Origin: Desulfohalobium retbaense DSM 5692
Lineage (GTDB): Bacteria > Desulfobacterota > Desulfovibrionia > Desulfovibrionales > Desulfohalobiaceae
Direction: 5' to 3'
Assembly (NCBI RefSeq): GCF_000024325.1
Contig: NC_013223.1
Coordinates: 930,001 to 994,000, forward strand
Length of the DNA stretch: 64,000 bases
The position numbers and the translations under genes were made by a program. Below, one piece after another: positions 1-64,000 of the stretch; position 1 is the first letter of the stretch, and every line of letters starts with the position of its first letter. The notes under the pieces are model-generated. The model saw only the letters and a program-made list of their open reading frames with translations, was not told the DNA's origin and did no database searches.

Positions 1-1
1 C

Positions 2-442
2 TTCCTCCCTGCTGTCGCTCAGCGCCTTGGCGCGGCCGGAGTCAAGTTCAGGGCCTGCGCGGCATCACTTCCTCTGTTGGGGGAACTGGCGCAAGCTGCG
101 AACGATCAAGATTGGGGACGTGAGTTCCTGGATCTCATCCTGGCCGTGAAGGTTGTCGAGGACCAGGACGCCGCGCAGGCACATATCCGCCAATACGGCT
201 CGAATCACTCCGAGGCGATTTTGGCAACGGACCACAACCGGGCCATGCGCTTTTTGCGTGAGGTGGACGCCTCGGCCGTGCTGGTCAATGCCTCCACACG
301 TTTTAATGACGGGGGAGAATTGGGGCTTGGTGCCGAAATCGGGATCAGCACTTCCAAACTGCACGCTTACGGGCCGATGGGGGTTCATGAGTTGACCAGT
401 CGGAAGTTTGTCCTTTTGGGACAGGGGCAGGTTCGGTCCTAG
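2..442 (+). CDS. proA: Gamma-glutamyl phosphate reductase, C-terminal part (5' end outside window)
   Basis: Only the last ~146 residues are present; the frame is open from the window edge. The protein reduces gamma-glutamyl phosphate to glutamate-5-semialdehyde in proline synthesis, in the cytosol. The C-terminal signature is clear: a stretch [12 protein letters not shown], then [35 protein letters not shown] split over residues that end the family. The catalytic cysteine lies upstream, outside the window. The stop is 2 bp before the nadD start, so the two genes are probably cotranscribed, a frequent arrangement in bacteria. Confidence 0.93.
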
Positions 443-444
443 CC

Positions 445-1074
445 ATGCGTGTGGGCGTGCTGGGCGGGAGCTTTAACCCCGTGCATATCGGACATCTGCG
501 GCTTGCCCTTGAAGCGTTGGCTGTTGAGAACCTTGATCGGGTGGAGCTGGTGCCGGCCGCTGTGCCGCCGCACAAGCAAAACGAGATTTTGATGCCCTTT
601 TCGAAGCGGTGCGAACTGCTTGAGGCGGCTACACACTCGATACCCGAACTCGTGGTCAACCCTCTGGAAGGGCAGCGTCAGGGGCCTTCCTATACAGTGG
701 ATACCTTGCGAGTCTTCCACGCCTCCGTGGCCCCGGAAGAGCTCTTTTTTCTCCTTGGTTGCGGGGATTTTTTAACCCTGCCCCACTGGTACGCCTGGGA
801 GGATCTGCTGCAACTCACCAATTTTTGTGTTGTCGGGCGCAACGGGGAGGGGCGGGAAGCTTTGCGTTCCTTCGTTGAGGACCACTGTCAGGCCAAGCCT
901 CTCGCTGAGGATCTCTGGCAGCTGCCGGGGGCTTCGCGACGCGTTCGGTTTCTTCCTATTCCCCGTCTGGACGTCAGCTCCTCCCTGATTCGCCGATATT
1001 TGCGTCATGACCGTTCCATCCGCTTTCTGGTTCCTGATTGTGTTGTTGAGGTCTTGGAACAAGGCATGCAATGA
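445..1074 (+). CDS. nadD: Nicotinate-nucleotide adenylyltransferase
   Basis: A 209-residue NadD, normal length for the family. It transfers AMP from ATP to nicotinate mononucleotide in NAD synthesis. The N-terminus has the nucleotidyltransferase motif GGSFNPVHIGHL (GxFxPxHxGH), and near the C-terminus PIPRLDVSSSLIRRYL carries the second family motif (SSxxIR). The ATG follows the proA stop by 2 bp, so it is probably translationally coupled. It is followed by a bidirectional hairpin terminator and a convergent gene, which ends the transcription unit. Confidence 0.95.
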   Translation: MRVGVLGGSFNPVHIGHLRLALEALAVENLDRVELVPAAVPPHKQNEILMPFSKRCELLEAATHSIPELVVNPLEGQRQGPSYTVDTLRVFHASVAPEELFFLLGCGDFLTLPHWYAWEDLLQLTNFCVVGRNGEGREALRSFVEDHCQAKPLAEDLWQLPGASRRVRFLPIPRLDVSSSLIRRYLRHDRSIRFLVPDCVVEVLEQGMQ

Positions 1075-1146
1075 CGTCTGTCGCCGCGTGTGGAGCACCG
1101 GTTTCGTCTGACAAGGCGTTGGAGGGGCTGGCGCAAGCAGGCCCAT

Positions 1147-1178
1147 AAAAAAGCCGCTGGATATCCAACGGCTTTTTT
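1147..1178. terminator. Bidirectional intrinsic terminator between nadD and the phospholipase-like gene
   Basis: The sequence is a near-perfect stem: AAAAAAGCCG and CGGCTTTTTT arms, with an inner TGGA/TCCA pairing. It has an A-tract on one side and a T-tract on the other, so it can terminate both convergent transcripts. Confidence 0.85.
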
Positions 1179-1236
1179 GTGGGAAAAGAAAACCAGGGCC
1201 TGAGCGATTGGTTTGCCTCCGGGGCAAGCATTCTCT

Positions 1237-2109
1237 TTAGTTGCGCAGGCTCTGAAGCGTTGTCAGTTTGCGGTCGGGAAGAAAAAAGCGGTCGGCGGTG
1301 GCATTTTGTGGAGCCAAACGCCCCATTACCCGCCGGTACCGTTTGGCCTGGTCCAAGGAGGTGTACCCCATTGGATCGTAATCCAGTGCTGTGGCCTGAT
1401 CGGGATCGTTGAACAAGTCAATAATTACCGAAAGGGTCAGTTGGAGCATATCCTGGAGGTAGTCTTCTTCGTTGGCCATGGGCATCGCTTTGTCTATCAT
1501 CTCCAGCGAAACCCGCCAGGATTTGAGCCGGGATACGGCCACACCGCTTTGGAAAAGCTTCTTCTTGAGTTGGAAGCTGAGTTGGGGCTTTTCCAGGACA
1601 CTCACCAAGCGGGCGTCGGCGCGATGGTGGGCACCCTGTGAGACCAATTCCAGGGGCAGGTCGCGTCCTTCCTTCTGGTCGGCCTGCATCTCGATGTAGA
1701 CGTGGCTGAAACGACCAGATCCCGGGGTGCACTGGAGCATATTCGGGACGTAGTAGTTGTGGGCCACGGTATCGGCGGCCAAGTGGGCGAGGTAGCCGTA
1801 AGCGTAGGATTGGAGGGCTTGATCCCGGTTGCCTTCCAGCAAACGGAACCCAGTCCGCCAATTATGGCAATGGGTATCGGTCAGGGTTTTGCCCTTGCCA
1901 ACATACATGTCCGCGCTCAGACACCCATAGAGAAAATGTTGGGGAAAGGCGCTGACCGTATTGGCAATGCTGGGAAGGATGAGTCGGAGGTTTTCCAGGA
2001 TGAAATTTCCCGTCGCGACATGGATTCCCGGCCCCCAGGCAAGGGCGACATCATGCCACCCCAGGACCATGCCTGCCATAGCTATAAGGAAAAAAAGCAG
2101 TTTTTTCAT
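1237..2109 (-). CDS. Exported zinc-dependent phospholipase C-like protein
   Basis: A 290-residue protein with a signal peptide (basic MKKLL, hydrophobic core, likely cleavage after DVALA). The mature N-terminus WGPGIH resembles the Trp1/His zinc-ligand start of the zinc phospholipase C / S1-P1 nuclease fold (PF00882). Further histidine-rich motifs DTHCHNWRTG and GYLAHLAADTVAHNYYVP fit the remaining metal ligands. The likely role is a periplasmic or outer hydrolase acting on phospholipid or phosphodiester substrates; the substrate is not deducible. It stands alone on the minus strand, ahead of the shared terminator. The weak Shine-Dalgarno (GAGAG) suits the chosen ATG. Confidence 0.75.
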   Translation of the reverse strand: MKKLLFFLIAMAGMVLGWHDVALAWGPGIHVATGNFILENLRLILPSIANTVSAFPQHFLYGCLSADMYVGKGKTLTDTHCHNWRTGFRLLEGNRDQALQSYAYGYLAHLAADTVAHNYYVPNMLQCTPGSGRFSHVYIEMQADQKEGRDLPLELVSQGAHHRADARLVSVLEKPQLSFQLKKKLFQSGVAVSRLKSWRVSLEMIDKAMPMANEEDYLQDMLQLTLSVIIDLFNDPDQATALDYDPMGYTSLDQAKRYRRVMGRLAPQNATADRFFLPDRKLTTLQSLRN

Positions 2110-2252
2110 ACTCTCAATGACGATACGTCACGGTTCGGTTTTTTGTGCATTCATTCAGGGGGGCGGCAACCTTCAATGGCGGATTCCAAAGGGGCTTCCT
2201 CAAAGTGGAGCGGTAGCCTCTTTACTCGCTCATACCCGAGCAAAGAGGTCGT

Positions 2253-2513
2253 TTAGGACCGGTCTTTCCACAATCCGACCAGTTCACGCCGCACACGCTT
2301 GAATTCTTCGGCGGTCAAGCGTCCTTCACTGTGCATCCGTTTGAGTTCGGCTATCACGGTGTCAATGTCAGTAATGGAATGGGTGGGGTACCCCTTGTCC
2401 CGGAGTCGTTTGCTCACGCGATCCAGGGTGGAATTTCCCACTTTGCGGGCGATCTGTTTGCCGTGGTGTTTCGCCAAGTGGCGAAACGAATTCAGGAGGG
2501 TGCGCCGATTCAT
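2253..2513 (-). CDS. Small hypothetical protein with SHOCT-like C-terminus
   Basis: An 86-residue, strongly basic, soluble protein. AAAGGA precedes the ATG by 4 bp. The first half (RRTLLNSFRHLAKHHGKQIA) is an amphipathic basic helix. The end (VIAELKRMHSEGRLTAEEFKRVRREL) looks like a short two-helix SHOCT-type oligomerisation motif (LxxLxxxGxITxEEFxxxK). The function is unknown. It lies downstream of dnaA on the same strand, separated by ~130 bp. Confidence 0.6.
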   Translation of the reverse strand: MNRRTLLNSFRHLAKHHGKQIARKVGNSTLDRVSKRLRDKGYPTHSITDIDTVIAELKRMHSEGRLTAEEFKRVRRELVGLWKDRS

Positions 2514-2646
2514 TGTGTCCTTTGTGTTCAGCGACTCTGAAAAAGAAGCTCCAAGGAATTAGATAAAAGCCTTTGTGAGCCGTGTCAAGGCAGGGGAGGG
2601 AAAAGGACCAAGTGTTCGAGAGCGTTTGTGATTTTGCAGGCGGGGA

Positions 2647-4029
2647 TCAGGCGTTGAGGCGTTCTTCGATACGAACCGCTTGCCGACCCACTTGGCTGTC
2701 TCGCTGGATTTCGCGCTCGAGGTTGGTGATTCCTTTGAGGACAGTCGAGTGGCGGCGGTTGAAACGGGTTCCAATGTCCTTAAGGGAGAGGTCGGTGTGT
2801 TTTCTGGCCAGGTAAAAAGCGGTGTTACGAGCGACCACAATTTGCCGCTTTCGGCTTTTGGAGCGGAGTTTTTCTCCGGAAAGATTGAAGTTCTGGCAGA
2901 TAAGGGAAATGATGGAATCGATGTCCGGAACGGAGAGACACCGTTCGGTGAAATGGCCCAGAACTTCCTCGGCCAGCGCTTGGTTGATGCCTTGATTGAG
3001 CAAGCGGGCTTTTAGGGCCATGTTTTTGATGCAACTTTCCAGTTGCCGGATATCAGAATGGATGTTCTCAGCGACCATTTCCTGAACTTCTGTCGGGATA
3101 TGGATCTGGAAGCGCTGCGCTTTAGCCTGGATGATCTTCAGACGCATGTCCGCATCCGGTGCATCAATGGGGGCGATGAATCCGGAACAAAAGAGCGAGG
3201 TCAATTGGTTGTCCACTTTATTGAGTTCCTTGGGCAGGAAGGAACTGCTGAAGACAACCTTGCGGCCGTGCTGTTCAAGAAATTTGATGGTCGAGAGAAG
3301 TTCTTCCTGAATTTTTTCTTTGCCCTGGAAAAAGTGAACATCTTCAAGAAGCAAGACATCGAGATTTTTGCGGTAGCGGTCCTTGAAGGTGCCGATGGTC
3401 CTGTTTTTCAGAGCCATGATCATCTGATTGGCGAACTCTTCGGCCGTAACATATCCGACCCGCACCTGGGAATTTTTTTGGTTTTGAGCATAGTAATGTC
3501 CCACGGCATGCAGGAGATGGGTTTTGCCCAAGCCCGGCCCTGAGGACAAAAACACGCTTTCCGCCGGGAGGGTCTTGCGGCAGAGATTGGTGCAAGCGGC
3601 ATGGGCCAGTTGATTGCATTGGCCGATGATAAAGTCGTCGAAACTGTGCCGCCATTGTTGCGGCTGCGGGACATGGCTGTAGTCAATGGGCAAAGCCAAG
3701 TGCTCAGAACGCTGTTGAGAAGCAGCAGGTGTGGCAGTGTGATGCGTCGTGTTCGGCTCAGACGGAGACGGGGGCGGCGCGGTAACGGAGGCGTCCGAAG
3801 AAGCCTTAAGGGTGACCTCAGGGGAGAAGCCGAGGATCTCGGTTGCGGCAGAACGAATATCCTGAAGATAGCGGTCACGAACCCAGGATGCGACAAAGGC
3901 ATTGGGAGCGACGAGTTCCAGGGATCCTTCCTGGACCTGCCCCTCGAGCGGTTTGATCCAGATTTTAAAGATTCCTGGTTTGATCCGATTTTCGAGAATA
4001 TTTTGGATTTGACCCCACCGTGTGCTCAT
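2647..4029 (-). CDS. dnaA: Divergent DnaA replication-initiator paralogue
   Basis: A 460-residue protein with the full DnaA architecture. Domain I is at 1-65, a Pro/Ser/Thr-rich linker at ~80-115, the AAA+ domain at ~128-345 and the DNA-binding domain IV at ~368-450. Walker A GPGLGKTH is at 164-171 and the sensor II arginine is kept (SDIRQLE, R328). Several core positions are altered. Walker B reads LLLED rather than LLIDD. The box VII region reads VDNQLTSLFCSG (272-283) where E. coli has VEDRLKSRFGWG, so both conserved arginines, including the arginine finger, are Gln275 and Leu279. The recognition element GGRDHTTV is FNRRHSTV. dnaN is not adjacent. It is therefore probably a second, non-canonical DnaA; the main initiator may lie elsewhere. 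Confidence 0.85.
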   Translation of the reverse strand: MSTRWGQIQNILENRIKPGIFKIWIKPLEGQVQEGSLELVAPNAFVASWVRDRYLQDIRSAATEILGFSPEVTLKASSDASVTAPPPSPSEPNTTHHTATPAASQQRSEHLALPIDYSHVPQPQQWRHSFDDFIIGQCNQLAHAACTNLCRKTLPAESVFLSSGPGLGKTHLLHAVGHYYAQNQKNSQVRVGYVTAEEFANQMIMALKNRTIGTFKDRYRKNLDVLLLEDVHFFQGKEKIQEELLSTIKFLEQHGRKVVFSSSFLPKELNKVDNQLTSLFCSGFIAPIDAPDADMRLKIIQAKAQRFQIHIPTEVQEMVAENIHSDIRQLESCIKNMALKARLLNQGINQALAEEVLGHFTERCLSVPDIDSIISLICQNFNLSGEKLRSKSRKRQIVVARNTAFYLARKHTDLSLKDIGTRFNRRHSTVLKGITNLEREIQRDSQVGRQAVRIEERLNA

Positions 4030-4237
4030 AGGTTGTGTTCTTTACCTGCCAAGCGCGGTGATGAAAAATTCAAACATTCAAAATAGACAGGGCCAAGGGA
4101 AGAAAATAATCTACAGACTATACTACTGAAATGTTTATAAAATATTTCGCACTCCTGATGGCTACCCACCGGCGGATTCAATGAAAGCCCGCGAAGAATA
4201 CAGCTTCTTGTCTTGTCAAGAAGATTGTTTGATCGCT

Positions 4238-4257
4238 TGTGGAAAAAATTTTCCACA
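4238..4257. promoter_or_regulatory. Inverted pair of DnaA-box-like sequences
   Basis: The sequence TGTGGAAAA-AA-TTTTCCACA has two perfect 9-bp arms. Each arm differs from the consensus box TTATCCACA at one position. It lies about 210 bp upstream of the dnaA paralogue start and could serve autoregulation or origin binding. Confidence 0.5.
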
Positions 4258-4307
4258 GGGTGGAGTCATGAAAGCAGTCAAAATTTTACAATTTGATTTA
4301 CGAAGAC

Positions 4308-4332
4308 AAAAAAAGCGGCCCGGGGGCCGCTT
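4308..4332 (-). terminator. Intrinsic terminator for the antiporter-side minus-strand transcript
   Basis: An 8-bp GC-rich stem (AAGCGGCC / GGCCGCTT) is followed on the minus strand by a run of seven T. It sits just after the small membrane-protein gene. Confidence 0.8.
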
Positions 4333-4361
4333 GTATTATAGGCGTGTCAAAAAAACGACAT

Positions 4362-4574
4362 TTATTTTTTGCGACGCTGTCGATCTATGGCGATGCGAGT
4401 CAATCCAGCCAGCAATCCAGCGAGGAATCCCAGAAACAGGGAGCGACCGGGGGGGTATCCGAACCAACTGGCTATAAGGCCTATGGCGCCCCCAATAAGC
4501 AGGCCGCGCATAACGGGATGGTTAGTGGCGGTATTGATATATTTCTTTGGCACACGGACTCCTTTCGTGCCCAT
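4362..4574 (-). CDS. Small two-helix membrane protein
   Basis: A 70-residue protein with two hydrophobic segments: roughly 21-38 (MRGLLIGGAIGLIASWFG) and 45-60 (LFLGFLAGLLAGLTRIA). Both are glycine-rich, and a strongly basic tail (DRQRRKK) is likely cytoplasmic. No family is recognised. It follows the cNMP-binding gene in the same direction and precedes the terminator, so it may be the last gene of the antiporter operon; a role in that system is only suggested by position. Confidence 0.6.
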   Translation of the reverse strand: MGTKGVRVPKKYINTATNHPVMRGLLIGGAIGLIASWFGYPPGRSLFLGFLAGLLAGLTRIAIDRQRRKK

Positions 4575-4641
4575 GCGTCTTCAAAAGGACGCGCTGGGCG
4601 TGGATTTTCACCAATGAGGTCCAGGAGGTTGTCTCTGGGGG

Positions 4642-5154
4642 TTAAAATTGCGGCAAGACACATTGCATGACCGCGTCTTCCAAGAGTTCCTTCATATCGG
4701 GATGTTTCGTCAGAATAGACAGAAATTGGGCCGTGCGATGGTCGAGCCGGTGGTAGAGGATTTCGCACATCCGCTGCATCAGACGAAATCCGATATCCTG
4801 ATGGGCCTCAATGATGGCCTGCAGATCGTTTCTGGCGATGGTCAAGATGGTCGATGGTTCATCGCTTACAGCCGTGTAGGAGTGGGTCCCTTCTGAAATC
4901 AGGGCGTGCCAGCCGAAAGAGTAGCCGGGCTTGATTGAGGTCAGTGAAATCTCAATGTCTTTGGTGACCTGCATTTCCAGATAGGCTTTGCCGCTTTTCA
5001 GCATGTAGAAATTGTGGGCCTGGTGGCCGCGTTGATAAATTATTTCCCTGGCTTGGCACTCAAATTGGGAAATATAGGGCAACAGAATTTGGAGCTGGTC
5101 GTCATTCAGAGCGTCCAGTGCCTTCATCTTTTTGAGTTCGGAAATAGTGACCAT
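4642..5154 (-). CDS. Cyclic-nucleotide-binding-domain protein without DNA-binding domain
   Basis: A 170-residue protein comprising one Crp/Fnr-type cNMP-binding beta-roll (~10-130: REIIYQRGHQAHNFYMLKSGKAYLEM divided over the first strands, then IKPGYSFGWHALI). A short helical C-terminus follows. A Crp-type helix-turn-helix is absent, so it is more likely a ligand-sensing regulatory subunit than a transcription factor. The phosphate-binding cassette lacks the usual RxA signature (it reads THSYTAVSDE), so cAMP binding is uncertain. AAGGAG lies 11 bp before the ATG. It lies 15 bp downstream of an MrpD-like gene, which suggests that it modulates the antiporter. Confidence 0.75.
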   Translation of the reverse strand: MVTISELKKMKALDALNDDQLQILLPYISQFECQAREIIYQRGHQAHNFYMLKSGKAYLEMQVTKDIEISLTSIKPGYSFGWHALISEGTHSYTAVSDEPSTILTIARNDLQAIIEAHQDIGFRLMQRMCEILYHRLDHRTAQFLSILTKHPDMKELLEDAVMQCVLPQF

Positions 5155-5169
5155 AACGCAACGCGCTCC

Positions 5170-6936
5170 TTACATGAGAGTGAAGAAGACAATGAAAACG
5201 ATTGTAGCCGCAAAGGCGGAGACGCCAATGGGTACGCTACCCGTCGAGAGCATTTTTCGGATCTGGATTTTGCGGTGAGCGATTTCTTTGGGTTCGACCC
5301 CGTCAAGAGACCAAAGCGGTGTCAACACGTTGAGAACGATGTTCGAGGCCCCGTCGCGCATGTACCGGGCCAAGCGGGGCGCTGCCGTCCGCATGAACAC
5401 GTTGTCCGCCGTGGCATTGATGGAGTTGGTAACCACATCACTGGCCCGGAAAAACCACGTTGCCCCTCGACGGTAGAACCAGTCCGTGTCCAGGGTGATG
5501 GCCGGGTGTCCTCCAAGCTGATCAATATAGACCATAAAGGCGATCCCTGTCGCAATAAGCAACTGGAATTCACCAATCACGTGGCTCGGGGTGTAGGGGT
5601 GGTATTCGGCGCCAAAGGGCAGGATATTGTACAAGACTTCGGGATAGACCCCAATAAAGGTGCACAAAAACGCTGCGCCGCCCATGGCGAAGTGCATATT
5701 GATCGGCAATGAGCGCACAGTCAGTCCACGGTTCTTGGGAGCCACGAATGTGAAATAGGGGAGCTTGAGTCCGGTGTGCAGAAACGTTCCGATAGAGGCC
5801 AGAAGGAGCATAAGTTCGATGACCGGACGATGGATGCCCCCGGCTGCGCTGATGATCATGGTCTTACTCACAAAACCGTTGAAGCCAGGCACACCGGATA
5901 TGGAAAAGGCCCCGATCATGTACAAGACGACGGTGACGGGCATCAGTCGCCAGATGCCGCCAAGTTCACTGAGCTGGCGTTTGCCGGTGGCATAGATGAC
6001 TGCCCCGGCCCCCATAAAGAGAAGCCCTTTGTATAAAATATGGCAAAAAGCGTGGGAGGTGACCCCGTTGAGGGCAAGCGCCGAGCCCAGTCCCACTCCA
6101 CAGACCATGTACCCCACCTGACTGATGATGTGGTAAGCGAGCAGTCGCCGTATATCGTTTTCCAAAACCGCAAAGACAACACCGTACAGGGCCATGATCG
6201 CCCCGCCCCAGACCAAGATTTCGGTTCCGGGGAAGACAAGCGCCAGAGTCAGCACAGCCGTTTTCGTCGTGTACGCGGTCAGGTAGATCGAACCGGTGAC
6301 CGACCCTTCAGGATACGCGTCGGAGAGCCAGGCCGAAAGGGGAGGTACTGCCGCATTCAGACAAAAGCCGACAAGGATGAAGCTGAAGGCCAAGCCGGGC
6401 TCGGGGCGGACAATGGCCAGGGAGCCGGTGGCCAGGAGTTGGAAAACCACCCCGGCCATGAGACAGGCACCGCCGGCGATGTGCACGAGCAGGTAGCGCT
6501 GGCCTGCCTCTCGGGCGGCTTTGGTGTTGCGTAAAAAAATGATCGCCGCTGAGGTCACGGCCATGAGTTCCCAAAAGATAAAAAGCGTGAAGAAATCACC
6601 GGCAAAGGCGACTCCCAGGGAACTGCCGACATACGCGAATGCGGCCATGTGCTGAAACGGTTTGCGCTCGTGCAGGGCGAACGTGCTGGCCAGAAAAGCC
6701 ATAATGACAAAGACATAGGCAAAGCAGAGGCGAATGGGCTCGACCTTGAGCAGGGTCAAGTCATAGGCATTCAAAAACGGAACCGTCCAGTGGGCGCCCA
6801 GCGGCAAGGTCGTTAATTGCCAGAATGTGACCACCGGAACAGCCAAAATGAAGGCCTTTCTCGCGGTTCCCCGGAAAAAGGGGATCAAAAGAGCAGCACC
6901 AAGGAACAAGAGGGCTGGAGGAAACAGGCTAGCCAT
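5170..6936 (-). CDS. MrpD/NuoL-like proton-translocating antiporter subunit (third copy)
   Basis: A 588-residue polytopic membrane protein of the proton-conducting NuoL/M/N-MrpA/D family (PF00361), with ~14 or more predicted helices. The TM5 glutamate motif FIFWELMAVTS and the TM8 lysine (YTTKTAV) are kept. The TM7 motif that usually reads KxxxxPLHxWL is LNAAVPPLSAWL, so the first lysine and the histidine are replaced. A ~100-residue C-terminal extension (IDQLGGHPAITLDTDWFYRR onward) ends in a final helix, as in longer antiporter subunits. It overlaps the lipoyl-like gene by 8 bp, so it belongs to the operon. It probably forms one of several ion channels of the complex. Confidence 0.85.
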   Translation of the reverse strand: MASLFPPALLFLGAALLIPFFRGTARKAFILAVPVVTFWQLTTLPLGAHWTVPFLNAYDLTLLKVEPIRLCFAYVFVIMAFLASTFALHERKPFQHMAAFAYVGSSLGVAFAGDFFTLFIFWELMAVTSAAIIFLRNTKAAREAGQRYLLVHIAGGACLMAGVVFQLLATGSLAIVRPEPGLAFSFILVGFCLNAAVPPLSAWLSDAYPEGSVTGSIYLTAYTTKTAVLTLALVFPGTEILVWGGAIMALYGVVFAVLENDIRRLLAYHIISQVGYMVCGVGLGSALALNGVTSHAFCHILYKGLLFMGAGAVIYATGKRQLSELGGIWRLMPVTVVLYMIGAFSISGVPGFNGFVSKTMIISAAGGIHRPVIELMLLLASIGTFLHTGLKLPYFTFVAPKNRGLTVRSLPINMHFAMGGAAFLCTFIGVYPEVLYNILPFGAEYHPYTPSHVIGEFQLLIATGIAFMVYIDQLGGHPAITLDTDWFYRRGATWFFRASDVVTNSINATADNVFMRTAAPRLARYMRDGASNIVLNVLTPLWSLDGVEPKEIAHRKIQIRKMLSTGSVPIGVSAFAATIVFIVFFTLM

Positions 6937-7417
6937 GGATGATCACCTTGTCGTCAACTTGTTCTTGAACGTCGTATTTGGAGACTTTGAGATCAACGAG
7001 GGTTTCGCCGGGATGAATGAAGTCGTTGCGGTCCACAAAGCGGCGCATGATTGTCCCGGCCTGGGGAGAGCCAATGATCAGCCGTGCGTCACCGATTTCG
7101 ACCTCAACCATATCCTGTCCGGCGTCGACCTGATCTCCCTCGCTTACAAACCAGCGGCGGATCGTGCCCTGGTCCTGATCTTGAGCAAAGGCCCGCTTGG
7201 GAAGCGGGACAGTGGTGGCTTCCTGCCACAGCCAATGTTTGCCGATGGCCTTGGAAACGACAACGATAAGCGTACAGCCAAGAAAACCGTAAAAGGCTTC
7301 AAAGGCTGGCATGACATGCCAGAAGTATTCGGCGTGGTGTTTTGGCGGAAAGAAAAGGTCCAGAACACAGAATATGCCGATAGCCACAAGCGTGATGGTG
7401 TAAGTCCGTTTGCTCAT
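6929..7417 (-). CDS. Membrane-anchored lipoyl/biotinyl-like domain protein of the antiporter operon
   Basis: A 162-residue protein. Two N-terminal hydrophobic segments (~7-24 and ~38-57) are followed by a compact beta-rich domain (~85-150) that resembles a lipoyl/biotinyl carrier fold: a first strand ending GDQVDAGQDMVEVE, the hairpin turn, then SPQAGTIMRRF and HPGETLVDLKV. Where lipoyl domains have ETDKA the sequence is EIGDA, so the modified lysine is an aspartate. Covalent lipoylation or biotinylation is therefore not expected. It lies between two MrpD-like genes with an 8-bp overlap on one side and 6 bp on the other. It may be a structural or docking subunit; the function is unknown. Confidence 0.7.
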   Translation of the reverse strand: MSKRTYTITLVAIGIFCVLDLFFPPKHHAEYFWHVMPAFEAFYGFLGCTLIVVVSKAIGKHWLWQEATTVPLPKRAFAQDQDQGTIRRWFVSEGDQVDAGQDMVEVEIGDARLIIGSPQAGTIMRRFVDRNDFIHPGETLVDLKVSKYDVQEQVDDKVIIHG

Positions 7418-7423
7418 GTTCGC

Positions 7424-8926
7424 TTACCCTCCCTGGGTGATCTGCGTAACAGCGGTCTGGGCCAGTTCCATGAGACTCAACGGGAAATCCGGAACAATAC
7501 CCAGGACGATAGAGTACAGGGCTGTCAAACACAGTGGAACAACAAGCAGAGCAGGGGCCTCTGCGAGTTTGATCCGCTGTCCGGGAACCCATTCGCTCGG
7601 TTTTCGGAAAAAAGCGCGGTAGACGATGGGGAAAAAGTAGGCCGCATTGAGAAGGGAACTGAGCAAAAGGACAATGAGGAAAAGGATCTGGTCGGCTTCC
7701 AGGGCGCCCAGGCACAGGTACCACTTACTGATAAAACCGGCTATCGGAGGCAGGCCGGCCATGCCGAGCGAGCCGACGGCAAAGGCGCCCATGGTAAACG
7801 GCATCTTGTATCCGATTCCGTCCAATTCGCTCACATTTTTCTTATGATGACGGACAAATATCGCTCCGGCGCAAAAGAAGAGCGTGATTTTCATAAAGGC
7901 GTGGTTGGCAATATGCAGCGAACCGCCCAGAAGAGCGCTCGGAGCGAGCATGGCCGCGCCAAGCGCGATATAGGACAACTGGCTGATGGTGGAAAAAGCC
8001 AGTCGCCGTTTCAGATTGTCTTGGCTCAGGGCAATCACCGAGGCGGCCAGGAGCGTGAATCCGGCTACATACATGATGCCGGTGTTCAAATTGTTGGCGG
8101 CGAGAAAGTCTACTCCAAAAATACCGGTTATGACGCGAAAAACGGAAAAGGCGCCGACTTTGACCACTGCCACGGCGTGGAGCAGGGCGGATACTGGAGT
8201 CGGGGCGACCATGGCCGCAGGGAGCCAGGAATGCAAGGGCATCAAGGCGACCTTGGCAAATCCGAAGACAAGCATAAGTACCAAAGCCACCAGCAAACCG
8301 GGGGAGGTCTGGGCACCGCTGAGGATCCCCTGGGCGGTAAAATCCAAAGTGCCGGTTATGTTGTAGACGATGATCATGGCCGGTAGGGCCAGACCGATGG
8401 AAGCGCCGGCAAGATATCCGAGGTATTTCCGGCCGGAAACCCGGGATTCCTGGTCTTGGTGGTGCGTGACCAGCGGGTAGGTCGAAAACGAAAGCACCTC
8501 GTAAAAAAGGTATAAAGTAAAGAGGTTTGCGGAAAAGGCCACTCCCATTGTCGAGGACAGGGCGATGGCGAAAAAGGTAAAAAATCGGGTCTGGCTGTGT
8601 TCGTTTTCGGCCCGCATATACCCCATGGTGTACATGGCGGTAATGATCCAGAGACAGGAGGCCACGACCGCAAACAACAGCCCCAGGGCGTCGACGTGGA
8701 ATGCCAAGGGCACGCCGGGAAAAATTTCCACCAGGGACAGGACCAGACGTTTCCCATCCAAAACGGCCGGGATCATGGAGACCACAATGCCGCATTTGAG
8801 AAAGGCGGCTACAAATGTCCACGTTTCCCGGACATTGGGACGTTTGCCCGAGGCGACGATAAGCGGAGTAGCCGCCAACGAGACCAGGACAGCCAACAGC
8901 GGTTTGAGAGAGACAAGAGTTTCCAT
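7424..8926 (-). CDS. MrpD/NuoM-like antiporter subunit (second copy)
   Basis: A 500-residue membrane protein of PF00361 with ~14 helices. It has complete channel signatures: LYLFYEVLSFSTYP (TM5 glutamate), FAKVALMPLHSWLPAAMVAPTP (TM7 lysine and PLHxWLP), and HAVAVVKVGAF (TM8 lysine). This copy is closest to NuoM/MrpA-type sequences. It translocates protons, or exchanges Na+ for H+, as part of a multi-subunit complex in the inner membrane. It lies 124 bp after the first MrpD gene and 6 bp before the lipoyl-like gene in the same operon. Confidence 0.88.
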   Translation of the reverse strand: METLVSLKPLLAVLVSLAATPLIVASGKRPNVRETWTFVAAFLKCGIVVSMIPAVLDGKRLVLSLVEIFPGVPLAFHVDALGLLFAVVASCLWIITAMYTMGYMRAENEHSQTRFFTFFAIALSSTMGVAFSANLFTLYLFYEVLSFSTYPLVTHHQDQESRVSGRKYLGYLAGASIGLALPAMIIVYNITGTLDFTAQGILSGAQTSPGLLVALVLMLVFGFAKVALMPLHSWLPAAMVAPTPVSALLHAVAVVKVGAFSVFRVITGIFGVDFLAANNLNTGIMYVAGFTLLAASVIALSQDNLKRRLAFSTISQLSYIALGAAMLAPSALLGGSLHIANHAFMKITLFFCAGAIFVRHHKKNVSELDGIGYKMPFTMGAFAVGSLGMAGLPPIAGFISKWYLCLGALEADQILFLIVLLLSSLLNAAYFFPIVYRAFFRKPSEWVPGQRIKLAEAPALLVVPLCLTALYSIVLGIVPDFPLSLMELAQTAVTQITQGG

Positions 8927-9050
8927 CAGCGATTAATCCAGGTTCGCGGTATTAAGGAATTGTAGTGGGGTTTCCCCCCAGTGCTCGCAGGGCCATTCGC
9001 ACCGTCTCCCGCTCATGGTAAAGCTGGGAGATCTTTCGGAGCGACTCGTC

Positions 9051-10541
9051 TCAAGTGATGCCTTTGGGAATTGCAGGATCAATGATTGTCTCCACCAGCG
9101 TGCCGGTGTACAGGCCGGCAACAATCAGGCTCAGGGCCATAAGCAACAGCGGCAGGACCATGCTCAATGGCGCTTCGGTCATTTTCGGTGCCGTGTGTCC
9201 GCCGTGCCCGTGGCTGGGAGCCGGTTCAAAAAAGCCCACCTCAAAGATCCGGAAAAAGAGGACAATATTAACAAGACTCGACAGAATCAGAGCGGCTATG
9301 AACAGTGGCTGCCCGGCCGCCAAGGCACCTTTGATAAGATACCATTTGCTGAAAAAGCCGCAGGTTGGCGGAACGCCAATCATGGACATGGCTGTGATGG
9401 CCAAGGCGCCCATGGTCCATGGCATTTTGGCGAAAAGATTTTGCAGATTCGAAAGGCGCAGTTCTCCAAGCATGTGTTTAAGATTGGCCACCACAAGAAA
9501 GGCACAGAAGGTCATCAGGGCATCATTGAAGATGTGCAGGATGGCTCCGGTGAAGCCGGCCCGGGTCCCGAGCCAGGCGCCCCCAACCATATACCCGATT
9601 TCGGCCAGAATGATGTAGGTCAGCATGCGCTTGAAGTCTGTGGCGGTGATGGCCAGGACCGCGCCGCCAACAATGGCCGCTATGGAGAACCAGACAACGA
9701 TATCACTTATCTGAATGGCTTCGAAGATATACTCCGGAGTGAAGACGGTGAACATGAAGCGGATCATGACGTAGACCATGACTTTGGTCGTGAGCGGCGC
9801 AATGAGACTTGAAGCCGCTGAGGAGGCATAGGTGTACGAGTTGGACAGCCAGCCGTGCAGGGGGAAAAAGGCCATCTTCAGAAAAATGCCAAGCAGGCAG
9901 ATGGTGAAGGCCATGGACACGGCGGAGGATTCAAAAAGAGGGGGCAATAGGGTGGCAATATCGACCATGTTCAGGGAACCGGTTACGATATACAGATAGC
10001 CGACCCCCAAAAGGTAGAAAGACGACCCCACGGTCCCGATCAGCAGATAGTTCAAGCTGGCCAGGATCGCCCGTGGGTGGCCCATGGCCAGCAGGGCGTA
10101 ACTACTCAGAGAGGCGATTTCAAGCAAAACGAACAAGTTAAAAGCGTCGCCAGTGGCGACGATGCCCAACAGTCCGGTGCTGGTCAGCAGATACAGGGCA
10201 TAGAAAGCCCCGGTGTTCTCCCCCTGTTCGTTTTCAATATTGAGGCGAGAAGCGACCAGATTCACCAGGGCGATACCGGCGATAAGAGGGAGAATGAGGC
10301 CGTTGAGGGTGTCGATATGAAAGGAAATCCCCACTGGCGGGGTCCAGCCGGCCATTTTGTAGACGATATCGCCGTGTTGCATGACACGGACGAGTACGCC
10401 AAGGGAGGCCGCAAAGGAGGCCGCAAGACCGAAAATGGCAAGGGGAAAGCACCATTTTTGCCGCACCCAGCTGGCAGCAAAGACCACGAAAGCCACGAAC
10501 AATGGCGTTATGACAACAAGCGCTGGTAATTGTTCATTCAT
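9051..10541 (-). CDS. mrpD: MrpD-type cation/proton antiporter subunit (first copy)
   Basis: A 496-residue membrane protein with the MrpD channel motifs FVLLEIASLSSYALLAMG (TM5 glutamate), LKMAFFPLHGWLSNSY (TM7 lysine, PLHxWL) and LTTKVMV (TM8 lysine). A histidine-rich loop HGHGGH lies near the C-terminus. The start overlaps the mrpC stop by 4 bp (ATGA), the classical coupling seen in mrp operons. Within this operon it corresponds to MbhH/MrpD. After the UGA stop the same frame stays open for 32 more codons (see findings). Confidence 0.9.
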   Translation of the reverse strand: MNEQLPALVVITPLFVAFVVFAASWVRQKWCFPLAIFGLAASFAASLGVLVRVMQHGDIVYKMAGWTPPVGISFHIDTLNGLILPLIAGIALVNLVASRLNIENEQGENTGAFYALYLLTSTGLLGIVATGDAFNLFVLLEIASLSSYALLAMGHPRAILASLNYLLIGTVGSSFYLLGVGYLYIVTGSLNMVDIATLLPPLFESSAVSMAFTICLLGIFLKMAFFPLHGWLSNSYTYASSAASSLIAPLTTKVMVYVMIRFMFTVFTPEYIFEAIQISDIVVWFSIAAIVGGAVLAITATDFKRMLTYIILAEIGYMVGGAWLGTRAGFTGAILHIFNDALMTFCAFLVVANLKHMLGELRLSNLQNLFAKMPWTMGALAITAMSMIGVPPTCGFFSKWYLIKGALAAGQPLFIAALILSSLVNIVLFFRIFEVGFFEPAPSHGHGGHTAPKMTEAPLSMVLPLLLMALSLIVAGLYTGTLVETIIDPAIPKGIT

Positions 10542-10939
10542 TGTTCTTCTCTCAACTGGGTCAGAATTTCATCCTCTTCTAGCGACTTGTAGCGTTGATA
10601 CAGACGAATACTCAACGCCAATGCCACACCGAGTGTTGCCACTGAAACAACAATGGCGGTGAGCATCAAAACTTGTGGCAACGGATTGACATAATTGACT
10701 GCATGAATGGCTTCATGCCCTCCGTGACCTCCATGATGCATCAAAATTGGAATCGTTGCGTCTTTTTTGGCACTAATAGAGATGTAAAACAGGATAATGC
10801 CGGTTTGAAAAATGTTCAGCCCTATAATTTTCTTGATCAGATTATTCTTGGCGATAATTGCCCAAAGCCCAAGCATCATGAGGGCAATATAAATCCAATA
10901 GTTATATTTGCCCAAAAGAGTGGATAAAATGGCATCCAT
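10538..10939 (-). CDS. mrpC: MrpC (NuoK-like) antiporter subunit
   Basis: About 133 residues from the ATG at 10939. GAGGGG lies 7 bp upstream and the upstream stop is 1 bp away, so this start is preferred to one further upstream. Three helices are visible (YWIYIALMMLGLWAII, IGLNIFQTGIILFYI, VLMLTAIVVSVATLGVALAL shown in parts), as in MrpC/MnhC/NuoK. A histidine-rich loop (HHGGHGGH) sits between helices 2 and 3 and might bind metal or simply be a loop feature. It is part of the Mrp antiporter and couples translationally to mrpD. Confidence 0.9.
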   Translation of the reverse strand: MDAILSTLLGKYNYWIYIALMMLGLWAIIAKNNLIKKIIGLNIFQTGIILFYISISAKKDATIPILMHHGGHGGHEAIHAVNYVNPLPQVLMLTAIVVSVATLGVALALSIRLYQRYKSLEEDEILTQLREEQ

Positions 10940-10940
10940 A

Positions 10941-11768
10941 TTAGAGCCCCTCGTCCCAACGGCCTTCAGAGGCCACATTGTTGTAGATAAGTATCATGGA
11001 AGCCATGACCGTGATACCAACGCCGATTTCAACAAAAAGAATGCCCCATGAACGGGCCGCGACTTCGTTGACCGGCATGATGGCCGACAAACTTGAGTAG
11101 TCAAGGAAATTGGCACCAAGGCCAAGACAGATAAGGCCGACACCGCTGTAAAGCATGACCCCGAGGGCATTGAAGATGGAGAGGAATTTTTCCCCGACGC
11201 GGGAAATGACAAACCGCAGGTCATGGGAAAGCGCCAGGAGGAGAAACGACGCCCCCAGTATGACACCGCCCTGGAAGCCTCCCCCAGGGCTGTGGTGCCC
11301 ATGGAAAATAACATAGAGGCCAAAAAGCTGGAGAAAAGGAGTTAACAACCGCGAGACGATGCGCACGATGGGCGTCTGTGGGGTCCATTTGGAGTCGATA
11401 CGCTCAAAATGGACAGACCCTTCAGGAATCTTTTTGTCCCCGGTCAGATGCAGGACCACTCCGGTCAAGTTGTGCCGATAAAATCTGTCCCGAGGAGAGG
11501 CTTTGCGAAAGCGCAGCAGGAAAAAGCAGGCCAGGGCGGCAGAGAAGACCACCACCGTCTCGAACATGGTGTCGTATCCTCTGTAGTCAGCCAACACGGC
11601 GGAAACGATGTTGGGGACGGACGTCTCTTCCAATGTCTGTTCGATATAGTGGGGAGAGAGATATTCCGCCGCCGGGGAATGGGGATCACCGAAGGACGGA
11701 AAATCGCCAGTGGCATAAATCAGCAGGAGGCCGCTGATGCAGATGCTGAGCAGAGCTAGCTTTCTCAA
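10941..11768 (-). CDS. mrpB: MbhE + MrpB (MbhF) fusion subunit
   Basis: About 275 residues from a TTG at 11768, preceded by AAGGAGG with 8-bp spacing; upstream in-frame codons overlap the previous gene and are rejected. The first part (SFGDPHSPAAEYLSPHYIE ... NIVSAVLADYRGYDTMFE) matches the MbhE/MrpA-C-terminal domain with its RGxDTxxE motif. The second part (LLTPFLQLFGLYVIFHGHHSPGGGFQGG, then four helices) is a classical MnhB/MrpB domain (PF04039). The fusion joins two subunits that are separate in Mbh-type complexes. It contributes membrane structure to the antiporter. Confidence 0.85.
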   Translation of the reverse strand: MRKLALLSICISGLLLIYATGDFPSFGDPHSPAAEYLSPHYIEQTLEETSVPNIVSAVLADYRGYDTMFETVVVFSAALACFFLLRFRKASPRDRFYRHNLTGVVLHLTGDKKIPEGSVHFERIDSKWTPQTPIVRIVSRLLTPFLQLFGLYVIFHGHHSPGGGFQGGVILGASFLLLALSHDLRFVISRVGEKFLSIFNALGVMLYSGVGLICLGLGANFLDYSSLSAIMPVNEVAARSWGILFVEIGVGITVMASMILIYNNVASEGRWDEGL

Positions 11769-12010
11769 TCTTTTGTCCTCCTTGTCGTGCGGTAAATGGC
11801 AGCCAGGAAAAAGACGGTACTCGCTCCGGCTCCAACCGCGGCTTCGGTGAAGGCTACGTCCACCGCGCCCATGACGGCCCAGAGCAGACACATCATAAAA
11901 CTATAGGCGCTGTACAAAATGGCCGCGCTCAAGAGGTCCTTGATGCGCAGGGAAAAGAACCCGCAAATAAGTACCAGGGTCAAGACCAGCAGGTCGATTT
12001 GCCAAATCAT
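11765..12010 (-). CDS. MbhD-like (DUF4040, MrpA C-terminal domain) subunit
   Basis: An 81-residue protein with three hydrophobic helices. The start is the ATG at 12010, which overlaps the mrpG stop (ATGA) and has GGAGGA upstream. The sequence MCLLWAVMGAVDVAFTEAAVGAG carries the acidic DVAFTEAAVG signature of MbhD/DUF4040, which in canonical Mrp systems is part of the large MrpA protein. Here it is a separate gene, as in archaeal Mbh hydrogenases. Its stop overlaps the TTG start of the next gene by 4 bp. Confidence 0.85.
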   Translation of the reverse strand: MIWQIDLLVLTLVLICGFFSLRIKDLLSAAILYSAYSFMMCLLWAVMGAVDVAFTEAAVGAGASTVFFLAAIYRTTRRTKD

Positions 12011-12348
12011 TCGAGGTCCTCCGGGTGTTCGTCCGCGTGCGGCTTTTGCCACGGGATAAGACCGGCTCGGTGTCCAGAATCGACGATAGCGTGTGTCGCC
12101 GTGGGCAGAGCAAGGAAGGCGAAGACGACGATGAGGATGATTTTCAGCGTCACGAGGATACTGCCGAGGCTCGGATGCTCCAAAAGATACAAGCCAATGC
12201 CAGCCACGATAAGCATGCTGGCCAGGGTATCCATTTTCCCTGAAGCGTGGAGGCGGCAATAGAAATCGGGCAACCGGATGATGCCGATGGTGCCGCCGGT
12301 GAAAAACAGCAAGCCGATGCCGATGAGAATGATGATAACAAGATCCAT
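12007..12348 (-). CDS. mrpG: MrpG antiporter subunit
   Basis: A 113-residue protein of the MnhG/MrpG family (PF03334). The glycine-rich first helix (LIGIGLLFFTGGTIGIIRLPDFYCRLHASGK) contains the family motif GxIGxxRxPDxxxRxHA. Two further helices follow. It is a small accessory membrane subunit of the Mrp complex (MbhC equivalent). Its stop overlaps the next start by 4 bp and it lies 57 bp downstream of mrpF. Confidence 0.92.
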   Translation of the reverse strand: MDLVIIILIGIGLLFFTGGTIGIIRLPDFYCRLHASGKMDTLASMLIVAGIGLYLLEHPSLGSILVTLKIILIVVFAFLALPTATHAIVDSGHRAGLIPWQKPHADEHPEDLE

Positions 12349-12405
12349 ACGTCCACCTTTAGCGAAATATATCCCGGAAGCGGGAGATCATGCCTGCAGT
12401 CAGGG

Positions 12406-12699
12406 TTACCACCACCGCTTGGCTTCGGCTGCGGTGGCCCCCCGGCGTTTGTGGAAAAAGCGGGAAACGCCTAAGACAGCAATAAAGTTGAGCATTGCGT
12501 AGGCCAGGGCGATATCGACAAACATGTCCATACGTTCATAGAGCAGGCCAATGAAGAGAAGCAGGACAGTGGTTTTGCTGCCGATGGCGTTCACCCCTAC
12601 CAGGCGGTCCAAAGCCACTGGCCCGAAAACCGCCCGATACAGCGAAAGGATCATGAGCAACACCAAAATCACGGCGCTGATGAGAAATACAGTCTGCAT
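12406..12699 (-). CDS. mrpF: MrpF antiporter subunit
   Basis: A 97-residue MnhF/MrpF family protein with three helices and the motif GPVALDRLVGVNAIGSKTT, typical of MrpF. The ATG at 12699 lies 1 bp after the mrpE stop; a longer reading frame that runs back into mrpE is rejected. The basic tail (HKRRGATAAEAKRWW) is probably cytosolic. It equals MbhB in Mbh nomenclature. Confidence 0.92.
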   Translation of the reverse strand: MQTVFLISAVILVLLMILSLYRAVFGPVALDRLVGVNAIGSKTTVLLLFIGLLYERMDMFVDIALAYAMLNFIAVLGVSRFFHKRRGATAAEAKRWW

Positions 12700-12700
12700 G

Positions 12701-13288
12701 TCATTCCTCGAGGGGTTCGGACTCACCGAAGGTTTGGGCGACTTTGTCGCGCATGTCACCGGGCAGGGCCGAGGCGGATTTGCGGTCAATGCCGTGGACG
12801 GTGAACACGCCGACGGGAGAGACATTCATGGTGATTGTCCCGGGGGTCAGCGTGATCGAGTTGGCCAGGGTAACCACGGACATATCTGACTGGAGATTGC
12901 CCTGAAATTTGATGATTTGCGGATCGATCAGGTCCATCATCCGGGGATGAAAGACCAGATAGAGCATGTGCAAATTGGCCATGAAAATTTCTTTAAATAA
13001 ATAGGGCAGATAAAGCACAAACCGGAGCCATTGGCCTGGGATTCGACTGAGGTCGGCGGAGATGAACAACAAGTCACTGGAGAAGTAGGCCACCAGGAGG
13101 CTGGACAAGAGTCCGTACGTCAGATGGAGCCAGTCAAATCGTCCGGACAAAATGATCCAGATGACGAATAAAATGGCGCTCGTAAAAAGAAACGGGGCTC
13201 GCCCACGAGGGCGCCCGGTGAAGGTTCCTTTTGTACGGTCGGCCACCGGGACGACCCCTGGTTTGCGTTGTTCGGGAACAATAGCCAT
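12701..13288 (-). CDS. mrpE: MrpE antiporter subunit, first gene of the operon
   Basis: A 195-residue MnhE/MrpE protein (PF01899). About 30 polar, basic residues come first, then membrane helices, then the conserved soluble part ANSITLTPGTITMN, which is the MrpE signature. GAGGA lies 7 bp upstream of the ATG. It starts the run mrpE-F-G-mbhD-mbhE/B-C-D, the same order as the antiporter module of archaeal Mbh hydrogenases. It is the promoter-proximal gene, so the operon promoter must lie between 13289 and ~13500; no convincing hexamers were seen there. Confidence 0.92.
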   Translation of the reverse strand: MAIVPEQRKPGVVPVADRTKGTFTGRPRGRAPFLFTSAILFVIWIILSGRFDWLHLTYGLLSSLLVAYFSSDLLFISADLSRIPGQWLRFVLYLPYLFKEIFMANLHMLYLVFHPRMMDLIDPQIIKFQGNLQSDMSVVTLANSITLTPGTITMNVSPVGVFTVHGIDRKSASALPGDMRDKVAQTFGESEPLEE

Positions 13289-13507
13289 GCCACAATCCTC
13301 ATAGTTGGTTGGACAAGCAGTCGTGAAGTGCGTGAATGTACTCAGCTAATTCGCAAATGCAGGACGTTTACCTGAGACGGGTGAAAATTTCCAGCCTTTT
13401 TTGGAAAAAGGTGTTGTTTTATCGGTCAATCAATACCTCCGCCCCCTACGAGCGTCCGCCATTTTGCGGTTTCCAGCCGGACCCCAGCGTGTCCGTTCGG
13501 CCAAGAC

Positions 13508-13534
13508 AAAAAGGCCGCCAGAGAGGCGGCCTTT
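13508..13534 (-). terminator. Intrinsic terminator upstream of the mrp operon
   Basis: A perfect 10-bp stem (AAAGGCCGCC / GGCGGCCTTT) with a 5-nt loop, followed on the minus strand by T residues. It ends the transcript of the hypothetical gene at 13580-14053 and insulates the mrp operon. Confidence 0.85.
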
Positions 13535-13579
13535 GGGAGAGTCAACTGGGCTGGACACGAGCAGGGCCCCGGGATGAGT

Positions 13580-14053
13580 TCATCCCGCGGGCGTATGCCG
13601 GCTGAGATCATAAAATCCATGGACGGTGAAAGGGAGCGAATAATGAGGGATCTTTTCAAAAAGGATGAGTCCCATCTCACCCGTCGCCTCGACCGAGGAC
13701 AGCGGCGTGATGCCGGCCGGCAGAGGAAATTCGAGGGTGTGCCCCTCGAGCCGGGAGATACGGTCTTCGTAGTGGTCCTGGAAATAGCTCACGAGTTGGT
13801 CGCGCTCTTTTTCGGTGAAGGCCTCCAAGACAAAGGTGCGCGTGTTGTGAACGGCTCGTTTGTCATCGGCCTCAGCGGGAGGGGTGACAAGTCTGTCCCA
13901 ATTGTAGGCTTGCACTTCCTGGGGAGACCATTTGGCACGGAAAAGGTGGACTTCAACATCACGGCACCCTTTGAAAAGGGAAATGGTCGCTCGCAGGACA
14001 TGGGCCCGGTCAACGGGAAGATATTCGGGAGTGGTCTGAACGTTGATCTCCAT
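13580..14053 (-). CDS. Conserved-looking hypothetical protein
   Basis: A 157-residue soluble protein with no signal peptide or membrane segment. It is acidic, with alternating strands and helices (VDRAHVLRATISLFKGCRDV; TRTFVLEAFTEKERDQLVSYF). No catalytic motif or family is recognised. Clean coding character, a downstream terminator and no overlap with other genes support it as real. It lies between the mrp operon and trpB on the same strand, but with a 248-bp gap to trpB that shows no feature. Confidence 0.65.
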   Translation of the reverse strand: MEINVQTTPEYLPVDRAHVLRATISLFKGCRDVEVHLFRAKWSPQEVQAYNWDRLVTPPAEADDKRAVHNTRTFVLEAFTEKERDQLVSYFQDHYEDRISRLEGHTLEFPLPAGITPLSSVEATGEMGLILFEKIPHYSLPFTVHGFYDLSRHTPAG

Positions 14054-14301
14054 GACGTCGCCTTTTGATACGATGGGGTGGTTACAGGGGCTGTTGCCAA
14101 TGCCCCGGGTAGATTGGGCTCGAGCAAAGAGAACCGGTTCTCACTGGAGCCTTGGAACAGGCAATGGGCTTTGGGGTGGCATATACACCCGGACTCCTCC
14201 CGGACTGTTCGGGGCAATGGCACGGGCAAAGAACCAGCCGGATGGCCCGGGGACGACTGTTCCCGGAATCATTTTGTATTTGCCTGAGGTAGCAAATGGG
14301 G

Positions 14302-15504
14302 TTATCCGGCGCAACCGCCCTGCTCGACAATATGTTTGACTTCAGCCACATCCTTGTCGCCACGGCCTGAAAGATTGACCAGGATAAGCGCCTCAGGAGA
14401 CTGGCTGGGGGCCAGTTCAATGGCGCGTGCTAAGGCATGGGAGGATTCCAGGGCCGGGATGATGCCCTCGGTTTTGGAGAGCATGAAAAACGCGTCCAAA
14501 GCTTGCTTGTCGCTAGCCATGACATAGGAGACGCGGCCGGCGTCCTTGAGGAAGCTGTGCTCGGGGCCGACGCTGGGGTAATCCAGCCCGGCGGAGATGG
14601 AATAGACCGGCGCCGGTTCCCCGGCATCGTCCTGGAGCATATAGGAGTGGAAACCGTGCATGGTTCCGGGCTGGCCCAGGGTCAATGTCGCGGCGTGTTC
14701 CCCGCATTCGAGGCCCCGACCGGAAGGCTCGACTCCCTCGAGGACCACCTCGCTGTCGTTGAGAAACGCGGAAAATATGCCGATGGCGTTTGAGCCTCCC
14801 CCGACACAGGCGATAACGTGGTCGGGAAGCCGTTTGGCCTCTTCCTGGATCTGTGCCCTGGCCTCACTGCCGATGATTTCCTGGAAGTGGCGAACCATGC
14901 TGGGGTAAGGGTGGGGACCGACTGCCGAGCCGAGAAGGTAGAAGGTGTTGTCCGCATCGAGGACCCAGGCGTTGATGGCTTCGTCCACCGCCTCTTTGAG
15001 CGTGCGCTGTCCAGAAGTGGCTGGGACCACGGTGGCGCCCATCATCTGCATGCGAAAGACGTTGAGTTCCTGGCGGCGGATATCTTCTTCGCCCATGTAA
15101 ATGGTGCATTCCATATCCATCAGCGCCGCCGTAGCCGCAGTGGCCACACCGTGTTGCCCGGCACCGGTTTCAGCAATGATCTTTTTCTTGCCCATGCGGC
15201 GGGCCAAAAGGATCTGCCCAATAGTATTGTTGACCTTGTGGGCACCGAGGTGGTTCAGATCCTCCCGTTTGAGATAGATCTGGGCTCCGCCAAGACGGCG
15301 GGAAAGGTTCGCGCAGTGGTATATTGGAGAAGGGCGTCCGACATAGGTGTTGAGATAGTACGAATAGTCCCGAAGGAATTCCGGATCCTGCTTGGCGCTT
15401 TGGAAGGCCTGGTCTAGCTCGCTGAGCACCGAGCGCAGTTGTTCGGGGACAAATTGGCCTCCGTAGGGGCCGAAGAAGCCGTCAGCGGAGAGGGTGGCGG
15501 TCAT
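14302..15504 (-). CDS. trpB: Tryptophan synthase beta chain
   Basis: A 400-residue TrpB of the standard (TrpB1) type. It condenses indole with serine to tryptophan, using PLP. The N-terminus [11 protein letters not shown], the PLP-lysine motif HLGAHKVNN, the [11 protein letters not shown] segment and the phosphate-binding [10 protein letters not shown] loop are all present. Tight spacing AAAGGAGGA-N6-ATG supports the start. No trpA or other trp gene is adjacent, so the enzyme pairs with a TrpA encoded elsewhere. Expression appears to be set by a dedicated trp attenuator immediately upstream (leader peptide at 15630-15683, terminator at 15547-15584). Confidence 0.95.
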
Positions 15505-15546
15505 GGGAGTCCTCCTTTGGGGCAGCAGGAGTGTCCGCGGCCCTCC

Positions 15547-15584
15547 AAAAAAAGAAAACCGCGAACAGCGTCAAACTGCCGCGG
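15547..15584 (-). terminator. trp attenuator terminator (3:4 hairpin) in front of trpB
   Basis: On the minus strand CCGCGGCAG pairs with CTGTTCGCGG around a short loop, followed by TTTTCTTTTTTT. It ends ~43 bp before the trpB ATG, so it must be bypassed for trpB expression. Its left arm GCCGCGG (15578-15584) can instead pair with the segment at 15618-15624. Confidence 0.85.
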
Positions 15585-15617
15585 GTGATTTTGGGATCTG
15601 TATTTCTGCACACGGGT

Positions 15618-15640
15618 CCGCGGCTCTGTCTAACAGAGCC
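15618..15640 (-). promoter_or_regulatory. trp attenuator 1:2 hairpin and antiterminator segment
   Basis: On the minus strand GGCTCTG-TTAGA-CAGAGCC forms the 1:2 hairpin (15622-15640) and spans the leader stop codon. The adjoining GCCGCGG (15618-15624) is the exact complement of CCGCGGC at 15578-15584, giving the 2:3 antiterminator. Ribosome stalling at the Trp codons would mask segment 1 and favour 2:3 pairing, i.e. read-through when tryptophan is scarce. Confidence 0.8.
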
Positions 15641-15683
15641 ACCACCAATCCAACCAGGAACGATGCGTGTGTGCTATAACCAT
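15630..15683 (-). CDS. trpL: trp leader peptide controlling trpB
   Basis: A 17-residue open frame, MVIAHTHRSWLDWWWLC, with four tryptophan codons at positions 10, 13, 14 and 15. Its stop codon lies inside the 1:2 hairpin loop, the geometry of classical trp attenuators. No Shine-Dalgarno precedes the ATG (upstream bases on the minus strand are CTCCTTTT). The predicted transcription start falls on the ATG itself, suggesting leaderless translation. Confidence 0.85.
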   Translation of the reverse strand: MVIAHTHRSWLDWWWLC

Positions 15684-15689
15684 AAAAGG

Positions 15690-15718
15690 AGTATGCCCAC
15701 TATCGGCAGGGTTGTCAA
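15690..15718 (-). promoter_or_regulatory. trpL-trpB promoter
   Basis: On the minus strand TTGACA (15713-15718), a 17-bp spacer and CATACT (15690-15695) form a good sigma-70 promoter. The predicted +1 is about 15683, the first base of the leader ATG. Confidence 0.75.
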
Positions 15719-15788
15719 TATCCTCCCGGCCTGATTGCTGTTTGGTTAAAGATTTCCTACTATGTCGCCAAGGAGAAACGACGTTTAT

Positions 15789-17786
15789 ATGAAAGAGAAT
15801 TTTCAACTCGTGACCGATATGGTGCCTAAGGGGGACCAGCCCAAAGCTATTGAAAAGTTGTGCGCCAATCTGGAGGCCGGCGTCAGCGATCAGGTCCTGT
15901 TGGGCGTCACCGGTTCGGGCAAGACATTTACCGTCGCCAATGTCGTGGCCCGTTTGAACCGCCCGACGCTGGTCATGGCTCCCAACAAAACGCTTGCCGC
16001 CCAATTGTACAGTGAATTCAAAGAACTTTTTCCTAACAACGCTGTTGAGTACTTCGTCAGCTATTACGATTATTACCAGCCTGAAGCCTATCTGCCCCAT
16101 TCCGATACCTACATTGAAAAGGACTCCTCAATTAATGAAGATATCGACAAGCTGCGCCATGCCGCCACCCATGCCTTGTTGACCAGACGGGATGTTCTCA
16201 TTGTCGCTTCGGTATCCTGTATATATGGGCTCGGCTCACCGGAATATTACGAAAAAATGGTCGTGCCTGTTCATGTGGGGCAAAATCTGGCCATGGACCA
16301 ACTCATGTCTCGGCTTGTTGAAATCCAATATGAACGAAACGACTATGATTTTCATCGGGGCACATTTCGGGTACGGGGCGATGTCCTGGAGTTGATCCCC
16401 GCCTATCGGCATGAGCGTGCCCTCAGAATCGAGTTTTTCGGCGACGAAATCGACGCTCTGTATGAGACGGACCCCTTGACAGGGGAAGTTTTGGGCCCTC
16501 AGGAAAAGGCCCTTATTTTTCCCGGCAGCCACTATGTTTCGGACCAGGAGAATCTCAAGCGGGCCATTGACGATATCCGCGATGAACTCCGTGCCCGGCT
16601 CACCTGGTATCGCGAGGAGAATCGACTGGTCGAGGCTCAGCGTCTGGAGCAGCGCACTCAGCTTGATCTGGAGATGATCGAGGAATTGGGATATTGCAAC
16701 GGCATTGAAAATTACTCGCGCCATCTTGACGGCCGCGCACCCGAGTCGCCGCCTTCGTGTCTGCTGGATTATTTCCCCTCCGATTTTTTGCTCTTTCTGG
16801 ACGAATCGCATGTGTCAGTGCCCCAGATCGGTGGCATGTTCAACGGGGACCGGTCCCGCAAACAAACCCTGGTTGATTTCGGATTCCGTCTGCCCTCGGC
16901 TTTGGACAACCGACCACTCTCGTTTGACGAGTTTCTGAAGCGGCTCAATCAGACGGTGTATGTTTCCGCCACGCCCGGCAATTGGGAGCGCGACCGCGCC
17001 AGTGGCGAGATTATTGAACAGGTTATTCGCCCCACTGGCCTGTTGGATCCCCAGGTTGAAGTGCGACCCACCGGGGGCCAGATGGATGACCTGCTTGCTG
17101 AATGCCGCCAGCGCATGGACAAGGACGAACGGGTTTTGATCACGACCTTGACCAAACGGTTGGCTGAGGATTTGACCGAATTTCTCCATTCCCGTGGCGT
17201 TCCGTCACGTTACATGCACTCGGATATCGACACTCTGGAGCGCGTGGAGATCATCCAGTCACTGCGCCGTGGAGATTTTCACGCCTTGGTCGGCATCAAT
17301 CTTTTGCGCGAAGGGCTCGATCTGCCGGAAGTGTCGCTGGTGGCTGTTCTCGACGCGGATAAGGAGGGGTTTTTGCGCTCGGCGCGCTCCTTGATCCAGA
17401 CCTTTGGACGGGCCGCTCGCAATCGCAATGGGTGTGTGCTGCTGTATGCCGATAAAAAGACCCCGGCCATGCGCGAAGCTATGGATGAAAGCCACCGCCG
17501 CCGCTCCCTGCAGGAAGCCTTCAATCTTGAGCACGGGATTACTCCCGAGAGTATCCGCAAGCGCTCCGGCCATGCCCTGGCCCATGCAGGCAAGGAGCAA
17601 AGCGAGATGGCCAAGGCCGCCGAGACCACGAGTTCTTACGGCAGTGACCCCCAGAAGTTGGAAAAGGCCATCGCCCGGCTGGAGCGGGAGATGCGACAGG
17701 CGGCCAAGGATCTCGCCTTTGAGCGGGCGGCTTCCTTGCGCGACGAGGCCCAACGGTTGCGGCAAACTCTGGTGGAAATGGGGTGA
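15789..17786 (+). CDS. uvrB: UvrABC excinuclease subunit B
   Basis: A ~665-residue UvrB, the DNA damage-verification helicase of nucleotide excision repair. It has Walker [11 protein letters not shown], the beta-hairpin motif [12 protein letters not shown], Walker B DESH, the helicase motif around [18 protein letters not shown], and a C-terminal UVR motif ([20 protein letters not shown]) that binds UvrC. The ATG at 15789 is preferred over one nine codons upstream because AAGGAG lies before it, although the spacing (13 bp) is long. It shares its upstream region with the divergent trpL-trpB promoter. Confidence 0.95.
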
Positions 17787-17789
17787 GGC

Positions 17790-18890
17790 GTGTTCAAGCC
17801 AAAAAAGCGGGGTGACTATTCAAGGGTCAGACACGGGTGGTGGCGGCGTTTTCTGCGCTGGAGGTTCCAAAATGCTGTCGCTTGGCCGTTTTGTGTGGGC
17901 GGGGGAGCTCTTATCCTGGTTTTTGCCTACGGCATGTTCATCTATATGGGGCTTGAAGGATGGGGGGCCCTGGACAGCTTTTACCAGACAGTGATCACCC
18001 TTTCGACGGTCGGCTTTGAAGAGGTCTATGATCTCTCCCCTCAGGCCAAATTTCATACATCCATGCTCATTTTGGCCGGCGTCGGGAGCTTTGCTTATAT
18101 CGTGGGTTCGTTCACTCAGATTCTCGTTGAAGGACAATTACGGAGCTTGTGGGAGAAACGGCGCATGCAACGATTCATCGACGCCTTGGAAGACCATTTC
18201 ATTGTCTGCGGTTACGGCCGCATCGGTTCGGTGGTGGCCAAGGAACTCCATCGTGAAGGGTACGGAGTCGTGGTCATCGATAACGCCCCTGAGGTTCTCG
18301 ACGAATTAGAGCAATCCGATCTGTTGTTTATAGCCGGAGACGCGACTTCGGATCAGATTCTGCTTCGCGCGGGGCTCAAACGGGCCAGGGCGATCATTGC
18401 CGCTTTGGATGCGGATGCTGAAAATGTCTATGTGACGCTGACTTCCAAACAAATGGTTCCCAAGTTGCTGGTTATTGCTCGGGCGGCTAACGAGCAGTCT
18501 ATTCAGAAGTTGGAGTATGCCGGAGCAGACAGGGTCTTGACTCCTCACGTGCTGGGAGGCATGCGCATGGCCCAGCTTGTCCTGCGCCCTACTGTGACCG
18601 ATTTCCTCGATTTGGCCATGCAGGGAAAGCATATCGATTTGCAGATGGAGGAGCTGGAAATCAGCCCCGGGTCCTGGCTGGTGGGCAAGGACATGCTCCA
18701 TTCCGAGATTCGCCCCCGGTTTAACCTGATCGTGATCGCCATCCAGAAACCGGACGGCTCCATGATATTCAACCCCCAATCCGATACTGTCATTGAAGTG
18801 CGCGACACCCTTGTCGTTGTCGGAAACCGAAATGATCTGGACGCCTTGGAAGAGATCACCACAGCCTCGCATACCCTGGACGCCTCGTAG
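17790..18890 (+). CDS. Potassium channel with RCK (TrkA-N/TrkA-C) domains
   Basis: A 366-residue protein with a GTG start 3 bp after uvrB. Two transmembrane helices flank a pore loop with the filter TLSTVGFEEV, in place of the canonical TVGYGD. A cytosolic RCK N-lobe follows with the Rossmann motif VCGYGRIGSVVAKEL (residues ~133-147) and GDATSD, then a TrkA-C lobe (~280-360). It probably gates K+ flux in response to a nucleotide or ions. TVGF-type filters occur in a subset of bacterial RCK channels. It is probably cotranscribed with uvrB by proximity. Confidence 0.9.
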   Translation: MFKPKKRGDYSRVRHGWWRRFLRWRFQNAVAWPFCVGGGALILVFAYGMFIYMGLEGWGALDSFYQTVITLSTVGFEEVYDLSPQAKFHTSMLILAGVGSFAYIVGSFTQILVEGQLRSLWEKRRMQRFIDALEDHFIVCGYGRIGSVVAKELHREGYGVVVIDNAPEVLDELEQSDLLFIAGDATSDQILLRAGLKRARAIIAALDADAENVYVTLTSKQMVPKLLVIARAANEQSIQKLEYAGADRVLTPHVLGGMRMAQLVLRPTVTDFLDLAMQGKHIDLQMEELEISPGSWLVGKDMLHSEIRPRFNLIVIAIQKPDGSMIFNPQSDTVIEVRDTLVVVGNRNDLDALEEITTASHTLDAS

Positions 18891-18943
18891 CACCCCCTGG
18901 TGAGAATTCCCCGCAAGACCGCTGGACGTTCAGAGGGTGCGAT

Positions 18944-19012
18944 ATGTGGGCTGCGCTTTTGTTTTCCGGCTGTGTCGGCCTCATGGGGATTGTAAACACG
19001 GGGTGCTCATGA
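18944..19012 (+). CDS. Possible 22-residue lipoprotein-like small ORF
   Basis: The ATG has GAGGG 7 bp upstream. The translation starts MWAALLFSGCVGLMGIV and ends NTGCS. It is hydrophobic and has a lipobox-like LFSGC, but only a weakly charged N-terminus. It sits in the 209-bp gap before ligA. It may be a real small peptide or chance; nothing else supports it. Confidence 0.25.
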   Translation: MWAALLFSGCVGLMGIVNTGCS

Positions 19013-19060
19013 CGTTTTTTTCAACAATCTGACAGCATCACACAACCGGAGTCTGCCTGA

Positions 19061-21136
<2,076 letters not shown>

Positions 21137-21256
21137 CTGATCCTTGATACCCCCTTGCCAGCAGCCCGAGCCGCTTTCCCAAACGGCGGCAGCACATGAG
21201 CCCGGGGCAAAGAGCGCTGCGTCCCGCCGCAGAGGGGACAACCACGTGGGGTGACT

Positions 21257-22039
21257 TCAGGCTGTGGCTTGCCGCCCCAAACTGATCGGGGCTTCCAAGT
21301 GGGGAATATTCCGCCAATCCAGCCCCAACAGGGCTGCGCCCTGACGGTCCACCTCTAGCGGATCCCAGCCTGCCAGGATGGTCTCGAGGGGCGGGTCGCA
21401 TTCCGGTCCGCCAAGGTGAAATTGCGCCAGCCCGCGGCTGGCGTCCATGATCGTGAGATCTGCAGCCCGGTATCTGTTCAGCTCGGCTATGGCCGTGTGC
21501 ATCCGGGCGTGGAAGGCAGCCTTTTTCCACCCCCCGGAGTGGCCATAGTGGTGTGGCGGGGCAAAGCCCATCATATTTTTCAGGCTACCGGTCATCTCGG
21601 CCAGGGAATGGGCTTTGAGGACAGGCACGGAGATGATGAAACTCTCAAAGGCCACCTGGGGCAGGTACATGCGCGGAAAAGCACTGCACTGAGCATCCTG
21701 GCATTCCACGACCTCGGTGTGGTTCAGATCGAGCAGGGAGATCCCTGTCTCGCGGGCCAGCTTTGTATACCCCAGGGCCTCGAAAATCTCCCCGGTTTCA
21801 AGGTTGGCCGCGCCGGAGCCTTCGGCTATAGTGATTGAGGCCGAGGTGCAGTTTTGCAGGAGGGCGACGAGGGCTGCGCAACATTCCACCGGTGTGGTCA
21901 CGGGCGGCGGCGAAGCGTTGACCAGATTGGGCTTGATGAGGATGTTTTCCTGCTGCTGCAAAAGCTCAGGGGCGTGTAACCTTTCCAGGGCCTCGGTGAT
22001 GCTCTTTTCGTATGTGGTGAATGGAACAGACGTCCACAT
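21257..22039 (-). CDS. DUF362-family protein
   Basis: 260 residues from the ATG at 22039, with AAGGA 6 bp upstream; the frame is open further upstream but overlaps dapB and is rejected there. It resembles DUF362 proteins (PF04015): IKPNLVN near residue 36, a mid-protein SVPVLKAHSLAEMTGSLKNMMG stretch and the C-terminal DLTIMDASRGL. This family is often linked to ferredoxin-like domains, but no cysteine cluster is present here. The function is unknown. It is divergently transcribed from dapB. Confidence 0.75.
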   Translation of the reverse strand: MWTSVPFTTYEKSITEALERLHAPELLQQQENILIKPNLVNASPPPVTTPVECCAALVALLQNCTSASITIAEGSGAANLETGEIFEALGYTKLARETGISLLDLNHTEVVECQDAQCSAFPRMYLPQVAFESFIISVPVLKAHSLAEMTGSLKNMMGFAPPHHYGHSGGWKKAAFHARMHTAIAELNRYRAADLTIMDASRGLAQFHLGGPECDPPLETILAGWDPLEVDRQGAALLGLDWRNIPHLEAPISLGRQATA

Positions 22040-22168
22040 GGGGTGTCCTTGGTTGAAGAGATCGTTAGAAGAGAGCACTCCGGGCCTGCCCGGCCCCCTG
22101 GATTTCAGGGAGGCCCGAGCCGGCGCGGTCCGAATTGCATAACAGCGCTGTAGCGCAAAGGAGAATGT

Positions 22169-22960
22169 ATGGCACGAACACCGATTATCATTATGGGAGC
22201 CCAAGGACGCATGGGCGCCACCTTGGCTCGCTTGACCCAAAATGATCCGGAACTGGAATTGGCGGGCGTTGTTGAACAGGCAGCAAACCAGAGCGGCCTG
22301 GAACACCTCGGATGTCCGGTCAGTGAGGATGCCTCGACAATTCTCACCCAGGCTCAAGGGGCCACGGTGATTGATTTTACAGCACCGACGGTGACAGTCA
22401 ACTTGGCCAGGACCGCCGCCGAAACCGGCAATCCTCTGGTGATCGGAACCACTGGGCTTTCTGAGGATCAGCAGCAGGAAATTGCTGCGGCAGCGGCACA
22501 GACGCCGGTTTTTTGGGCGCCGAATATGAGTGTTGGGGTCAACGTTCTCCTGGAGATGTTGCCGCAATTGGTTCGCATGCTCGGTTCGCTGTATGACGTG
22601 GAACTCTCCGAAATTCATCATAAATTCAAAAAAGATGCTCCGAGCGGGACGGCATTGAAACTGGCTCAGGTGCTGGCTGAGGCCAAGGGATGGGACCTCA
22701 AGCAAGTGGCTCAATATTGCCGGGAGGGCATTATCGGCGAGCGCCCGGAAGAGGAGATTGGGGTCCAGACCCTGCGCGGCGGTGATGTTGTCGGAGACCA
22801 CACGGTGTATTTTTTCGGACCGGGGGAACGCATTGAGGTGACCCACCGGGCCCACTCCAGGGAGACCTTTGCCCAGGGAGCGCTGCGTGCCGCGAAGTGG
22901 ATCGGGCAGCAGGAGCCGGGGAAGATATACTCCATGGCAGAGATGGTCCTTTCGGAATAA
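22169..22960 (+). CDS. dapB: 4-hydroxy-tetrahydrodipicolinate reductase
   Basis: A 263-residue DapB that reduces hydroxy-tetrahydrodipicolinate with NAD(P)H in lysine/diaminopimelate synthesis. It has the N-terminal nucleotide-binding GAQGRMG, VIGTTGLSEDQ, and the catalytic and substrate motif SEIHHKFKKDAPSGTALK (His and Lys plus the SGTA loop). AAGGAG precedes the ATG by 6 bp. A hairpin ACGGCC/GGCCGT just after the stop lacks a T-tract. Confidence 0.95.
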   Translation: MARTPIIIMGAQGRMGATLARLTQNDPELELAGVVEQAANQSGLEHLGCPVSEDASTILTQAQGATVIDFTAPTVTVNLARTAAETGNPLVIGTTGLSEDQQQEIAAAAAQTPVFWAPNMSVGVNVLLEMLPQLVRMLGSLYDVELSEIHHKFKKDAPSGTALKLAQVLAEAKGWDLKQVAQYCREGIIGERPEEEIGVQTLRGGDVVGDHTVYFFGPGERIEVTHRAHSRETFAQGALRAAKWIGQQEPGKIYSMAEMVLSE

Positions 22961-22981
22961 ACGGCCTTTTCAGGGCCGTGA

Positions 22982-23935
22982 TTGGAGCCTGTGGTGAGCC
23001 TGATCTGTAATCCAGGAGGCCTCTTTTTGGTCGCTGCCTTGGATCGAAGAAGACAGGAGCGTTTCAGACTGAATGTGTGCGCGGTCTTTTTCGTGTTGTG
23101 GAGCCTTATCAGTGCGGGGGGCTTTGTCGACACTGGCTGGGCTTCGAGCGAATGGACCCAGCTCGAAAGTGGCTTGGCATTGCGCCACTGGCCTGACGGG
23201 GCGCATCATCCGGAGTTGACTGTCCTGCGGATCGATCCAGAATTTTTCCGGTTCGTCTTGTATTCAGCTTCTGCTGAGCGCGGTGCGGATCGGACTGTGC
23301 GCCAATGGGTTGAGGACAAGAACCTTGTAGCGGCGATCAACGCCAGTATGTATTGGGAAGACAGGGAGACGAGCACCGGGTTGATGACCAATTTCGGGCA
23401 CGTCAACAACGGCAGGGTCCATCCCGAGTTCGGGGCCTTTTTCGTGGCCAATCCCCGCCGGGCCCAACTGCCCCCTGTGGATATCCTCGATCGCTCGTTG
23501 GAGCAGCAGTGGCGAAAGCGTGTCGCGCAATACGCAACAATCATACAGAATTACCGGCTGCTGGACGCAAAGGGGGAGAACGTCTGGCAGGCAAGCCGGC
23601 AGGAACACAGTTCGGCCGCAGTGGCTGAGGATTCACAGGGACATATCCTTTTTATCCTTCAACATGAACCGGTGTCCGTGCATGCGCTTGGCAGCCGCTT
23701 GGAAAATTTGTCCCTCGACCTGAGCACGGCTATGTTTGTCGAGGGAGGGGTTGAGGCGTCGCTGGCCGTGCGCTGTCCTGAGCTTGAGGCCTTCTGGAAC
23801 GGCCGGTATGACAGCCGCCTGCTACCTGCCCCGGTCGCTTCGCGGCCGGTGCCCAATATCATCGGGATCACGCGGCGCCGGAGTGAACCCGGAGTGCCGG
23901 ACATTGAAACGGAACCGGAATTTTTTGGGAGATAA
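22982..23935 (+). CDS. NAGPA-like phosphodiester glycosidase family exported protein
   Basis: Up to 317 residues. The start is uncertain: TTG at 22982, GTG at 22991, or a GTG ~96 bp further in, just before the hydrophobic stretch CAVFFVLWSLISAGG. That segment is a likely signal or anchor. The rest matches the NAGPA/DUF2233-type beta-barrel: AAINASMYWEDRETSTGLM, SSAAVAEDSQGHILFI, and the end motif STAMFVEGGVEASLAV (usually LDGGxS). Such domains act on envelope glycans or exopolysaccharide. It precedes lolA by 9 bp, suggesting a joint envelope operon. Confidence 0.75.
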   Translation: MEPVVSLICNPGGLFLVAALDRRRQERFRLNVCAVFFVLWSLISAGGFVDTGWASSEWTQLESGLALRHWPDGAHHPELTVLRIDPEFFRFVLYSASAERGADRTVRQWVEDKNLVAAINASMYWEDRETSTGLMTNFGHVNNGRVHPEFGAFFVANPRRAQLPPVDILDRSLEQQWRKRVAQYATIIQNYRLLDAKGENVWQASRQEHSSAAVAEDSQGHILFILQHEPVSVHALGSRLENLSLDLSTAMFVEGGVEASLAVRCPELEAFWNGRYDSRLLPAPVASRPVPNIIGITRRRSEPGVPDIETEPEFFGR

Positions 23936-23944
23936 GGAGAGGAC

Positions 23945-24649
23945 ATGGAGTGCAGGAAACAGTTGATGCGTCTGATAGTGGCCGCAATGCTCGTCCTGGG
24001 CCTGGTCTGCGGGGGCTTGGGAAGTCAGGCCGCCGCGCAGGGCGAAGAGGACCTGCCTGGGCGTATTCAGCAACAATATGAGCAGTTGCAGGGGTTTGAA
24101 ACAGATTTTGTCCAAGTGCTGACCAATGCCTCAAGCGGTGAGCAGGAGACCCGGCGCGGGACGATCGCGTTTGAACAACCGCGCTCCATCCGTTGGGAAA
24201 CGACTTCTCCTGAACAGGAATTGTTGATTGTCGGCCCTGAGGCGGTCTGGGACTATTTTCCGGCTGAAGAGGTGGCTTACACCTATGCGCCTCAGCAGGT
24301 TTTCCAGTCCAAGACCATGTTGCGCTTTATCTCCGGAGAAGCCAATATTACTGAAGATTTTCGCATCGAACGCCAAAAGAGCGACACCAATTGGAGCAAG
24401 CTCAAACTGATCCCGAAACAGCCGGAACCCAATCTGGTCCTGGCCTATATCTGGGTCGAGCCCGAAAGCGCCTTGCTGCGCCAAGTGCTCCTGGTCGATT
24501 TTTTCGGCAACGGCAACAAGTTGACATTTAAGGACATCAAGCTTGATCCGGAGTTTGCGCCGGGGTGGTTCGAGTTTGAGCCCCCTGACGGGGTCGAGGT
24601 CCTGAGGAATACCACACCGGGACAGGGAGGCGTGGATATCGGCTCATAG
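23945..24649 (+). CDS. lolA: Outer-membrane lipoprotein carrier protein LolA
   Basis: A 234-residue periplasmic chaperone that moves lipoproteins from LolCDE to the outer membrane. A signal peptide (hydrophobic core AAMLVLGLVCGGLG, cleavage near QAAAQG) precedes the LolA fold: YEQLQGFETDFVQVL, RRGTIAFEQPRSIRWE and the pair of strands ending WDYFPAEEVAY. A C-terminal tail of ~20 residues is Gly/Thr-rich. AAGGAGAGG lies before the ATG. It confirms a Gram-negative cell plan. Confidence 0.9.
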   Translation: MECRKQLMRLIVAAMLVLGLVCGGLGSQAAAQGEEDLPGRIQQQYEQLQGFETDFVQVLTNASSGEQETRRGTIAFEQPRSIRWETTSPEQELLIVGPEAVWDYFPAEEVAYTYAPQQVFQSKTMLRFISGEANITEDFRIERQKSDTNWSKLKLIPKQPEPNLVLAYIWVEPESALLRQVLLVDFFGNGNKLTFKDIKLDPEFAPGWFEFEPPDGVEVLRNTTPGQGGVDIGS

Positions 24650-24795
24650 CCCCTTGGTGCGGCCCCAGCGGGCCAGAGCGCCGGGTTTTCCGGTGCCAGC
24701 ACTGGCATTGCAAAGAGATAGCCTGGGGGTCTTCAAGTCGAGGTGGGTGCTGCCAGCCGTTCTGGCAATACGAATTCCTTGCCGCTTGGCGGCGT

Positions 24796-25569
24796 TTAGA
24801 GTCCGAGCCGCTTTTTGAGGGTAGTGATTTCAGTGGCCGTGAGATGGCGCCAATGCCCTTGGGGCAGCTTGCCCAATCGTACCGGTCCTTGGCGGATCCT
24901 TTTGAGCCGCAGGATGGTCAGCCCCAAGTCGCGGCACATGCGGCGGATTTGGCGGTTCACCCCCTGGTGCAGGGTTAATTCAAGGCTGCTGGTGTCAGCG
25001 GCGGTTTTCCGCCTTTGGACATCTACCGGGGCCAATTGTTCTCCTTCGCTCAGGCGCATGCCTGAGGACATCTGCCTCATGTGCTCCTCGGTGACCGCCT
25101 CGCGAAGCGTGACTTCGTAGACCTTTTCTACATGCCACCGCGGATGGGTCAGGCGATTGGCCAACTCTCCATCCGAGGTCAACAACAAGAGCCCTTCGGA
25201 CATGAAATCCAGTCGCCCAACAGGGAAAATGCGTCTGGTGAAAGTCTGGGACGGCAAGAGATCCAAAACGGTTCGGCGTCCCTGGGGATCCTTGGCCGTG
25301 GTCACGACCTGCACCGGCTTGTGCAGCAGGATATAGTCGTGCCCGGCCGATTGAGCTTCAGGAAGCTCGACCACACGGCCGTCGACGCGGACCTCATCCT
25401 GGCCGGGATGGACCTGGACGCCGAGTTGGGTGACGAGGGAGCCATTCACCTGGACCCGGCCCGCGGCGATATAGGTGTCCGCCTTGCGCCTTGAGCAGAC
25501 ACCGGCCTGGGCGAGAAATTTGTTCAGTCGGCAACTTTCGGGGGCGTGGGAAGAAGTAGGTGTTGACAT
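24796..25569 (-). CDS. Pseudouridine synthase of the RsuA/RluB family
   Basis: 257 residues from the ATG at 25569; the frame runs on upstream but without coding character. An N-terminal S4 domain (RLNKFLAQAGVCSRRKADTYI, ~14-60) is followed by the catalytic domain with GRLDFMSEGLLLLTSDGELANRL, which contains the active-site Asp. The C-terminus VNRQIRRMCRDLGL is family-typical. It most likely isomerises a uridine of 23S rRNA (RluB/RluE-like) or 16S rRNA (RsuA); the exact site cannot be told. Confidence 0.88.
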   Translation of the reverse strand: MSTPTSSHAPESCRLNKFLAQAGVCSRRKADTYIAAGRVQVNGSLVTQLGVQVHPGQDEVRVDGRVVELPEAQSAGHDYILLHKPVQVVTTAKDPQGRRTVLDLLPSQTFTRRIFPVGRLDFMSEGLLLLTSDGELANRLTHPRWHVEKVYEVTLREAVTEEHMRQMSSGMRLSEGEQLAPVDVQRRKTAADTSSLELTLHQGVNRQIRRMCRDLGLTILRLKRIRQGPVRLGKLPQGHWRHLTATEITTLKKRLGL

Positions 25570-25942
25570 GGCCTTAGTGTGCCCGGGCCGGGCGAAGCTG
25601 TAAAGCAGGCCCGCCAACACCCCGCCATCCCCCTCCAGGCCAGGGCACAGCCGGAAAGAAGCTCGGTATCTGCTCACCGGTCCAGGACAACGATCTCGAT
25701 TCTCTGTATCAGCCTCTGCTCTTGTCCTCGTTGCTGGGCCAAGGCGTTTAAGAAGATTGGTTGCCTCTGTCTTCGGGCTCTCCAGCCCCACTGCCCGCGC
25801 CCCACTTTGGGGTCGAGTGTCTTGCGACCAGTCGCGAAGTTCGAAGGCTTTGGGACTGCAATGGTGCCGTGACCCTGGACGTTCTGACGCTGCCTGGGAA
25901 GAGATGAACGGGCTGCCACGCAGGGTGTTGTGGACCAGCCAA
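25570..25942. other. Gap without recognised gene
   Basis: These 373 bp between the pseudouridine synthase start and the yedF stop hold short hairpins (for example CCCCACTTTGGGG near 25801) and one 81-codon minus-strand frame at 25674-25919 with no recognisable similarity. A promoter for the pseudouridine synthase must lie here, but none is convincing. Confidence 0.5.
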
Positions 25943-26578
25943 CTACACTTTGATGACTTTCGACGCCGTTTGGAGACTGGTCACAACATCGAGCATGTTC
26001 GTTGTCTCCCCGACCTGTTTGTGGTCCAGCAGACCGAAGTGTTCCAGGCAGGTTCCGCAGACGAGGATGGAGATCCCCTGGGATTGTAAGGCCAGAAGTT
26101 CTTCCAGGACTGGACTGTCTTGCACGGCGAGTTTGACGCCGGCATTGAGCAGAATGAGCCGCCAGAGATCCCTGCCCATTTCCGGCAAGGTCGCCAGAAA
26201 GTTTTTCATCAACCCGCCGCCCAATTCGTCATCGCCCTGGCCGATACATGACGAAGTGATCAAAACGAGCTGTTGTTCGTTTTCCGCCACGTGCTTGATT
26301 TCCGCCTCGGTCATGGGGGCGCAGACGGGACACGTTTCCTGCGGTGTCTGTTGAAATCCCTGTCGAAGAGCTTTGATGCACCGCGCCGCTCCGTTCTGCT
26401 CCACGGCTTCGATCTGATAGCCTTGGCTTTCCAAAAAGCGGGTCACATTATGCTGTGCTGGTTCATTGTCCACGGTGACCAGCAGCGTCTCAGGCTGCTG
26501 GGATTCGATCGTCTTTTTTGATTGAAGGACCGGCTGAGGGCAGGGAAGTCCCTGACAGTCCAACTCGATTTCGGCCAT
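25943..26578 (-). CDS. yedF: YedF-type sulfurtransferase-like protein (TusA + DsrE-like)
   Basis: 211 residues from the ATG at 26578, with AAGGAG at good spacing. The N-terminal TusA-like domain has the CPxP motif (GLPCPQPVLQSKKTI) and the cysteine expected for persulfide transfer. The second half (LVLITSSCIGQGDDELGGGLMKNFL ... GISILVCGTCLEHFGL) is a DsrE-like domain with further cysteines. This architecture is the YedF family associated with selenium metabolism. The precise reaction is not known. Confidence 0.85.
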   Translation of the reverse strand: MAEIELDCQGLPCPQPVLQSKKTIESQQPETLLVTVDNEPAQHNVTRFLESQGYQIEAVEQNGAARCIKALRQGFQQTPQETCPVCAPMTEAEIKHVAENEQQLVLITSSCIGQGDDELGGGLMKNFLATLPEMGRDLWRLILLNAGVKLAVQDSPVLEELLALQSQGISILVCGTCLEHFGLLDHKQVGETTNMLDVVTSLQTASKVIKV

Positions 26579-26752
26579 GAGCGACTCCTTTTCGGGGTTC
26601 TGATTTTCGTGGCGGGGCGCACCCGCGATTCCGGTTGCGCCTGGGAGGCTATCTTTTCCCATTCGGGGGGTCACAAGAGAGAACACCTTTTTGGCTGCAG
26701 TGGTCAAATAGGCTCAATCTATACGTTTTAGTATTTGAGATAGGGTGCGCAT

Positions 26753-27403
26753 ATGGCAAAAACCTGGGCCCTTCAGGGCTCTATCTGGGTGTTGCGCGGG
26801 GTAGTGCCCCTGTGGTGCAAAGCTTTGCGCTATTCCCGCTCCAATTATGAGCCGGTCGCTGCGGTGCGGGCAACATCCCAGCCGGTGGTTTTCGCGATTT
26901 GGCACGATGAATTGTTTCCGTTGTGCACCTTGCATCGCGGAGAAGGGGTCGTGGCGGTCGTCAGTCAGAGCCGTGACGGCGAAATTTTGGCCAAGGTGCT
27001 GCAAGCCTTCGGGTATGGGCTGGCGAGGGGATCGACCAGTCGCGGCGGTCTCAGGGCCCTGGTTGGGGCGTGTCGCGAAATCCAGAAAAAAGGCCGGGAT
27101 GCGGTTTTGACCGTTGACGGTCCCCGGGGGCCCCGCCATGTCGCCAAGCCGGGAGCGATTTATCTGGCGGCTCGAACCGGGGCCCTGCTTGTCCCGACCC
27201 GGGTGGCCATGTCCCGGGTCAAGCGATTCGAGAAGGCCTGGGACAAATTCCAACTCCCATTGCCAGGGAGTAAGTGTCTGGTGCGGTATGGAACACCTTA
27301 TGGCGTAGACCCAGGGGTGCTGCACTCTTCGACCGGGATGGAAAAGGCCCGGGAAACGTTACAAAACGCACTGGAAACACTCGCAGGCAGCGAACATGTA
27401 TAA
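26753..27403 (+). CDS. DUF374 lysophospholipid/lipid A-type acyltransferase
   Basis: A 216-residue protein of the DUF374 family (PF04028). It contains the acyltransferase-like AIWHDELFPL near residue 48 (an HxxxxL variant of HX4D) and the conserved VDGPRGPRHVAKPGAIYLA block. It starts a three-gene run with an LpxL-like acyltransferase (8-bp overlap), so it probably acts on lipid A or a lysophospholipid at the inner membrane. The promoter region lies after yedF (divergent). Confidence 0.85.
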   Translation: MAKTWALQGSIWVLRGVVPLWCKALRYSRSNYEPVAAVRATSQPVVFAIWHDELFPLCTLHRGEGVVAVVSQSRDGEILAKVLQAFGYGLARGSTSRGGLRALVGACREIQKKGRDAVLTVDGPRGPRHVAKPGAIYLAARTGALLVPTRVAMSRVKRFEKAWDKFQLPLPGSKCLVRYGTPYGVDPGVLHSSTGMEKARETLQNALETLAGSEHV

Positions 27404-28280
27404 ATTCGTCTATGAGTTCATGGCCTGGGCTGGGAAAGCGGCCCCACTGCCGTGGTTGGACGTGGCGGGTCGGGTCCTTGGCACGGCCATGTGGTATGGT
27501 CTCCCGGGCCGTCGGAGTCTGGCCCGGGCCAATATGATCCGTGTTCTTGGGACTTCGTTTCAGACAGCCACCATGCTGGGGCGCCAGAGTTTCAGCCACA
27601 ACGGGCGGTCTTTTGCGGAAATTTTTACCGGTCGCCGGGCCGATTGGCGTTGGTTTGCGGAACACGTCCACGTGGCACAGCCGGAGATGGTGGCCCGGAT
27701 GCAAGCCAGCCGACGCCCTGTGGTGGCCACCACAGGGCATTTCGGGGCCTGGGAATTGCTGGCACCAGTAATGGGGATGCTCTTTCCGGAGCGCTCGAAA
27801 CAGGTCGTTATCCGCCATGGACGTGACGAGGCCATGTTCCGGCTTTTGCAACGTCTGCGACACCGCACCGGCATTGAGGTTCTCGGTCATCGGAAAGCGG
27901 CACCGGCGGTGGTGCGTCATCTGCATCGCGGCGGGGTGACCGCCTTTCTCACCGATCATAATACGACCCAGAAGGACGCCGCTTTTCTCCCTTTTTTGGG
28001 AAGGATGGCCGCAGTCAATATGGGGCCGGCCCTGTTGGCGCTGCGCGCCAAGGCGCTGGTCTGGCCGGTCTATCTCCATCGCCAGGGCAGAGGATATATT
28101 TTTGATGCAGACCCGCCTCTGGACACGGCAACCTTGGAAGGGGACCGTGAGGACCGTTGCCGGCAAGTGGCTGAACTGTATACCGCGGCCATGGAACGCC
28201 GGATTATGACCCATCCAGAACAATGGTTCTGGATGCACAATCGATGGAAGACGCAACCACGCGGAGAGCAAAAAGAATGA
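27396..28280 (+). CDS. LpxL/HtrB-type lipid A acyltransferase
   Basis: A 294-residue protein of the lysophospholipid/lipid A acyltransferase family (PF03279). The catalytic HX4E motif is GHFGAWE (~110-116), and DHNTTQKDAAFLPFLGRMA is the family's downstream block. The N-terminal hydrophobic helix anchors it to the inner membrane. It adds a secondary acyl chain to lipid A. It overlaps DUF374 by 8 bp and the YrdC gene by 4 bp (ATGA). Confidence 0.88.
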   Translation: MYKFVYEFMAWAGKAAPLPWLDVAGRVLGTAMWYGLPGRRSLARANMIRVLGTSFQTATMLGRQSFSHNGRSFAEIFTGRRADWRWFAEHVHVAQPEMVARMQASRRPVVATTGHFGAWELLAPVMGMLFPERSKQVVIRHGRDEAMFRLLQRLRHRTGIEVLGHRKAAPAVVRHLHRGGVTAFLTDHNTTQKDAAFLPFLGRMAAVNMGPALLALRAKALVWPVYLHRQGRGYIFDADPPLDTATLEGDREDRCRQVAELYTAAMERRIMTHPEQWFWMHNRWKTQPRGEQKE

Positions 28281-28936
28281 CGACTTTCGGGCAGAGGTTG
28301 CAGACCCCTTCTTTGGCTTCGGCACAGATCAGCGGGGAGACGGCGGTGACTGCTGTGCGCCAGGGAGGCGTGCTGATCTATCCCACGGAAACCTTGTTCG
28401 CTGTGGGCGGAGATGCTTTGAATCCAGCCGTGGGGGAGCAGGTTCAGGCCATCAAAGCCAGACCCGAGGGCAAGCCGTTGCCGGTTTTGCTGGGAGCACC
28501 GGAGATGCTGGCCATGGTGACCGCGTGGCAGAGTCGGGACCTGCAGCGGCTTACCAATGCGTTCTGGCCCGGACCGCTTTCTCTTCTGGTGCCGGCGCGT
28601 CCCGGCCTGCCCGCCGCTATCCAGGACCACGCCGGGTGGACCTGCGTCCGCTGGACCTCCCATCGGGACGCTTCTTGGCTTTCCAGACAGTGCGGCCAAC
28701 CCTTGATCGCCACAAGCGCCAATCGTAGCGGTGCACCGCCTGCGGCGGTTGCAGAGCAGCTGGACCCGGAGATGATCCGCAGCGTGAACGGGGTGTGGCT
28801 CGGACATTCCTCGCCTGACGGAGGACTGCCCTCGACGCTGGTTCGAATCCTGTCAGGAGGTGTGTTAGAGGTCCTGCGCCAGGGAGCGGTGGACTCCCGG
28901 GCCCTGGAGGGAGCGGGCTGGGTCGTGAGAGAGTGA
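28277..28936 (+). CDS. YrdC/Sua5-type threonylcarbamoyl-AMP synthase
   Basis: 219 residues from the ATG at 28277, which overlaps the acyltransferase stop (ATGA). The YrdC fold is recognisable: GGVLIYPTETLFAVGGDA, KARPEGKPLPVLL (KR/K-x motif region), FWPGPLSLLVPA and TSANRSGAPP. It makes threonylcarbamoyl-AMP for t6A37 of ANN-decoding tRNAs, or it may be an accessory YciO-like paralogue. The internal sequence GGTTCGAATCC is coding, not a tRNA T-arm. Confidence 0.85.
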   Translation: MTTFGQRLQTPSLASAQISGETAVTAVRQGGVLIYPTETLFAVGGDALNPAVGEQVQAIKARPEGKPLPVLLGAPEMLAMVTAWQSRDLQRLTNAFWPGPLSLLVPARPGLPAAIQDHAGWTCVRWTSHRDASWLSRQCGQPLIATSANRSGAPPAAVAEQLDPEMIRSVNGVWLGHSSPDGGLPSTLVRILSGGVLEVLRQGAVDSRALEGAGWVVRE

Positions 28937-29448
28937 GCCGAGCCGGGCTGGTTAAAAATATTGTATATCCCGAATGCGGGACATGGGCTGTCGACACCGG
29001 ATCGTGCAAATTCTTGAACCTGTTGCCTGAGCCACGGATGCAGAAAAACGACACCGCATCTTTCAAGGACAGGGCTTGGCGGGCGGAGTGGAGAAGTTTT
29101 CTATTATGGCCCGCTTTTTGCTACATAGAGTATACCTTTCCTCCTTTTGCAGAAGCCGGCTTTTTCGGGGTGGTCCCGAAAAAGCCGGCTTTTTTTGTGC
29201 CCTGAGCCTCTATCGGGCTTGGGATGCGACTTTCGGGGATGTGTCTATCGCCTGGAAACATGCGGGCCTGCCTTTTCGGCGCAGCACTGACCGCTCAAGT
29301 TTGTACCGGTCTCAAGGCGGTGCTGGCTTCGGTCCCTGAGAGGGGGCGCAGCTCATGGACACATTCTCTGAAGCGGCTTTTGCAAGCGAATGTTACGGAG
29401 TCAGGGCCTCAAGGCGAGAAAACCGAGACCGAAGGTTCCGACGTCGTG
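28937..29448. other. Gap with a strong terminator and no recognised gene
   Basis: In these 512 bp only the terminator at 29153-29197 is clear. The part before it (28937-29150) has short open frames without similarity. The part after it (29198-29448) is featureless. Confidence 0.5.
29153..29197 (+). terminator. Very strong intrinsic terminator
   Basis: A perfect 17-bp stem (AAGCCGGCTTTTTCGGG and complement) with a 5-nt loop, then a run of T. It lies 217 bp after the YrdC stop and ends the acyltransferase operon, or a separate small transcript. Convergence with the GT9 gene would also use it poorly, as the minus side has only a short T-run. Confidence 0.9.
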
Positions 29449-30360
29449 TCAAAGGGATGGAGTCAGCATGGTTTTGAGGCGGTTGACCACCCGGCTGACG
29501 GGAATGTCGTAAAGACAGGACAGGTCAGAGCAAGCGATACGTCCGTCTCGGGTACACGGACGGCAAGGCCGGGCGGAGGCGATGGTGACCGTCTCTGGCG
29601 GCGCCCATTGGCGGGCCGAACTCGGACCGAAAATGCTCAGCGTTGGTGTCTGCCAGGCAGCTGCAAGGTGCATAGGTCCGGCGTCATTGCTCAGCACCAA
29701 TTCAGCGTGCGCGAGGTGCTGCTGCAGTTCGGACAGGTGGCTGGGAGCGGTGAGTTCAAAGTTTTGTACATCAACCCCCCGCTCAAGTTCGGCAGGGCCG
29801 AGGAGAAAGACCGGCTTTTTCCCATTTCTGGCCAGCCAGCGGGCCACAGCCATGAATCGCGGCAGCGGCCAGCATTTGCGGTCATTGCCGGCCCCAGGCG
29901 CGATAAGGACCCGACGATCTGTTTGGGGGCAGGGAGAGGGGGGCTGAGAGCACCAAACGGACTGCCAGTCCTGCGCTTGGGGAATGCCGCGCTGTTCCAG
30001 AGCCTGAGCGTATCTTTGGCGCGGTGGTGTCAGGTCATTTTCGGACAAACCGGTGATGGGCCAGAGTTGTGGATGGACACAAGAAACCGGGATATGCAGC
30101 AAGCCGAACCAGACGACCAGGGTGTTCTGCAATTGGTCGGGCCATTGGGTGGCGCTGTATAAAGTGCGCACGGCGGCTTGGTCTTCAGCAGAGGCCTGGG
30201 GCATGAGCTTTTCGGCCCAATGCTGGTAAGCCGGTCGGCCGGCCCAGAAAATTGGGGTCGGGGCCCAGAAGCGGCTCAACGCCAGGAGAGAGGGCCAGAC
30301 CTGGATGAAATCCCCGAGGGCGCCGTTGTGGACAACCAGGATTCTATCGAAAGAGGGCAT
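29449..30360 (-). CDS. Glycosyltransferase family 9 (heptosyltransferase-like)
   Basis: 303 residues from the ATG at 30360; an in-frame extension upstream is not supported by composition. The N-terminus ILVVHNGALGDFIQVWPSL is the GT9 GxLGD motif. The end of the nucleotide-binding lobe has APGAGNDRKCWPLPRFMAVA and LVLSNDAGPMHLAAAWQTPTLSIFGP, the second GT9 hallmark. It probably transfers heptose or a related sugar to the LPS core. It lies close to two lipid A acyltransferase genes, which fits envelope assembly. Confidence 0.88.
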   Translation of the reverse strand: MPSFDRILVVHNGALGDFIQVWPSLLALSRFWAPTPIFWAGRPAYQHWAEKLMPQASAEDQAAVRTLYSATQWPDQLQNTLVVWFGLLHIPVSCVHPQLWPITGLSENDLTPPRQRYAQALEQRGIPQAQDWQSVWCSQPPSPCPQTDRRVLIAPGAGNDRKCWPLPRFMAVARWLARNGKKPVFLLGPAELERGVDVQNFELTAPSHLSELQQHLAHAELVLSNDAGPMHLAAAWQTPTLSIFGPSSARQWAPPETVTIASARPCRPCTRDGRIACSDLSCLYDIPVSRVVNRLKTMLTPSL

Positions 30361-30567
30361 GCTCCGCACCGGATGGGTTCGCGTTTTTTTGGAGCCGCCG
30401 GGCACCTCTGCGTGCCCGGTTGCAGAGGAGGAAAAAAGGCCCACGGTGTGGATTCCCGTCCAGGATCGTGTTGCCCTGTGTCGGGGTGGTCAGGTATACC
30501 TATGGGGCCCGGTAGCTGATGTGTTGCCGACTGGAAGCAGGTAGTGATCTGAGAGATTGGAGGCGTT

Positions 30568-31068
30568 GTGTCAAGTGCTCAGCATTGCCCTCAATGCGGG
30601 GCTGCGATCCAGGTGTACCGCAATCCCGTGCCGACTGTAGACGTGGTGGTCCAATTTCCGGACCGCACAATTGTTTTGATCAAGCGCAAGAACCCCCCGT
30701 ATGGGTGGGCCCTGCCTGGTGGATTTGTGGATTATGGGGAAAGCCTCGAGCAGGCCGCGACGCGTGAGGCAGCAGAAGAAACCGGCCTCCAGGTGCAATT
30801 GCTCGGTCTGGTGGGAGTGTATTCCTCTCCAAAACGGGATCTGAGGCAGCATACCTTGAGTGTCACCTTTGCGGCGCGTCCTTTGAGCCCGGAAACATTG
30901 CAGGCCGGGGACGATGCCTCCTCTGTAAGCCGGTTCGCCCTCGACGCCCTCCCCGAATTGGCCTTTGACCACGCCGGTATTGTGGCCGATTATCACCGCT
31001 GGGTTCTGCAGTGCGGTGACTTGACCCAACGTGGAGTCAGCAAGGGACGATCCGTATGTATCTTGTAA
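30568..31068 (+). CDS. Nudix hydrolase with N-terminal zinc-ribbon half
   Basis: A 166-residue protein with a GTG start; GGAGG lies 5 bp upstream. The Nudix box GFVDYGESLEQAATREAAEETGL (GX5EX7REUXEEXGU) is complete. A CPQCG motif at the N-terminus resembles the ribbon of NudC/ADP-ribose-type Nudix proteins, but only one CxxC pair is present. The substrate is probably a nucleoside diphosphate derivative such as ADP-ribose. Its stop overlaps the ROK kinase start by 13 bp. Confidence 0.88.
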   Translation: MSSAQHCPQCGAAIQVYRNPVPTVDVVVQFPDRTIVLIKRKNPPYGWALPGGFVDYGESLEQAATREAAEETGLQVQLLGLVGVYSSPKRDLRQHTLSVTFAARPLSPETLQAGDDASSVSRFALDALPELAFDHAGIVADYHRWVLQCGDLTQRGVSKGRSVCIL

Positions 31069-31955
31069 TCGATCTGGGTGGAACCAATATCCGCGGGACC
31101 TGGATGGACCATGATGGAGCCCACGGCACGATCCAGCACGCTTCCCGTCCCCGGACGCTTGAGGGAACCAAGGCGCATTTCAAGGATCTTGTCGACCGCT
31201 TGCGAGAGACGGCTCCGCGCCCGGTTCGCGGTGTCGGACTGGCCACGGCCGGTCCCCTGGACCACAGGGCCCAGAAGTATTTGCAGACCTCGAATATGCC
31301 GGAACTCAATGGGTTCGCTATTGGGGATTTTGTGCGCCGGGAAATCGGGCTGCCTTTCTTGATGGAAAATGATGCTCAGGCGGCCGCCTTGGGAGAGGTC
31401 TGGAAGGGTGGCATAGCCGGGGCGACAAATGCGGTGGTTTTGACCCTGGGGACGGGTGTCGGGTCCGGGGTCATACTTGAGGGCCGCTTATGGCGCGGCG
31501 GTCATTTTACCGGGCCCGAACTCGGTCATGTCTTCCTTGGTCCAGGCAGATCCCGGGCCTGTGGTTGTGGACAGGTCGGGTGCATAGAAACCTGGCTCAA
31601 CAAATGGGCCTTCGAGCGCTTGGCTTCCCGGTGCGGTCTGAGCCAGACGCAGCCGCGCCACGTGGCCCAGCTTTGGGAGCAGGGAAACCCTGCTGCCACG
31701 GCTTGTGTCCGGCGCTACGGGCACCGGATCGGCCTGGCCATCAGCACCCTGCAGGTGGTTTTCGGGGCCGAAGCCATTGGTCTCAGTGGAGGCTTGAGTA
31801 CTTTTTTTCAGGCCTGTGAACCGTATGTCTGGCGTACATTGCGCCACCGGTTCACCAACCGGCAATGGTGGCTTCCTGCGACCATCGCTGCCAGCCCTGA
31901 TCCGGACATGAGCGGGTTGTGGGGTATGGCCAAGGCTTGGTTGGACAACGGCTGA
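31056..31955 (+). CDS. ROK-family sugar kinase
   Basis: A 299-residue ROK protein. The ATP-binding motif LGGTNIRG is at the N-terminus, LTLGTGVGSGVILEG in the middle, and the zinc-binding CGCGQVGCIETW at ~170-180. It is most likely a glucokinase-type enzyme. It overlaps the Nudix gene and lies ~90 bp ahead of glgA, consistent with glucose-6-phosphate supply for glycogen. No helix-turn-helix is present, so it is an enzyme and not a ROK repressor. Confidence 0.88.
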   Translation: MYLVIDLGGTNIRGTWMDHDGAHGTIQHASRPRTLEGTKAHFKDLVDRLRETAPRPVRGVGLATAGPLDHRAQKYLQTSNMPELNGFAIGDFVRREIGLPFLMENDAQAAALGEVWKGGIAGATNAVVLTLGTGVGSGVILEGRLWRGGHFTGPELGHVFLGPGRSRACGCGQVGCIETWLNKWAFERLASRCGLSQTQPRHVAQLWEQGNPAATACVRRYGHRIGLAISTLQVVFGAEAIGLSGGLSTFFQACEPYVWRTLRHRFTNRQWWLPATIAASPDPDMSGLWGMAKAWLDNG

Positions 31956-32045
31956 CCGCTGTGGAGCGCGTCAGTCTCCTGATAATGGCGTTTATCTGCG
32001 TTGTGCCGGAAGGCATTTTCAAACAAATCCGTGGAAGGGGTGGAC

Positions 32046-33512
32046 ATGTCCCTCGCACCGCAAATCCTTTTTGTTACCTCTGAAGTATATCCTTTTTCCA
32101 AAACTGGCGGGTTGGCTGATGTTTTGGGAATTTTGCCGTTGACCCTGCAACGCATGGGGTACCAAGTGGGGGTTGTTACCCCCCTGTATGGGCGCATGGC
32201 TTCGGGTGACTACCAGATCCGTTTGATATTGGACAATTGCCCTGTGGATTATCCCTGGCCAGGGGTCAGCGCCGACATTTATCTTGCGGACTACCACGGG
32301 GTGCAAGTCTTTTTCATCGACCGCGGAGAGTATTTCGACCGCAAGCAGTATTATTGTACGTATAAGGGCGAGTTTTTTGATAATTGCGAACGGTTTATTT
32401 TCTTTGCCCGCGCCGCCTTGCAATTCGCCCGCAAACTGGAGACCCCGCCGCAAATCATCCACGCCAACGATTGGCATGCAGCGCTGGTGCCGGCCTTTCA
32501 TCATTTCTGGCGCCGAGCCGATCCCCATTGGGCCGAAACGGCTTCAGTGATGACGATCCACAATCTGGCCTTTCAGGGCCAGTATTCCTCCCGGTTGTTC
32601 TGGAATTCAGGGCTCCCGGCGGAAGCCTGGCATATGGACGGAGCCGAATATTTCGGCAGTTTCAATATGCTCAAGGCGGGCGTGGCTTATGCGGACAAGA
32701 TCACCACGGTCAGCCCGACTTATGCCCGGGAAATCGTCACCCCTGATTTTGGTTGCGGCCTGGAAGGGCTATTGGCCAAGCGGAACCATGACCTTGAAGG
32801 CATCCTCAACGGAGCGGATTATGGGGTCTGGAATCCGGGCCGGGATCCGTTCTTGGCCGCCCAGTACGATGTCCACGATCTGGAGGGAAAGCAGGCGTGC
32901 AAACGGGCCCTGCTGGAAAAGATGGGGTTGGCCCCCTTTTTGGCCGAGCGACCTGTTCTGGGGTTTGTGGGGCGGTTGCGGGAGCAAAAGGGGATTGACC
33001 TGCTTTTGGAGATCGTTCCGCAACTCATGGAACTCAACGTGGGGCTGGTGGTGCTTGGTGAGGGAGGGCTCAATTTCGAAGCCCAACTCAATGAACTTGT
33101 CGAGAGCTATGGCGGCTTTATCGCCGCTTGCATCGGATACACCGAACCCCTTTCCCATCAGATTCAGGCTGGCACCGATATTTTTGTCATGCCTTCGCGA
33201 TACGAGCCCTGCGGGCTGACCCAGATGTACAGTCTGCGGTACGGGACGCCGCCGGTCGCCACTGCCGTTGGGGGGTTGCGAGACACGATTGTCAGCTACC
33301 CTCAGGTCGACGCCACGGGGTTCGTGTTTGAGGAGGCGACTGCCGAAGCCTTGTATCAGGCTGTCGCCCAGGCCGTCGATTTGTGGGAAGATCGCGAGGC
33401 GTGGCGGGCAATGCAGATCAGGGGCATGCGTAAGGATTTTTCCTGGCACCGTTCGGCACAGGATTACTTGGCCGTGTACGAGAGCCTTGGAGCCCAATTG
33501 CGCTGTACCTGA
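32046..33512 (+). CDS. glgA: Glycogen synthase (ADP-glucose type)
   Basis: A 488-residue GT5 glycogen synthase. The ATG at 32046 has GAAGGGG upstream, preferred over an in-frame ATG 45 bp earlier. The N-terminal KTGGLADV loop binds ADP-glucose. VIHANDWHAALVP-type sequence (IIHANDWHAALVPAF), GRLREQKGIDLLLEI and PSRYEPCGLTQMYSLRYGTPP are family hallmarks. It elongates alpha-1,4-glucan. The neighbours, a sugar kinase and a CBM48 protein, support a glycogen module. Confidence 0.95.
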   Translation: MSLAPQILFVTSEVYPFSKTGGLADVLGILPLTLQRMGYQVGVVTPLYGRMASGDYQIRLILDNCPVDYPWPGVSADIYLADYHGVQVFFIDRGEYFDRKQYYCTYKGEFFDNCERFIFFARAALQFARKLETPPQIIHANDWHAALVPAFHHFWRRADPHWAETASVMTIHNLAFQGQYSSRLFWNSGLPAEAWHMDGAEYFGSFNMLKAGVAYADKITTVSPTYAREIVTPDFGCGLEGLLAKRNHDLEGILNGADYGVWNPGRDPFLAAQYDVHDLEGKQACKRALLEKMGLAPFLAERPVLGFVGRLREQKGIDLLLEIVPQLMELNVGLVVLGEGGLNFEAQLNELVESYGGFIAACIGYTEPLSHQIQAGTDIFVMPSRYEPCGLTQMYSLRYGTPPVATAVGGLRDTIVSYPQVDATGFVFEEATAEALYQAVAQAVDLWEDREAWRAMQIRGMRKDFSWHRSAQDYLAVYESLGAQLRCT

Positions 33513-34013
33513 GCCATTTCTGTGATCCAGATGTGAAACCGTATACCGGTTGTGGAGGCAGGAAGCGGTATCTGGCCCGGTTCTGCAATTATGCCCGCGG
33601 TCTGGACAAATAGCGGGGGCGGATTTGCAATGCCAAGCAGTGTAGACGGCTGACGTGGGGAAAACTTTGTGTGCCGGCTCCTCGGGCGCTCAAGGCAGTG
33701 TCCAGACCACGTTCCCAATTGCAGAACCGGTTGTGGAGGCGGGAAGCGGTGTCTGGTCCCGATTCTGCAATTATGCCCGCGGTCTGGACAAATAGCGGTG
33801 GCGGATTTGCAGTGCCAAGCAGTGTAGACGGCTGATGTGGGGAAAACTTTGTGTGCCGGCTCCTCGGGCGCTCAAGGCAGTGTCCAGACCACGTTCCCAA
33901 TTGCAGAACCGGTTGTGGAGGCGGGAAGCGGTGGTTGCGTCCGGGGTTGGAATGTTCTTCTCGCTGGCAATACGGGGATTGTACCATCTTTCCTTGGAGA
34001 TAGGAGGGGGATT
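33513..34013. other. Intergenic region filled by a tandem repeat
   Basis: These 501 bp hold no gene. Most is occupied by 2.1 copies of a 181/182-bp repeat (33546-33932). The remainder carries the Shine-Dalgarno TAGGAGGGGG of the CBM48 gene. Confidence 0.8.
33546..33932. repeat. Tandem 182-bp direct repeat, each unit a long imperfect hairpin
   Basis: Copy 1 is 33546-33726 (181 bp), copy 2 is 33727-33908 (182 bp; one indel and several substitutions), and copy 3 is a 24-bp start (33909-33932). Each copy carries an inverted repeat: left arm CCGGTTCTGCAATT (33577-33590) with right arm AATTGCAGAACCGG (33717-33730), and inner GGTCTGGAC with GTCCAGACC. In copy 2 the arms are at 33759-33772 and 33899-33912. 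It resembles a palindromic, MITE- or REP-like extragenic element that was duplicated in place. Confidence 0.9.
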
Positions 34014-34319
34014 ATGGCAGTGACAAAGCAGTATTTAAAGAGCAAACCGGTATGCCGCGTCCGTTTCGCGGTGCCGAAATCCCTCAGCCAGGGAGCCAGC
34101 GAGGTTTCGGTGGTCGGCGATTTTAACAATTGGGATCCAAAACAACATCCGATGTATGCCTTGAAAAAAGGCGGTTTTTCGGCCTGTATCGACCTCGTTC
34201 CAGGCCAGCGCTACGAATTCAGATATGTACTCGACGGCCATATCTGGATCAATGAGGCTGAAGCGGATGAGTTGGTGGCGACTCCTTTCGGATCCGAAAA
34301 TTCGGTGCTCGATCTCTGA
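34014..34319 (+). CDS. Stand-alone CBM48 (AMPK/isoamylase N-terminal) glycogen-binding protein
   Basis: A 101-residue protein consisting almost wholly of a CBM48/E-set domain: VRFAVPKSLSQGASEVSVVGDFNNWD, KKGGFSACIDLVPGQRYEFRYVLDG. The motif GDFNNWD is diagnostic. It has no catalytic part. It probably binds alpha-glucan and may target enzymes to glycogen. Shine-Dalgarno TAGGAGGGGG is 3 bp before the ATG. The stop overlaps the pdxA start (TGATG). Confidence 0.88.
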   Translation: MAVTKQYLKSKPVCRVRFAVPKSLSQGASEVSVVGDFNNWDPKQHPMYALKKGGFSACIDLVPGQRYEFRYVLDGHIWINEAEADELVATPFGSENSVLDL

Positions 34320-35335
34320 TGGCTGGAGCGGTTGCAACAGCGGCGTTTGCCGTGAGCCTCGGGGATCCCAATGGCCTTGGTCCTGATCTGGTATGCACCC
34401 TGTGGGGATCTACTCCTCCGACACGCCCTATGGTCTGCATTGGTCCGGAGTCAGCCCTGGCTGAGCGGGCGCAAATGCTCGGAATAAAAAGATTTTGGCA
34501 CCATCTGGATCAGTGGCCGGAAAAACCTTTGGCGCCGGGCACGTACTGTCTGACTCCGAGGGCACTGACCCGTTTTCGAAGCCGTCCCGGAGTGGCGACG
34601 CCGGAAGGAGGCGCTGCTGCGGGCCAGTCGTTGGCGGTTGCGTGTGAAGCGGTGCGAGACGGCCAGGCCGCGGCTTTGGTGACATGTCCCTTGAATAAGG
34701 CGATGCTGCAGGCGGCGGGGTACGATTTTCCGGGCCACACTGAATTTCTGGCCCGTTTTTTGGGCCTTCAGTCTGATGATGTCTGTATGCACCTGGCCGG
34801 CCCTCGGTTACGGGTTTCTCTGGTAACCACCCACCCGCCCCTGCGCCAAGTTCCCGAGTTGGTGACCGCAGTGCGGGTGGAGCGGTGTTTGCGTCAGACC
34901 TGGGCCCTTGTTTGCGCCCTGGATGATACCCCGGCGCCATTGGCCGTGTGTGGGCTGAATCCTCACGCCGGCGAGGGGGGGGCCATTGGCACCGAGGAGG
35001 AAACGGCGATTGTACCGGGAATCCAAGCTGCTGCTGCCGATGGTGTCGGGGTCATCGGACCGATCCCGGCGGATACCGTCTTTCATCGCGCCCTGCAGGG
35101 GGAGTTCAGTGCCGTTTTGGCCATGTACCATGACCAGGGGCTCGGTCCTTTGAAAACCGTCCATTTTGGCCAAGCCGTCAATGTGACCCTCGGTCTCCCC
35201 GTGGTCCGTACTTCGGTGGATCACGGCACGGGATACGATAAAGTTGGGACAGGCACGGCTTCGGCAGAAAGTCTCGCCCTGGCGGTGGACATGGCGGCTC
35301 GTCTTGTTCCAACCCACCGCCATCTCCCTGCTTGA
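34319..35335 (+). CDS. pdxA: 4-hydroxythreonine-4-phosphate dehydrogenase
   Basis: A 338-residue PdxA of vitamin B6 synthesis. N-terminal SLGDPNGLGPDLV, the substrate-binding GHTEFLARFLG, CGLNPHAGEGGAIGTEE and the metal-ligand DHGTGYDKVGTG are all visible. The His triad of PdxA is accounted for (GHTE, MYHDQGL, the terminal HG-type). It overlaps the CBM48 gene by one base, suggesting cotranscription without an evident functional link. Confidence 0.93.
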   Translation: MAGAVATAAFAVSLGDPNGLGPDLVCTLWGSTPPTRPMVCIGPESALAERAQMLGIKRFWHHLDQWPEKPLAPGTYCLTPRALTRFRSRPGVATPEGGAAAGQSLAVACEAVRDGQAAALVTCPLNKAMLQAAGYDFPGHTEFLARFLGLQSDDVCMHLAGPRLRVSLVTTHPPLRQVPELVTAVRVERCLRQTWALVCALDDTPAPLAVCGLNPHAGEGGAIGTEEETAIVPGIQAAAADGVGVIGPIPADTVFHRALQGEFSAVLAMYHDQGLGPLKTVHFGQAVNVTLGLPVVRTSVDHGTGYDKVGTGTASAESLALAVDMAARLVPTHRHLPA

Positions 35336-35448
35336 TGCCGGGAATACACAATTCCCAATTGTGTTCTTTGCGCCCTGAAGGCGGAACGGCTCCAGGTTTC
35401 GCGTTGAAGGGGCATTGTCGTCTGAGTCCATGAAAAAAGGAGTGAGGT

Positions 35449-36003
35449 ATGTCGAGTCAAGCCTATCAGGAAATAGCGCCCCGCCTCAGGGGGCTTCGTG
35501 AAGCTCTGGAATTGGAAACCGAGGAAATGGCCGCTGATCTCGGTGTCGACGCCGACACCGTTCGGAATTACGAGTCTGGTGCGGGCGAAATTCCGGTCAG
35601 CTATCTTTTTCAAGTGGCCCAGCAATATGACATTGATCTGACAGTGCTTATTTCTGGAGATGAGGCCCATCTCCATAATTATTCGGTGGTGCGCAAAGGG
35701 CGTGGAATGAGCGTCGAGCGCCGCAAGGACTACGACTACAAAAGTCTGGCTTATCGTTTCACTGGGCGTCGTATGGAACCCTTTCTGGTCAGTGTGCCAC
35801 CCAAGAGCGACGATGCATTGACCTTTCATGAGCACGCGGGGCAGGAATTCATCTACATGCTCGAGGGGCGCCTCGAAATCCGTCTAGGCACGAATACGGA
35901 AATCCTGGACCCCGGAGATTCCCTGTATTTTTCGTCGCGCACACCGCACGCCCTCCGGTCATTGTCCGAGCAACCGGCCCAATTTCTGGATGTCATTATT
36001 TAG
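35449..36003 (+). CDS. XRE-family regulator with C-terminal cupin domain
   Basis: A 184-residue transcription regulator. An N-terminal XRE helix-turn-helix (~9-65: RLRGLREALELETEEMAADLGVD) is followed by a cupin_2 barrel (~105-180: EHAGQEFIYMLEGRLEIRLG with LDPGDSLYFSSRTPHAL). The cupin has histidines in the metal-binding positions. AAAGGAG lies before the ATG. It is 111 bp upstream of an acyl-CoA synthetase gene, and such pairs are common in delta-type sulfate reducers. It therefore probably controls the synthetase in response to its substrate. Confidence 0.9.
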   Translation: MSSQAYQEIAPRLRGLREALELETEEMAADLGVDADTVRNYESGAGEIPVSYLFQVAQQYDIDLTVLISGDEAHLHNYSVVRKGRGMSVERRKDYDYKSLAYRFTGRRMEPFLVSVPPKSDDALTFHEHAGQEFIYMLEGRLEIRLGTNTEILDPGDSLYFSSRTPHALRSLSEQPAQFLDVII

Positions 36004-36114
36004 CGCTGAATGCCCTGTCTCGATAGGAGGCCAGAGTGCGCTCGGCCTGCTCAGTTTTGAGAGCTCCGCTGTGGCTCGACCGCTTTTTGACGTGTGAAAC
36101 GACAAGGACTGACT

Positions 36115-37764
36115 ATGTTGCATAAAGACTGTTTTTCGAGTTTGGACGACTTTACCGATAATTGGCGTGTGCCCCAATGGACAGGATTTAATTTCGCTTA
36201 CGACGTGGTGGACCATATGGCCCAAACTTCCCCGGAGAAGATCGCGATGGTCCATGTCGATGATGCCCACGTCAGACGAGACTATACGTTTGAATTTTTT
36301 GCCGAAGCATCCAGCCGGCTGGCTCACGCTCTGGTCAAACAGGGACTCGGTCAAGGGGACCGGGTTATGCTCATGCTCAACCGCCGCATTGAGTTCTGGC
36401 TCGGTATGCTTGCTTTGCACCGCATTGGAGCTGTGGCTGTGCCGTCGCCGTCCATGCTGACAAGTAAGGATATCGAGTTCAGGGTCAATTTTGCCGGTAT
36501 CAAAGGCGTTTTTGCTGAAGACGCTCTGATCGACAATTTTGAAACGGTGCGCCCGAAATGCCCGGGGCTGAAAGTCTGTATCCACACCGGGACCGAGGTC
36601 CAGGCTCAGGGCTGGCTTGCCTATGAGACCCTTGTGGCCGAGGAAGCGACCAAGTTCGAACGTCCAAAGGATGCGGCCGCTGACAACGATCCCCTGCTGA
36701 TCTTTTTTTCTTCGGGAACGACGGGGCCGCCGAAAATGGTCGAACACACCCACCGTTATCCCCTGGGGCATATTGTGACCGGGATGTATTGGCATGATCT
36801 TGAGCCCGGAGATCTCCATCTGACCCTGGCCGATACAGGGTGGGGGAAAGCAGTCTGGGGGAAATTTTACGGCCAGTGGATGGCTGGCGCAGCGATTTTC
36901 GTCTACGATTTCCGGGGAAAATTTGATCCCCACAATTTGTTGTCCGTGTTGGCGGAGCACAAAGTGACGTCCTTTTGCGCTCCCCCGACTGTTTACCGAT
37001 TTCTCGTCCGGCAAGACCTCGGGCCCTATGACCTGTCGGCATTGCGCCATTGCACAACGGCTGGGGAATTGCTGAATGAAGGGGTTTTTCTGAAATGGCG
37101 GGAGAAGACCGGACTTCCGATCTACGAAGGCTACGGTCAAACTGAGACGTCGCTGCAAATCGCCACTTTTCCCTTTATGGACCCCAAGCCGGGCTCCATC
37201 GGCAAGGCCACCCCGCAATGGGATGTCGTCCTGCTTGATGAAAGCGGTCAACCGTGCCCCCCGGGCGTTGAAGGCGAGATCTGTATTCGTATCGCTGATG
37301 CAGAACCGGAGGGATTGTTCACCGGCTATCTGGATGAACCGGAAAAAACCCGGGCCGTGAAAACGAATGGCTACTACCATACCGGAGACAAGGCCTGGAT
37401 GGATGAAGACGGGTATTTCTGGTTTCTTGGCCGTGTGGATGATCTGATCAAAAGTTCAGGATACCGCATCGGCCCTTTTGAGGTCGAAAGCGCCCTGATC
37501 ACCCACCCTGGTGTCGTGGAGGCCGCCGTAACCGCAGTGCCGGATGAGATTCGCGGCCAGGCGGTCAAGGCCACGGTGGTCCTGGCCAAGGGGTATACGC
37601 CATCAGAGGCGTTGACCAAGGAGTTGCAGGACCATGTCAAACAGGTCACCGCGCCCTATAAATATCCCCGTATCATTTCCTACGTCGATGACTTGCCCAA
37701 AACCATAAGCGGCAAGATCAAGCGGGCTGAGATCCGAGCGCAAGACGAGCATCACCAGGTTTGA
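36115..37764 (+). CDS. AMP-forming acyl-CoA synthetase
   Basis: About 549 residues, from the ATG at 36115 with AAGGA upstream. It belongs to the acetyl/medium-chain acyl-CoA synthetase class: P-loop FFSSGTTGPPKM, the GYGQTE motif, TGDKAWMDEDGYFWFLGRVDDLIKSSGYRIGP (adenylate binding and hinge) and the C-terminal catalytic lysine in KTISGKIKRAE. It activates a carboxylic acid to its CoA thioester, probably a medium-chain or aromatic acid; the substrate is not fixed by the sequence. The upstream cupin regulator supports substrate-induced expression. Confidence 0.9.
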   Translation: MLHKDCFSSLDDFTDNWRVPQWTGFNFAYDVVDHMAQTSPEKIAMVHVDDAHVRRDYTFEFFAEASSRLAHALVKQGLGQGDRVMLMLNRRIEFWLGMLALHRIGAVAVPSPSMLTSKDIEFRVNFAGIKGVFAEDALIDNFETVRPKCPGLKVCIHTGTEVQAQGWLAYETLVAEEATKFERPKDAAADNDPLLIFFSSGTTGPPKMVEHTHRYPLGHIVTGMYWHDLEPGDLHLTLADTGWGKAVWGKFYGQWMAGAAIFVYDFRGKFDPHNLLSVLAEHKVTSFCAPPTVYRFLVRQDLGPYDLSALRHCTTAGELLNEGVFLKWREKTGLPIYEGYGQTETSLQIATFPFMDPKPGSIGKATPQWDVVLLDESGQPCPPGVEGEICIRIADAEPEGLFTGYLDEPEKTRAVKTNGYYHTGDKAWMDEDGYFWFLGRVDDLIKSSGYRIGPFEVESALITHPGVVEAAVTAVPDEIRGQAVKATVVLAKGYTPSEALTKELQDHVKQVTAPYKYPRIISYVDDLPKTISGKIKRAEIRAQDEHHQV

Positions 37765-37787
37765 ACCAGGGATGGGTAGCTATTTCT

Positions 37788-37819
37788 GGCCGCTGTTGTC
37801 TGACAATAGCGGCCTTTTT
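37788..37819 (+). terminator. Intrinsic terminator after the acyl-CoA synthetase
   Basis: GGCCGCT and AGCGGCC arms, with an inner TTGT/ACAA pairing, are followed by a T-run. It ends the cupin-synthetase unit 24 bp after the stop. Confidence 0.85.
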
Positions 37820-38369
37820 ACGGTTCTTTGGCGGATCCTGTGGATTTTTGGAGTTTGCCGCCTCTTCTGTGTGCCCACTTTCGGCCCGGTATTTTCTCAA
37901 TCCCGCCAAAGGGGGATCCTTGCCCCCTCCGGACTCTCAAGTGGAACAGAACTCCAGGTGTCGAAGATGGCCCTTGTTGCATCGGAATCCGCCTGGGAGC
38001 ATTCAGTTCGCGGTCCGGTTTCCCCCTTTTGGCGGGACCAAGAAAATGTGCGGGCCTTCCGCTCGAAGCACACAGAAGAGACGGCAAACTTTTGCGTCTG
38101 AAATTCCATGCTCTGTGACGAAGAGCCCTTTTTACTTTGTATTCCGGGGAAAAACGCAGCTGCTGAAGAATCCGTCGGTACTTTCCCGATGACAGGGCCC
38201 GGCTCGAAAATGCAAGCCGTTCTCTCTGCCGCTGTGTTGCGATCTTGTGTTTTTTGGGCGCAGGTATGGGTGTTTCTTGAACAGGCTGGAAAATCCAGTG
38301 GTTTCCAGGAGGAATTCGGGGATAGGCCCCGGAAGGTCTGGAGAACTGCGGCACCAAGGAAGAACCGGT
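37820..38369. other. Non-coding stretch with an inverted-repeat element
   Basis: These 550 bp between the terminator and the hydrolase hold the 237-bp inverted-repeat element at 37853-38089. No gene is recognised in the rest (38090-38369), which must hold the hydrolase promoter. Confidence 0.6.
37853..38089. repeat. 237-bp element with ~64-bp imperfect terminal inverted repeats
   Basis: The outer 22 bp are almost perfect: GTTTGCCGCCTCTTCTGTGTGC (37853-37874, shown here with one mismatch) against 38068-38089. The similarity continues inwards through TTTTCT...TCCCGCCAAAGGGGGA at lower identity. The layout (terminal inverted repeats, ~110-bp unique centre, no ORF) is MITE-like. Confidence 0.75.
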
Positions 38370-39131
38370 ATGGGAAAATGGCGTTCGTTATTTGTGGACA
38401 ACCAGGAGTCCGGCAACGCCCTAGCGGTTTTGCATTACCATCTCGGCGAGAGTTCGGCCCCGGTGGTCATTGTCTGTCATGGTTTCACTGGAAGCAAAGA
38501 AGGGGATGGCCGCCATCTTCGATTTGCCGAGTTTTTGGCCCAAAACGGCTGGCAAACAGTCCTGTTCGATTTCGCAGGCAACGGGCAAAGTGAAGGGGAT
38601 TTTGCCTTCAGTTCTCTATCGACCCAGATAAGCGATCTGACAGCGGTCGTGGATTGGGTGCAGCTGTTCTCGCCGCGTCGCCTGGTATGTTTGGGGCGCA
38701 GCTTTGGCGGGACAACCGCAATCTGTCAGGCGGCGCGCGACCAGCGCGTTCAAGCTGTCTGCACCTGGGCGGCCCCTGCCCGGCTGCACCTGCTGTTCGA
38801 CCGGTTCCGGGTCTCGGTGCACGGGGATCGCATCCGTTTACAGAGCGAGGCGGGGGCCATCGAAGTTGCGCACCAATTCTTTTCGGATTTTGAGCGGATA
38901 GACCCCTTGCAGGAGGTGGCTCGTTTGGCTCCGCGTCCCTACTGGTGCGTCCATGGCAAGGCGGATACGACTGTCCCGGTTGCGGACGGGCGACTTCTCT
39001 ATGCTGCCGCCGGCTCACCCAAGGCGGCGTATTGGGTGGATCACGGCGATCACCAATTGCACGCGCAGCAGCAACAGGTCTGGGCACAAACCAGGTCCTG
39101 GTTCGACGCTTTGGAGAGGAGTGGGGGCTGA
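38370..39131 (+). CDS. Alpha/beta hydrolase (serine aminopeptidase-like S33 fold)
   Basis: 253 residues from the ATG at 38370, which has AAGGA 9 bp upstream; an upstream in-frame start is not favoured. The hydrolase fold shows VIVCHGFTGSKEG (oxyanion loop), GRSFGGTTA (nucleophile elbow with the catalytic serine) and a late HGKADTTVP and DHGDHQL with the acid and histidine. It is likely a cytosolic esterase or acylpeptide-type hydrolase. The substrate is unknown. Its upstream region contains the 237-bp inverted-repeat element. Confidence 0.82.
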   Translation: MGKWRSLFVDNQESGNALAVLHYHLGESSAPVVIVCHGFTGSKEGDGRHLRFAEFLAQNGWQTVLFDFAGNGQSEGDFAFSSLSTQISDLTAVVDWVQLFSPRRLVCLGRSFGGTTAICQAARDQRVQAVCTWAAPARLHLLFDRFRVSVHGDRIRLQSEAGAIEVAHQFFSDFERIDPLQEVARLAPRPYWCVHGKADTTVPVADGRLLYAAAGSPKAAYWVDHGDHQLHAQQQQVWAQTRSWFDALERSGG

Positions 39132-39224
39132 CTGCCTCACGTTGTTGAGACCCGAGGGGGCATAGAGAAGGGCCGGCTTTCTATGGGCACGACCAGGGGC
39201 TGGTCGTCTTCCCCAGCCTTGCGG

Positions 39225-39641
39225 CTAGTGGTCCTCGGTGTCCGTGCCCCCTTTTTTTGCGGGGGAACTGCGCAAGAGGTCGACGACGTCGTAGAAGATG
39301 ATGCCGAACAGCGTCGTCCAGCCTACGCCGTGGAAAAGGATCGAGCCCGTTGGGGACATGGTTTGGGCGATAGTATTGAGGATGGCTGAGATGAGAAAGA
39401 CGGTGCTGGCGAGGATGAGGACTCCCAGGACGTGAGAGAAAAAGAGCATGACCGTGTTGCGTTGTTCTTTGTAGCTGACACTGAGCCAGATCTGGGTCAA
39501 AGTTGCCCAGACCACCGGGATGGCGACAAAAAAAAGCAGGAGATTGTTCTCTTTGGGCAAAGTGAAATCGAGATGAAACTCGAAATACCAAATGCCGATC
39601 ACAGCGATAAGGATATCGCGAATAATGACAAAAGCCAGCAT
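39225..39641 (-). CDS. Hypothetical integral membrane protein
   Basis: A 138-residue protein with four likely helices: ~3-18, ~34-52, ~66-88 and ~100-116. The short tail is polar (SSPAKKGGTDTEDH). No family is recognised. AGGA lies 6 bp upstream of the ATG, and a candidate promoter is at 39770-39798. It is convergent with the hydrolase. A stem ACGACCA/TGGTCGT near 39189 could serve as terminator but lacks a T-tract. Confidence 0.6.
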   Translation of the reverse strand: MLAFVIIRDILIAVIGIWYFEFHLDFTLPKENNLLLFFVAIPVVWATLTQIWLSVSYKEQRNTVMLFFSHVLGVLILASTVFLISAILNTIAQTMSPTGSILFHGVGWTTLFGIIFYDVVDLLRSSPAKKGGTDTEDH

Positions 39642-39769
39642 ATCGGGTCCTGTTACTGGGGGCCGGGAAAAGAAAACGGTTTCCTGTCCCTGACCGTTTA
39701 TGGGGTTCTGGCGGAGTCCCTGCGGGCAAAAGGGGCGCAGGAGTTGATCAGGGCCTCGCCGTACCGGCT

Positions 39770-39798
39770 TGTATATAAGGCTTTTTAGGAAAATTCAA
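39770..39798 (-). promoter_or_regulatory. Candidate promoter of the membrane-protein gene
   Basis: On the minus strand TTGAAT (39793-39798), 17 bp, then TATACA (39770-39775). It lies ~130 bp upstream of the ATG, a longish leader; no other site was stronger. Confidence 0.35.
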
Positions 39799-39836
39799 TT
39801 TACCGCTTTGAAGCGAAAGCGGTCAGGCAGGATAAA

Positions 39837-39877
39837 AAAAGCCCGAAGCAAGCCAGAAACTGGCGTGTCGGGCTTTT
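39837..39877 (-). terminator. Terminator of the DUF3553 gene
   Basis: AAAAGCCCGA/TCGGGCTTTT arms with an inner GCCAG-AAA-CTGGC hairpin. The minus strand has a run of seven T after the stem. Confidence 0.85.
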
Positions 39878-40014
39878 CAGGATAGTGCTGCTATTCCAAG
39901 GCGGCGTGCAGTTTTGAGACCAATGGTGTCGGCTGGAATGGGCGGATTCTGCCCACACCTGGGGCCACATTGAAAAGTAAAGTGCTCAGGGATATCTCCC
40001 GCAGCGGATCTGCG

Positions 40015-40887
40015 TCATGTCGTGGCCCTGCGCAAAAGATGGGGGACCATACTGATAAATGCCTGGATATCCAAAAGATCTCTGGGCTGGAGATCGATCA
40101 GTTGGCGGAACAGGGTCCGGGCCATCGCCTGGGCATCCGTGTAGGTCTGGTTGTTGAGTTCAACATGGTAGCGCAATCGGGTCTGGCTGCAGATTGCTGT
40201 TTTCTGGCAGGCAGCGGGCCGAATCAGAATATTCGTCCTGGGGTCGGCAAGAAAAGGAAAAATCGTTGCCACCGCCCATTTGTCGGCCTCAAGGCTTTCG
40301 AGTGTGGTGCAGAAATCGCTGAAAGCCGTGTTCTCATCTCGGTCACTGAAGGCGACGTCGAACACACCGCAGGCGAATCGCAAACATCCTTCCTGGGATT
40401 GGATGGCCTGTCTGGCACTGGCTTTTTCCTTAGGAAACAACAGCGGAGTTTGGGCGAGAAAGGTATCGAACCGGGTGCGCAGTTCGCCTACGGCTTCATC
40501 ATGGAGCAGGCGCATGAGTTGGGGTTTGGACAGGACACCCAAAAAGCGGTGCTGGTCCTGAAGACGGGGATTGCGCTGCGTTTCCTGATAGCGCTGGTCG
40601 CGAAACCCTTTGGGAAAAATTCGCCGAAACGTTTGCAGGCACATTTGCAATCGGGGAGGAATCGTCGGCGGCTTCTGGTTGGATTCAAGCAGAAAGCTGG
40701 TAATATGCTCTTCAGCCTGCTCGGTGCTGACTTTTTGCAACGGAGCGGATTCCATTTTCAGCCGTTTATGGCCAGCTTGGGAGAACTGGATGTCGACATA
40801 CCCGTTGGGCGAAGTCTGTAAAACTTTCCCCAGCCCCCAACCTGGAACCTTGGTGTGGCGGACATGGTCGTTTTTCTGAAGCTGCAT
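40015..40887 (-). CDS. DUF3553-domain protein
   Basis: A 290-residue soluble protein. The N-terminus (DHVRHTKVPGWGLGKVLQTSPNGYVDIQFSQAG divided at residues 7-40) matches the DUF3553 Tudor/SH3-like domain, usually associated with UvrD/PcrA-type tails. The remainder is helical, with no enzyme motif. It may bind RNA polymerase or nucleic acid, by analogy with PcrA Tudor domains; this is inference. It has its own terminator and lies divergent from the LuxR-type regulator. Confidence 0.7.
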   Translation of the reverse strand: MQLQKNDHVRHTKVPGWGLGKVLQTSPNGYVDIQFSQAGHKRLKMESAPLQKVSTEQAEEHITSFLLESNQKPPTIPPRLQMCLQTFRRIFPKGFRDQRYQETQRNPRLQDQHRFLGVLSKPQLMRLLHDEAVGELRTRFDTFLAQTPLLFPKEKASARQAIQSQEGCLRFACGVFDVAFSDRDENTAFSDFCTTLESLEADKWAVATIFPFLADPRTNILIRPAACQKTAICSQTRLRYHVELNNQTYTDAQAMARTLFRQLIDLQPRDLLDIQAFISMVPHLLRRATT

Positions 40888-41005
40888 GACATGACTCCTT
40901 GCCTGGATAAAGCGATGGAATGCTGCAAAACGTTGAACTTCCCCCTACCACCCTTACAGGGTTGTGGCAATATTTTCAGGAAAATGAGTTAGATACCTAG
41001 TTTCG

Positions 41006-41030
41006 TACCCAGTGGGTATGGAACTGGGTA
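41006..41030. promoter_or_regulatory. Inverted repeat upstream of the DUF3553 gene
   Basis: Perfect 8-bp arms TACCCAGT and ACTGGGTA with a 9-bp centre that itself contains GGGTA. It may be an operator site. Confidence 0.4.
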
Positions 41031-41052
41031 TTTGTTTTGTGCCAAAATACGA

Positions 41053-41081
41053 TTTTTATATGCCTGATTGACATATAAAAA
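41053..41081. promoter_or_regulatory. AT-rich inverted repeat overlapping a TTGACA
   Basis: Perfect 10-bp arms TTTTTATATG and CATATAAAAA with a 9-bp centre. A TTGACA at 41068-41073 spans the centre and right arm. It could be a control site or a stem. Confidence 0.4.
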
Positions 41082-41620
41082 GGAAAAACAGGCGCATATC
41101 ATCGTCTGCAGACGCTGGACTCAGTGGGTTTTCAGCCAGGAAAAAGCGTGTGAGCAGGCGTCCGGCGGAGTTCAAGGCCAGGCGCCCTGTTGTGGATCCC
41201 GGTGTGCCCTTCAGGGACCACGACGTGAAATCGGATGGTGTACCGATTTTCCGTGGTTTTTGGCGCTAGTGTGCGGCGGCAGGACGAAGGGAAATCTCGG
41301 ACCAGACGATGATGCCGGTGACCAGCGGACCTTTGAATGCAAACTCAAAGGCGAATTAGCGTGCGAGCGATGCAGGTCAGCACTTTGCTGTTGCTACGCT
41401 GAGGCCAAGGCGGGGTGTCCGTAGCGGGGGGCTGTAGAAAATGGTTCTGGATGGAAGCAAAGAAGACAAGAAAACGGCTTGGCAACCGGCTATAAAGCGC
41501 GTACGCACGGGGAGAATTGAAAGGGAAGATCAGAGCTAGGATGCAAAGTGTCCTTCATCTTCACTGCAAAGTGGGCCTGGATACAGGCATTTTGAGCTTT
41601 ACAGCACGCTAGCCGAGACT

Positions 41621-41648
41621 GGATCCAAAATCTTGGATCCGCTATACT
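41621..41648 (+). promoter_or_regulatory. Palindrome and -10-like sequence upstream of the LuxR-type regulator
   Basis: GGATCCAA-AATC-TTGGATCC (41621-41640) is a perfect palindrome directly followed by TATACT (41643-41648). It occupies the -35 region, as expected for an operator that controls this promoter. Confidence 0.45.
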
Positions 41649-41739
41649 CCTCTGAGCCGTGAAGGACAATACCTGGCGCCTCAATTGTAGCCGGTCTCAA
41701 TGGGCACACTCGCTGCATGCTAGCAAAGAGGATTTGCAT

Positions 41740-42411
41740 ATGAGTACGCAAGAACCGATCCGTATTCTCCTCGCAGAAGATCATGTGGTCTCACGGGAGG
41801 GATTTCGGGTTCTCTTGGAACAGGATCCGCAACTGCGTATTGTTTGCGAGGCCAATAACGGTGAAGAGGCCGTTGCCTTGTATGAAGCCTTTCGGCCGGA
41901 TATCGCTCTGCTTGATCTGGCCATGCCGGAGATTGATGGTCTGGAGGCCATTAAACAGATCAAATCCCTTGATGCCCAGTCGCGGATTATCATCCTCACT
42001 GGCGATGAGGACTTGGGACAGGTCTGGGTGGCGCTGGATTTCGGTGCCTGCGGGTTTTTGTCCAAAGAAATTGACCACCATGCCCTGCGCTGGCAGATCA
42101 AGCTCGCTGCGCGGGGTTTCCCTGTCTTTTCCCCCGGGATTCTGGAATGTTTCATCCAGGTCTATAAGGAGAAATACGCCCCGCTCAAGCAGGTCAGCCA
42201 GGAACTTATGGAATTGACCAAGCGTGAACGGGAGGTTTTAGTGTATATTTTACGCCGGTACAGTTCCCGTCAAATCGGGGCCAACATGGGATTGAGTTCG
42301 CGGACCGTGGAAAAGCACTGGCGGAATTGTCTGCGAAAACTGGGATGTACGAGCCGCGAAGAACTCTTTTCCCTGGCCACGGCTCGTGGATTCTGGGGAC
42401 TGCCCGTCTGA
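41740..42411 (+). CDS. NarL/FixJ-type response regulator
   Basis: 223 residues from the ATG at 41740, with AGAGGA upstream. A receiver domain (~6-125) has the phosphoacceptor in LLDLAMPEIDG and the acidic pair in LAEDH. A LuxR-type helix-turn-helix (~150-215) reads LTKREREVLVYILRR and IGANMGLSSRTVEKHWRNCLRKLG. No sensor kinase is adjacent. It precedes a Lon-like protease, a Usp protein and a PP2C-type response regulator, so it may govern a stress programme. Confidence 0.9.
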   Translation: MSTQEPIRILLAEDHVVSREGFRVLLEQDPQLRIVCEANNGEEAVALYEAFRPDIALLDLAMPEIDGLEAIKQIKSLDAQSRIIILTGDEDLGQVWVALDFGACGFLSKEIDHHALRWQIKLAARGFPVFSPGILECFIQVYKEKYAPLKQVSQELMELTKREREVLVYILRRYSSRQIGANMGLSSRTVEKHWRNCLRKLGCTSREELFSLATARGFWGLPV

Positions 42412-42651
42412 TCCTGTCGCATGTCTTGACCACGCCTTTTGCCTTTCTTTCTATCCGCCCCTTCTGAAAATCCAAACGCCCCAACCTGCCGTATCGTGCC
42501 CCCATTCACACATGGCCCCAGTTTTTGGGGCTGGACACCTTTGCCTCCGTTCCTCTTCAGGTTCGTCTTGCCTTGCAACGCGTTCGTTTGGCACAGTGGT
42601 TTCAGAGTCTGTGGAGAATTCCACGATGCAGCACCATTGGAGGTTGGAGGT

Positions 42652-45093
42652 ATGCAAATCAAACCCCTGCAGGCAGATGAAGTGTCCTGTCCATGTACAA
42701 AAGCCCATTTTGCGTTCGCCAGCACCGAAGAGGTTCTGCCCCTGAATGAAAAGGGGCATGCCCTGGGACAGCCGAGGGCCCAGGCTGCTTTGGAGTTCGG
42801 GACTCACATCCGGCGCCACGGGTACAATATTTTTGCCCATGGCGCCCCTGGAAGCGGCCGGCATAGTCTGGTCCGGCAGATGCTCAGACAGCAGGCGGCC
42901 ACCGAGGAAGTGGGGCACGACTGGTGTTACGTCAATAATTTCGACGACCAGACCAGCCCGGCAGCCCTGTGTCTGCCACCGGGCCTTGGCCGTTCTCTGG
43001 CGGAGGATATGGATCGTCTCATTGACGAAGTACGCAATGCCCTCAAGTCCGCTTTTGAAAGTGAAGAATACCAAAATCGGATGCAGTCCCTGGAGCAGGA
43101 GCTCAAAGACAAGCAGAACACCATTATCCAGGAATTGCAGGAAAAGGCCCAGGAAAAAGGGTTGCGTCTCATCCGAACTCCCTCGGGTTTGGCTTTTGCT
43201 GCTGTCCGCGATGGGGAAGTCCTGCCCCGGGAGGAGTTCCAGAAGCTTTCAGAAGAAGAACGGAAAAAGATCGAGCAGGATATCCAGGAATTGCAGCAAG
43301 AATCCCATCGGCAATTCCAGAAATTGCCGGGATATGAGCGTCGAGTCCGGGAAAAAATGCGATCGTTAAGCCGTGAAATGGCAGATTACGCCATCGGGAC
43401 ATTGTTGGAGGAAATGCGCGAGAAGTATGGTCATCTCGACGATGTACTTGAGCATATCAATGCGGTGCAAAAGGATATTGTCGATAGTGTCCCGCGCATC
43501 CTCAATCCCGAGGGCGATGACCAGCAGGGCGACCAGTTTTGGAGCGAGCGCCAGGAGTCCATGACCTCACCGGCAGTCCGGCGCTACCGCATTAATGTTC
43601 TGGTCGATCGTAGCGACCATGCCAACGCCCCGGTCGTCTATGAGGACAATCCCTCCTTGAGTAACCTTTTAGGGCGCGTGGAGCACCAATCGCAGATGGG
43701 CACCCTGGTGACGGATTTCAATCTTATCAGGGCCGGCGCCCTGCACCGGGCCAACGGGGGGTACCTCATTCTGGACGCTGAGAAGCTTCTGACCCATCCG
43801 GGTGCCTGGGAAGCGTTGAAACGGGCCTTGCAATCCTCAGAAATCAAATTGGAAAGCCTGGCCCAGATGTACAGCCTCATCAGCACGGTTTCACTCGAGC
43901 CACAGCCTGTTCCACTGGATGTCAAAGTTGTGCTGGTCGGCAGTCCGTTTGTTCACGCGCTCTTGCAGTACTATGATCCTGAATTTGATACGCTTTTCAA
44001 GGTCGCTGCTGATTTTGCCCCGGATATGGACCGCACCGCGAATCAAGAAGGATTTGCCCGCCTGGTGTCTGGCTTTGTGCATAAACACAGTCTCCACCAT
44101 TTCACGGCCAGCGGCGTGGCCCGCCTGTTTGAATACAGTCTGCGGCTTGCCGGGGACCGTGAAAAACTGTCTGCCAATGTCCGGCAACTCGAGGATATGG
44201 CCGTGGAGGCCGATTATTTTGCTGGCCAAAAGGGAGAGGCATTGGTCCGGTCCGAGGAAGTCCAGCGGGCCATTGATGAACGCCAATTCCGCTCCGACCG
44301 TATCCGGGAGCGCCTGCAAGAGGAAATCTTTCGCGAGACTTTGCTCATTGCCACACAAGGATCCCAGGCCGGTCAGATTAACGGGTTGTCTGTCTACCAG
44401 GTCGGGGGATTGTCCTTTGGCCGTCCTAGCCGCATTACGGCCCGTATCCGGTTGGGGCGCGGGGAGGTGGTCGATATCGAGCGCGAATCGAAACTCAGTG
44501 GGCCCCTGCATTCCAAAGGAGTCCTCATCCTGACCGGTTTTTTGAGCGGCCGCTTCGGTGTTCATCAGCCTCTCTCCTTGAGCGCGAGTCTCGTCTTTGA
44601 ACAATCCTACGGCGGTGTGGATGGCGATTCCGCCTCGTCGGCTGAACTCTATGCCCTGCTGTCGGCAATTGCCGGTGTCCCCTTGCGACAGGACCTCGCT
44701 GTGACCGGGGCGGTCGATCAGCACGGCCAGATTCAGGCGATCGGCGGAGTCAACGAGAAAATCGAAGGATTTTATGATATTTGCCAACAACGCGGATTAA
44801 CAGGCCAGCAAGGAGTTTTGATTCCCGCCTCCAACCGCAAGCACTTGGTTTTACGCGGCGATGTCGTTGAGGCGGTACGCCAGGGAGGCTTTTCCATCTA
44901 CCCGATCCGGACCGTTGATGAGGGCATAGAACTTTTGACCGGCATGGAGGCCGGAAGTCTGGATTCCCAGGGAAACAGCCCTTCGGGCAGTTTCAACGCC
45001 CTGGTCATGGATCGTTTGAAAACGCTCGCCGCCCGCCGACAGGCGTTCGTTGCTTCAGCACCGGACGACAGGGGGGATGGCCATGGCGAATAA
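42652..45093 (+). CDS. Lon-related ATP-dependent protease (AAA_32 + LonC-type)
   Basis: 813 residues from the ATG at 42652, preceded by GGAGG; the frame extends upstream without similarity. An N-terminal AAA region carries the P-loop-like GAPGSGRHS (64-72), where the usual lysine is arginine. A long helical insert (~125-225) follows, then the Lon proteolytic domain with the Ser-Lys dyad: Ser660 in GDSASSAE and Lys703 in GGVNEKIEGF. This is the architecture of the YcbZ/LonH-like group. It is a cytosolic protease with unknown substrates. It overlaps the Usp gene by 11 bp. Confidence 0.88.
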   Translation: MQIKPLQADEVSCPCTKAHFAFASTEEVLPLNEKGHALGQPRAQAALEFGTHIRRHGYNIFAHGAPGSGRHSLVRQMLRQQAATEEVGHDWCYVNNFDDQTSPAALCLPPGLGRSLAEDMDRLIDEVRNALKSAFESEEYQNRMQSLEQELKDKQNTIIQELQEKAQEKGLRLIRTPSGLAFAAVRDGEVLPREEFQKLSEEERKKIEQDIQELQQESHRQFQKLPGYERRVREKMRSLSREMADYAIGTLLEEMREKYGHLDDVLEHINAVQKDIVDSVPRILNPEGDDQQGDQFWSERQESMTSPAVRRYRINVLVDRSDHANAPVVYEDNPSLSNLLGRVEHQSQMGTLVTDFNLIRAGALHRANGGYLILDAEKLLTHPGAWEALKRALQSSEIKLESLAQMYSLISTVSLEPQPVPLDVKVVLVGSPFVHALLQYYDPEFDTLFKVAADFAPDMDRTANQEGFARLVSGFVHKHSLHHFTASGVARLFEYSLRLAGDREKLSANVRQLEDMAVEADYFAGQKGEALVRSEEVQRAIDERQFRSDRIRERLQEEIFRETLLIATQGSQAGQINGLSVYQVGGLSFGRPSRITARIRLGRGEVVDIERESKLSGPLHSKGVLILTGFLSGRFGVHQPLSLSASLVFEQSYGGVDGDSASSAELYALLSAIAGVPLRQDLAVTGAVDQHGQIQAIGGVNEKIEGFYDICQQRGLTGQQGVLIPASNRKHLVLRGDVVEAVRQGGFSIYPIRTVDEGIELLTGMEAGSLDSQGNSPSGSFNALVMDRLKTLAARRQAFVASAPDDRGDGHGE

Positions 45094-45949
45094 GACGGCC
45101 TCAATTCGACGCATTCTCGTGCCCCTGGATACATCCCCTCTTAGCCGCCATGCTCTCAAAACAGCCATACTCCTGGCCCAGCAAACGGGTGCGGAGGTGT
45201 TCGGTCTCTTTGTGGAAGATATGGATTTGCTGCTTTGGGCCGAATTGCCCTGTGCCGCAGAGGTTGACGCCTATTCTCTTTCTGTGCGTACCGTTGAGCG
45301 AACGTCATTGGAGCGACAGTTGCGGGCCCAGGCGGGATATTTGCGCCGGATCATGGGCCAAATGGCGCAGGAGGCGAACGTTCCCTGGCATTTTGAGGTG
45401 GTCCGGGGGAGTGTGGCGCAGGAGGTGCTCGGAGCCAGTTTGCGTGCCGATTTGACGGTCCTGGGCAAAGGGCGCACTGTAATGTCCCCACAGGGGCGTC
45501 TTGGCTCAACTGTGCGAAAGGTCATAGCTCAGGGGACCTGCGCCACGCTGATACTCGAGTATGTCGGCAAACCATTGGATCCGGTTCTGGTGATCTATAC
45601 GGGATCTCCGCTGTCCAAACAGGCTCTGCATATGGCGCGCTGGCTGATGCATGATCAAAAACGGCGCCTGAAAGTGCTCGTTCCTGCAGAGCAAAATGCG
45701 ACAATGGAGCCTCGCCGCCAGGAAATCCACGGCCTTATGGCGGATGTAACGGACCGGATCCAGCTGCAATCGTTTCCCGTGCGCAGTATCGAAGCCTTTG
45801 TCCATCTTTTGCAGGAAGAAGGACGAGGGCCCTTGGTGTTGCCGTGTGATGAATACTGGCTTGGCCCTCAATTGGAGGGCCTGGTTTCCCGTCTGCCCAA
45901 CCCGATTCTTTTGGTCCGACAAGCGGATCCAGCTCCTGAGATCAGGTGA
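45083..45949 (+). CDS. Tandem universal stress protein (UspA family)
   Basis: 288 residues from the ATG at 45083, preceded by GGGGGG; an ATG 6 bp earlier is possible. It has two Usp domains. The first (~1-145) starts IRRILVPLDTSPLSRHALKTA and ends with the ATP-binding-like LGKGRTVMSPQGRLGSTVRKVI. The second (~155-285) is more divergent. The role is likely a stress-linked nucleotide-binding protein in the cytosol. It overlaps the Lon-like protease gene, so both are translated together. Confidence 0.88.
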   Translation: MANKTASIRRILVPLDTSPLSRHALKTAILLAQQTGAEVFGLFVEDMDLLLWAELPCAAEVDAYSLSVRTVERTSLERQLRAQAGYLRRIMGQMAQEANVPWHFEVVRGSVAQEVLGASLRADLTVLGKGRTVMSPQGRLGSTVRKVIAQGTCATLILEYVGKPLDPVLVIYTGSPLSKQALHMARWLMHDQKRRLKVLVPAEQNATMEPRRQEIHGLMADVTDRIQLQSFPVRSIEAFVHLLQEEGRGPLVLPCDEYWLGPQLEGLVSRLPNPILLVRQADPAPEIR

Positions 45950-46130
45950 TCTTTCGAAAAAAGGGCGGCGCAGGAAGGTATTTTTTTATGACGCTTTCTG
46001 TGTTTTCTGAGCGGGCCGCGAGGTATGGTGGTGAGGATATACGCCCGTATCACAAGGGCGGTGGCCAAAAGCAGGAGAGGACTTTGGTCGGTAGCGAAGT
46101 GTCTCGAAGGAGACAAAGAGGAAAGAGCCC

Positions 46131-47711
46131 ATGAAACATATTTTGCTTGTTATCGCAGAGAACGGCCTGGCGACGACTTTGCAAGAGGCGCTGCAGGACC
46201 ATTTCGGGGGCGAGGTCCATGTGGCAGAGTCATTGCAAACAGCCAGGACCGCCTTGCAGTGGTGTTCGTATTCTCTGGTCTTGACCGATCTCCGACTTCC
46301 AGACGCGCCCCATGGTGAGTGCATCGATGCTCTTTTACAGACAGGCGTTCCGATCATCGTGCTGACCTCTGATCTTTCCAGCGAGGGCCGTCAGGAATTG
46401 CTGGACAAAGGGATTGTCGACTACATTTTCAAAGACGAACCTCAGGTCATCAGCGACGTCATTCAGGCCATTGAGCGCACTGATAAAAACAGGGAGACCG
46501 CCATTCTGGTTGTGGACGCCAACCCGGAATCCCTGGCCAGCATTACCCTTTGTCTGCAGCGGTACTTGTTCGCAGTTCAGGGGGCCACGACCGGGACGCA
46601 GGCGTTACAACTTTTCGATGCCCGCACAGACGTCAAGGTAGTGATTGTCGAGGCTGATTTGCCGGATATGGATGGAATGGCCCTGTGCTCCAGATTGCGG
46701 AAGCGTAAGGCACGCAACGAGCTTGCGATCATAGGGGTCTCCGCGGCCCAGGAAGGGTCCCTTTCGGCGCGTTTTTTGAAAAAGGGCGCCAATGATTTTT
46801 TGACCAAACCTTTTCAGCGTGAAGAACTTTACGCACGATTGCTCCAAAATCTTGATACCTTGGAGGTCATCGCCAAAAAAGAGCAACTTTTGCGGACGAT
46901 CCAGAAAATGAATCAACGTATGCAGCGAGATCTCGAGGCTGCTGCTGAAGTTCAACAACGTTTATTGCCCTATAGTCTTCCGGAGATACCTGGAATAAAA
47001 ACTAATTGGTATTTCCAACCTTGTGAGCAATTAGCTGGGGACGCATTAGGGGTATTCAAAATCGATGCGGAGCACCTCGGATTGTATGTGCTCGACGTCA
47101 GCGGCCATGGTGTCCCTGCGGCTTTGCTGGCCGTATCTGCAGTACAGACGCTGCAATTGCATGCCACATCTCCAGAAAGTTCATCAGGAAGCTGTAATTC
47201 CATACTTCATACTCCACAACAAGTCATGGAGTTGTTGGATAGAGAATTCCCCCTGGAGCGTTTCGATAAATTTTTGACTATTGTTTATGGGGTGCTCAAT
47301 ACAAATAGCGGATGTCTTCAGTACAGTGTGGCCGGACATCCTCCTCCTTTTCTCGTCCATCGGGACGGATATACCGAGGTCTTGGATACCGGGGGATCTT
47401 TTGTCGGCCTGGGCGGGGCGATTCCCTTTGAGTCGCGCACTGTATGCCTCCAGCCCGGGGACAAGGTGGTTTTCTATTCCGACGGCGTGACAGAAATGGT
47501 TAATGAAAACGGGGAAGAATACGGCTTGCAACGTTTGAAGCAAATGCTGGAAACCCACGGCAGGGACTCCGTAGATGAGTGTATTGAAACAGTACGGCGC
47601 TCTCTTGACGAATTCGGACGGCGGCGCGTTCCACGCGATGATATATCGCTGCTTTGTGTTGGCCGGGCGGTCCTGGGGGCCTCTTCAAAGGCAAGCGGTT
47701 CTTTGCGGTAG
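46131..47711 (+). CDS. Two-receiver response regulator with SpoIIE/PP2C phosphatase domain
   Basis: A 526-residue protein with REC1 (~3-118), REC2 (~124-245), a helical linker (~250-270) and a PP2C-type phosphatase (~280-515). REC1 has phosphoacceptor Asp53 in LTDLRLP. In REC2 the equivalent position is Glu174 (VIVEADLPDMDG), a phosphomimetic-like change. The phosphatase has EVQQRLLP, YVLDVSGHG, GVTEMVNENGEEYG and the terminal DDISLL motif. Its metal-site start reads AGDALGVF rather than GGDYYD. It is probably the output of a partner-switching stress pathway; no RsbV/W-like partner is nearby. Confidence 0.9.
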   Translation: MKHILLVIAENGLATTLQEALQDHFGGEVHVAESLQTARTALQWCSYSLVLTDLRLPDAPHGECIDALLQTGVPIIVLTSDLSSEGRQELLDKGIVDYIFKDEPQVISDVIQAIERTDKNRETAILVVDANPESLASITLCLQRYLFAVQGATTGTQALQLFDARTDVKVVIVEADLPDMDGMALCSRLRKRKARNELAIIGVSAAQEGSLSARFLKKGANDFLTKPFQREELYARLLQNLDTLEVIAKKEQLLRTIQKMNQRMQRDLEAAAEVQQRLLPYSLPEIPGIKTNWYFQPCEQLAGDALGVFKIDAEHLGLYVLDVSGHGVPAALLAVSAVQTLQLHATSPESSSGSCNSILHTPQQVMELLDREFPLERFDKFLTIVYGVLNTNSGCLQYSVAGHPPPFLVHRDGYTEVLDTGGSFVGLGGAIPFESRTVCLQPGDKVVFYSDGVTEMVNENGEEYGLQRLKQMLETHGRDSVDECIETVRRSLDEFGRRRVPRDDISLLCVGRAVLGASSKASGSLR

Positions 47712-47741
47712 CGCGGTGCCTGGAAAGCGGGCCTCAGAGCT

Positions 47742-48380
47742 TCAGGATGGCACGCCGTAACGGGGGCAGATGTCGTACAGGGGGCACTGGCTGCACAAGG
47801 GGGAACGTGCTTTGCACACCTCCCGGCCGAAAAGAACGAGATAGTGATTGAGCGCTCCCCATTGGTTTTGGGGGAAAAGCGGCATCAAATCCTGTTCGAT
47901 GTGGTTGGGGTCTTTCGCGTCCGTCAAGCCGAGACGGTTGGCCAACCGTTTGACATGGGTGTCGACAGCAATGCCCTCATTGTGCCCAAAGGCATTGGAG
48001 AGAACGATATTGGCGGTTTTCCTCGCGACTCCCGGCAGGGCCAACAATTGGGACATCGTGTCCGGAACCTGCCCCTCGTGCTCCTTGACAATCCTCTGCG
48101 CTGTTGCAAGAAGGTTTTTCGATTTATTGCGGAAAAAACCGGTACTGCGAATCGCCTGTTCCACCTCCTCTTGTTCGGCCTGCGCCAGGCTTTCAGGATC
48201 TGGCCAGCGGTGGAAAAAGCCCGGGGTGACGGCATTGACTCGCTGGTCAGTGCACTGGGCCGAGAGGACGGTGGCCACCAGCAATTCCCACGGCGATTGC
48301 CATTGGAGGGCCGAGGCCGGTCGGGGATACCGTTGCGCGAGACGTTCGAGAACAATTCCGGCACGGTGCATTCGTTGCAT
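47742..48380 (-). CDS. nth: Endonuclease III
   Basis: A 212-residue Nth, a base-excision-repair glycosylase/AP lyase for oxidised pyrimidines. The helix-hairpin-helix LPGVARKTANIVL, the catalytic lysine and aspartate region (VDTHVKRLANRLGL) and a C-terminal 4Fe-4S cluster (CKARSPLCSQCPLYDIC, spacing C-X6-C-X2-C-X5-C) are all intact. It is convergent with the PP2C gene, 30 bp away. Confidence 0.95.
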   Translation of the reverse strand: MQRMHRAGIVLERLAQRYPRPASALQWQSPWELLVATVLSAQCTDQRVNAVTPGFFHRWPDPESLAQAEQEEVEQAIRSTGFFRNKSKNLLATAQRIVKEHEGQVPDTMSQLLALPGVARKTANIVLSNAFGHNEGIAVDTHVKRLANRLGLTDAKDPNHIEQDLMPLFPQNQWGALNHYLVLFGREVCKARSPLCSQCPLYDICPRYGVPS

Positions 48381-48506
48381 TGCGACAACTCCGGTTGATC
48401 GTGATGGGACAGCGGGTCATGGCTATAGCCCGCCCCGGGCTGGGAATCAACCATTGCGCAGGCTCCGGTTGTATCTTCATCTTTAAGCGCGAATGAGGCA
48501 GGTTGC

Positions 48507-48776
48507 ATGCAGAAACTGGCAATAGGAATCACTTTTCTTGTTTCGTTGGCGGTCTTGGGCGCCTATGGATGGGCCACCGAGCCGGACGGCAAGCAGCTGA
48601 TCCAGTCACGCTGCACGGTGTGCCACAGCCAAGCGCGGATTGAGCGTGGCCTGCGCAGCAAATCCCCTGAACAATGGCGCCAGACAGTCAACAGGATGAT
48701 CAGCCACGGAGCGGAACTGAGCACCCCTGAAAAACAGGCCGTTTTAGACTTTTTGGCCAATTCCGATTCGTTTTAG
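48507..48776 (+). CDS. Small exported mono-haem cytochrome c
   Basis: An 89-residue protein. A signal peptide (MQKLAIGITFLVSLAVLGAYG, cleavage after ATA-like WAT) precedes one haem site CTVCH at ~36-40. A distal methionine candidate lies at NRMISHGAE. It resembles short class I periplasmic cytochromes. It probably carries electrons in the periplasm. The partner is unknown; no reductase is adjacent. Confidence 0.82.
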   Translation: MQKLAIGITFLVSLAVLGAYGWATEPDGKQLIQSRCTVCHSQARIERGLRSKSPEQWRQTVNRMISHGAELSTPEKQAVLDFLANSDSF

Positions 48777-48856
48777 TCACACAGGGCCTGCACTTGCTTC
48801 TTGCCGGTGGTGGAGACCTGCTGATTGTGGGACCTGCGGCGTGAGGAGATTTCCCT

Positions 48857-49207
48857 ATGAGCATGGCTTTCGTTTATATCACAACCCGGGACAGGGAAGA
48901 GGCGGCTCGCATTGCCCGAGTTTTGCTGCAGGAACGTCTTGTAGCCTGCGTCAACGTCCTCGGGGAAGTGGATTCGTATTTTTCCTGGCAGGGCCAAGTG
49001 CAAAATGAAGGTGAAGTCGTTTGTTTTGCCAAGACGCGTGAGACGTTAGTCCCCGAAGTGACTGAAACCGTGCAGAATATCCACAGTTATAGCTGCCCCT
49101 GTGTTGTCGCTTTGCCCATAGCGGGCGGCAATCCGGAGTTTTTGGCCTGGATTGAGGATTCCACCCGCAACCCAGGCCCTTCGCAAGAACCAAAGGAATA
49201 CCTATGA
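48857..49207 (+). CDS. cutA: CutA1 divalent-cation tolerance protein
   Basis: A 116-residue CutA. It has the family start FVYITTRDREEAARIARVLL, the conserved VACVNVLGEVDSYFSWQG and the C-terminal SYSCPCVVALPIAGGNPEFLAWI. CutA1 forms stable trimers; its cellular role is uncertain despite the name. The stop overlaps the next start (ATGA), which ties it to an APH-like kinase. Confidence 0.92.
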   Translation: MSMAFVYITTRDREEAARIARVLLQERLVACVNVLGEVDSYFSWQGQVQNEGEVVCFAKTRETLVPEVTETVQNIHSYSCPCVVALPIAGGNPEFLAWIEDSTRNPGPSQEPKEYL

Positions 49208-50283
49208 TTGATGTGCGTCCTGAAAATTTGGAAAAATACCTCAAAGCCACCCTGGGCCCGGACGTCCAACTCCAGGGCATCGGCGAAATCGGCTCGCTGG
49301 ACGAGCAGGGCATGAAGGATTTCGGGTACGGCAAACCGCTTTTGGTAACGTATACCCAGGATGGCCAGGAGCAGCAGGCCGTGCTCTCGGCCATGCGCGG
49401 AGATCGCTATGGTCACCAATTTTATTGGGACCGTGCGGCTATCCTCATGTTCCAATACGACGCCGGCGGCCGTTTGGAGAAACACGCCCAACCACTTGGG
49501 CTGGGATATATCGATGGTCGGGGCCAGCTTGTCCCGGTTCAGGAACCCCAGGAGTTCTTTATCCTTAATGAAAAGGTGCCTGGGGAAGATTATTTTCATG
49601 ACCTGGAGCGGATTCGCGCTGGCGAGTTTCGCGAGGCGGACGCAGAGATGGCCGCCTCCTTTGCTCGCTGGTTGGCCCGGGTGCATGGGGAAAAACGGGA
49701 CGATCACGATCTCTATCTGCGCCGCGTCCGGCAACTGATCGGCGATTCTGAATGCATCTGGGGCTTGATTGACACCTATCCCTATCCGTATGCGGAATTT
49801 CCGCCGCAACGGTTTCAGGCCCTGGAAAAGAAGTTGATCGAGTGGCGCTGGAAACTCAGGGAGTATTCCCACCGCCTCTCGGCCACCCACGGCGATTTTC
49901 ATCCCTGGAATGTCCTGGTCCGTCCCGATGGGGATTTTGCCGTCTTGGACCGGAGCCGAGGGGAATGGGGGGAGCCCGCCGACGACGTCTCGACTATGAG
50001 CTGCAATTACCTGCTCTACGGCTTGTACCACGGCAAGCGGCTTGAAGGCGATTTTGAACGGCTGTACATGCGGTTTTGGGAAGAGTATCTCGAAGCCAGC
50101 GGCGACGAGGAGATCCTGGACGTGATCGGCCCTTTTTATGTCTTCAGAGGTTTGGTCATTGCCAACCCGGAATGGTATCCGAACCATCCGCCCGAGGTCC
50201 GGCGGGGGTTACTCCGGTTCTTGGAGAATGTGCTCGAGACCGACCGCTTTGACTATCGTAACATCAATAAATACATGGCCTAG
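49204..50283 (+). CDS. Aminoglycoside phosphotransferase-like (APH fold) protein
   Basis: A 359-residue protein of the APH/choline-kinase superfamily. The catalytic loop reads ATHGDFHPWNVLV and the metal motif VLDRSRGEWGEPADD (usually IDFDxxxxGDPxxD), so the Asp of the DFG-like position is kept as VLD. A substrate lobe of helices follows. Such kinases act on small metabolites or antibiotics; this one is fused to nothing and has no resistance context. It is translationally coupled to cutA. Confidence 0.8.
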   Translation: MIDVRPENLEKYLKATLGPDVQLQGIGEIGSLDEQGMKDFGYGKPLLVTYTQDGQEQQAVLSAMRGDRYGHQFYWDRAAILMFQYDAGGRLEKHAQPLGLGYIDGRGQLVPVQEPQEFFILNEKVPGEDYFHDLERIRAGEFREADAEMAASFARWLARVHGEKRDDHDLYLRRVRQLIGDSECIWGLIDTYPYPYAEFPPQRFQALEKKLIEWRWKLREYSHRLSATHGDFHPWNVLVRPDGDFAVLDRSRGEWGEPADDVSTMSCNYLLYGLYHGKRLEGDFERLYMRFWEEYLEASGDEEILDVIGPFYVFRGLVIANPEWYPNHPPEVRRGLLRFLENVLETDRFDYRNINKYMA

Positions 50284-50805
50284 CTCCGGGAGCCAACCGG
50301 GAAGCCGTCTTTCTGCTTCCCGCCTACATCGATACCTGATTGAAGGGCCGCAATCGTTTTCTGGATTGCGGCCCTTCAACGTTTTCGGAAGTCAGCGTCT
50401 TTCGTGCGCGGCTGTAGAGGTGGTCCAGGTGCTCGTCTGGACTGAAAGCGGTGGCATTTCTCCAGGCATCGCCCAATCGGTTGTACGATATGGTCAGCAG
50501 TACGGTGAAGGTGAAAATGGGTGGGGCCCGGAGGCGTTGCACTGGAGCGGAGAGCCGGGTCGTGGATTGGGAAATTTGTGCCACAGCCGGTTCGTCGAAA
50601 GGCGGATCCCTGTGGGCCCTGCGGCCTGAAAGGGGCCTTGAGCCAATTGGCAGCTTGCAGCCAAACCCCTTTTGGCCTACTTTCAGTCCTCCTGGACGTG
50701 GGTAACGCCCGGGAAACAGGTGATTTTTTGTGACACACCTGTTAAAAAAGCCTTGTCTGGAAGTTGTGCGTTTTCGACCTGTTGCAGCTTAAAGGAAGAC
50801 CAGTT
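50284..50805. other. Long intergenic region with hairpins upstream of the cysteine synthase fusion
   Basis: These 522 bp have no recognised gene. They hold a GGGAAGC/GCTTCCC stem (50300-50322), a perfect 15-bp stem (50341-50378) and an AACAGGTG/CACCTGTT stem (~50717-50745). No T-box specifier or AGGGTGG-type antiterminator sequence was seen, so a tRNA-sensing leader is not supported. Confidence 0.6.
50341..50378. terminator. Perfect 15-bp stem-loop after the APH-like gene
   Basis: TGAAGGGCCGCAATC and its exact complement surround an 8-nt loop. No T-run follows on either strand, so it may be a weak terminator or an mRNA-stabilising hairpin. Confidence 0.6.
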
Positions 50806-53100
50806 TTGTCGCCAACACCACCCAATGTCCTTTCCTTGATCGGCAAGACCCCTCTGGTTCCTGTCCATCGCCTGAATCCCTATCCCAGTGTCTGTATTGA
50901 GGCCAAGCTGGAAAAGCTCAATCCTGGCGGTTCGGTCAAAGACCGCGTGGCGCTGGCCATGGTCGAGGCAGCGGAACGCAGTGGGCAATTGACGCCAGGC
51001 AAGACCCTTATTGAAGCGACCTCCGGCAATACCGGAATAGGGTTGGCCATGGTCTGTGCGGTCAAAGGGTACACCCTGCGGCTGTTGATGCCCGAATCGG
51101 CTTCAGAAGAGCGTCGTCGTATCCTGCGGGCCTATGGAGCGCAAATCCAATTGACGCCCGGTCACCTCGGTACCGATGGCGCGATTGAAGAGGCCTATCG
51201 CATGGCCCGGGAAGAGCCCGAGTTCTATGTCCTGATGGACCAGTTCAACAATCCAGCGTCGATTGCCGCCCATTATGAGACCACGGCCCCGGAAATCTGG
51301 GAGCAGACCGCAGGGGAGGTAACCCATGTGGTCGTGGCTTTGGGAACCAGCGGGACAGCCATGGGGCTCAGCCAGCGGCTCAAGGAATACAACCCGGCCG
51401 TGGAGGTTGTTGGTGTGGAACCCTATGCGGGGCACAAGATCCAGGGCCTGAAGAATATGCAGGAGTCCTATCCGCCCGGAATTTATGAGCGGAACCAACT
51501 GGATCGTATTGTGCGGGTCGATGACGAACAGGCTTTTGGTTTGTGCCGGGCATTGGCTCAAAAAGAAGGCATTTTTGCCGGCCTGAGTTCCGGTGCGGCC
51601 TTGGCAGGCGCACTGACCCTGGCCGCTGAGATCCCCTCAGGGCGAATTGTTATCATCTTTCCGGATGGTGGAGAGCGGTACCTGAGCACTCCCGTCTTTG
51701 ATCCTCCGGCCAAGCAGGGCATGCGCCTTTTGGACCTGCAAAGCGGTGAGAAGCGGCATATATTTGTCCAGAAAAACGCCCTGGGAGTCTTCACGCCCGG
51801 GCCCGGCCCCGAGGAATTGGAGCAGCCGGAGCTCTGGCGCCGTCTGGTCTGGGCGGACATCCTGGTTCGCTATCTCCGGCACAAGGATTTCGAGGTGCAC
51901 GGGGTGGTCGGCCTTGCAGACTGGGATGAACACCTTTCCCATCTGGCTGAACAGCAAGGCTGCAATTTGCAGGAAATGCGAGGGGCCATGCTCGATCGGG
52001 CCGAGGCTTTGCTGCGCCGGCTCGGGTTGGAAACTGGCTGGCATTGTCAGGCGGCAAGCCAGTGCCGCGAGACCCAATTGGCGCTGTGCCGTGAACTGGT
52101 CCGTAAGGGGCTGGGGTATGAAAAATTGCGCTCGGTCTATTATGACGTCGGCCGTGACACCGATTACGGGGTCTTACGACGTACCGATCTGGCGAAGCTC
52201 TCCCTGGGAAAAACTGTGGATCTCGACCGCTATGCCAAAGATAATCCCCGGGATTTTACATTGTTGAAACGGACCAACCTCGCCGATCTCAAGCGGGGGG
52301 ATTTCTGGAAGACAGAATGGGGCAATGTCCGGCCGAGCTGGTATCTGCAAATGGCCGCCGCGGCCTTGGCAGAGGGTATCGCCATGGATGTGGTCTTGGC
52401 CGGGCGAGCCCACCATTTTCCGCATATGGAAAACCTCCGGGCTCTCTGGGCGGTTCGCAATGCCCTGCCTCAGGTCTGGCTCATGACCCAGGCGGTGGAA
52501 GGAGAGGCCATCGTCCCTGATATCGAAACGGCCAGCGAACGGCTCGGCGGCATGCATGCTTTGCGTTTGTGGTTGCTCTCTGGCGGGTATCGCAAACCCC
52601 TGCACTCCTCTGAGGACAACGCGACCATGTGGCGCCGCAATTGGGAGAGGCTACAGGAAAGCGTGGCTACGCTGCATGTCGCCCGCGGCGAGGGTGGACA
52701 GGTGGATCCGGGCTTTGAGCAGACGCTCTACGATGTCAAGACAATGTTCTGGGACCAATTGGAAGACGACTTGGATCTCCAGCATTTTTGGCCTGTACTC
52801 TGGAGTTTATGCCGAACGATCCTCAAAAAGGCCTCCCAGGGCCGACTGGCTCCGGTCGAGGCCGCTCGAGGCTGGAAACTTGTGACGGATCTGGACACGA
52901 TTCTCGGCGTGGTCGATTGGCATACACTGCCCTTACGTCAGGATCAGTGGCCTGAGGGGGTTCGGGATCGGATCGCATTGCGCGAACAGGCCCGGCGCGA
53001 TCGGGATTTTGCCCGGGCCGATCTCCTGCGTCAGGAAATCGTCGCCAAAGGGTACCGGCTTGAAGACACCCCCCAAGGGCCGCGAGTATTTCCGGCTTGA
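50806..53100 (+). CDS. Cysteine synthase fused to a cysteinyl-tRNA synthetase-like module lacking catalytic motifs
   Basis: 764 residues from a TTG at 50806 with AAAGGA upstream. Residues 1-303 are a complete PLP O-acetylserine sulfhydrylase-like enzyme: PLP lysine K45 in NPGGSVKDR, the SGNTG loop at 73-77 and the GTSGT loop at 180-184. Residues ~317-764 align with CysRS from its Rossmann core to its C-terminal domain (ADLLRQEIVAKGY, LEDTPQGPR). The HIGH segment is GPGPEELEQPEL and KMSKS is AIVPD. Of the four CysRS zinc ligands only the His near FPHMEN (H540) is retained. Aminoacylation is therefore unlikely. The role may be cysteine sensing, tRNA(Cys) binding or allosteric control of the synthase. 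Confidence 0.9.
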   Translation: MSPTPPNVLSLIGKTPLVPVHRLNPYPSVCIEAKLEKLNPGGSVKDRVALAMVEAAERSGQLTPGKTLIEATSGNTGIGLAMVCAVKGYTLRLLMPESASEERRRILRAYGAQIQLTPGHLGTDGAIEEAYRMAREEPEFYVLMDQFNNPASIAAHYETTAPEIWEQTAGEVTHVVVALGTSGTAMGLSQRLKEYNPAVEVVGVEPYAGHKIQGLKNMQESYPPGIYERNQLDRIVRVDDEQAFGLCRALAQKEGIFAGLSSGAALAGALTLAAEIPSGRIVIIFPDGGERYLSTPVFDPPAKQGMRLLDLQSGEKRHIFVQKNALGVFTPGPGPEELEQPELWRRLVWADILVRYLRHKDFEVHGVVGLADWDEHLSHLAEQQGCNLQEMRGAMLDRAEALLRRLGLETGWHCQAASQCRETQLALCRELVRKGLGYEKLRSVYYDVGRDTDYGVLRRTDLAKLSLGKTVDLDRYAKDNPRDFTLLKRTNLADLKRGDFWKTEWGNVRPSWYLQMAAAALAEGIAMDVVLAGRAHHFPHMENLRALWAVRNALPQVWLMTQAVEGEAIVPDIETASERLGGMHALRLWLLSGGYRKPLHSSEDNATMWRRNWERLQESVATLHVARGEGGQVDPGFEQTLYDVKTMFWDQLEDDLDLQHFWPVLWSLCRTILKKASQGRLAPVEAARGWKLVTDLDTILGVVDWHTLPLRQDQWPEGVRDRIALREQARRDRDFARADLLRQEIVAKGYRLEDTPQGPRVFPA

Positions 53101-53300
53101 AGCAGGGGCTTTGCAGGCCGTTGATACTCTCTCGATGGGAGCAAAGCTGCCACCTGTTCATACTCTTGGGGTCGAATACCTGCGCTGCGATCTTGAATTT
53201 TTGTTGGCTTGCCCTTGAGATTTCTCAACAGGCAGTTAGCCCAGGGATCACGAATGCTCGTCGGGCGATGGGTGTGCAAGCGGTGTCCCCATGGTTCAAA

Positions 53301-53346
53301 AGAGCAAAGGCCCTGTCTGGAATTGTTCAGGCAGGGCCTTTGCTCT
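53301..53346. terminator. 19-bp stem-loop between the fusion gene and the sigma-54 activator
   Basis: AGAGCAAAGGCCCTGTCTG pairs with CAGGCAGGGCCTTTGCTCT with one G-U, around an 8-nt loop. Both converging genes end here. No clear T-tract follows, but stem strength makes it a likely terminator. Confidence 0.6.
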
Positions 53347-53386
53347 TTGGCGTCTGCGGCGTATCACCGGGCCTGTGAGGTGGAGA

Positions 53387-54940
53387 TTATTTTTTTCCTG
53401 AGATCCGTTTGACGTCGATCCCGTATTTTTTGACCTTGTAATTGATGATCCGGTAGCTGGCGCGCAGATTGCGGGCCGCCTGGAGCATATTTCCTTTGGT
53501 TTTTTTCAGCGCCTCGACCAGGAGTTCCTGTTCGAAACGGGCCACAGCCTCGCCGAAGGAGAGATCGGTGTCCGTGGCCGAACTCTCAGCGGTCTGCAAT
53601 GACGGCGGCAGATGGTAGGTCCGGATAACATCTTCGTTGCATAACAAAACAGCGCGTTCAATGCAGTTGCGCAATTCCCTGACGTTTCCCGGCCAATGGT
53701 ATTGGACGAGGAGATCGATAGCCGGTGAGGAGACCCGCTTGATACTTTTTTGGTACTCCCGGGCGAAATAGGACAGGAAATGTTCGGTCAAAGGGATGAT
53801 ATCGTCGCGGCGCTCGCGCAGGGAGGGGATGAAAACCGGAAAAACATTGATCCGGTAATACAGATCCTCGCGAAAGCTGCCATCTTCAAGGAGCATTTCC
53901 AGAGGACGGTGGGTGGCGCAAACGAGGCGGACATCGACCTTGATGGGGCGTTCGCTGCCCAGGCGCTGGATTTCGCCCTCCTGGATGGCCCGCAGGAGTT
54001 TGGCCTGGGCCTCGGCACTGAGCTCGCCGATCTCATCCAGAAAAAGCGTCCCTTCATGGGCCATTTCAAAGCGGCCTTTTTTGGCGCTGACCGCCCCGGT
54101 AAAGGCCCCTTTTTCGTGACCGAACAATTCGCTTTCCAACAGGTCTGCAGGAAGCGCAGCGCAGTTGAGCTTGATGCAGGGCTTGTCACGGCGGGGGCTG
54201 GCGCGGTGGATGGCCTCAGCCAGGAGTTCTTTCCCGGTCCCGGATTCGCCGCGCAGTAAGACCGTGGCCCGGCTCGGTGCGACCTGATAGATCTGTTGCA
54301 GGACCATGCCCATGGTCTTGGAGAAGGCGATGATCTCTTCGGTGTCGACCTGGAGCAAATCGCCGTCCTGGTGCAAAAGTCCGAGGCGTTGCCATTGTTC
54401 GCGCCGGGCGAGTTCGTCCTGGAGATGGGCGGCCTGCCGGGCGATAATCCCGGCCAAGGTTTCCAGAAACCGGCAGTGCTCTTCGAGCTTTTCCTTGGGA
54501 GCGGTGGCCAGGTCAGCGCTCAAGACACCGATGGTCTCCTGGCTTTTGCCCTCTTCGGCAGAGCTTGGCAACAAAATGGGCACACAGATAAAGGCGCACG
54601 CGGCCAGTTCGTCCGGAGGACGGCCAAAGGCGCGGTTCAGGAATTCGGGGTTGTCCGCCATGCGCGGAATAATAGACGGTGACCCCGAGGCCAGTACCTG
54701 GCCGGAAATACCCTGGCCCGGAGCGTAGCGCACGTCCGCAGCTGCGTCGTCTCCGTAGTTGAGATGGAATTGCAGGGTTGCGGTCTGGGGGTCGAAGATG
54801 GCCAGAGAGAGCCGTTCGTACCCGTGGTTGGCGGCAATGATATCCAAAAGCCGTTGCAAACCGGTTTGCAACGGGCTTTGGGGATCGAGTTCGCTCAAAA
54901 CCTGCTTGAGGGTATTGAGAAACGGCATGCACTCGGTCAT
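53387..54940 (-). CDS. Sigma-54-dependent transcriptional activator (NifA-like, GAF-AAA-HTH)
   Basis: 517 residues from the ATG at 54940. A GAF sensor (~25-175) precedes the AAA+ domain with Walker A GESGTGKE (231-238) and the sigma-54 contact loop GAFTGA (278-283). A C-terminal Fis-type helix-turn-helix (LKKTKGNMLQAARNLRASYRIINYKVKKYGI) follows. The start is 2 bp from the iorB stop and it is transcribed with iorBA. It probably activates iorAB or related genes in response to an aromatic metabolite; no sigma-54 promoter was found upstream of iorA by eye. Confidence 0.93.
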   Translation of the reverse strand: MTECMPFLNTLKQVLSELDPQSPLQTGLQRLLDIIAANHGYERLSLAIFDPQTATLQFHLNYGDDAAADVRYAPGQGISGQVLASGSPSIIPRMADNPEFLNRAFGRPPDELAACAFICVPILLPSSAEEGKSQETIGVLSADLATAPKEKLEEHCRFLETLAGIIARQAAHLQDELARREQWQRLGLLHQDGDLLQVDTEEIIAFSKTMGMVLQQIYQVAPSRATVLLRGESGTGKELLAEAIHRASPRRDKPCIKLNCAALPADLLESELFGHEKGAFTGAVSAKKGRFEMAHEGTLFLDEIGELSAEAQAKLLRAIQEGEIQRLGSERPIKVDVRLVCATHRPLEMLLEDGSFREDLYYRINVFPVFIPSLRERRDDIIPLTEHFLSYFAREYQKSIKRVSSPAIDLLVQYHWPGNVRELRNCIERAVLLCNEDVIRTYHLPPSLQTAESSATDTDLSFGEAVARFEQELLVEALKKTKGNMLQAARNLRASYRIINYKVKKYGIDVKRISGKK

Positions 54941-54942
54941 GG

Positions 54943-55533
54943 TCAGGCCGCCCCTGCTTGGCGCCCGAGGTGCGCGGCAGCGATGTTGATGTCCACAATG
55001 GCAGGTTTGAGGTAGGACCGGATACTCCGTTCCAGGGCGTCGAAACCAAAGGGGAGCACCCCGGCCCCAAAAAGGGCGCCAAGAAGGACCATGTTCGCCG
55101 TCAAAACACTGCCAGCCTGTCGTGCCAGCGCAAAACAGGGCAAAAAGGTTACCGTGTCTGCACAAGCGCGGATTTTGGTCTCCATATCCGCGGTTTCCGG
55201 ATACTGTTCCCGGCCCAGCGCCACTCCGGGCGGCGGAAGGATGTCTTGATTGGAGAAAATGGTGCCTGTCTCGTGGAGATACGGCAAGGCCCGTAAGGTC
55301 TCGAGGGGTTCGAAACCGAGCAAAATGTCGGCTTCGCCGTGATCGATACGCGGACTGGCATAGCCTCCGATAAGCACGGTGGATTCAACTACGCCCCCGC
55401 GCTGAGCCATGCCGTGGATCTCTCCCGAAGTGACAGGGGCGCCCTCGTCCAGGGCGGTGCGGGCCAAAAGGGTCGTGGCCGTCAAGGTTCCCTGCCCGCC
55501 GACTCCAGCCAGAAATATACGTGCCTTATCCAT
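54943..55533 (-). CDS. iorB: Indolepyruvate:ferredoxin oxidoreductase, beta subunit
   Basis: A 196-residue gamma-type subunit. The N-terminus IFLAGVGGQGTLTATTLLA is the pyruvate/2-ketoacid:ferredoxin oxidoreductase gamma-domain hallmark (GxGGQG). With IorA it oxidatively decarboxylates aryl pyruvates to aryl-acyl-CoA and reduces ferredoxin, in aromatic amino acid fermentation. It overlaps iorA by 8 bp. Confidence 0.92.
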   Translation of the reverse strand: MDKARIFLAGVGGQGTLTATTLLARTALDEGAPVTSGEIHGMAQRGGVVESTVLIGGYASPRIDHGEADILLGFEPLETLRALPYLHETGTIFSNQDILPPPGVALGREQYPETADMETKIRACADTVTFLPCFALARQAGSVLTANMVLLGALFGAGVLPFGFDALERSIRSYLKPAIVDINIAAAHLGRQAGAA

Positions 55534-57373
55534 TATCGCTCCTTTTCCGAGCTTTGATATCAGGGCAAATCTGAACGCAGAGCATGCACCCCGTGCACTG
55601 GTCTTCGCTGATGGTCACCTGTCCTTCGGAGATGGTGAAGGCGGGACAGGCCACTTGTTCGGCGCACTGGAGCACTTCCTGACCCTGTTGGGCTACATAC
55701 GCCACTTGCGGGGCCTTTTTCTTCAGCACTCGTTTGGCAAAAAGCGCACATGGATCCTTGGCGATGAGCACTCGGACACCCGACATGGCCTTGAGTTCCT
55801 GCAATGCCTCAAGAGTGGCCTTGTGGTTGAACGGTTTGACAGTCTTGATCTGACTGACACCGCAACCACGGACGATCTGCTCAATGTCCACTTTGTTTGC
55901 ATTTTCGCCAAGAGCGGTCTGGTCAACCCCTGGGTGGGGCTGGTGGCCGGTCATGGCTGTGGTACGGTTGTCGAGGACCACAACCAGGATGTCGTGGTCG
56001 TTATAGACCGCATTGACCAATCCGGTAATGCCGGAGTGGAAGAACGTGGAGTCGCCGATGAAAGCGACAACGTCCCGCCCCGTGGCCGCGGCCATGCCGG
56101 ACCCTCCGGAAACCGAAGATCCCATGCAGAACAAAAAGTCCGCAGCCTTGAGCGGGGGCAGGATGCCCAGGGTGTAGCAGCCGATATCTGAGGAATAAAT
56201 AGCCTCGTCACCGAAAACCTGGCGCACGGCGTAATAGGTTGCCCGGTGGGAACACCCGGCGCACAGGTTGGGCGGTCGATTGGGAAGTCCTTCCTGGCCT
56301 TGGCAGGCCGGTGCAGAGGGCGGGGTGCCTGCCACTGCCTGGGCCAGGGCGTGAGCGACTGTCCTGGTGGAAAATTCCCCGCAACGCGGCAGGAACTCGC
56401 TTTTCCCGATGATTTCCAGATCCAGCTGATGGCGTTGGGCCATTTCCCGAATGGCGCTTTCCACAAAAGGTTCCAGTTCCTCGACGACAACTACCTTGTC
56501 ACGTCCCTGAATGAATTCCAGGAGCTGGTGCTGGGGCAGAGGATAGCTGACCTTGAGTTCCAGCAGGCTGAACTGGTCGGCCTGAGGCATGTCCAGCAAG
56601 GCGTCCTGGACATAGGCACGGCAGATGCTGCTGGCGATGATGCCCACAGGGCCTTGCCCGGAAACCGTATTCCACTCTTGATTCTGGATTTCCTCTTCGA
56701 TGGAGGCGAGTTGGTGCAATAGCTTCGGGTGCCTGTCCCGAGCCACAGCTGGAATGGGCACAAAGCGCATGGGATTTTTTTCAAATTGGCCGGTCCGTTT
56801 GGCGGGCGGCAACGCGTCGAAGCGCACAGGGCCCCGGAGGTGGTTCACCCGGGTGGTCGTTCGAAGCATAACAGGCTGCTGCCATTTGGCCGAGAGCAGG
56901 AGGGCGTCACGGGTCATGTCTTTGGCTTCCTGAGCCGTTGACGGTTCAAAGCACGGCATCCCGGCCAGCCGGGCGTAGGCCCGATTATCCTGCTCATTCT
57001 GGCTGGAGTGGCAGCCCGGGTCGTCGGCGCTCAACAGGACCAGACCTCCCGGTGTGCCGATATAGGCCAGGGTCATCAAGGGATCGGCGGCCACATTGAC
57101 CCCGACATGTTTCATGGTCACCAGAGTGGGGACGCCTCCCAGGGCAGCCCCTCCGCCGACTTCCAAGGCCACTTTTTCGTTGACTGAATATTCAAAGTGG
57201 AAGTTCCCCTCTGGAGAGACCCTGAACAAAGTGTCCGGGACTTCAGAGGATGGGGTGCCGGGATAACAGGTCACACAACCAACACCGGCCTCGAGGGCGC
57301 CGCGGGCTATGGCCTCGTTACCCAGCAAGAGGTGCGTTGTTCCCGGGGCATCGGCAAGCAAAGGATGTGGCAT
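55526..57373 (-). CDS. iorA: Indolepyruvate:ferredoxin oxidoreductase, alpha subunit
   Basis: About 615 residues. The start at 57373 is tentative; an ATG four codons earlier (57385) also fits and neither has a strong Shine-Dalgarno. The N-terminal 2-ketoacid oxidoreductase domain (CVTCYPGTPSSEVPDTL), the cysteine motif CAGCSHRATY and the TPP-binding GDSTFFHSGITGLVNA ... LDNRTTAMTG are clear. A C-terminal ferredoxin-like part reads CTGCMLCVQICP, with further cysteines before it. It works with IorB in CoA-ester formation. Confidence 0.93.
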   Translation of the reverse strand: MPHPLLADAPGTTHLLLGNEAIARGALEAGVGCVTCYPGTPSSEVPDTLFRVSPEGNFHFEYSVNEKVALEVGGGAALGGVPTLVTMKHVGVNVAADPLMTLAYIGTPGGLVLLSADDPGCHSSQNEQDNRAYARLAGMPCFEPSTAQEAKDMTRDALLLSAKWQQPVMLRTTTRVNHLRGPVRFDALPPAKRTGQFEKNPMRFVPIPAVARDRHPKLLHQLASIEEEIQNQEWNTVSGQGPVGIIASSICRAYVQDALLDMPQADQFSLLELKVSYPLPQHQLLEFIQGRDKVVVVEELEPFVESAIREMAQRHQLDLEIIGKSEFLPRCGEFSTRTVAHALAQAVAGTPPSAPACQGQEGLPNRPPNLCAGCSHRATYYAVRQVFGDEAIYSSDIGCYTLGILPPLKAADFLFCMGSSVSGGSGMAAATGRDVVAFIGDSTFFHSGITGLVNAVYNDHDILVVVLDNRTTAMTGHQPHPGVDQTALGENANKVDIEQIVRGCGVSQIKTVKPFNHKATLEALQELKAMSGVRVLIAKDPCALFAKRVLKKKAPQVAYVAQQGQEVLQCAEQVACPAFTISEGQVTISEDQCTGCMLCVQICPDIKARKRSDNG

Positions 57374-57652
57374 TGTTCTGTCCATTCGTGCTTGGAGTTG
57401 TGAGAAGTGAGGACCAACCAGCGGCAGTTGCTCATGCCGCTTCGAATTGCTGGTCTCCCCCACCCAGAACCAGAGGGAAGGAGGAGCCAGTGTTGCACTC
57501 ATCGGGCTACTCAACAAGATCCCACGGGCAGTGTTGTGAGAAACCGTTCACACCTGAATCCAGAAGCGCATGCGCTGTGAACGTGAACGTTTTTACGTCT
57601 TGCCCTTGGGATTTTTGAACCCCTGCGTGATAAAGATTGTTTCAACAGTCAG
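57374..57652. promoter_or_regulatory. Upstream region of iorA with inverted repeat
   Basis: CGTTCACA (57545-57552) and TGTGAACG (57576-57583) form an inverted repeat whose centre contains the palindrome AGCGCATGCGCT (57565-57576); GTGAACG is repeated directly downstream. It lies ~170-210 bp upstream of iorA, a position typical of enhancer sites for sigma-54 activators. No TGGCAC-N5-TTGC promoter was found with correct spacing. Confidence 0.4.
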
Positions 57653-58327
57653 TTAGGAGGCACTTTCCTGGTGCTGGCGTATCTGCGAGATCTTATATTC
57701 AAGAAAATCCTGACGCCCGGGCTCCTGCGATGTGCGCAATTCCTGATAGGCCGAGAGGGCTGTGTCCCAGTTCTGCGCGGCTTCGGCAGTCGCAGCGAGT
57801 TCTGTCAGAAAAAACTGACGGTAGGGCTCAGCAATGGTCTCCCGCAGGCTTTGGAGAATATCGAGCGCTTGCTCGGTATTGCCGCTGAGTCGCAACGCCT
57901 TGGCCTGTCCGAATTGGGCTACGGTATGCAGCGCGGCGTCGGCAGGAGTGGTTTGGACCAATGCCTCCCAGGCCGTGCTGGCCTGTTCATATTTTTCGGC
58001 TTCCATGGCCAGGCGGGCCATTTCGAGCCGCACCCCCTGCTGCATGGAAGAAGGCGCTTTTGAGGCGAAGGTGTCCAGGGCCTGAGCAGCCTGGGCCGGA
58101 TCCTGCATGCTCAGGATTTGTCCCAGTTCGTTCTGGGCCGAGGCGATCTGGCGTTGCTGGTAGAGCGTGAACCCGGAATAGCCGGCAGCGATCAGGACCA
58201 CCGCACCGATGACGATGCCTATCGTCTTCAAATTGTCGGTGATTTTGCGCAACAGGGGATGGATGTCTTCGCTGACTTCCTGCTCCAGATGGTCACTGAA
58301 ACTCTCATGGGGCTGGCTGGGTTGCAT
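57653..58327 (-). CDS. YfgM-like tetratricopeptide membrane-anchored protein
   Basis: 224 residues from the ATG at 58327, with AAGGA 10 bp upstream. A short cytosolic N-terminus, one helix (IGIVIGAVVLIAAGYSGF, ~35-53) and a periplasmic helical TPR region follow (ALDTFASKAPSSMQQGVRLEMARLAM; repeated ~35-residue helices). This is the PF09976 layout of YfgM, a partner of BamB/PpiD in envelope protein folding. It is not in an operon with bam genes here. Confidence 0.75.
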   Translation of the reverse strand: MQPSQPHESFSDHLEQEVSEDIHPLLRKITDNLKTIGIVIGAVVLIAAGYSGFTLYQQRQIASAQNELGQILSMQDPAQAAQALDTFASKAPSSMQQGVRLEMARLAMEAEKYEQASTAWEALVQTTPADAALHTVAQFGQAKALRLSGNTEQALDILQSLRETIAEPYRQFFLTELAATAEAAQNWDTALSAYQELRTSQEPGRQDFLEYKISQIRQHQESAS

Positions 58328-58628
58328 ACGGTTCTGGTCCTTCGGTTTGCGGATACTGCGATAGTGGCTCTCAGTCCGGGGCCGGGCCGGAGCAAAAGAG
58401 ACTCCTCTAGGAAAAAACGGAACACTTATAAAGGCAACGGGCCCAAAGGTCAAAAGGTTCCCGCGTCGTCATCCTTGCCGCCGGACATGGCCTTCCTGGA
58501 AACAAAAGCCAAGATGTCCGGCAGTTCGATAGTCGAGGGACGTCATAACCCGATATTTTTGTTGTTGTTCCGCAAGATTGTCGACTGGGGGGGGGACGCT
58601 CTTTGCCTCTGTGCCCGGCCGGGCGGAT
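58328..58628. other. Intergenic region with a 9-bp inverted repeat
   Basis: These 301 bp hold a hairpin with arms GCCGGACAT (58480-58488) and ATGTCCGGC (58514-58522) plus partly paired inner bases. It lies downstream of the RND transporter gene on the minus strand and has no T-run. Confidence 0.5.
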
Positions 58629-61600
58629 TCAGGGCGATTCGTATTTTTCTTCTGTGATTGTCGGGATTTTTTCCATGCGGATAAAAAACAGCAACAGAGA
58701 AGGCGTGACAAAGACTGTGAGAATCGTCGACAACGCCAATCCACCAAGCACGACACTGCCCAGGCCGCGATAAAGTTCGGAGCCGGGCCCCGGGGCGATC
58801 ACCAGCGGGAGCATTCCAAAAATGGACGTACAGGCGCTCATGTAAATCGGTCTGATTCTGGTCCTGACCGATTCTCGGACCGCCTTGAGGTGCCCCATGC
58901 CACTGAGACGAATATTGTTCAGGGACTGGTGGACGATCAGAATAGCGTTATTGACCACAATCCCGATCAGGATGATGAAACCGAGCATGGTCAGTACATC
59001 CAAAGGTTGGGGCACCAGGAACCAATCGACCAGTTTGAGCCCCAAAAACCCCCCAGCGGCAGCCAAGGGGACGGTGAACATGATCACCAAGGGGTAGAGA
59101 AAGTTTCCAAACAGGGCGGACATGAGCAGATAGGTGATAATGATCGCCAGAATAAAATTTCCTTTGAGCACGTCCCAGGTCTGTTCCAGTTTGTCTGCCG
59201 CACCGCTCATGTCAACTGAAATGCCGTCCAGTAGCCCCGCTTGCCTGAGTTGGGGGACAGCCTTTGAGGATATGGTCTCCATGCCAGCTTGCAAGGCGAG
59301 GGTTTCCGGGGGGGTGACTTCAAGGGTCACGGTTCGTTGGCGTTCGAGATGGCGGATTTCGCTGATGCCGTAGCTCCGTTCCAGCCGACTGAGCGAAGAG
59401 ATCGGAACAACGGCTCCCGTTGGCGTGACGATCTGGGACTGGAACAGGTCTTCGGGGGTATTGATGCCCGGCTTGCCCTTGAGCACCAGATCGATTTTCT
59501 TTTCCCCTTCCTGTTTGAAATCATCAATATCCCGTCCGTCCATGAAGACATCCAGGGTGGTCCCGAGTTCGCCCACGGTCAGGCCCAGCGCCTTGAGGCG
59601 CTGTTGTTTGGGGATATATCGGATCTCGGGATACAAGGTTTCCAGAGAGGGTTGGGGACGGATCTGGGAACCGGGCAGGGTTTTGGAAATCGAACCATAC
59701 AGGGCCCCTGCAGCCTGGATGACCTGGTCCAGATTTTTGCCCCGGACATCGACGTTGATACTGCGTCCCCCGCCGAGTTCCTGTTCGAAAATACCGGCCT
59801 GGAGGCTGACACCGAAGATGCCTGGAAAACTGTTGACCACCCGTCGCAGGGTCGGGATGAGTTCTCTGCCCTTTTGGTCGTGGGTGGCGGTCGCACCAAA
59901 AAGCATCAAGGTGTCGGCTCCGATATAAAACAGATCCTCGATACCGGTTTCTCCCCCATCCTGTTGGCCCATGCGGGGGGCGACCATATCCGCGATCTGC
60001 TGGCCGATGTCCTCACGCTCGGCGTAGGACAGGCCGGGCGGAGGGATCATGATGTTCAAGATCAGGTTGCGGTTGCCCTGGGGGAGATATTCGAGTTTGG
60101 GAAACAGGGCGACAGCCAGGAAAATCGCCAGGGCGGTCAATCCAGTGAGTGTAATCAGTCGAGAGGCCCAATTGGCCGTGGCTAATCGAACCAGGCCCAT
60201 CATGGCGCGTACAAAATAGGATCCGAAGGTGCCGAGTAGCCCCTGTTTTTTGGTATCGTGGCGGCGGCGGGACCAGGTGAAGAAATGTTTTGCGAGCATG
60301 GGAATGACCAGCACCGAAACGAAAAGACTCAATGCGATGGCGCAGGTCACGGCGATAGCGATGTCTTTGAACAATTGCCCGGCTTCCTGTTCAATGAATA
60401 CCACCGGCAGGAAGACGGCGACAGTGGTCAGGGTCGATGCCAGCACCGCCCCCCAGACCTCTCTGGCCCCATGGTAGGCGGACTCGAAAGGGGATTTTCC
60501 CATCGATCGGTGGCGGTCGATATTTTCCAGGACCACGATGGCGCTGTCGACAAGCATGCCGACAGCAAAAGCAATTCCGGCCAGGCTGATAACATTGAGG
60601 TTGCGGCCAAAGCCATTCATGAAGACAAAGGTACCGATAATGCTTATGGGAATCGCCGCGGCCACAATGATCGTCGAGGACACTGAACGCAGGAAAATGA
60701 GCAGGGTCAATACCGCCAGCAGCCCCCCAAGCAGGATATTGCGCTTGACGAGGTCAATAGCCCCGTTGATGTAGGGACGCTGATCGTACACCCAGTCCAA
60801 AAATACGTCCTGGTCGGCGAGCAGTCCCTGATTGAGGTCGTTGACCACGGCCTCGGCGCGGTTGGTCATATCCAGGACGTTGACCCCGGGCTCAGGTTTG
60901 ATGCCGCAGACGATGCCGTTTTGGCCGTTGTGCATCATGGCCGCATCGTTGTCCGCATACCCGAAATGGACCTCGGCGACATCCCCGACGCGGACAACGT
61001 TGTCGCCTCGGGCGTGGATAACTGTCTGAGTGATATCCGCAGGCGTCTTGAATTCCCCGATGGTGCGCAGGCGGTAGTCGCGGCGGCCGATACCAGTCGT
61101 CCCTGCGGAGACATTTGTGTTATCCCCTTGCAAAACAGCGATGACTTCCTGGACCCGGAGCGCATGGGCGGCGAGTTTTTCCGGGTCCAGGGTGACCTGC
61201 ATTTCCTTTTCCGTGCCCCCGAAGACCAGCAAGTCAGCGACCCCGGGTACACGTTCAAGGTATTGACGAACCTCGTTTTCGAAAAATGTCCGGTATTCCT
61301 GGATGGGCCGGGGGGAGGTCTCTTTCGTCTTCAGAAGCATCCAGACCACAGGAGAGGTGGAGGCCCCTGAGGCATTGATAATCGGTTTTTCGACGCCATC
61401 AGGATACGACGGGACCTCGTCAAGTTTGTTGGAGACGCGTAGCAAAGCGGTGTCGACATCCGTGCCCACCTTAAAGCGCAGTGTGATCTGGGAGCGGTTG
61501 TTTTGGCAGGAACTTTCCATTTCCACCAGGTTGGAGACCCCTTTCAGGGCATCCTCCTGCTCTTCGACAATCTCCCGTTCCACTTCGTATGGTGTCGCGC

Positions 61601-61757
61601 CGGGCCAGACGGTGGTGACCGTAATCTCCGGTTCGGTGACCGTGGGACTGAGCTGATAGGGCATTTGCCGCAGACCCAGGATGCCGAAAAGGAGAATCAG
61701 AATAACCGCGACAAGCACGGTGACCGGTTTGGTAATAGCGAATTTGACGATATTCAT
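58629..61757 (-). CDS. RND multidrug efflux transporter (HAE1/AcrB type)
   Basis: A 1042-residue inner-membrane RND pump with 12 helices and two large periplasmic loops. The N-terminus (AITKPVTVLVAVILILLFGILGLRQMP) is family-typical. The TM4 proton-relay motif reads VGMLVDSAIVVLENI: the first Asp of AcrB's DD pair is kept, the second is Ser. The TM10 lysine region reads IVVNNAILIVHQ. Other HAE1 proteins show similar variants. It pairs with the adaptor upstream in the operon. A TolC-type outer membrane factor must be encoded elsewhere. Confidence 0.9.
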   Translation of the reverse strand: MNIVKFAITKPVTVLVAVILILLFGILGLRQMPYQLSPTVTEPEITVTTVWPGATPYEVEREIVEEQEDALKGVSNLVEMESSCQNNRSQITLRFKVGTDVDTALLRVSNKLDEVPSYPDGVEKPIINASGASTSPVVWMLLKTKETSPRPIQEYRTFFENEVRQYLERVPGVADLLVFGGTEKEMQVTLDPEKLAAHALRVQEVIAVLQGDNTNVSAGTTGIGRRDYRLRTIGEFKTPADITQTVIHARGDNVVRVGDVAEVHFGYADNDAAMMHNGQNGIVCGIKPEPGVNVLDMTNRAEAVVNDLNQGLLADQDVFLDWVYDQRPYINGAIDLVKRNILLGGLLAVLTLLIFLRSVSSTIIVAAAIPISIIGTFVFMNGFGRNLNVISLAGIAFAVGMLVDSAIVVLENIDRHRSMGKSPFESAYHGAREVWGAVLASTLTTVAVFLPVVFIEQEAGQLFKDIAIAVTCAIALSLFVSVLVIPMLAKHFFTWSRRRHDTKKQGLLGTFGSYFVRAMMGLVRLATANWASRLITLTGLTALAIFLAVALFPKLEYLPQGNRNLILNIMIPPPGLSYAEREDIGQQIADMVAPRMGQQDGGETGIEDLFYIGADTLMLFGATATHDQKGRELIPTLRRVVNSFPGIFGVSLQAGIFEQELGGGRSINVDVRGKNLDQVIQAAGALYGSISKTLPGSQIRPQPSLETLYPEIRYIPKQQRLKALGLTVGELGTTLDVFMDGRDIDDFKQEGEKKIDLVLKGKPGINTPEDLFQSQIVTPTGAVVPISSLSRLERSYGISEIRHLERQRTVTLEVTPPETLALQAGMETISSKAVPQLRQAGLLDGISVDMSGAADKLEQTWDVLKGNFILAIIITYLLMSALFGNFLYPLVIMFTVPLAAAGGFLGLKLVDWFLVPQPLDVLTMLGFIILIGIVVNNAILIVHQSLNNIRLSGMGHLKAVRESVRTRIRPIYMSACTSIFGMLPLVIAPGPGSELYRGLGSVVLGGLALSTILTVFVTPSLLLFFIRMEKIPTITEEKYESP

Positions 61758-61903
61758 GGCGTTATCTCTGGTTGGTCCTCTGCTGGGGGGGAAGGGGACA
61801 CGGTTCTGCGCACTATCCGCCCTGAGAGAGGTGTGTCGTTCCTAGCGCCAGCAAAAATAATGCGTGGGGCGATACCGGGCACCGAGGGCGTTTGCCGCGG
61901 GCG

Positions 61904-62995
61904 TTATTTTTCGGTGGCGGGAGTCTGCCGGGAAGAGGGACGGACACTTTGCCCTGGTTGCAAACGTTCGTTGCCTTTGATCACCACCTCGGCACCGGTC
62001 TGGAGTTTGTCCGACTGCACGCCAATTGCGTCGTCGCGGTACCCGATGATGGCCACTTCAATGGGAAACACCTTCTGCTCGCGCACAATATAGAGGACTG
62101 AACGCCCCTCTTTTTCCAGGACGGCTTCCCGCGGCACCAGAAATCCCTTGGCCTCATGGCCGGTGGGGAAAGCGGCCCGGGCCTCTATTCCTGCCGCCAG
62201 ACGCGCGTCGGAAGTGAAACGGAGTTTGACCGGGACCGTGCGGCTGACAGCATCGCCCTGGCGGATAACGGCCTGTATACGGGCTTGATAAGTGGTTTCA
62301 GCGGTGGTCAGGGAAAGAGCCTGGCCGGTGTGGATGAAGGGCAGCACCTGCTGGTCAACAGGAAACACGGCATCCATTTTGTTTTGACCAGCAAGGGTTG
62401 CCACTGGTTGTCCAGGCGCAAACCATTCGCCTTGACTGAGATGTTTTTCCAGGATGATGCCCGTGAAAGGGGCAGTGATCCGTTTTTTCTGGAGTTCATC
62501 GTGCAGCCGGGCCAGTTTGGCCTTGTGCCCCGCGACCTGTTGCTCCAGGGCGCGAGTCGTCAGGCGGGCATCGTCGTATTCCTGTTCGGATACTGTCTCG
62601 CGCTTGTAGAGGTTGTGAATGCGCTGCAGTCGCAGTTTGGACTGTTCCAATTGCACTTCACTCTGGGCGAGGGCGGCGCGTTGTTCCCGGATAGAGCCTT
62701 CAAGGAGGGTCGACTCCAATTGGACCAGGGTGTCTCCTGACTGGACGGCGTCGCCAGCTTCAAAATGGACGCTGGCCACCAGTCCGCTGATCTCTCCGGA
62801 AACATCAGCCAACTGCGCGTAGTCCAGGCTGCCTATGTATTCGGTTGTCGGGGCGATCAAGCCTTCGCTCGCCGGGGCGGTGACCACGGGCGCGGGGGGA
62901 CGGTCTTGCTGGGCAGTTGCCGGAGCGGGGCTTCCGGACACGGCGATGCCGACAAGGAATAGCGCCCACAGGGCGTGCAGAAATATGCGGCGCAT
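61904..62995 (-). CDS. RND periplasmic adaptor (HlyD/AcrA-type)
   Basis: A 363-residue membrane fusion protein. A signal peptide (LWALFLVGIAVSG, cleavage near ATAQ) precedes a biotinyl-lipoyl-like domain (VSGEISGLVASVHFEAGDAVQSGDTLVQLE), a coiled-coil hairpin (~95-150) and beta-barrel and MP domains. No lipobox cysteine is present, so it is not lipid-anchored. GGAG is 8 bp upstream. It bridges the RND pump and an outer-membrane channel. Confidence 0.9.
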   Translation of the reverse strand: MRRIFLHALWALFLVGIAVSGSPAPATAQQDRPPAPVVTAPASEGLIAPTTEYIGSLDYAQLADVSGEISGLVASVHFEAGDAVQSGDTLVQLESTLLEGSIREQRAALAQSEVQLEQSKLRLQRIHNLYKRETVSEQEYDDARLTTRALEQQVAGHKAKLARLHDELQKKRITAPFTGIILEKHLSQGEWFAPGQPVATLAGQNKMDAVFPVDQQVLPFIHTGQALSLTTAETTYQARIQAVIRQGDAVSRTVPVKLRFTSDARLAAGIEARAAFPTGHEAKGFLVPREAVLEKEGRSVLYIVREQKVFPIEVAIIGYRDDAIGVQSDKLQTGAEVVIKGNERLQPGQSVRPSSRQTPATEK

Positions 62996-63075
62996 AGGTT
63001 GTTCTCCATTGGCTGGTGATGCGGTCCTCTGTTCGCAGGGCGAAAGGAGGGATTCAAAGCGTTTTCAGAGCGCGC

Positions 63076-63104
63076 AAAGTAGTTGGAGCGTCTCCATTTG
63101 ACAA
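63076..63104 (-). promoter_or_regulatory. RND operon promoter with palindromic spacer
   Basis: On the minus strand TTGTCA (63099-63104), 17 bp, TACTTT (63076-63081). The spacer contains GGAGACGCTCC, a short palindrome suited to a repressor. It lies ~80 bp upstream of the adaptor start. Confidence 0.5.
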
Positions 63105-63254
63105 GTCTTTGTTCCTTTTCCGTCTGGAGTTGTGGACCTGAAAGCTGAATGGCCACAGGGCACGGATTCAGGTTTTCTGGTTTAGCTCTTGTCAAGGCCG
63201 CATGGGGTGATTAATCTGACAAGAATAGGCATTTTGTCTTGGAAGGAGCGAACC

Positions 63255-63270
63255 GGAACCCGCGGGTTCC
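63255..63270. promoter_or_regulatory. 16-bp perfect palindrome upstream of degP
   Basis: GGAACCCGCGGGTTCC lies ~20 bp before the degP ATG and just ahead of the Shine-Dalgarno. It could be an operator or a 5'-UTR hairpin. Confidence 0.5.
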
Positions 63271-63290
63271 CTGAATAAGGAGACACGTTC

Positions 63291-64000
63291 ATGCGCAAAA
63301 TTGCTTCGACAATCGTGTGCGGGCTGGCCCTGCTGGTGTTAAGCGGCAGTACGGCCCTGGCTCAACTCCCGGAATTCACCGAATTGGCCAAGTCGGCCGG
63401 CAAGGCTGTGGTCAATATCAGTACGGTCAAAACAGTCGACCAATCCCAGGGGGTCGAGGAGTTTTTTAATCGTTTCCACCGTCGTGGTGGCCCTTTTGAG
63501 GATTTTTTCGATCAATTTGAACGCTTCTTTGGGCCCCAGCAGATGCCCAAACGCCAGCAGCGGTCGCTGGGCTCGGGGTTTATCATGTCCCGGGACGGCT
63601 ATATCGTGACCAACAACCATGTTGTTGAGCAGGCGGACAAAATCACCGTCAATCTTCAGGGAGGGGAGACCTCCTACCAGGCCGATATTGTTGGTCGGGA
63701 TCCTGAAACCGATCTGGCGCTTTTAAAGATCGAGGTCGATCGCGAGTTGCCAGTTCTCGAATTCGGAGATTCCGGAGAGATGGAAATCGGTGACTGGGTT
63801 ATGGCCATCGGCAATCCTTTTGGCCTCGACCACAGCGTGACCGCAGGCATCATCAGCGCCAAAGGACGAGTCATCGGTGCCGGTCCGTATGATGATTTCT
63901 TGCAGACTGATGCTTCGATCAACCCCGGCAATAGCGGCGGCCCGCTCCTGAACACCGACGGTAAGGTCATCGGCATCAATACCGCGATCATTGCCAGCGG
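63291..64000 (+). CDS. DegP/HtrA-type periplasmic serine protease (3' end outside window)
   Basis: About 236 residues are visible, with AAGGAG before the ATG. A signal peptide (hydrophobic [15 protein letters not shown]) precedes the trypsin-like domain with catalytic His in TNNHVV, Asp in [10 protein letters not shown] and Ser in NPGNSGGPL. The phenylalanine-rich loop ([16 protein letters not shown]) before the catalytic part is typical of DegP/DegQ/MucD. The PDZ domains lie beyond the window. It degrades or refolds misfolded envelope proteins. It is divergent from the RND operon. Confidence 0.93.

Follow-up and report, generated by a model that had tools for sequence, protein, structure and literature searches.

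The window, a 64,000-nucleotide stretch of the Desulfohalobium retbaense DSM 5692 genome (2,909,567 bases in two contigs), carries a frame that is open over 764 codons from position 50806 to position 53097 and is followed by a stop codon. The encoded protein joins a cysteine synthase (residues 1-304) to a cysteinyl-tRNA synthetase (CysRS) fold (residues 305-764). The single unbroken frame announced by the original prediction, which had been made from the sequence alone, was borne out. The earliest possible start in this frame is a TTG codon at 50764, and no ATG codon is present between 50764 and 50806. An AlphaFold model of the fusion protein was obtained with a mean pLDDT of 91.2 and a pTM of 0.84. 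Since the same architecture recurs in more than 100 genomes, chance or an assembly artefact was ruled out as the source of the fusion. The main features of the gene are the following.

50792..50798, + strand: Shine-Dalgarno-like AAGGAAG, about 8 nt before the TTG start
50806..53100, + strand: complete fusion gene with a TTG start, 764 codons, and a stop, aligned with 78 homologues
50806..51717, + strand: cysteine synthase half, CysM-like, PLP fold type II, residues 1-304 (PALP, TIGR01136, 3dki)
50938..50940, + strand: K45, PLP Schiff-base lysine, invariant in 79/79 fusions
51451..51453, + strand: K216, equivalent of R210 of E. coli CysM by alignment pairing, invariant in 79/79 fusions
51718..53097, + strand: CysRS-derived module, residues 305-764 (TIGR00435, 129.4 bits; 1u0b_B, Z 42.0)

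The synthase half matched Pfam PALP (2.2e-75) and passed the curated cut-off of TIGR01136 (cysKM; 359.7 bits for a cut-off of 344.15). The best-scoring model was TIGR01138 (cysM, the cysteine synthase B equivalog), with 363.0 bits, under its cut-off of 394.2, and structural comparison with CysM (3dki) gave a Z score of 42.7. The PLP-type synthase claimed for this half was found with all of its announced signatures, K45, SGNTG at residues 73-77, and GTSGT at residues 180-184; K45, S73 to G77, G180, T181, G183, and T184 were invariant in 79/79 aligned fusions. The fusion shares with CysM / O-phosphoserine sulfhydrylase (3dki) the fold, the catalytic residues, and a basic residue at position 210, but the latter enzyme is a single domain of about 300 residues, to which the fusion adds a CysRS module of 460 residues. 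Because the catalytic residues are invariant and the fusion is the sole TIGR01136 match (E ≤ 1e-50) in many carrier genomes (18/35 fusion genomes of a phylum sample), the protein is very probably a working cysteine synthase. In an order sample, the fusion was the sole cysteine synthase match in 11/43 fusion genomes.

Charging motifs of the CysRS-derived module

Pfam tRNA-synt_1e recognized the module (3e-21), as did TIGR00435, the score of the latter (129.4 bits) being far under the cut-off of 340 in an alignment that extended to profile position 462 of 466. E. coli CysRS (1u0b_B, chain residues 1-461) was superimposed on residues 305-764 with a Z score of 42.0 and 435 paired residues. Structural alignment thus placed the module on the CysRS fold, as the fusion claim implied, and the CysRS-like half does run to the very end of the protein. 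The 1u0b entry is E. coli CysRS bound to tRNA(Cys). The structure of MshC (3c8z; Z 40.0) fitted model residues 304-704 only, and a search of the window module with TIGR03447 (MshC; model cut-off 485.1) returned no match at E ≤ 1e-30. The positions bearing on catalysis and tRNA recognition are listed below, as assigned by alignment.

51796..51798, + strand: P331, position of zinc ligand C28
51823..51834, + strand: QPEL (residues 340-343), replacing HIGH (E. coli H37-H40)
52351..52353, + strand: M516, position of zinc ligand C209
52423..52425, + strand: H540, retained position of zinc ligand H234
52435..52437, + strand: L544, position of zinc ligand E238
52474..52530, + strand: region of residues 557-575, KMSKS loop deleted (E. 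coli K266-S270)
52954..53097, + strand: anticodon-binding C-terminal domain, residues 717-764, with R726, R730, D739, R742, and D754 kept

HIGH and KMSKS had been said to be absent; QPEL stands in place of the former and the alignment is gapped at the latter, from K266 to S270. Since the zinc ligands C28, C209, H234, and E238 of E. coli CysRS correspond to P331, M516, H540, and L544, three of the four are lost, in agreement with the initial reading, only the histidine being kept. Lysines K73, K76, K266, and K269 of the E. coli enzyme correspond to H376, H379, and two gaps in the alignment. In comparison with canonical CysRS (TIGR00435), the module thus retains the whole fold (1-461) and the anticodon-domain residues but is devoid of HIGH and KMSKS and has lost the zinc site, and its 129 bits are to be set against a cut-off of 340. 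A canonical cysS gene is present elsewhere in the genome (G000:C1:646151-647596). With the motifs and the zinc site gone and a separate cysS at hand, aminoacylation by the window protein is very unlikely, as had been proposed, and an active CysRS was ruled out for the fusion in this organism. Judging from the residues replaced, the module has very probably ceased to make cysteinyl-adenylate or to charge tRNA.

Distribution, motif loss, and history of the fusion

The fusion is widespread in the phylum of the window organism and forms one clade. Of 199 genomes sampled in the order, 122 matched the module at E < 1e-35, and the stand-alone cysS rows listed for these genomes matched the module query at 2.7e-31 or more weakly. 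A cysteine synthase match lay within an open frame of at least 740 codons in 43/61 genomes of the order, all 43 belonging to the 122; a shorter frame (G039) was left out of this count. In the phylum sample (n = 89), 37 genomes had a synthase match in an open frame of at least 700 codons. A CysRS match adjoined the synthase in 35 of these, including the genome of the window, and direct checking found none beside the long-frame synthase of G216 and G253. A contig scan confirmed at least 589 relatives of the query, of which the best 80 were retained; the titles of these best 80 name sulfate-reducer lineages or broad groups such as Proteobacteria. Some loci showed open frames as long as 930-1480 aa, which were not accepted as longer proteins: the single stretch examined, upstream in L069, had no Pfam match and read as a run-on frame.

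Besides that of the window, 103 distinct fusion sequences were assembled after removal of six identical ones; the alignment omitted L104, whose frame is broken. The motif survey covered 89 fusions less than 85% identical to one another, together with 32 stand-alone CysRS; L087 and L117 were excluded for their X residues. The complete set of four zinc ligands (CCHE) was kept in 35/89 fusions, in which HIGH and KMSKS were eroded to varying degrees. Five fusions were intermediate at the zinc site (DCHE, DCHV, DSHE, NCHE, and CCHV). The other 49, including the window protein, are without C28, C209, and E238 and are referred to below as stripped. The stripped clade keeps the equivalents of W205 (49/49) and G29 (48/49); the alignment of the window's clade shows replacement of the zinc site, H206, and E208.

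At the other end of the range, fetching 19 phylum regions provided 15 near-canonical fusions, the other four regions encoding a different CysRS clade. The HIGH position was occupied by HLGN in three of the 15, by NLGH in one, and by a tetrapeptide with a hydrophobic residue or proline in fourth position in 11, and KMSRS was present in 12. One of these fusions, L155, combines HLGN, KMSRS, and CCHE and scored 461.1 bits with TIGR00435, above the cut-off of 340 (209.7 bits with TIGR03447). More broadly, 28 of the 35 phylum-sample fusions scored above the NCBI cysteine--tRNA ligase cut-off. For these reasons, the module may partly have remained a synthetase outside the window's clade. The stripped state is derived, since in many relatives the zinc site is intact and the score is that of a CysRS. 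A separate, higher-scoring cysS was found in all 15 source genomes of the near-canonical fusions. In the phylum sample, 33/35 fusion genomes had a separate cysS match (a fragment in G221 and two pieces in G005); none was detected in G203 and G274, which are 79% and 62% complete, respectively.

To evaluate conservation of the C-terminal tail, a profile was derived from this segment of 32 stand-alone CysRS (residues 404-460 in E. coli). This profile recognized the tail of 49/49 stripped fusions (median 42.5 bits; 43.8 for the window protein), 35/35 CCHE fusions, and 5/5 intermediate fusions, and 0/89 shuffled tails (maximum 5.4 bits). The equivalents of E. coli R423, D436, and R439 were kept in 49/49 stripped members, D451 in 48/49, and R427 in 39/49, with lysine in seven others. 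The W432 position was aromatic in 49/49, and W458 was replaced by V or L in most. R427, D436, and D451 are residues that we take to contact the anticodon in the E. coli CysRS-tRNA complex; the conserved tail residues could also be structural. Pfam CysS_C gave 16.6 bits for the window tail alone, under the cut-off of 23, and was not reported for the whole window protein or the module; the tails of L018 and L025 were over this cut-off, and those of L012 and L063 under it.

A tree of the CysRS part was obtained by a quick search with SH-aLRT support for 53 fusions, 30 stand-alone CysRS, and four members of another CysRS clade. All 53 fusions fell on one side of a branch with a support of 100, and the 30 stripped fusions formed one clade nested among the other fusions, also with a support of 100, in an alignment including one long row (L081) and many rows of uneven letter make-up. 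Separate trees of the two halves of the same 79 proteins both placed the 40 stripped members on one side of a branch. The length of the branch leading to the stripped clade was 1.11 changes per site for the CysRS half and 0.09 for the synthase half, indicating that the CysRS half was rebuilt once while the synthase was left alone. Tree length for the same rows was 39.5 for the module versus 23.6 for the synthase half. In the stripped clade, 84/454 columns of the module and 137/295 columns of the synthase were conserved at 90% or more. As this conservation shows, the module was constrained again after the burst on one branch. A new residue became fixed at ten module positions, tryptophan in four cases (W344, W548, W609, and W662); M608 belongs to the residues fixed in this clade. 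Three positions switched in the synthase half. Across the 79 fusions, 23 module residues were invariant.

Substrate of the synthase half and genomic setting

Synthase and cysE matches were recorded in the phylum sample at E ≤ 1e-50 and E ≤ 1e-20, respectively. Among the 18 genomes in which the fusion was the only synthase match, cysE was found in one (a weak match, in G249), with a profile that detects 10/14 controls and could miss a divergent acetyltransferase. It was found in 17/17 genomes combining the fusion with another synthase match and in 41/52 genomes with only other synthases, two genomes having no synthase match. Fisher tests comparing the fusion-only genomes with the former and the latter group gave 4.2e-9 and 3.9e-8, respectively, values that are uncorrected for shared ancestry. 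According to PMC3805590, position 210 of CysM, a glycine in OASS-A, helps to select O-phosphoserine in some microorganisms. On the basis of the cysE association and of the invariant K216 at the R210 position, the synthase half probably uses O-phosphoserine and sulfide rather than O-acetylserine. Membership in the CysM group is by itself insufficient for this assignment since the CysM of C. jejuni is described as using only O-acetylserine (PMC9855970). This question bears on how sulfate reducers make cysteine, as the fusion was the only synthase found in 18 of the 35 sampled fusion genomes; with no serine acetyltransferase found in 17 of these 18, an O-phosphoserine route is predicted for them.

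The organism of the window has a second cysteine synthase (TIGR01139 cysK, 433.6 bits, above the cut-off), whose gene is some 2 kb away from that of an EpsC-type serine acetyltransferase. This acetyltransferase scored 169.6 with the cysE model, under the cut-off of 210.65, and 163.2 with the EpsC model, over the cut-off of 150. With cysE and CysK encoded by its own genome, the window fusion need not depend on O-phosphoserine. A candidate member of the fusion family is DVU0663, a cysK gene of D. vulgaris that was raised in biofilms according to PMC3431258.

No conserved operon was seen in 81 loci, the largest shared neighbor cluster comprising 12 loci, and the cutA and kinase-like genes located upstream from the fusion in the window were absent among the recurrent neighbors listed. 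A DsrP-like frame lies directly upstream from the fusion in six loci (L100, L109, L114, L116, L119, and L120). A complete dsrMKJOP set precedes the fusion in L120, and dsrM, dsrK, and dsrP were confirmed in L109; the assignment in the four other loci rests on similarity to L120 and L109. The presence of dsr genes upstream ties the fusion to the sulfite-to-sulfide step in that group. In the window, no riboswitch or T-box match was obtained at the Rfam gathering threshold, and promoter and terminator scans gave nothing above shuffles.

Candidate roles of the module

The assignment of the enzyme half and the loss of charging are well supported. As a tentative explanation of the whole protein, we propose an O-phosphoserine-type synthase whose module no longer charges tRNA(Cys) but still binds it and couples cysteine synthesis to this tRNA. 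From the conserved residues, retention of tRNA(Cys) binding has an even chance of being correct, and coupling of this binding to cysteine synthesis a slightly smaller one. The C-terminal half descends from a CysRS and has lost adenylation and charging in the organism of the window. In the proposed mechanism, the module would dock tRNA(Cys) by its anticodon, and the docked tRNA, charged or uncharged, would set the activity or the location of the attached cysteine synthase, so that cysteine supply would follow translational demand; members keeping the zinc site may read free cysteine too. We favor this proposal because a working synthase is associated with a module from which charging has been removed and the anticodon reader kept, the synthase having remained unchanged while the module was rebuilt. 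A narrower version, in which uncharged tRNA(Cys), recognized by its anticodon, directly switches the O-phosphoserine sulfhydrylase attached to the disarmed module, is doubtful. If it were true, tRNA charging would govern amino-acid synthesis through the protein itself, without a transcription or riboswitch step, and in relatives whose zinc site is intact the module would respond to tRNA and to free cysteine at once.

The module could instead be an amino-acid sensor operating without tRNA, in which the synthase is inhibited or activated when cysteine, O-phosphoserine, or another small ligand occupies the former aminoacyl site. This is how HisZ acts on HisG, a precedent described in PMC9437257. 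Retention in 35/89 relatives of the CCHE site, which reads the thiol of cysteine, while HIGH and KMSKS erode, and conservation of the W205 and G29 equivalents in the stripped clade are consistent with a sensor. However, substitutions have removed the zinc site, H206, and E208 in the window's clade, in which W344, W548, M608, and W609 are fixed, and the anticodon tail, which a pure sensor would not need, stays in place, whereas the tRNA-independent MshC matches the model only to residue 704. A pure cysteine sensor is a better match for the CCHE relatives than for the window protein, for which we consider it unlikely; binding of tRNA(Cys) is favored over plain cysteine sensing because the tail can be recognized in all stripped members analyzed, the zinc and cysteine site is gone, and new bulky residues have been fixed. 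A module that is an inert scaffold or a relic in decay, retained to help the synthase fold or oligomerize, would account for the faster evolution of this half and its lower proportion of conserved columns, as well as for a few apparently damaged members (in L104 and G182 the sequence is divided between frames, and the G212 copy is in two parts, the second of which contains a stop). It fits poorly with the 23 invariant module residues, the absence of internal stops in the listed full-length rows, and the fixation of new residues after the burst, and CysK and CysM function without a CysRS module; we regard it as improbable.

The two remaining explanations assign a catalytic role to the module. 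In the first, fresh cysteine would be channeled into Cys-tRNA by a module with present or past CysRS activity. This may apply to many relatives, as L155 and 28/35 phylum fusions pass the ligase cut-off, but not to the window protein, which has neither HIGH nor KMSKS nor the zinc site. The hydrophobic residue or proline at the fourth HIGH position in 11/15 near-canonical fusions and the separate cysS genes, higher-scoring in 15/15 of their source genomes and matched in 33/35 phylum fusion genomes, also argue against channeling, which is distinctly improbable. Other chemistry, namely cysteine persulfide synthesis of the CysRS type or an MshC-like cysteine ligase, would suit a CysRS homologue placed beside a PLP enzyme, probably in a sulfide-producing cell, and the Z score of 40.0 obtained with MshC, but we consider it highly improbable. 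Persulfide synthesis by CysRS needs K73, K76, K266, and K269 (PMC5660078) and MshC adenylates cysteine (PMC2922099). The four lysines are replaced by H376 and H379 or deleted in the window protein, and adenylation should need the ATP motifs that have been lost; the persulfide synthase and MshC readings were rejected on these grounds.

The nearest working analogue is HisZ with HisG, although ancestry and architecture differ. In PMC9437257, HisZ and AS-A are given as synthetase paralogues recruited to amino-acid synthesis, and HisZ as a paralogue without adenylation that regulates the enzyme making the same amino acid. HisZ is a separate subunit derived from the class II HisRS, whereas the fusion carries in cis a class I CysRS relative with its anticodon domain; the module is therefore not a member of the HisZ family. 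The same source describes a non-canonical CysRS of related bacteria, the CysRS* of Desulfobacterales, which has no anticodon domain and charges a SelC-like tRNA, in contrast to the fusion module, which keeps the domain and has lost charging. MshC is likewise a CysRS paralogue with a role outside translation, but it retains adenylation and has no counterpart of the model beyond residue 704, the reverse of the module. Cysteine synthesis is also regulated through a partner of the synthase in the CysE-CysK complex; the partner in that case is serine acetyltransferase, found in only one of the 18 genomes with the fusion alone. Our literature searches found no description of this cysteine synthase-CysRS fusion and no report of a synthetase paralogue covalently joined to a biosynthetic enzyme with its anticodon domain kept.

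The fusion points to a direct link between cysteine production and the translation apparatus. Its living relatives span near-canonical forms with HLGN, KMSRS, and the zinc site to fully stripped ones, so that each step on the way from a synthetase to a presumed regulator is open to assay in an existing enzyme.

Tryptophan residues of the stripped module

In the CysRS-derived module, W344, W548, W609, and W662 are nearly invariant across the stripped clade, i.e. the fusions lacking HIGH, KMSKS, and three of the four zinc ligands, whereas these positions are mostly occupied by other residues in the CCHE relatives, which retain all four ligands. The four tryptophans may fill the old active site.

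Window 51835-52791: region of W344, W548, W609, and W662, stripped clade versus CCHE relatives

Genomic context and distribution of the fusion

The presence of an EpsC-type serine acetyltransferase gene near the canonical cysK in the window's own genome suggests that this organism has two parallel routes to cysteine.

L174:4635-8682: EpsC-type serine acetyltransferase gene near canonical cysK

In relatives, dsrMKJOP (sulfite reduction complex) was found directly upstream from the fusion gene at loci L120, L109, L100, L114, L116, and L119, the dsr assignment being based on similarity only for the latter four.

L120, 800-8325: dsrMKJOP and fusion; whole cluster confirmed by NCBIfam equivalogs
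L109, 696-8349: dsr genes and fusion; three subunits confirmed by NCBIfam equivalogs

Genome G032 (locus L014) harbors two fusion copies, on contigs C161 and C51. Among the genomes sampled from g10 (G010 and others), a large genus-level group of the window's order, none was found to carry the fusion, an absence that may reflect lineage loss.

Other long frames and a distinct CysRS clade

Cysteine synthase matches at G216:C38:95709-96596 and G253:C2:267368-268246 lie within frames of 877 and 871 codons, respectively, devoid of a CysRS half; these are either run-on frames or a different fusion.

A CysRS clade distinct from the fusion, with HIGN/HLGN and KMAKS motifs, was represented by L165 (genome G255), L166 (G218), and L171 (G290). 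Pfam scanning of L165 and L171 revealed a glycosyltransferase family 2 domain after CysRS in the same frame, and the arrangement in L166 looks similar. G255 and G218 each harbor this type of CysRS, a separate cysS, and the fusion.
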